In this document: one piece after another, positions 1 to 13,603 of the stretch
How positions within the stretch are numbered: position 1 is the first letter of the stretch
How the letters are laid out: each line of letters starts with the position of its first letter
From: Mycobacterium sp.
GTDB lineage: Bacteria > Actinomycetota > Actinomycetes > Mycobacteriales > Mycobacteriaceae
Length of the DNA stretch: 13,603 nucleotides
Assembly (NCBI GenBank): GCA_023264755.1
Contig: JAHFVB010000004.1
Location: 13,998-27,600 of the forward strand
Reading direction: 5' to 3'
Made by a program: the position numbers and the translations under genes
Notes under the pieces: generated by a model
Seen by the model: only the letters and a program-made list of their open reading frames with translations
Database searches by the model: none
Told to the model about the DNA's origin: nothing

Positions 1-1
1 G

Positions 2-133
2 CAAATGCGGACACTGCTCGACCAAGCCAACATCGAGATCAACCAACCCCTCCCCCCGGCCCTCCAAGAAGCACAACGACAAGGGTTCGCCGACTTCTAT
101 GCCCACAACGCCAGAACATTTGCCCTGAAGTGA
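2..133 (+). CDS. 3' end of an unidentified gene (partial)
   Basis: An open frame runs from the first bases of the window to a TGA at 131-133 and encodes the last 43 residues of a protein whose start lies outside. The visible tail is hydrophilic, rich in Gln, Ala and Leu, and reads as one or two alpha helices ending in FALK. It has no signal peptide, membrane segment or motif that I recognise, so no function is offered. The next gene begins 162 bases later on the same strand with its own ribosome binding site, so there is no sign of a shared operon. The frame could also be chance, but its length without stops and its codon use make it a plausible real C-terminus. Confidence 0.5.
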   Translation, partial: QMRTLLDQANIEINQPLPPALQEAQRQGFADFYAHNARTFALK

Positions 134-295
134 CCTAGGTATCCACGAATGACGAGCGCAGCCAAGAGCCACCGCTGCATCATGGTTGGCCATCCTCACA
201 CTGACCCAACGGGATTAGAACACACAATGTGAATCGTTCGACAATGGCGCCACCATCGGGTGGGGCTGAAACCAACACCAGTAGGAGATAGCCAG

Positions 296-655
296 ATGAT
301 TGCCTCGAGGTACCTAATCGCTGCCGGAATCGTCGCCATGGGGACGGTCACGGGCGCTGGCATCGCAGGAGCCCAACCCAACCTGCAACCATTCATCAAC
401 ACCACCTGTACCTATGCCCAAGTGACCGCAGCGCTCAACGCCGAGGCTCCCGACCTGGCGAAGGAACTCGCGGAGTTCCCGATGGCCAGCAGTCGGCTGC
501 AACAATTCCTAGCCGCACCAGTCGACCAGCGCCAACAAATGGCCCAACAGGCGGCCAATCAGCTGTCTCAATACCAAGCCATGCTCGGAGGCGGCAACCA
601 ACAACAACACTCTGCCGAGCTCACCCAAGTCGCCAATACCTGCAACAACTACTGA
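296..655 (+). CDS. Secreted haemophore-related protein
   Basis: This is a 119-residue exported protein of the mycobacterial haemophore-related family, small secreted helical proteins associated with haem binding. The start is ATG 296 because AGGAG (283-287) lies 8 nt upstream; the in-frame extension back to 260 would place charged residues before the signal peptide. Residues 1-26 form a signal peptide ending in an AGA cleavage site before QPN. The mature part is Gln/Ala-rich and has one cysteine near its start (NTTCTYAQ) and one near its end (ANTCNNY), which probably form a disulfide. The TCxYxQVxxALN start and NTCNNY end are what I recognise of the family. Haem binding is inferred from the family name and no ligand residue can be singled out. 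A hairpin 9 nt after the stop suggests a single-gene transcript. Confidence 0.75.
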   Translation: MIASRYLIAAGIVAMGTVTGAGIAGAQPNLQPFINTTCTYAQVTAALNAEAPDLAKELAEFPMASSRLQQFLAAPVDQRQQMAQQAANQLSQYQAMLGGGNQQQHSAELTQVANTCNNY

Positions 656-663
656 ATAGTACT

Positions 664-691
664 GCTGCGCAAAGAGCGATCGTTTCGCAGC
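664..691 (+). terminator. Terminator-like hairpin after the haemophore-related gene
   Basis: GCTGCG (664-669) pairs with CGCAGC (686-691). The stem continues, after one bulged C, as AAA (671-673) with TTT (683-685) around a 9-nt loop. It begins 9 nt after the stop codon. No T-tract follows, which is common for mycobacterial terminators, so the call rests on stem and position only. Confidence 0.45.
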
Positions 692-1070
692 GGAAACGGG
701 AACCCGAAGGCGGCCTTGCTGATTCTTGAATCCCGTTGTCCGAGTGCAGCTGCCATGAGGTGCACCTTGACATCTACGGCATAGCATCGCCGGGCGCCGT
801 CGGACCAAGCTAGCAAGCGCATTGCGCTTCGCGATTTACAAGATGACTAACTACGCTGCCGCACAGCATATTTGAACGCTCTTGTCTAACGAATGTGCAG
901 TTCCCCCGCGGAGACATAGCTGCGCCGATCGTCAACGTTGTTGCGTGACAGTGCTTATCGCCCGCTTCCTGGATCTTCATGCCCGATGGATCGAGAGTTC
1001 CACTCACACTGGCCAAACGCATGCCGCAGCAGGATGTGACTGTCCGCAGATACCGAAGGCGGGCACCCGA
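692..1070. other. Non-coding stretch with no supported gene
   Basis: I find no open frame here with both a start signal and coding character. A 60-base sample (841-900) holds 28 G+C, well below the coding regions to the right. The only structure I see is a perfect 15-nt palindrome, AAGCGCATTGCGCTT (815-829). The stretch ends at the operator-like palindrome at 1071-1089. It probably carries the promoter of the Gly-rich gene, but no clear -35/-10 pair stands out. Confidence 0.5.
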
Positions 1071-1089
1071 TCACTCAACCGTTGAGTGA
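1071..1089. promoter_or_regulatory. Perfect 19-nt palindrome, probable operator
   Basis: TCACTCAACCGTTGAGTGA reads as nine perfectly paired positions around a single central C. It lies 25 nt before the start codon of the Gly-rich secreted protein and just upstream of its ribosome binding site, so it would sit in the leader or at the transcription start. A degenerate copy sharing CGTTGAGTG lies at 2459-2476. Its size and symmetry fit a dimeric repressor such as a TetR-family protein; the regulator is unknown. Confidence 0.5.
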
Positions 1090-1114
1090 CGCAATCAGTG
1101 AAGGAGAAACGCAG

Positions 1115-1477
1115 ATGTCAACAAAGCGCAGCAGGATTCGTCGGATGGCTGCGACCGTAGCCGGTGCCGCGGCGCTCGCCGTCATAGCAATGACGACCAT
1201 GTCGGGTACGGCCAACGCCGACCCAGGTGTGGGCTGGGGACTGCCCGGTCCGGGCCTAGGCGGCTGGGGCGGCCCGGCATCCGGTGTTGGTGTCCTACCC
1301 GGCGCAGGGGCCGGATTACCCGGCGTGGGTGGGCTTGGCGGCCCGGCATCCGGTATTGGTGTCCTACCCGGCGCAGGGGCCGGATTACCCGGCGTGGGTG
1401 GGCTTGGCGGCCCGGCATCCGGTATTGGTGTCCTACCCGGCGCAGGAATCGGGCTACCGGGCCTGGGGCTGATCTGA
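1115..1477 (+). CDS. Secreted Gly/Pro-rich repeat protein
   Basis: This 120-residue exported protein has no catalytic motif. ATG 1115 is chosen because AAGGAGA (1101-1107) lies 7 nt upstream; an in-frame TTG at 1082 inside a palindrome is less likely. Residues 1-35 are a signal peptide with an Arg/Lys-rich start, a hydrophobic core, and cleavage after TANA before DPG. The mature part is almost only Gly, Pro, Ala, Leu, Val, Ile and Ser. It consists of a short lead-in with WG motifs and then three 23-residue repeats starting GPASG and containing VLPGAG. Such elastin-like sequences are often disordered or surface-associated, and a cell-wall role is only a guess. The third repeat diverges after its first half and ends exactly at the stop codon. 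A strong hairpin follows, so the gene is probably monocistronic. Confidence 0.7.
   Translation: MSTKRSRIRRMAATVAGAAALAVIAMTTMSGTANADPGVGWGLPGPGLGGWGGPASGVGVLPGAGAGLPGVGGLGGPASGIGVLPGAGAGLPGVGGLGGPASGIGVLPGAGIGLPGLGLI
1271..1477 (+). repeat. Three tandem 69-bp repeats inside the Gly-rich gene
   Basis: The units are 1271-1339, 1340-1408 and 1409-1477. Units 1 and 2 differ at one base, which changes Val to Ile. Unit 3 matches unit 2 for its first 38 bases and then diverges, and its last codon is the TGA stop. The 69-bp period keeps the frame and gives 23 residues per unit. The near identity of the first two units points to a recent tandem duplication, so copy number may vary between strains. 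Confidence 0.95.
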
Positions 1478-1482
1478 TGCGA

Positions 1483-1516
1483 CGGGTGTGCCGCGCTGGC
1501 GAGCGCGGCACACCCG
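1483..1516 (+). terminator. Strong hairpin terminator after the Gly-rich gene
   Basis: A perfect 15-bp stem (1483-1497 with 1502-1516) closes a GGCG loop, starting 6 nt after the stop codon at 1477. The arms are GC-rich and there is no T-run after them, matching the U-poor terminators common in mycobacteria. Confidence 0.8.
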
Positions 1517-1794
1517 GTTCGACTTCCTCGCTATCGCCAACCTTCTCGGGCGGATGCTCAGGGCACGCCACGCGAGTTCAGAGCATCCTTGGTGCGGGTA
1601 AGGCCATGCGCTATCGAGGATCTCGAAGCGTTTGTAACAGTGCTGGTTTCGGCTCGCCGTCAGCGAGCACATCGAGCGACTGGGTCGCTGCGGTGCTCTC
1701 ATGCGGCGATCACGAAGCCGATTTGACAGTCGGCGGGCCAAACTGCTCCCTGCATGGCTGTAGCGTCGGGGAGCCATCCGTTCGCCCCTGGGGA
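1517..1794. other. Non-coding stretch between convergent genes
   Basis: The stretch lies between the terminator of the Gly-rich gene and the tail of the minus-strand membrane-protein gene. Open frames on both strands lack start signals and have no recognisable product. Apart from a weak inverted repeat (ATGGCT 1754-1759, AGCCAT 1772-1777) I see no structure in it. Confidence 0.5.
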
Positions 1795-1814
1795 GGACGC
1801 GGCTATCCGCGTCC
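1795..1814 (-). terminator. Hairpin over the stop codon of the membrane-protein gene
   Basis: GGACGCGG (1795-1802) pairs perfectly with CCGCGTCC (1807-1814) around a 4-nt loop. On the minus strand the TAG stop of the membrane-protein gene (1803-1805) lies in that loop, so the stem begins inside the coding sequence. It is a plausible intrinsic terminator without a T-tract. Confidence 0.5.
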
Positions 1815-2306
1815 AGCGAGTCGATTCAACAACTGTCGGAAGCGCTGCTGTGGCATACCCGGTATCGGCGCAGGACCGACCGGCGACGACGGCACAGCGG
1901 TCGGCGTGTCGACGTTGATCGGCGGCGCGGCAGCTGTCGGCGGGACAGCGGGTGTCGGCGGGACAGCGGGTGTCGGCGCCATTGGCGCAGCGGACTCCTT
2001 GGCCGGCACCGAACCGACCGGGCTCACCTCTGTGGGCTCGATTCGCGCCGACTGGTGCGACACCGAAACCACCGCGACCACGAGCAGAGCGGCTGCCGCG
2101 GCAAGCACACCTCCCGGCACCAGCAGTCCACCGCGCGTGGTGCCGGTGACGGTGTCGACGGAATCAAGGTGCTCCGCGGACAGCATGGGCAGGGGCACGG
2201 TCGAACTGAGCGACGGCCTGGCTTCGGCCGCCATCGAACGAATGGCGAGTTGCAGGTCCACTTCATCCAAACTTGCCTGCCGCCGCACTGAACATGTGTC
2301 GGGCAT
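1803..2306 (-). CDS. Single-pass membrane protein with Pro/Ala-rich tail
   Basis: The protein has 167 residues. ATG 2306 is chosen because GGAGG lies 7 nt upstream and a TATAGT -10 hexamer lies 35-40 bases upstream; the open frame itself extends 33 codons further. Residues 1-60 are polar and probably cytoplasmic. Residues 61-82 form one clear hydrophobic membrane helix. Residues 83-150 are an outer tail of Pro, Ala, Thr and Val with repeated TPAVPP units, ending in a short basic Arg/Gln/Leu-rich segment. This layout (small inner domain, one helix, low-complexity outer tail) resembles anti-sigma factors, but there is no zinc-binding HxxxCxxC motif and no sigma-factor gene nearby, so that identity is not claimed. 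It is transcribed divergently from the MHB-kinase pair. A plus-strand frame over the same DNA looks like a shadow. Confidence 0.7.
   Translation of the reverse strand: MPDTCSVRRQASLDEVDLQLAIRSMAAEARPSLSSTVPLPMLSAEHLDSVDTVTGTTRGGLLVPGGVLAAAAALLVVAVVSVSHQSARIEPTEVSPVGSVPAKESAAPMAPTPAVPPTPAVPPTAAAPPINVDTPTAVPSSPVGPAPIPGMPQQRFRQLLNRLAGRG
1936..1971 (-). repeat. Two tandem 18-bp repeats coding the Pro-rich tail
   Basis: GTCGGCGGGACAGCGGGT occurs twice back to back (1936-1953 and 1954-1971), giving two TPAVPP-type hexapeptides in the outer tail of the minus-strand membrane protein. A diverged third unit adjoins it. The repeat keeps the reading frame. Confidence 0.85.
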
Positions 2307-2340
2307 GTCGCCGCCTCCAGTCCGTGACTCCTGCGTTGTC

Positions 2341-2346
2341 ACTATA
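2341..2346 (-). promoter_or_regulatory. -10 hexamer of the minus-strand membrane-protein gene
   Basis: On the minus strand the sequence reads TATAGT, a very good actinobacterial -10. Transcription would begin near 2334, giving a leader of about 28 nt that includes the GGAGG site. No convincing -35 hexamer is seen at the usual distance. Confidence 0.5.
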
Positions 2347-2458
2347 TCAACCATCCAAGGCCCCTGGCGATGCTGCGGCTCGATGCGTCGCAGCTGTTCG
2401 GACAACTGCCATTGCCCTCACGCTCTCCAAACAGGCTGGCCAGCAGCATGGTAACGAG

Positions 2459-2476
2459 TCGCTCAGCGTTGAGTGG
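2459..2476. promoter_or_regulatory. Degenerate palindrome resembling the 1071-1089 operator
   Basis: TCGCTCAGCGTTGAGTGG shares CGTTGAGTG exactly with the palindrome before the Gly-rich gene and keeps the left-half pattern TCnCTCAnC, with one base less in the centre. It lies 103 nt upstream of the MHB-like gene, in the region between two divergent genes. The likeness suggests one regulator binding both places; this is inference. Confidence 0.35.
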
Positions 2477-2507
2477 CCTGGGAGAACAGAGCAACCGTAG
2501 CTGGCAA

Positions 2508-2523
2508 GGAGGCGCACGCCTCC
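2508..2523. promoter_or_regulatory. Perfect inverted repeat in the leader of the MHB-kinase unit
   Basis: GGAGGCG and CGCCTCC flank a two-base centre. It lies 55 nt upstream of the MHB-like start codon and well apart from the real ribosome binding site (AAGGAGGA, 2567-2574). It can serve as a 16-bp operator. As RNA the tight centre would form only a shortened hairpin. Confidence 0.35.
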
Positions 2524-2578
2524 CGTCGCATATCAACACCAACTGATCCGCGAATACCAAAAGATCAAGGAGGACAGC

Positions 2579-2950
2579 ATGATCCACATCTCTCGCAGCC
2601 GCGTAGCCCTGCTGAGTGTCGGCGCGACGGCGGTCATCGGCGCGACCGTCCTCGTTGCCCTGCCCGGGCAGGCAGCTAGCGCCGACGACTGCACGGCCAG
2701 CGTTTTGGCGCACACCGTATCAGGCGTCACGGGCAACGTCGCCAGCTACCTCGATGCCCACCCGGACGTGAACGCCGCGTTCACGGACATGAAAGGCCAA
2801 TCCAGACAACAGATGCGAGTCAGCGCCGAACGCTACCTGGCCGCGAACCCCACGGTCCGATCCGACCTTCAGTCGATCCGGGCACCACTGACTGACCTCG
2901 CTCAACGCTGCGGGGTGAGTATCCCCGCCGGCGGAATTCTCGGGGGGTGA
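2579..2950 (+). CDS. Secreted haemophore haem-binding (MHB) family protein
   Basis: This is a 123-residue exported protein resembling the mycobacterial haemophore haem-binding domain, the family of M. tuberculosis Rv0203. ATG 2579 follows the strong site AAGGAGGA (2567-2574). Residues 1-35 form a signal peptide ending ASA before DDC. The mature protein has a cysteine right after cleavage and another in the C-terminal QRCG. Between them lies the helical pattern typical of the family: a YLDAHPDVNAAFTD segment, a KGQ turn, YLAANPTVRSDL, then IRAPLTDLAQRC. Rv0203 binds haem outside the cell; haem binding here is inferred from family likeness. Its stop is 7 nt before the histidine kinase start, so the two genes are very probably cotranscribed. 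The protein might be the kinase's target, or a ligand or modulator of its sensing. Confidence 0.75.
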   Translation: MIHISRSRVALLSVGATAVIGATVLVALPGQAASADDCTASVLAHTVSGVTGNVASYLDAHPDVNAAFTDMKGQSRQQMRVSAERYLAANPTVRSDLQSIRAPLTDLAQRCGVSIPAGGILGG

Positions 2951-2957
2951 ACGTGGG

Positions 2958-4136
2958 ATGACACTCTGGACCCGATCCACGATCCGCACCCGCTTGACGG
3001 TGCTGTATGCGAGTGCCTTCTTCGTGGCTGGAGCCATCTTGGTCGCGTTGATGTACTTCTATTTGGAGCAGTCGTTAGACCACAGCCCCGAAGGGACGGC
3101 GCTGGCCGCCGCGCGGAGCTTCCTCGAAGTGCGCGGCACCGGCAGTCACCCGCTCATCGACAGCGCCGTCACAGCGCTGGCCCAGCGGGCTGATCAGCAA
3201 CGGCACGAAACACTGCGGACGATGTTGGTGTTCTCGCTGGCCTCCCTCGGCGGGATCGGGATGGCTGCGGGCGTCTTCGGCTGGCTCCTGGCGGGGCGCG
3301 TCCTGCAGCCGCTGCACGAGATGACAGCGACCGCACGCCGCATCGCCGATCACAATCTCCACGAGCGCATCTCGTTGACGGGCCCCTCCGACGAGATCAA
3401 AGAACTCGCCGACACCTTCGACGCCATGCTGGAGCGGCTAGACCTTGCTTTCGACGGTCACCACCGCTTCGTCGCCAATGCCTCACATGAGCTGCGTACG
3501 CCGCTGGCCATCAATCGCACGCTGATCGAAGTCGCCCTCGAAGACCCGACGGTATCGGACTCGACCAGACAGCTGGGCGAGACACTGCTGGCTGTCAACC
3601 GCCGGCACGCGCGGCTCATCGATGGACTACTGGTGCTGGCCAGCAGCGAACAGAGCATCGACAAGCACACCCGCACGGATCTTTCGGTCATTGCCAACCG
3701 GGTGCTGACCAGCGCCGAGGACAGAGCCAGGGAAGCGGGCGTGCGCCTGTCGTCCCGGCTCGCCTCGGCGCCGGTGACCGGCGATACGGTGTTGTTGGAG
3801 CGACTGCTGGGCAATCTCGTCGATAACGCCCTGCGGTACAACATTTCTGAAGGCGGGTGGGTGCACGTGATGGTCACCGGGGACGTCAGAATGGCCAAGA
3901 TGACAGTGCAGAACACGGGACCTGTGGTGCCTCCCGCCGAAGTCGACGGCCTCTTCGAGCGGTTCCGCAGGCTCCCAGGCGACGAACACCTCAAAGACCA
4001 GCATTCCTCGATCGGCGGAGCGGGTCTCGGCCTGTCCATCGTCCGGTCGGTGGCGAACGCACACGGAGGGCGGGTCCGTGCGAGCGCCCACCCGCAAGGC
4101 GGGCTCACCGTCGAGGTGACGTTGTCGGCCACTTGA
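2958..4136 (+). CDS. Membrane sensor histidine kinase
   Basis: This 392-residue two-component sensor kinase has the full set of modules. Residues 1-13 are basic and cytoplasmic, 14-36 are the first membrane helix, and about 37-87 are a short extracytoplasmic loop. Residues 88-112 are the second helix, 113-165 a HAMP linker, and the H-box FVANASHELRTP carries phospho-acceptor His177. The ATP-binding domain shows an N-box (LLGNLVDNALRYN, Asn286 and Asn290), an F-box near 333 and a glycine box GGAGLGLSIV near 353-362. All key residues for autophosphorylation are present. It starts 7 nt after the MHB-like gene with only a weak GTGGG site, so translation is probably coupled. No response regulator gene lies next to it, which is unusual because mycobacterial kinases are normally paired with one. 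The signal is unknown. Confidence 0.9.
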   Translation: MTLWTRSTIRTRLTVLYASAFFVAGAILVALMYFYLEQSLDHSPEGTALAAARSFLEVRGTGSHPLIDSAVTALAQRADQQRHETLRTMLVFSLASLGGIGMAAGVFGWLLAGRVLQPLHEMTATARRIADHNLHERISLTGPSDEIKELADTFDAMLERLDLAFDGHHRFVANASHELRTPLAINRTLIEVALEDPTVSDSTRQLGETLLAVNRRHARLIDGLLVLASSEQSIDKHTRTDLSVIANRVLTSAEDRAREAGVRLSSRLASAPVTGDTVLLERLLGNLVDNALRYNISEGGWVHVMVTGDVRMAKMTVQNTGPVVPPAEVDGLFERFRRLPGDEHLKDQHSSIGGAGLGLSIVRSVANAHGGRVRASAHPQGGLTVEVTLSAT

Positions 4137-4179
4137 TGGCAACTGGCGACGCGCGCCACCGCCGTCACATTGACGCAGC

Positions 4180-4189
4180 AGAACGTTCT
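4180..4189. promoter_or_regulatory. Perfect 10-bp palindrome between convergent genes
   Basis: AGAACGTTCT lies in the 123-bp gap between the end of the kinase gene and the end of the TetR gene. It is too short for a terminator and has no promoter beside it. It may be a protein-binding site or chance. I see no clear terminator hairpin for either gene in this gap. Confidence 0.2.
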
Positions 4190-4259
4190 AAACCATCTAC
4201 CGCGGTTGGCGAATGAACGAGTTGGAGGATGACAGGGGGCGTAATCGTCGCTAAATCGG

Positions 4260-4988
4260 TCAGCCCGGCTGACGGCCGTTCACCCGCAGCGCGAGTGCCA
4301 CGTCGTCGAACTGAGCTGCCTGGGCACTCACGCGCGTGATGTCACTCGGTCGCTTCAACAGGCTCCGCACGGCGATGACGGCCACCTGCTCGGCCACCCG
4401 GATGGCCTCCTGCGCGCGGTCCACCTCGTCGGTATGGAGTCGCGTCCGCTTCTGCGCGCCCTCGTCGAAGTTCAGCAGCAGCCCCGCCGTCTCGTCCTTA
4501 TCGCACTCGACGAACCGGCCCTCGCTGATCGCGGCTGCGATGAGGTCCGCGACCCACTGCTTGAGCCGTTCGTAGTCGGTCCAGAACTGACCGAAATCAC
4601 TGCGCTGGGCGTGCGCGATTCGCTGGATCTCGTTGAAGTCGATCGGGGACAGCGCCAGCTGAAGGGTGTCGAAGCGGAGCAGCCGGTACAGCTTGACCGC
4701 GGGCGAGCCGGAGCCCGCCCCCACCGCCGCGATGAAGTCCAGCGGCGCTCGGTTGACCAGCAACGTTTCCTGAAGCAGGCCTTCCTTGTTGCGGAACCAG
4801 TAGTAGAGCGACGACTGTTGCAGCCCGCAGGCGCGCGCAATGTCGCTCATCGTGGTCTGCGCATAGCCCTTCTCGGAGAACAGCTTGGTCGCCGCATTGA
4901 TGATGCGCGCCCGCGGGGAATCGCTCTGTCCCGGATCGGCTTCCTGTGACGGCACGCCCCGAATGGTACGACGCGCACCGAGCGCCAC
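4260..4988 (-). CDS. TetR/AcrR-family regulator, last gene of the catabolic operon
   Basis: This is a 242-residue transcriptional regulator of TetR type. Residues 28-76 form the conserved N-terminal DNA-binding domain, with a helix-turn-helix around TMSDIARACGLQQSSLYYWFRNKEGLL (about 46-71). The C-terminal helical part, which should bind the effector and mediate dimerisation, is not like any specific subfamily I know. The chosen GTG start at 4988 overlaps the TAG stop of the creatininase gene by one base (TAGTG), suggesting coupled translation; an alternative GTG at 4955 would remove 11 residues. Neither has a strong ribosome binding site. As the last gene of the operon it most likely represses its own operon and is released by the pathway substrate or an intermediate. 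The inverted repeat CGTCAC-N7-GTGACG upstream of the permease is a candidate site. Confidence 0.88.
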   Translation of the reverse strand: MALGARRTIRGVPSQEADPGQSDSPRARIINAATKLFSEKGYAQTTMSDIARACGLQQSSLYYWFRNKEGLLQETLLVNRAPLDFIAAVGAGSGSPAVKLYRLLRFDTLQLALSPIDFNEIQRIAHAQRSDFGQFWTDYERLKQWVADLIAAAISEGRFVECDKDETAGLLLNFDEGAQKRTRLHTDEVDRAQEAIRVAEQVAVIAVRSLLKRPSDITRVSAQAAQFDDVALALRVNGRQPG

Positions 4989-5749
4989 TACCGCGTCAAT
5001 GGCGGTACCTCGTCGTGTGCGCGCGACACCAGCTCACGTGCGGCGGTTACCACGTCGGTCCAGAGCTCGAGTCCGAACGCCTTGGAGGCCCTGGAGGGGT
5101 GACCGGTGACGCCGTTGGTGGACACGTGCTGCACCGGGTAGCGGAAGACCACGCCGGCCGTGCGATCTGGATCGTCGGCCTCGCGCATCCGCTCGACGTC
5201 GACCAGTTCGGGTCGTAGCACCATCATCAACGACGTCTCGGCGGCGTTGGCGTGCCAGTCGACGGCATCGGCGGTGGCGCGGCGTGCGATGTCAGGCGTC
5301 AAGTCCCACCACTGCATGACCCCTACCCCACTGTCGGGGAACCGCCGCCGGAAGTTGTCGCAGGCGATCCACAGTGGGGCGGCGTTGCCGACGTGCCCGT
5401 TGACGAACAGCACCCGCCGGGCGCCGGATTCGGCGCAGGCAGCGGCCGTCCGGTAGGCCGCACCAGCGGTCTCCTCACCCGTGCAGGCGATGGTGCCGGC
5501 GAGCTCGGTGCCGTGGAACTGACTGGCACCAAAGGCCAATGGGGGCAGCACCAGGGCGGACTCCCCCGCGGCTGCGTCGGCGAGCGCCGCGGCGACGATG
5601 GTGTCGGTTCCGACTGGCAGGTGCGGCCCATGCTGCTCGGTAGCACCAACCGGGATCAGCACGACCGTCTCGGGGTCCGCAGCAAACCGTTTGGATAGTT
5701 GCGGCGAGGTCAGTTCGGCCCAATGGTGGCTTCCACTACCGTGATTCAA
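4988..5749 (-). CDS. Creatininase-family metal-dependent amidohydrolase
   Basis: The 253-residue product belongs to the creatininase fold, metal enzymes that cleave C-N bonds in cyclic or linear amides (creatinine amidohydrolase, formamide hydrolases, MftE). The metal-site motif IPVGATEQHGPHLPVGTDT gives Glu38, His40 and Asp49. The usual NGHGGN segment reads NGHVGN (117-122). HANAAETS (166-173) carries the conserved His and Glu, and GVTGHPS near the end is the family's C-terminal turn. The start is inferred as TTG 5749, which overlaps the dehydrogenase TGA as TTGA; it gives the family's usual length, while the open frame extends 63 codons further into dehydrogenase sequence without family likeness. 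In this operon its natural task would be hydrolysis of an amide, perhaps a gamma-glutamyl amide made by the ligase two genes upstream. Substrate specificity cannot be read from the sequence. Confidence 0.83.
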   Translation of the reverse strand: MNHGSGSHHWAELTSPQLSKRFAADPETVVLIPVGATEQHGPHLPVGTDTIVAAALADAAAGESALVLPPLAFGASQFHGTELAGTIACTGEETAGAAYRTAAACAESGARRVLFVNGHVGNAAPLWIACDNFRRRFPDSGVGVMQWWDLTPDIARRATADAVDWHANAAETSLMMVLRPELVDVERMREADDPDRTAGVVFRYPVQHVSTNGVTGHPSRASKAFGLELWTDVVTAARELVSRAHDEVPPLTR

Positions 5750-6525
5750 TGCAACGTCACCCCCGCGTTGACACGAATCGATTGTCCCGTCACGCTTCCG
5801 GCGGACGAGCTGGCCAACCAAGCGACGGCGTCCCCGATGTCTTCCGGAGTACACAGCGCCCCGGTCAGCGTCTCGGCCGTGACCGCAGCGCGGAGCTGGT
5901 CGATCGGGGTCTGGGTGAGGGCCGATTCGGCTGCCCACTTGTCCAGCACCATGTCGGTCTCGATGATGCCCGGGCAGACGGTGTTGACGGTGATCCCGCG
6001 ACGCCCCAACTCGATTGCCGCCACCTGCCCCAGCCCGATCTGTGCGAACTTCGACGGGGCGTAGGCGCCGTACAGCGGCCAGGCACGAATACCGGCCTCG
6101 GAGGAGATGTTGACGATCCGACCGCCCGCGTCACCCATGGCGGCGGCTGCGCTCTGGATGCCGTAGAACGTCCCCATCAAGTTGATCTCGAAGCACCGCC
6201 TGACCTGTTCGCCGGAGAGCTCGAGGATCGACCCGGCCGCCATGTACCCCGCATTGTTGACCCAGCAATCCAGCCGGCCGAACTCCTCGAGTGCGGCCTT
6301 GGCGAGCTCCTTGGAGGTCTGCTCCTCGGACACGTCACCCTGGACCAGGGTGGTGCGCGCCGAGGTGGTGTCGTCGATCACCGCCGCGGTCTTGACCGCG
6401 GCGGCTTGATCCGAGGTCCAGCCGATGACGACGTCGAATCCGTGGTGTGCAAGCGCCTTGCTGATGCCGGCGCCGATACCGCGCCCACCACCGGTGACGA
6501 CCGCGACGGGAGTGCCGGCCGCCAT
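5746..6525 (-). CDS. Short-chain dehydrogenase/reductase
   Basis: This 259-residue classical SDR is an NAD(P)-dependent oxidoreductase acting on an alcohol, diol or carbonyl. The dinucleotide-binding motif TGGGRGIG is at 11-18, NNAG at 90-93, the structural Asn at 115, the catalytic Ser at 142 and the YxxxK pair Tyr155/Lys159. There is no acidic residue at the end of the second beta strand (IGWTSD), so a preference for NAD cannot be claimed. ATG 6525 overlaps the ligase TGA by one base (TGATG), and the 3' end overlaps the creatininase start by 4 bases, so all three should be translated as a coupled block. Following a Rieske oxygenase, such an enzyme usually oxidises the hydroxylated or diol product; that role is an inference from position. 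Confidence 0.88.
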   Translation of the reverse strand: MAAGTPVAVVTGGGRGIGAGISKALAHHGFDVVIGWTSDQAAAVKTAAVIDDTTSARTTLVQGDVSEEQTSKELAKAALEEFGRLDCWVNNAGYMAAGSILELSGEQVRRCFEINLMGTFYGIQSAAAAMGDAGGRIVNISSEAGIRAWPLYGAYAPSKFAQIGLGQVAAIELGRRGITVNTVCPGIIETDMVLDKWAAESALTQTPIDQLRAAVTAETLTGALCTPEDIGDAVAWLASSSAGSVTGQSIRVNAGVTLH

Positions 6526-7910
6526 CAGAAGAACCTGAGGTAGCGGTCGGTTTCCCAGGCCGACACGTGGGCGGTGTAGGAGTCCCACTCCAGCCGCTTC
6601 TCCGAGACGAACGAGTCGAACATCGCCTCGCCGAACACCTTACGGGCCAACGGGTCGGCTTCGAGGGCGTCGAGCGCAGTGTCCAACGACCTCGGCAACC
6701 AACCGATTCCACGCTCGGCCAGATCCTCCTCCGACAGCCGGTACAGGTTGTCACGGTTGGGCTCCCCCGGGTTCAATCCCTCTCGGATGCCCTCCAGACC
6801 CGCCGCCAGCATGAGCGCCGCACCCAGATAGGGGTTGTTCGCGCTGTCGGCGGCCCGGCACTCCACCCGACCACCGCCGCGCGGGATGCGAAGCATGTTG
6901 GTCCGGTTGTTGTCTCCGTAGCAGGCGAAGATGGGCGCCCAGGTGAGCCCGGACATGCTGCCCTGCTTGACCAATCGCTTGTAGCTGTTCACGGTGGGCG
7001 CGATCACCGCACAGATCGCCGGGGCATGCCGGAGCACCCCCGCGATGAACTGGTAACCAAGCGTCGACAGGCCGCAGTTGCGCGGATCGTCGGTCGCCTC
7101 GAAGAGGTTGGCGCCATCCTCGCCGGCCAGCGACATGTTGTAGTGCGCACCGCTGCCGGTGCGGTCGGCGAACGGCTTGGGCATCCAGGACGCGAACAGT
7201 CCATGCTTGCGGGCGAGCTCCCCGACCATCATCCGGAAGAACGTGAAGCGATCCGACATCGACACCGCATCGGTGTAGGTGAAGTCGGTCTCGAACTGGC
7301 CGTTTCCGTCCTCGTGGTCGAAGGAGTAGACGTCCCAGCCGAGTTCGTTCATGGCCGAGACGATTTCATCGACCACCGGGTAGTTGTGCAGCAGCCCGCG
7401 CAGGTCGTAGCAGGGCTTGTCCAGATCGTCGTCGAGGCTGGCCGGGGCCGGCGTGCCCACCCGGTCGTCGGTCAGCAGAAAGAACTCGGTCTCGATGCCC
7501 AGGTTGAAGGTGTAGCCCAACGCCGCGGCCTCGGCGGTGACCCGCTTGAGGATCTGGCGGCTGCACGCCTCGAATGGCGTGTCCCCGATCCACAGGTCTC
7601 CGGGGAACCACGCGACCTCGCGGTTGAACGGCGTGATGATGGCCGCATCCAGGTCCGGATGCGGGGCCACCTCGTCGTCGTTGACGTCCTGTGGCACGCC
7701 ATCCAGCGCTGCGCCGGTGAACATCTCCGATCCCTTCGCCGCTTGCACCAGATGGTTAAGGGGCACCATCTTCGCCTTCGGCTTGCCGTGCATGTCGACG
7801 AAGCTGATGGCCGCGTACTTGACTCCCGACTTGGCGAGCCGGTCCGCGACCTCGAGCGCCTTGGTGGCGATGGCCGACTGGGTGCCCTGTCCGTTCAACA
7901 CCGTGGTCAT
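6525..7910 (-). CDS. GlnT/type III glutamine-synthetase-like ligase (probable gamma-glutamylamide synthetase)
   Basis: The 461-residue protein has the whole glutamine synthetase fold. It has the N-terminal beta-grasp part (about 30-115), metal-binding GIETEFFL (Glu140, Glu142), NGQFETDF (Glu207), the GSGAHYNMS loop with His256 (252-260), and ATP/glutamate-binding NRTNMLRIP (335-343) and RVECRAAD (348-355). The sequence style matches the GlnT/type III group, which includes gamma-glutamylmethylamide synthetases, rather than housekeeping GlnA: there is no adenylylation-site region typical of GlnA. The expected reaction is ATP-dependent joining of glutamate to an amine. ATG 7910 has an AGGAAGG site, and the stop of the Rieske gene lies 13 nt before. 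Within this operon it probably activates or detoxifies the imported amine, as glutamylanilide synthetase does in aniline degradation. An ammonia-assimilating role remains possible. Confidence 0.87.
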   Translation of the reverse strand: MTTVLNGQGTQSAIATKALEVADRLAKSGVKYAAISFVDMHGKPKAKMVPLNHLVQAAKGSEMFTGAALDGVPQDVNDDEVAPHPDLDAAIITPFNREVAWFPGDLWIGDTPFEACSRQILKRVTAEAAALGYTFNLGIETEFFLLTDDRVGTPAPASLDDDLDKPCYDLRGLLHNYPVVDEIVSAMNELGWDVYSFDHEDGNGQFETDFTYTDAVSMSDRFTFFRMMVGELARKHGLFASWMPKPFADRTGSGAHYNMSLAGEDGANLFEATDDPRNCGLSTLGYQFIAGVLRHAPAICAVIAPTVNSYKRLVKQGSMSGLTWAPIFACYGDNNRTNMLRIPRGGGRVECRAADSANNPYLGAALMLAAGLEGIREGLNPGEPNRDNLYRLSEEDLAERGIGWLPRSLDTALDALEADPLARKVFGEAMFDSFVSEKRLEWDSYTAHVSAWETDRYLRFF

Positions 7911-7923
7911 GTGATGCCCCTTC

Positions 7924-9087
7924 CTATCCCGTGGATGCGAGCTTGGCCGAGTTGCCGATGAGTCCGAGTTCTCGGCCCAGGTATCGATAGAACTCCCACA
8001 ACGGACGTTCCAGGTGTGACAACCGACCGACGCCGGTGACTCCGGAGTTGATCGCACGTTGTACCGACGCGCACACGTCGAGGTCCTCGCGGTGGATGTC
8101 GCAGATCGACTTGACGAGCTGGTTGCGCCGCTCCTCGAGTTCGGGCGCGGCCAGGGCCGCAGGCGACATCGCGATGTCGAGGTGGACCTCGATGCGTCCG
8201 GCGCCCAGGGGCAGCACCTTGAGCCAGTACATGAACCCGGGCCCCAGTGACACCTGCAGTAGCGGGTAGGCGATGAAGATGAGCAGCTTGTGGGCGTGCT
8301 CCGGCGTCAGGGTGTCCGCTCCTGGGGCGAGGAACGGTTCTGCCGCAGGGTATCCCGGGGCCTGTGCCGACCACATGGTGGTGAAGTAGTCCCCGACCTC
8401 GCCGGTGGAACTCAGGTGGGCGGGGAACTCCGATTCGAGGGACTGCCGGTGCGGCCCCATGTGGTGGTAGCACTCCATGAAGTTGTCCACCATGATCTTC
8501 CAGTCCCAGTCGCACTCACCCCACTCGGTGTGTTCGACGGTCTGGTAGTTCTCGAAGTCGTACGGGTCGACTTGGGCGGACAACCCGGCGAGTTGTTCGG
8601 CCAGCGGGGTGGCTAGCCCGTCCATGTTGACGAAGACGAATCCCTTCCACAGCTCGTGCCGAAACTGCTTGAGTCCATAGTCGGCGCGGTTGAAACCGTT
8701 GGACTGCTTCATCTCCGGCGCGCCGGCCAGGTGTCCGTCGAGGCCGAAGGACCACAGATGGTAGGGACATTGCAGCACCTTGGCCTCACCCGCTCCGCTG
8801 CAGATCTCCATCCACCGGTGCGTGCAGTTGCGCGACAGCACCCGAACTTCCGAGTGCCGGTCGCGAGTCACGACCAGCGGCGTGCCCAGGATGTCGATGC
8901 TGTAGTAGCTGCCGTCGGTGGGGAGCTGCTCGATACGGCACAACGGGATCCAGCCGTGTCGGAAGACGCGATCCACCTCATCGGCATAGAGGGCGTCGCT
9001 GCCGTATGCATCCGGCGGAAGGGTGATGGCGTGTGCGGGTGAGTCGACGGCACAGGTGGCTGCCATCCGCGAGTAGTCGAAGACCAC
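7924..9087 (-). CDS. Rieske non-haem iron oxygenase, alpha subunit
   Basis: This 387-residue terminal oxygenase subunit has an N-terminal Rieske domain with Cys88-x-His90 and Cys107-x2-His110 for the [2Fe-2S] cluster. The catalytic domain contains DNFMECYHHMGPH, giving iron ligands His206 and His211 and Glu203 at the position that bridges cluster and iron. A Glu there is known from carnitine monooxygenase CntA, whereas naphthalene-type enzymes have Asp. A later EDLD near the C-terminus may supply the carboxylate ligand. The GTG start at 9087 is preceded by AAGGAG six bases upstream, 31 nt after the permease stop; the open frame extends 43 codons further as low-complexity sequence overlapping the permease gene. 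No beta subunit, ferredoxin or reductase is encoded in the window, so the enzyme is probably a homo-oligomer using partners from elsewhere. Likely reactions are hydroxylation or oxidative N-dealkylation. Confidence 0.9.
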   Translation of the reverse strand: MVFDYSRMAATCAVDSPAHAITLPPDAYGSDALYADEVDRVFRHGWIPLCRIEQLPTDGSYYSIDILGTPLVVTRDRHSEVRVLSRNCTHRWMEICSGAGEAKVLQCPYHLWSFGLDGHLAGAPEMKQSNGFNRADYGLKQFRHELWKGFVFVNMDGLATPLAEQLAGLSAQVDPYDFENYQTVEHTEWGECDWDWKIMVDNFMECYHHMGPHRQSLESEFPAHLSSTGEVGDYFTTMWSAQAPGYPAAEPFLAPGADTLTPEHAHKLLIFIAYPLLQVSLGPGFMYWLKVLPLGAGRIEVHLDIAMSPAALAAPELEERRNQLVKSICDIHREDLDVCASVQRAINSGVTGVGRLSHLERPLWEFYRYLGRELGLIGNSAKLASTG

Positions 9088-9118
9088 GAGATTCTCCTTG
9101 GGGGTGAAGTGGTGGGGC

Positions 9119-10522
9119 TTAGGCGGCCGTGGGAGCCGGCACGCTCGCGTCGGTGGTGGCGACGAGCTCGCCGATGCCGACCGGCGCCTTGCGGTTGAGT
9201 GCGTAGTGCAGCCCACCTGCGACGAATAGTCCTACCAGCCAGGCGATGTCGACGCCCCCGAGTGCAGTGGCGAACGGTCCGACGAACAGCGGGCAGCTCA
9301 TGAAGGGCACCTCGGCGAGGACCGCGATGGCGTAGGCACCGATCGACTTCCAGTTCACCAGTCCGTAGCGACCACGCATCGACAGAATGCTTCCGACGTC
9401 GTAGCGGCCGTGATGGATGACGTAGAAGTCGACGAGGTTGATCGCCGTCCATGGCACCAGCATGTAGAGCAGGAACAGAATGAGATTGGAGAGATTGGTC
9501 AGGAAGTCGCCGGAGAGGAAGATGCCGATGGCCGTCCCGATCAGCGCGAAGGCGCCCGTAACGCAACCGCGCACCAACCGCGACACGTGCGGCGGTCCCC
9601 CAGCTTGGGTCACCGTCGAGAGCCCAGCCAGGTACGGGCCGTACAGATTGTCGCAGTTGGCGCCGATCATGCCGAGCACGAGCACGATCGCGACGACCGG
9701 GGCGCCCACCGGGGCGAGACTGGACAGGTAGACGAGGGCGTCGGTGTTGAGGCTGTCCAGTGCGTACACGCCCACGACCGCACCGAGCGCCATGAACAGC
9801 ATGGCGCCGGAACAGCTACCGATCAGGGTGTACCAGAACGTCTTCGCGCCGCCCTGCTCTGTCGGCAGGTAGCGCGAGTAGTCCGAGACGTAGGGCGCGA
9901 ACGTGATCTGCCAGCTGGCACAAATGGACAAGATGAGGAAGAAGTTCGCGAACGTAGGCTGGGACGCGGCTGCGGGCGCGGTTCCGTAGTGGGCCACTGC
10001 GGCCACGAACAGCAGTACTAGTACGACGACCGAGACGAGTGCCATCGCACGGTCGAACAGATGGATGGCGCGGTACCCCGCGAACGCGATGAGCCAGGTG
10101 ACGACGTTGCAGACGACGATGCCGGTCCAGGTGGGGATTCCGGCAATGCTCGCAATCGCCTGGCCGCCGATGACGCCGGCACCGGCGAAGTAGCCCACGT
10201 ACATGATGATGGCCAGCAGATTGGGCAGTGCAGCGCCGACGAATCCGAATTGCGCTCGGCTCTGGATCATTTGGGGTAGGCCCAACTGGGGCCCTTGCGC
10301 CGAGTGATAGGCCATGAAGATCGCACCGACCAGGTTGCCGAGCACGATCGCCAGCAGCGTCGGCCCCAGGCCTGCGCCGACGGAGATGCCGATGGCTCCC
10401 GTCGTGGCCGCCATCACGGTCGCGTTGAGGGAGAACCACAGCGGGAGTAGGTGCCAGGCCTTGCCGTGGCGTTCGTCTTCCGGGATTGCACCGATGGTGC
10501 GTTGTTCGATGAGTGTTGCCAT
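9119..10522 (-). CDS. NCS1-family nucleobase/hydantoin-type permease
   Basis: This 467-residue integral membrane transporter of the nucleobase:cation symporter-1 family (cytosine, purine, allantoin, hydantoin and related compounds) has about twelve hydrophobic segments spread over residues 30-450. Typical features are the N-terminal RTIGAIPEDERHGKAWHLLPLWF entrance, SLNATVMAATTG in the first helix, a PQMIQSRAQFG loop, and APYVSDYSRYLP in the middle, the latter very characteristic of CodB-like permeases. ATG 10522 has AGGAA 6 nt upstream, and a 26-codon in-frame extension lies in the leader. It is the first gene of the operon, so its product most likely brings in the compound the following enzymes act on, possibly a small N-heterocycle or amine. 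The family alone does not fix the substrate. Confidence 0.88.
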   Translation of the reverse strand: MATLIEQRTIGAIPEDERHGKAWHLLPLWFSLNATVMAATTGAIGISVGAGLGPTLLAIVLGNLVGAIFMAYHSAQGPQLGLPQMIQSRAQFGFVGAALPNLLAIIMYVGYFAGAGVIGGQAIASIAGIPTWTGIVVCNVVTWLIAFAGYRAIHLFDRAMALVSVVVLVLLFVAAVAHYGTAPAAASQPTFANFFLILSICASWQITFAPYVSDYSRYLPTEQGGAKTFWYTLIGSCSGAMLFMALGAVVGVYALDSLNTDALVYLSSLAPVGAPVVAIVLVLGMIGANCDNLYGPYLAGLSTVTQAGGPPHVSRLVRGCVTGAFALIGTAIGIFLSGDFLTNLSNLILFLLYMLVPWTAINLVDFYVIHHGRYDVGSILSMRGRYGLVNWKSIGAYAIAVLAEVPFMSCPLFVGPFATALGGVDIAWLVGLFVAGGLHYALNRKAPVGIGELVATTDASVPAPTAA

Positions 10523-10537
10523 CTGTCGTTCCTGGTG

Positions 10538-10564
10538 ACCTCGAGGTGGGGATCCCACCGGTGG
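10538..10564 (-). promoter_or_regulatory. Nested palindromes in the permease leader
   Basis: Three overlapping inverted repeats lie 16-42 nt before the permease start: ACCTCGAGGT (10538-10547), GGTGGG-gat-CCCACC (10545-10559) and CCACCGGTGG (10555-10564). As RNA they form alternative, mutually exclusive short hairpins close to the ribosome binding site. They could be a control element or a protein site; nothing else supports either. Confidence 0.3.
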
Positions 10565-10576
10565 CTGATCAAGGCA

Positions 10577-10595
10577 CGTCACCGACGTTGTGACG
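10577..10595. promoter_or_regulatory. Inverted repeat CGTCAC-N7-GTGACG, candidate TetR operator
   Basis: Two perfect 6-bp arms (10577-10582 and 10590-10595) are separated by seven bases, giving a 19-bp site of the size bound by TetR dimers. On the minus strand it begins right where transcription from the TAGATT -10 (10602-10607) would start, so a bound protein would block the operon promoter. Binding by the operon's own TetR protein is inferred. Confidence 0.45.
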
Positions 10596-10601
10596 AACAC
10601 G

Positions 10602-10607
10602 AATCTA
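10602..10607 (-). promoter_or_regulatory. -10 hexamer of the catabolic operon
   Basis: The minus strand reads TAGATT, fitting TANNNT, with a predicted start near 10595 and a leader of about 73 nt to the permease ATG. No good -35 is seen 16-18 bases upstream, so the call is tentative. Confidence 0.35.
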
Positions 10608-10649
10608 AGCCCGGTCTGTTGCTGTGTTGTTTCACCGTGATGAATGCCT

Positions 10650-10730
10650 TATTGAGACATCCGGATCCAGTTCCGCCATCTATGTCCCGCTCAACTGGGC
10701 ATTTGAGCAACCATCTCAATAGGTTATTGA
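10650..10730. promoter_or_regulatory. Cluster of TATTGA/TTGAG inverted repeats in the divergent region
   Basis: TATTGAGA (10650-10657) and TCTCAATA (10714-10721) form an 8-bp inverted repeat. GCTCAA (10689-10694) and TTGAGC (10703-10708) form another inside it. TCAATA-ggt-TATTGA (10716-10730) is a perfect 15-nt palindrome. The sites lie between the operon and the divergent hydrolase-LuxR gene and could bind a regulator controlling either side. Confidence 0.4.
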
Positions 10731-10837
10731 CAGACTCGCCGCGAGATTGACTCTGCGCACCGGGCGTCTGGCACCGGCCGGTTCCGCACTAGGGGCCGGC
10801 CCTGCCGATTGCCCGTCCCCCCACTGCCGACACGTCG

Positions 10838-10843
10838 TACGCT
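10838..10843 (+). promoter_or_regulatory. -10 hexamer for a leaderless start of the hydrolase-LuxR gene
   Basis: TACGCT fits TANNNT and ends 7 nt before ATG 10851, the spacing expected if transcription begins at the start codon itself. No ribosome binding site precedes this ATG, which agrees with leaderless translation, common in mycobacteria. Confidence 0.5.
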
Positions 10844-10850
10844 GACTCCG

Positions 10851-11894
10851 ATGCTCGACAAGGCCGAGATCCGCTTCCTGCCGCTTGGCGCCCGCCGCCT
10901 GGCCTACGAAGTGCGCGGAGCTGGGCCCCCGCTGGTCGTTCCGGCGTGGTGGGTGAGCCACCTCGAACTCGACTGGCAGAGCCCGAACATCCGGCGGTTC
11001 TGGGAGGGCGTCGCGCACGACTACACCCTGATCCGCTACGACCGGCTCGGCGTCGGCATGTCTGACCGCACCCTGGAAGCGTCCGACCTGACGCTGGACG
11101 GCGAGGTCGCCGTCCTACGCGCGCTGCTCGTGGAACTCGACCTCGATCGGGTGTCACTTCTGGGTGGGTCATCCGGGAGCTGTACCGCCATGGCGTTCGC
11201 CGCGGCGTTTCCAGAGCAGGTCGAGCGCCTGGTGCTCTATGGGGCGTTCGCCCAGGGCGACGCACTCACCGCTCCTGGGGTGGCAGACGCGATCGTCGCT
11301 GCGGTACAAGCACATTGGGGACTCGGGTCGCGCCTGCTCGGCGACATCTTCCTGGGGGGTGTCGATGCCGAGGAGCAGGAGCGCTTCGCACGGCTACAGC
11401 GGGACTCGGCCAGCGCGGAGACCGCCGCCGCCCTGCTGCGGCTGGTCTACCGGCTCGACGCCCGCGACCGCCTTCCCCTCGTCCGCCAGCCGACGCTGGT
11501 CGTGCATCGGCGCGACGACCGGGCCGTGCCGTACCAGCTCGGCCGGGAAGTCGCAGCCGCGATACCCGGGGCGACATTCGTTCCGCTGCAGGGCAGCTCG
11601 CACTTCCCGTGGTACGGCGACGTCGATTCGATCGTTCGCGCATGCCGTCAAGTGCTGGCGCCGCCGCAGTCAGCTCCGGAGGAAGCGAGCGTGCTCGAAC
11701 CGATACTGCTGTCACCTCGCGAGCGCGAGGTGCTCGCCCAGGTGGCACGCGGTCTCGGCGATCGCGAGATCGCCGAGCAACTGGTGCTCAGCCCGCACAC
11801 CGTTCACCGCCACGTCGCGAACATTCGCCGCAAGCTCGGTAGCCCTTCTCGCACGGCCGCCGTCGCCGAAGCCGCGCGGCTCGGATTGTTGTGA
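10851..11894 (+). CDS. Alpha/beta hydrolase fused to a LuxR-type DNA-binding domain
   Basis: The 347-residue protein joins two domains. Residues 1-270 are an alpha/beta hydrolase: an early WW-containing loop near 33, YDRLGVGMSDR (63-73), the nucleophile elbow GGSSG with Ser107, an Asp pair at about 222-223 and the catalytic-type His at about 251 in GSSHF. Residues 287-347 are a LuxR/GerE helix-turn-helix starting LSPREREVL and containing the recognition part LVLSPHTVHRHVANIRRKL. An intact triad suggests that the hydrolase domain is active or at least still binds a small ligand, so the protein may be a one-component regulator sensing an ester, lactone or hydrophobic compound. ATG 10851 is chosen over an upstream TTG (10809) because of the leaderless promoter and because domain homology starts there. 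It is divergent from the catabolic operon, a common position for a second regulator. Confidence 0.85.
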   Translation: MLDKAEIRFLPLGARRLAYEVRGAGPPLVVPAWWVSHLELDWQSPNIRRFWEGVAHDYTLIRYDRLGVGMSDRTLEASDLTLDGEVAVLRALLVELDLDRVSLLGGSSGSCTAMAFAAAFPEQVERLVLYGAFAQGDALTAPGVADAIVAAVQAHWGLGSRLLGDIFLGGVDAEEQERFARLQRDSASAETAAALLRLVYRLDARDRLPLVRQPTLVVHRRDDRAVPYQLGREVAAAIPGATFVPLQGSSHFPWYGDVDSIVRACRQVLAPPQSAPEEASVLEPILLSPREREVLAQVARGLGDREIAEQLVLSPHTVHRHVANIRRKLGSPSRTAAVAEAARLGLL

Positions 11895-11906
11895 ACCAAC
11901 CGGAAA

Positions 11907-11929
11907 CGGCCATCGACGAAAGATGGCCG
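11907..11929 (+). terminator. Hairpin after the hydrolase-LuxR gene
   Basis: CGGCCATC (11907-11914) and GATGGCCG (11922-11929) form a perfect 8-bp stem with a GACGAAA loop, 12 nt after the stop codon. No T-tract follows. It separates this gene from the methyltransferase, which has its own promoter motif. Confidence 0.6.
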
Positions 11930-11936
11930 GGTTGAG

Positions 11937-11950
11937 CGATGCGTGCATCG
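11937..11950. promoter_or_regulatory. Palindrome over the -35 region of the methyltransferase promoter
   Basis: CGATGC-gt-GCATCG is a perfect 14-nt palindrome ending 12 nt before the TAGCGT -10 (11963-11968), so it covers the place of the -35 element. A protein bound here could block or assist transcription. The regulator is unknown. Confidence 0.35.
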
Positions 11951-11962
11951 TCGGTGCCCTCT

Positions 11963-11968
11963 TAGCGT
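11963..11968 (+). promoter_or_regulatory. -10 hexamer for a leaderless start of the methyltransferase gene
   Basis: TAGCGT fits TANNNT and ends 6 nt before ATG 11975, so the transcript would begin at the start codon. GGAAG is too close to the ATG to act as a normal ribosome binding site. Confidence 0.5.
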
Positions 11969-11974
11969 GGAAGC

Positions 11975-12649
11975 ATGACCGAGCTCGCCCGCGACGAATC
12001 CAGGACAGAATCTCGAGCCAGCTCGGCCCATGCGGCCTGGTTGCGGATGATGGCCCTGCTGTACGACCCGTTCCTTTGGCTCGGTGAGCTCGCGGGCATG
12101 CGGCGCAGGCGACGCGCGCTGCTCGCCGAGGCCCGTGGCTGCGTCGTCGAAATCGGCGCTGGCACTGGGTTGAACATCGCGCACTATCCCGACACGGTCG
12201 ACGAACTCGTACTCACCGAGCCCGAACCCGGCATGCGCCGCAGACTCACGCGGCGCCTCGATCGGCATGGCCGCGCCGCACGGATCTCCGCCGCGCCCGC
12301 GGAGCGCCTGCGCGTCGCCGACGCGTCGGTGGACACAGTCGTGGCGACGCTCGTCCTATGCACCGTCGAGGAGCCGCAGCGCGTGCTGCGCGAGGTCGCG
12401 CGCGTGCTCCGTCCGGGTGGACAGTTGCTGTTCATCGAACACGTTCGGGCACGCTCGCGATTCCTCGCAACCTGTCAGGACAGGCTCCTTGGCCCGTGGC
12501 GTGGCTTAGCGGGCGGGTGCGTGTGCAACCGCCCGACCCTCGAGTCGATGCGCGGCTGCGGGTTCACCGTCGAGGCCGACGAGGCCGTCTGGCGTGGGAT
12601 GCCGCCGATCGTTCATCCGCTCGCGATCGGCCGGGCGACTCGGCAATGA
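11975..12649 (+). CDS. Class I SAM-dependent methyltransferase
   Basis: The 224-residue methyltransferase has a Rossmann-like fold. The SAM-binding motif I is VVEIGAGTG (57-65), followed by an acidic residue in LTEPEPGM (Glu82) expected to contact the ribose. A VDTVVATLVLCTVEEP segment corresponds to motif IV and VLRPGGQLLFIEHV to the post-motif beta strand. The pattern recalls UbiE/Methyltransf_11-type proteins and mammalian METTL7-like enzymes, which methylate small molecules or thiols; the substrate is not evident. The start codon lies directly after a leaderless-type promoter. The 3' end overlaps the FHA protein gene by ATGA, so the two are cotranscribed and probably translationally coupled. 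Confidence 0.87.
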   Translation: MTELARDESRTESRASSAHAAWLRMMALLYDPFLWLGELAGMRRRRRALLAEARGCVVEIGAGTGLNIAHYPDTVDELVLTEPEPGMRRRLTRRLDRHGRAARISAAPAERLRVADASVDTVVATLVLCTVEEPQRVLREVARVLRPGGQLLFIEHVRARSRFLATCQDRLLGPWRGLAGGCVCNRPTLESMRGCGFTVEADEAVWRGMPPIVHPLAIGRATRQ

Positions 12650-13603
12650 CCATGACTCGCAGGTTCGGACTCGAATATCGTTCCACGACAGGCGAATCGA
12701 CATTCTTCGATGGGCAGCGCACGGTTCGGATCGGCCGCAGCCGCGACAACGACATCGTCCTGGACACTCCGAGCGTTTCACGTTGGCATGGCGAACTGCG
12801 ACCGACGGCTGCGGGATGGGAATTGGTCGACGTCGGCAGCGCCGCAGGCACTTGGATCAGCGACCAGCGCGTCTCGCACGTGTCGATAGGCACGGCGACG
12901 GTGACCGTGCGCTTCGGCGCGTCCAGCGACGGCGTCGTGAGTTTCAGCTCCGTGGCTCTCCCCCACCTTCCGTCGGACGGACCGCCCGAACCCGACCACC
13001 CGTTCCTGCGCCGCGACCAGCAGCGCACCCACCTCTACCACCTCGATACGTCCGCGGCGGAGCGACGCGTCGACGGGTTGCTCATCCGCACCCGAACCGG
13101 TGATCGACGTTTCGGCCCGGACAAACCCGTGCGGATCGGCCGCGACGCGAGCTCCGATGTCGTAGCCGACGACGCCGCCGTGTCGCGCCGGCACGCGAAC
13201 GTGGGGTGTCGCCCCGACGGCTGGTGGTTCGTCGACCACTCCAACTCCGGTTCCTTCATCGACGGCGAACGCGTCAAGGAGAAGAAGATTACCGAGCAGA
13301 CGGTGATTCAACTCGGCCACCCGGAAGCCGGATATCAACTCACCCTGGTGCCGGTGGCCGACGTCGCGTCGGCGCAGAAGGCCATCATCGGCCGACGGCG
13401 GCGCAGAACGCTGACCCGTTGGGTGGCCGCCGCCGCCGTAGTAGCGGTGGTCGGCGGCGGGGTGACCGCCACCGTGTTGCTCACCGACGGTGGCCAGCAC
13501 GAGAACACGCTAAGCGCGGCCCACCTGGAACGAGCCAAGCGCGCCAGCGTGCAGCTCATCGCGTTCGATCAACACGACGTCCCGGAGTGGACGGGTTCGG
13601 GGA
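12646..13603 (+). CDS. Twin-FHA membrane protein, probably a trypsin-like protease (3' end missing)
   Basis: The first 319 residues are visible and the frame stays open at the window end. The protein starts at ATG 12646, overlapping the methyltransferase stop as ATGA. Residues about 26-90 form a first FHA domain, a phosphothreonine-binding module, with IGRSRDNDIVL and the SxxH-type SRWH. Residues 162-222 form a second FHA domain with IGRDASSDVV, SRRH and HSNSGSFIDG. A basic RRRRR stretch (250-254) precedes one membrane helix (about 258-279). The outer part begins with RASVQLIAFD and, at the edge, WTGSG, which resembles the start of trypsin/HtrA-type serine proteases; the catalytic residues lie outside the window. 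The layout suggests a surface protease whose inner domains read Ser/Thr-kinase phosphorylation. The protease call is tentative and the FHA calls are firm. Confidence 0.82.
   Translation, partial: MTMTRRFGLEYRSTTGESTFFDGQRTVRIGRSRDNDIVLDTPSVSRWHGELRPTAAGWELVDVGSAAGTWISDQRVSHVSIGTATVTVRFGASSDGVVSFSSVALPHLPSDGPPEPDHPFLRRDQQRTHLYHLDTSAAERRVDGLLIRTRTGDRRFGPDKPVRIGRDASSDVVADDAAVSRRHANVGCRPDGWWFVDHSNSGSFIDGERVKEKKITEQTVIQLGHPEAGYQLTLVPVADVASAQKAIIGRRRRRTLTRWVAAAAVVAVVGGGVTATVLLTDGGQHENTLSAAHLERAKRASVQLIAFDQHDVPEWTGSG

What the first reader, a model, noticed from the sequence alone, without database searches (positions are those of the whole stretch)
4260..10522. Six-gene operon that may glutamylate, oxygenate and then deamidate an imported amine
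Seen: NCS1-type permease, Rieske oxygenase, GlnT-like ligase, SDR, creatininase-family amidohydrolase and TetR in one direction, with gaps of 31 and 13 nt and then three overlapping junctions. Known: in aniline degradation a glutamine-synthetase-like enzyme makes gamma-glutamylanilide, a glutamine-amidotransferase-like enzyme hydrolyses it, and a Rieske dioxygenase acts on the ring; GlnT relatives make gamma-glutamylmethylamide. Inference: here a creatininase-fold enzyme replaces the usual glutamyl-amide hydrolase and the permease supplies an N-containing substrate. The combination is not one I recognise as a characterised pathway.
Basis: partly seen in the sequence, partly recalled or inferred. 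Interest (0 to 1): 0.72.

Follow-up and report, generated by a model that had tools for sequence, protein, structure and literature searches.

The report
Mycobacterial amine-glutamylation operon with optional oxygenase
A soil-mycobacterium operon carries an enzyme that probably attaches the amino acid glutamate to some small amine, paired with an amide-splitting enzyme and its own regulator; half of the related operons examined lack the oxygenase seen here, so the proposed three-step pathway is only partly right and the target compound is still unknown.

Summary
The six genes, coordinates and junctions are real. Of 396 genomes of the genus, 44 carry this ligase. Of those 44 neighbourhoods, 43 have the TetR gene and 42 the creatininase-family hydrolase, but only 22 the Rieske oxygenase, 7 the permease, 4 the SDR and 2 all six. 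The constant unit is ligase + amidohydrolase + TetR. A palindrome, TCAATANNNTATTGA, occurs exactly once in the window's genome, just upstream of the operon, and within one mismatch at the operon in 19 of 20 other carriers: a likely dedicated TetR operator. The ligase keeps the catalytic residues of gamma-glutamylmethylamide synthetase and lacks the two ammonia residues of glutamine synthetase, but three positions in or near the amine site differ in 45 of 45 members; the methylamine genes lie elsewhere in the same genomes. So it probably glutamylates another amine. The oxygenase has group V (quaternary-amine) marks; the hydrolase lacks creatininase Glu122. Glutamylation is well supported; 'oxygenate, then deamidate' is not, since ligase and hydrolase stay under purifying selection without the oxygenase. 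Substrate and step order are open. New variant of a known kind.

The parts
9119..10522 (-). NCS1-type permease (accessory, 7 of 44 carriers)
   Evidence: PF02133 180 bits; below TIGR00800 cut-off, 129 of 353; presence counted
7924..9087 (-). Rieske oxygenase alpha subunit, group V-like (accessory, 22 of 44 carriers); motif DNFMECYHHMGPH
   Evidence: PF00355+PF00848; best solved relative CntA; F203/E205/C206/H209 in CntA numbering
6525..7910 (-). GlnT-like amine:glutamate ligase (core)
   Evidence: TIGR03105 560 bits; best solved relative 9qur, glutamate-methylamine ligase; residue tables
5746..6525 (-). SDR oxidoreductase (accessory, 4 of 44 carriers, each also with Rieske)
   Evidence: PF13561 183 bits
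4988..5755 (-). Creatininase-family metal amidohydrolase (core, 42 of 44 carriers); NGHVGN motif
4260..4988 (-). TetR-family regulator (core, 43 of 44 carriers)
   Evidence: PF00440 64 bits
10716..10730 (.). Exact palindrome TCAATAGGTTATTGA, putative main TetR operator, 194 bp upstream of the permease start
   Evidence: only exact copy in the 4.75 Mb own assembly; conserved upstream of the operon in relatives
10641..10655 (.). Second, degenerate copy (2 mismatches) 75 bp nearer the operon
   Evidence: three other genomes show a second site 66-77 bp away

Best explanation
A TetR-controlled module for using a nitrogen compound, built round two enzymes. The creatininase-family enzyme hydrolyses an amide or cyclic amide and so frees an amine; the GlnT-like ligase joins that amine, with ATP, to the gamma-carboxyl of glutamate, giving a gamma-glutamylamide that enters glutamate metabolism, possibly through the N-methylglutamate-synthase genes found elsewhere in most carriers. 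In the window's larger edition an NCS1 permease imports the compound, a group V Rieske monooxygenase oxidises a carbon next to its nitrogen (for example removing an N-alkyl group) and an SDR oxidises a resulting alcohol. SHOWN here: gene content, core versus accessory genes, conserved palindrome, ligase residues, separate methylamine gene cluster. INFERRED: amine rather than ammonia as acceptor (from residues), TetR binding to the palindrome, hydrolase acting before the ligase, and every substrate.
For: Ligase: in 45 of 45 operon members (44 genomes plus L018) the catalytic, Mg-site and amine-site residues Lys30, Glu122, Glu124, Tyr147, Asp177, Glu179, Glu186, His235, Trp300, Arg312 and Glu325 are kept; the GS residues for ammonia are absent (position 300 Trp, position 48 Thr); A48, Q175 and N188 of RhGmaS read T, S and D (roles read in passages of PMC7948447). 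Six plasmid GmaS keep A, Q, N; the gmaS of the same mycobacteria reads A, A, N in 3 of 3 copies that cover all three positions. Core: 42 of 44 have ligase + hydrolase, 22 of 44 Rieske; ligase, hydrolase and TetR of seven Rieske-less pairs have dN/dS 0.05-0.14, so the pair is kept without the oxygenase. Palindrome. Partial precedent for a hydrolase upstream of the ligase: a Terrarubrum plasmid carries a creatininase that keeps Glu122 about 12 kb from gmaS and mgsABC-type genes; that creatinine breakdown can yield methylamine is recalled. mgsB occurs in 41 of 44 carriers and 120 of 352 others.
Against: No substrate is known. In 1 of 44 (G598) the hydrolase is missing while ligase, Rieske and SDR remain. 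The ligase-oxygenase systems I know put their hydrolase after or beside the ligase, not before it. An unrelated control gene, nitrile hydratase alpha, is also enriched in carriers (44 of 44 against 242 of 352), so the mgsB link is partly lifestyle or descent; among control-positive genomes it is 41 of 44 against 111 of 242. Gene order puts the hydrolase after the ligase. The hydrolase lacks creatininase Glu122, so lactam hydrolysis cannot be assumed.
Confidence: 0.38

Rival explanations
1. Ipu-like route: GlnT glutamylates the amine, the Rieske enzyme (or an unlinked oxygenase where it is missing) oxidises the glutamylated amine, and the creatininase-family enzyme removes the glutamate.
For: The isopropylamine route of Pseudomonas KIE171 runs permease, gamma-glutamylamide synthetase, monooxygenase, hydrolase (recalled; paper not held; PMC11335346 cites the study). 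In the aniline and 1-naphthylamine systems a ligase, a GAT-like hydrolase and a Rieske enzyme are encoded together (PMC11335346, passages). The outgroup locus L018 has permease, two Rieske genes, ligase and hydrolase, so the oxygenase may be ancestral. SDR and permease occur only in loci with Rieske (4 of 4 and 7 of 7).
Against: 22 of 44 carriers lack the Rieske gene yet keep ligase and hydrolase under purifying selection; ligase then hydrolase alone would be futile. No gamma-glutamyl hydrolase activity is known to me for the creatininase fold. The palindrome marks no likely second oxygenase operon (5 of the 14 off-operon sites were looked at).
Confidence: 0.34
2. Buffering or detoxification pair: GlnT traps a toxic amine as gamma-glutamylamide and the hydrolase keeps the pool in check, as the GAT-like enzyme does for gamma-glutamylanilide; the Rieske enzyme is an optional exit.
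For: PMC11335346 describes the GAT-like enzyme as hydrolysing gamma-glutamylanilide to keep it at a proper level (passage). A ligase-hydrolase pair without oxygenase is what half the carriers have.
Against: A stand-alone ATP-consuming cycle conserved in 22 genomes needs a purpose that was not found; no exporter is part of the core.
Confidence: 0.15
3. The ligase is a second methylamine (or ammonia) ligase and the operon is an ordinary supplement to nitrogen assimilation.
For: It passes the TIGR03105 'type III glutamate--ammonia ligase' cut-off and its best solved relative is a glutamate-methylamine ligase.
Against: The same genomes already have gmaS-mgsABC (4 of 4 regions opened; mgsB in 41 of 44 carriers); three amine-site or loop positions differ in 45 of 45 members; the GS ammonia residues are absent.
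Confidence: 0.08

Closest known systems
Isopropylamine (ipu) pathway of Pseudomonas sp. KIE171 (recalled)
   Same: gamma-glutamylamide synthetase, monooxygenase, hydrolase and permease encoded together
   Different: there a multi-component monooxygenase and a different hydrolase; here a group V-like Rieske alpha subunit and a creatininase-family enzyme, and half the carriers have no oxygenase gene in the operon
Aniline (atdA1-A5) and 1-naphthylamine (npaA1-A5) systems
   Same: GS-like ligase + hydrolase + Rieske oxygenase (PMC11335346, passages)
   Different: there a GAT-like hydrolase, a two-component aromatic dioxygenase and a linked reductase; none of these is in the operon
N-methylglutamate pathway (gmaS-mgsABC)
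   Same: ligase of the same family with the same catalytic residues
   Different: no mgsABC in the operon; changed amine site; the NMG cluster is a separate locus in the same genomes
Group V Rieske oxygenases (CntA, choline monooxygenases, OxyBAC; GbcA, Stc2)
   Same: bridging Glu205, aromatic residue at 203 (Phe as in OxyBAC), Cys206
   Different: Cys209 replaced by His; no linked reductase; GbcA model scored 115 of 670 bits
Creatininase and MftE
   Different: Glu122 replaced by Gly; below both family cut-offs

Membership tests
GmaS / N-methylglutamate pathway | catalytic Asp177, Glu186, Arg312, and Trp300 in place of the GS Glu | tested here: met
   roles from PMC7948447 (passages)
GmaS / N-methylglutamate pathway | methylamine-site residues Gln175 and Asn188, and Ala48 | tested here: not met
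   Ser, Asp and Thr in 45 of 45. Gln175 is Ala in mycobacterial gmaS too, so Asn188 and Ala48 are the cleaner marks
GmaS / N-methylglutamate pathway | mgsABC in the same cluster | tested here: not met
   mgsB lies elsewhere in 5 of 5 genomes, with gmaS, mgsA and mgsC in 4 of 4 opened
Type III glutamate--ammonia ligase (TIGR03105) | model cut-off | tested here: met
   560.1 of 469.6 bits
Type III glutamate--ammonia ligase (TIGR03105) | ammonia as substrate | not testable with these tools
   the GS ammonium-binding Asp and catalytic Glu are absent, which argues against it
Group V Rieske oxygenase | bridging Glu205 and aromatic residue 203 (clade Va) | tested here: met
   Glu and Phe in 25 of 25 orthologue rows, some genomes twice; roles from PMC7948474 (passages)
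Group V Rieske oxygenase | Cys206-X-X-Cys209 pair (some members only) | tested here: not met
   Cys206 kept, His at 209 (PMC10952381, passages)
Group V Rieske oxygenase | oxidises a quaternary ammonium substrate | not testable with these tools
   needs enzyme assay
Creatininase | fold | tested here: met
Creatininase | metal ligands E34, H36, D45, H120 and E122 (ligand roles recalled) | tested here: not met
   first four kept, E122 is Gly in 20 of 20 operon-family rows, one genome twice; GHVGN in 43 of 43
Creatininase | TIGR04448 cut-off | tested here: not met
   116.5 of 235 bits
MftE peptidase | TIGR03964 cut-off | tested here: not met
   118 of 172 bits
Glutamylate-oxygenate-deglutamylate pathway (ipu/atd type) | ligase, oxygenase and hydrolase genes in one unit | tested here: met
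   met in the window and 19 other genomes of 44; not met in the 22 Rieske-less carriers and G598; G069 cut
Glutamylate-oxygenate-deglutamylate pathway (ipu/atd type) | hydrolase acts on the oxidised gamma-glutamylamide | not testable with these tools
   needs assay
NCS1 transporter | PF02133 and TIGR00800 cut-offs | tested here: inconclusive
   Pfam met (180 of 23.5), TIGR00800 not (129 of 353)

The most novel reading that the evidence does not exclude
An undescribed mycobacterial route for an amine other than ammonia or methylamine, in which a creatininase-fold enzyme is the dedicated (de)amidase of a GmaS-type ligase, and a group V-like Rieske oxygenase with His in place of Cys209 is present in some lineages to act on the amine or its glutamyl conjugate.
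Probability: 0.45. Interest if true: 0.6.

Novelty: new variant of a known kind. Interest (0 to 1): 0.43.

Why it matters
If right, it adds a ligase of changed amine specificity to a family whose gene gmaS serves as a marker for methylamine users, and would show that database names mislabel it as a glutamate-ammonia ligase. It would also give the creatininase fold a new partner and job, and it offers a natural experiment: the same operon with and without its oxygenase in related species, under a putative operator that can be tested directly.

Tried and rejected
Ring dioxygenase reading of the Rieske gene: the best solved chains are CntA (next come biphenyl and benzene dioxygenases, more weakly), and the bridging residue is Glu with Phe at 203. 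Mycofactocin link: the hydrolase is below the MftE cut-off and the SDR below the mycofactocin-coupled SDR cut-off (157 of 300). Plasmid relatives: in 5 annotated ligase regions glutamate-synthase-type genes adjoin the ligase and none has the other operon genes beside it (the Terrarubrum one has a creatininase 12 kb away); a sixth, L036, has no annotation. One plasmid locus of a 32% Rieske relative was opened and shows no ligase gene. Operator regulon in trans: 14 off-operon sites within one mismatch in 20 genomes against 7 for the reversed-pattern control (forward counts); 5 were opened, 4 inside predicted ORFs and 1 upstream of a 570-aa ORF: read as mostly background. Permease model unusable, pLDDT 33. 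No promoter-like or terminator-like site upstream. Rfam: no match. The Rieske motif script read 79 of 120 search hits, all with F203, E205 and H209, 11 of them without Cys206; the other 41 did not fit the pattern and were not examined. Papers: 10 searches of an open-licence library listed no description of this gene set; I saw listings and abstracts, and passages of five papers (the last, on molinate degradation, was of no use). I can say no more about the literature.
Full report
Observation. Family scans agree with the names given. The window is part of a 4.75 Mb, 70%-complete assembly. Of 20 loci found in named genomes with the Rieske protein, 19 are Mycobacterium or Mycolicibacterium; the other, L018, is an Actinomycetes assembly at 64% identity. 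The Rieske orthologue is uncommon: 5 of 148 genomes of the genus and 1 of 296 of the phylum, the window's own included in both counts.

What is constant. Searching 396 genomes of the genus with the ligase found 44 carriers. I classified all 44 neighbourhoods (on the window, stretches, and one short locus): TetR 43, creatininase family 42, Rieske 22, permease 7, SDR 4. The full six-gene set is in the window and G054 only. G069 was judged from a 2.7 kb stretch that ends after the ligase; G598 lacks the hydrolase. In 37 of 44 the divergent neighbour is an RNase Z-like gene, so the operon mostly sits at one chromosomal site; it was not found in the other 7, window and G054 among them. In the 20 Rieske-less loci where the distance was measured, 144-400 bp separate that neighbour from the ligase, which leaves no room for another oxygenase there. 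Permease and SDR occur only where Rieske does (7 of 7, hypergeometric 0.004; 4 of 4, 0.054, descent not corrected). On the ligase tree Rieske absence needs 6 changes, at least 2 of them forced by well-supported branches (the outgroup branches are long and the root is unsure). L018 has permease, Rieske, ligase, a second Rieske and hydrolase, which hints that the oxygenase is ancestral.

The pair lives without the oxygenase. Ligase, hydrolase and TetR of seven Rieske-less pairs have dN/dS of 0.05-0.14, like the three pairs with Rieske (0.06-0.13, apart from one hydrolase pair at 0.25 with very few changes). The catalytic and amine-site residues checked are the same in both groups.

Ligase. The structural study of RhGmaS (PMC7948447; passages read) assigns Asp177, Glu186 and Arg312 to catalysis. 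It names Tyr147, Gln175, Asp177, Glu179, Glu186, Asn188 and Lys30' as the presumed methylamine site, and notes that Trp300 and Ala48 stand where glutamine synthetase has its catalytic Glu and ammonium-binding Asp. In 45 of 45 operon members Lys30, Tyr147, Asp177, Glu179, Glu186, Trp300 and Arg312 are kept, while Ala48, Gln175 and Asn188 read Thr, Ser and Asp. Six plasmid relatives keep Ala, Gln, Asn; five of them have glutamate-synthase-type (mgsABC) neighbours annotated, and the sixth record carries no annotation there. The gmaS of the same mycobacteria reads Ala, Ala, Asn in 3 of 3 copies that cover all three positions (G042, G054, G065), and Ala, Asn at 175 and 188 in the copy of the window's genome, which is cut by a contig end. 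So position 175 also drifts in true gmaS, and 48 and 188 are the cleaner marks. Of the 120 listed database hits of the ligase (of 6565 matches), 119 read Thr, Ser, Asp and the last, a fragment without position 48, Ser and Asp; they reach down to 66% identity and include a Burkholderiales assembly. Four contig lengths are shared between 14 Rieske and 12 ligase hits compared outside the close mycobacterial range, consistent with linkage there. My inference is an amine other than ammonia or methylamine.

Oxygenase. The best solved chains are carnitine monooxygenase CntA (E 3e-33). CntA Glu205 bridges the two iron centres, and aromatic residue 203 marks clade Va, with Phe in the benzalkonium enzyme (PMC7948474; passages read). 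All 25 orthologue rows (some genomes twice) read DNFMECYHH, that is Phe203, Glu205, Cys206 and His at 209. Cys209 of CntA, whose mutation strongly lowers activity there (PMC10952381; passages), is missing. No reductase gene is in the operon. These marks argue for oxidation next to a nitrogen, not for ring dihydroxylation.

Regulation. A search for exact palindromes in 23 upstream regions returned TCAATA-3-TATTGA in 14, whichever gene is first (two genomes are represented twice). In the window's assembly it occurs once, at 10716-10730. Within one mismatch it lies at the operon in 19 of 20 other carriers, ten Rieske-less ones included; G581 has none. A second, weaker copy lies 66-77 bp away in the window and three other genomes. 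With up to 3 mismatches the window alone would give two matches in 15 of 200 shuffles, so the weight rests on the exact site and its conservation. That the TetR product binds it is inference.

Methylamine pathway elsewhere. All five genomes tested hold an mgsB gene away from the operon, with gmaS, mgsA and mgsC in 4 of 4 regions opened. In the 396-genome sample mgsB is in 41 of 44 carriers and 120 of 352 others (Fisher 1e-14, descent not corrected). A control gene, nitrile hydratase alpha, is enriched too (44 of 44 against 242 of 352; Fisher 3.5e-7). Among control-positive genomes mgsB is in 41 of 44 carriers and 111 of 242 others. Part of the link is therefore lifestyle or descent.

Mechanism. 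But if the hydrolase undid the ligase's own product, the 22 Rieske-less operons would spend ATP for nothing unless an unlinked oxygenase steps in. I therefore slightly favour the hydrolase acting first, freeing an amine that the ligase captures, with permease, oxygenase and SDR widening what can enter. A partial precedent is the Terrarubrum plasmid where a creatininase with Glu122 lies about 12 kb from gmaS and mgsABC-type genes. The two orders are close (0.38 against 0.34) and one hydrolase assay would decide.

Verdict. A real, probably self-regulated module that my paper searches did not find described; a new variant of known amine-glutamylation systems.

Noticed in passing
L018:6217-7335: A second Rieske oxygenase (42% identical to the window's) sits between ligase and creatininase-family gene in an Actinomycetes assembly.
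   Followed up: partly
L001:10001-14080: Mycobacterium sp. NAZ190054 has Rieske-ligase-SDR-TetR with no creatininase-family gene found between SDR and TetR.
   Followed up: partly
L032:8083-21939: Terrarubrum flagellatum plasmid: creatininase, cytosine deaminase and an ABC transporter near gmaS and glutamate-synthase-type genes, perhaps a creatinine-to-methylamine region.
   Followed up: no
window 2579-4136 (+): Haem-binding MHB haemophore-family protein directly upstream of a HAMP sensor histidine kinase.
   Followed up: no
window 10809-11894 (+): Alpha/beta hydrolase fused to a LuxR-type DNA-binding domain, divergent from the operon.
   Followed up: no
L125:5901-5915: An exact copy of the operator-like palindrome upstream of a 570-aa ORF in G603, the only off-operon exact copy in the 20 genomes searched.
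   Followed up: partly
G018:C83:7457-8005: Nitrile hydratase alpha match with one internal TAG; the genome has four matches to the family.
   Followed up: no
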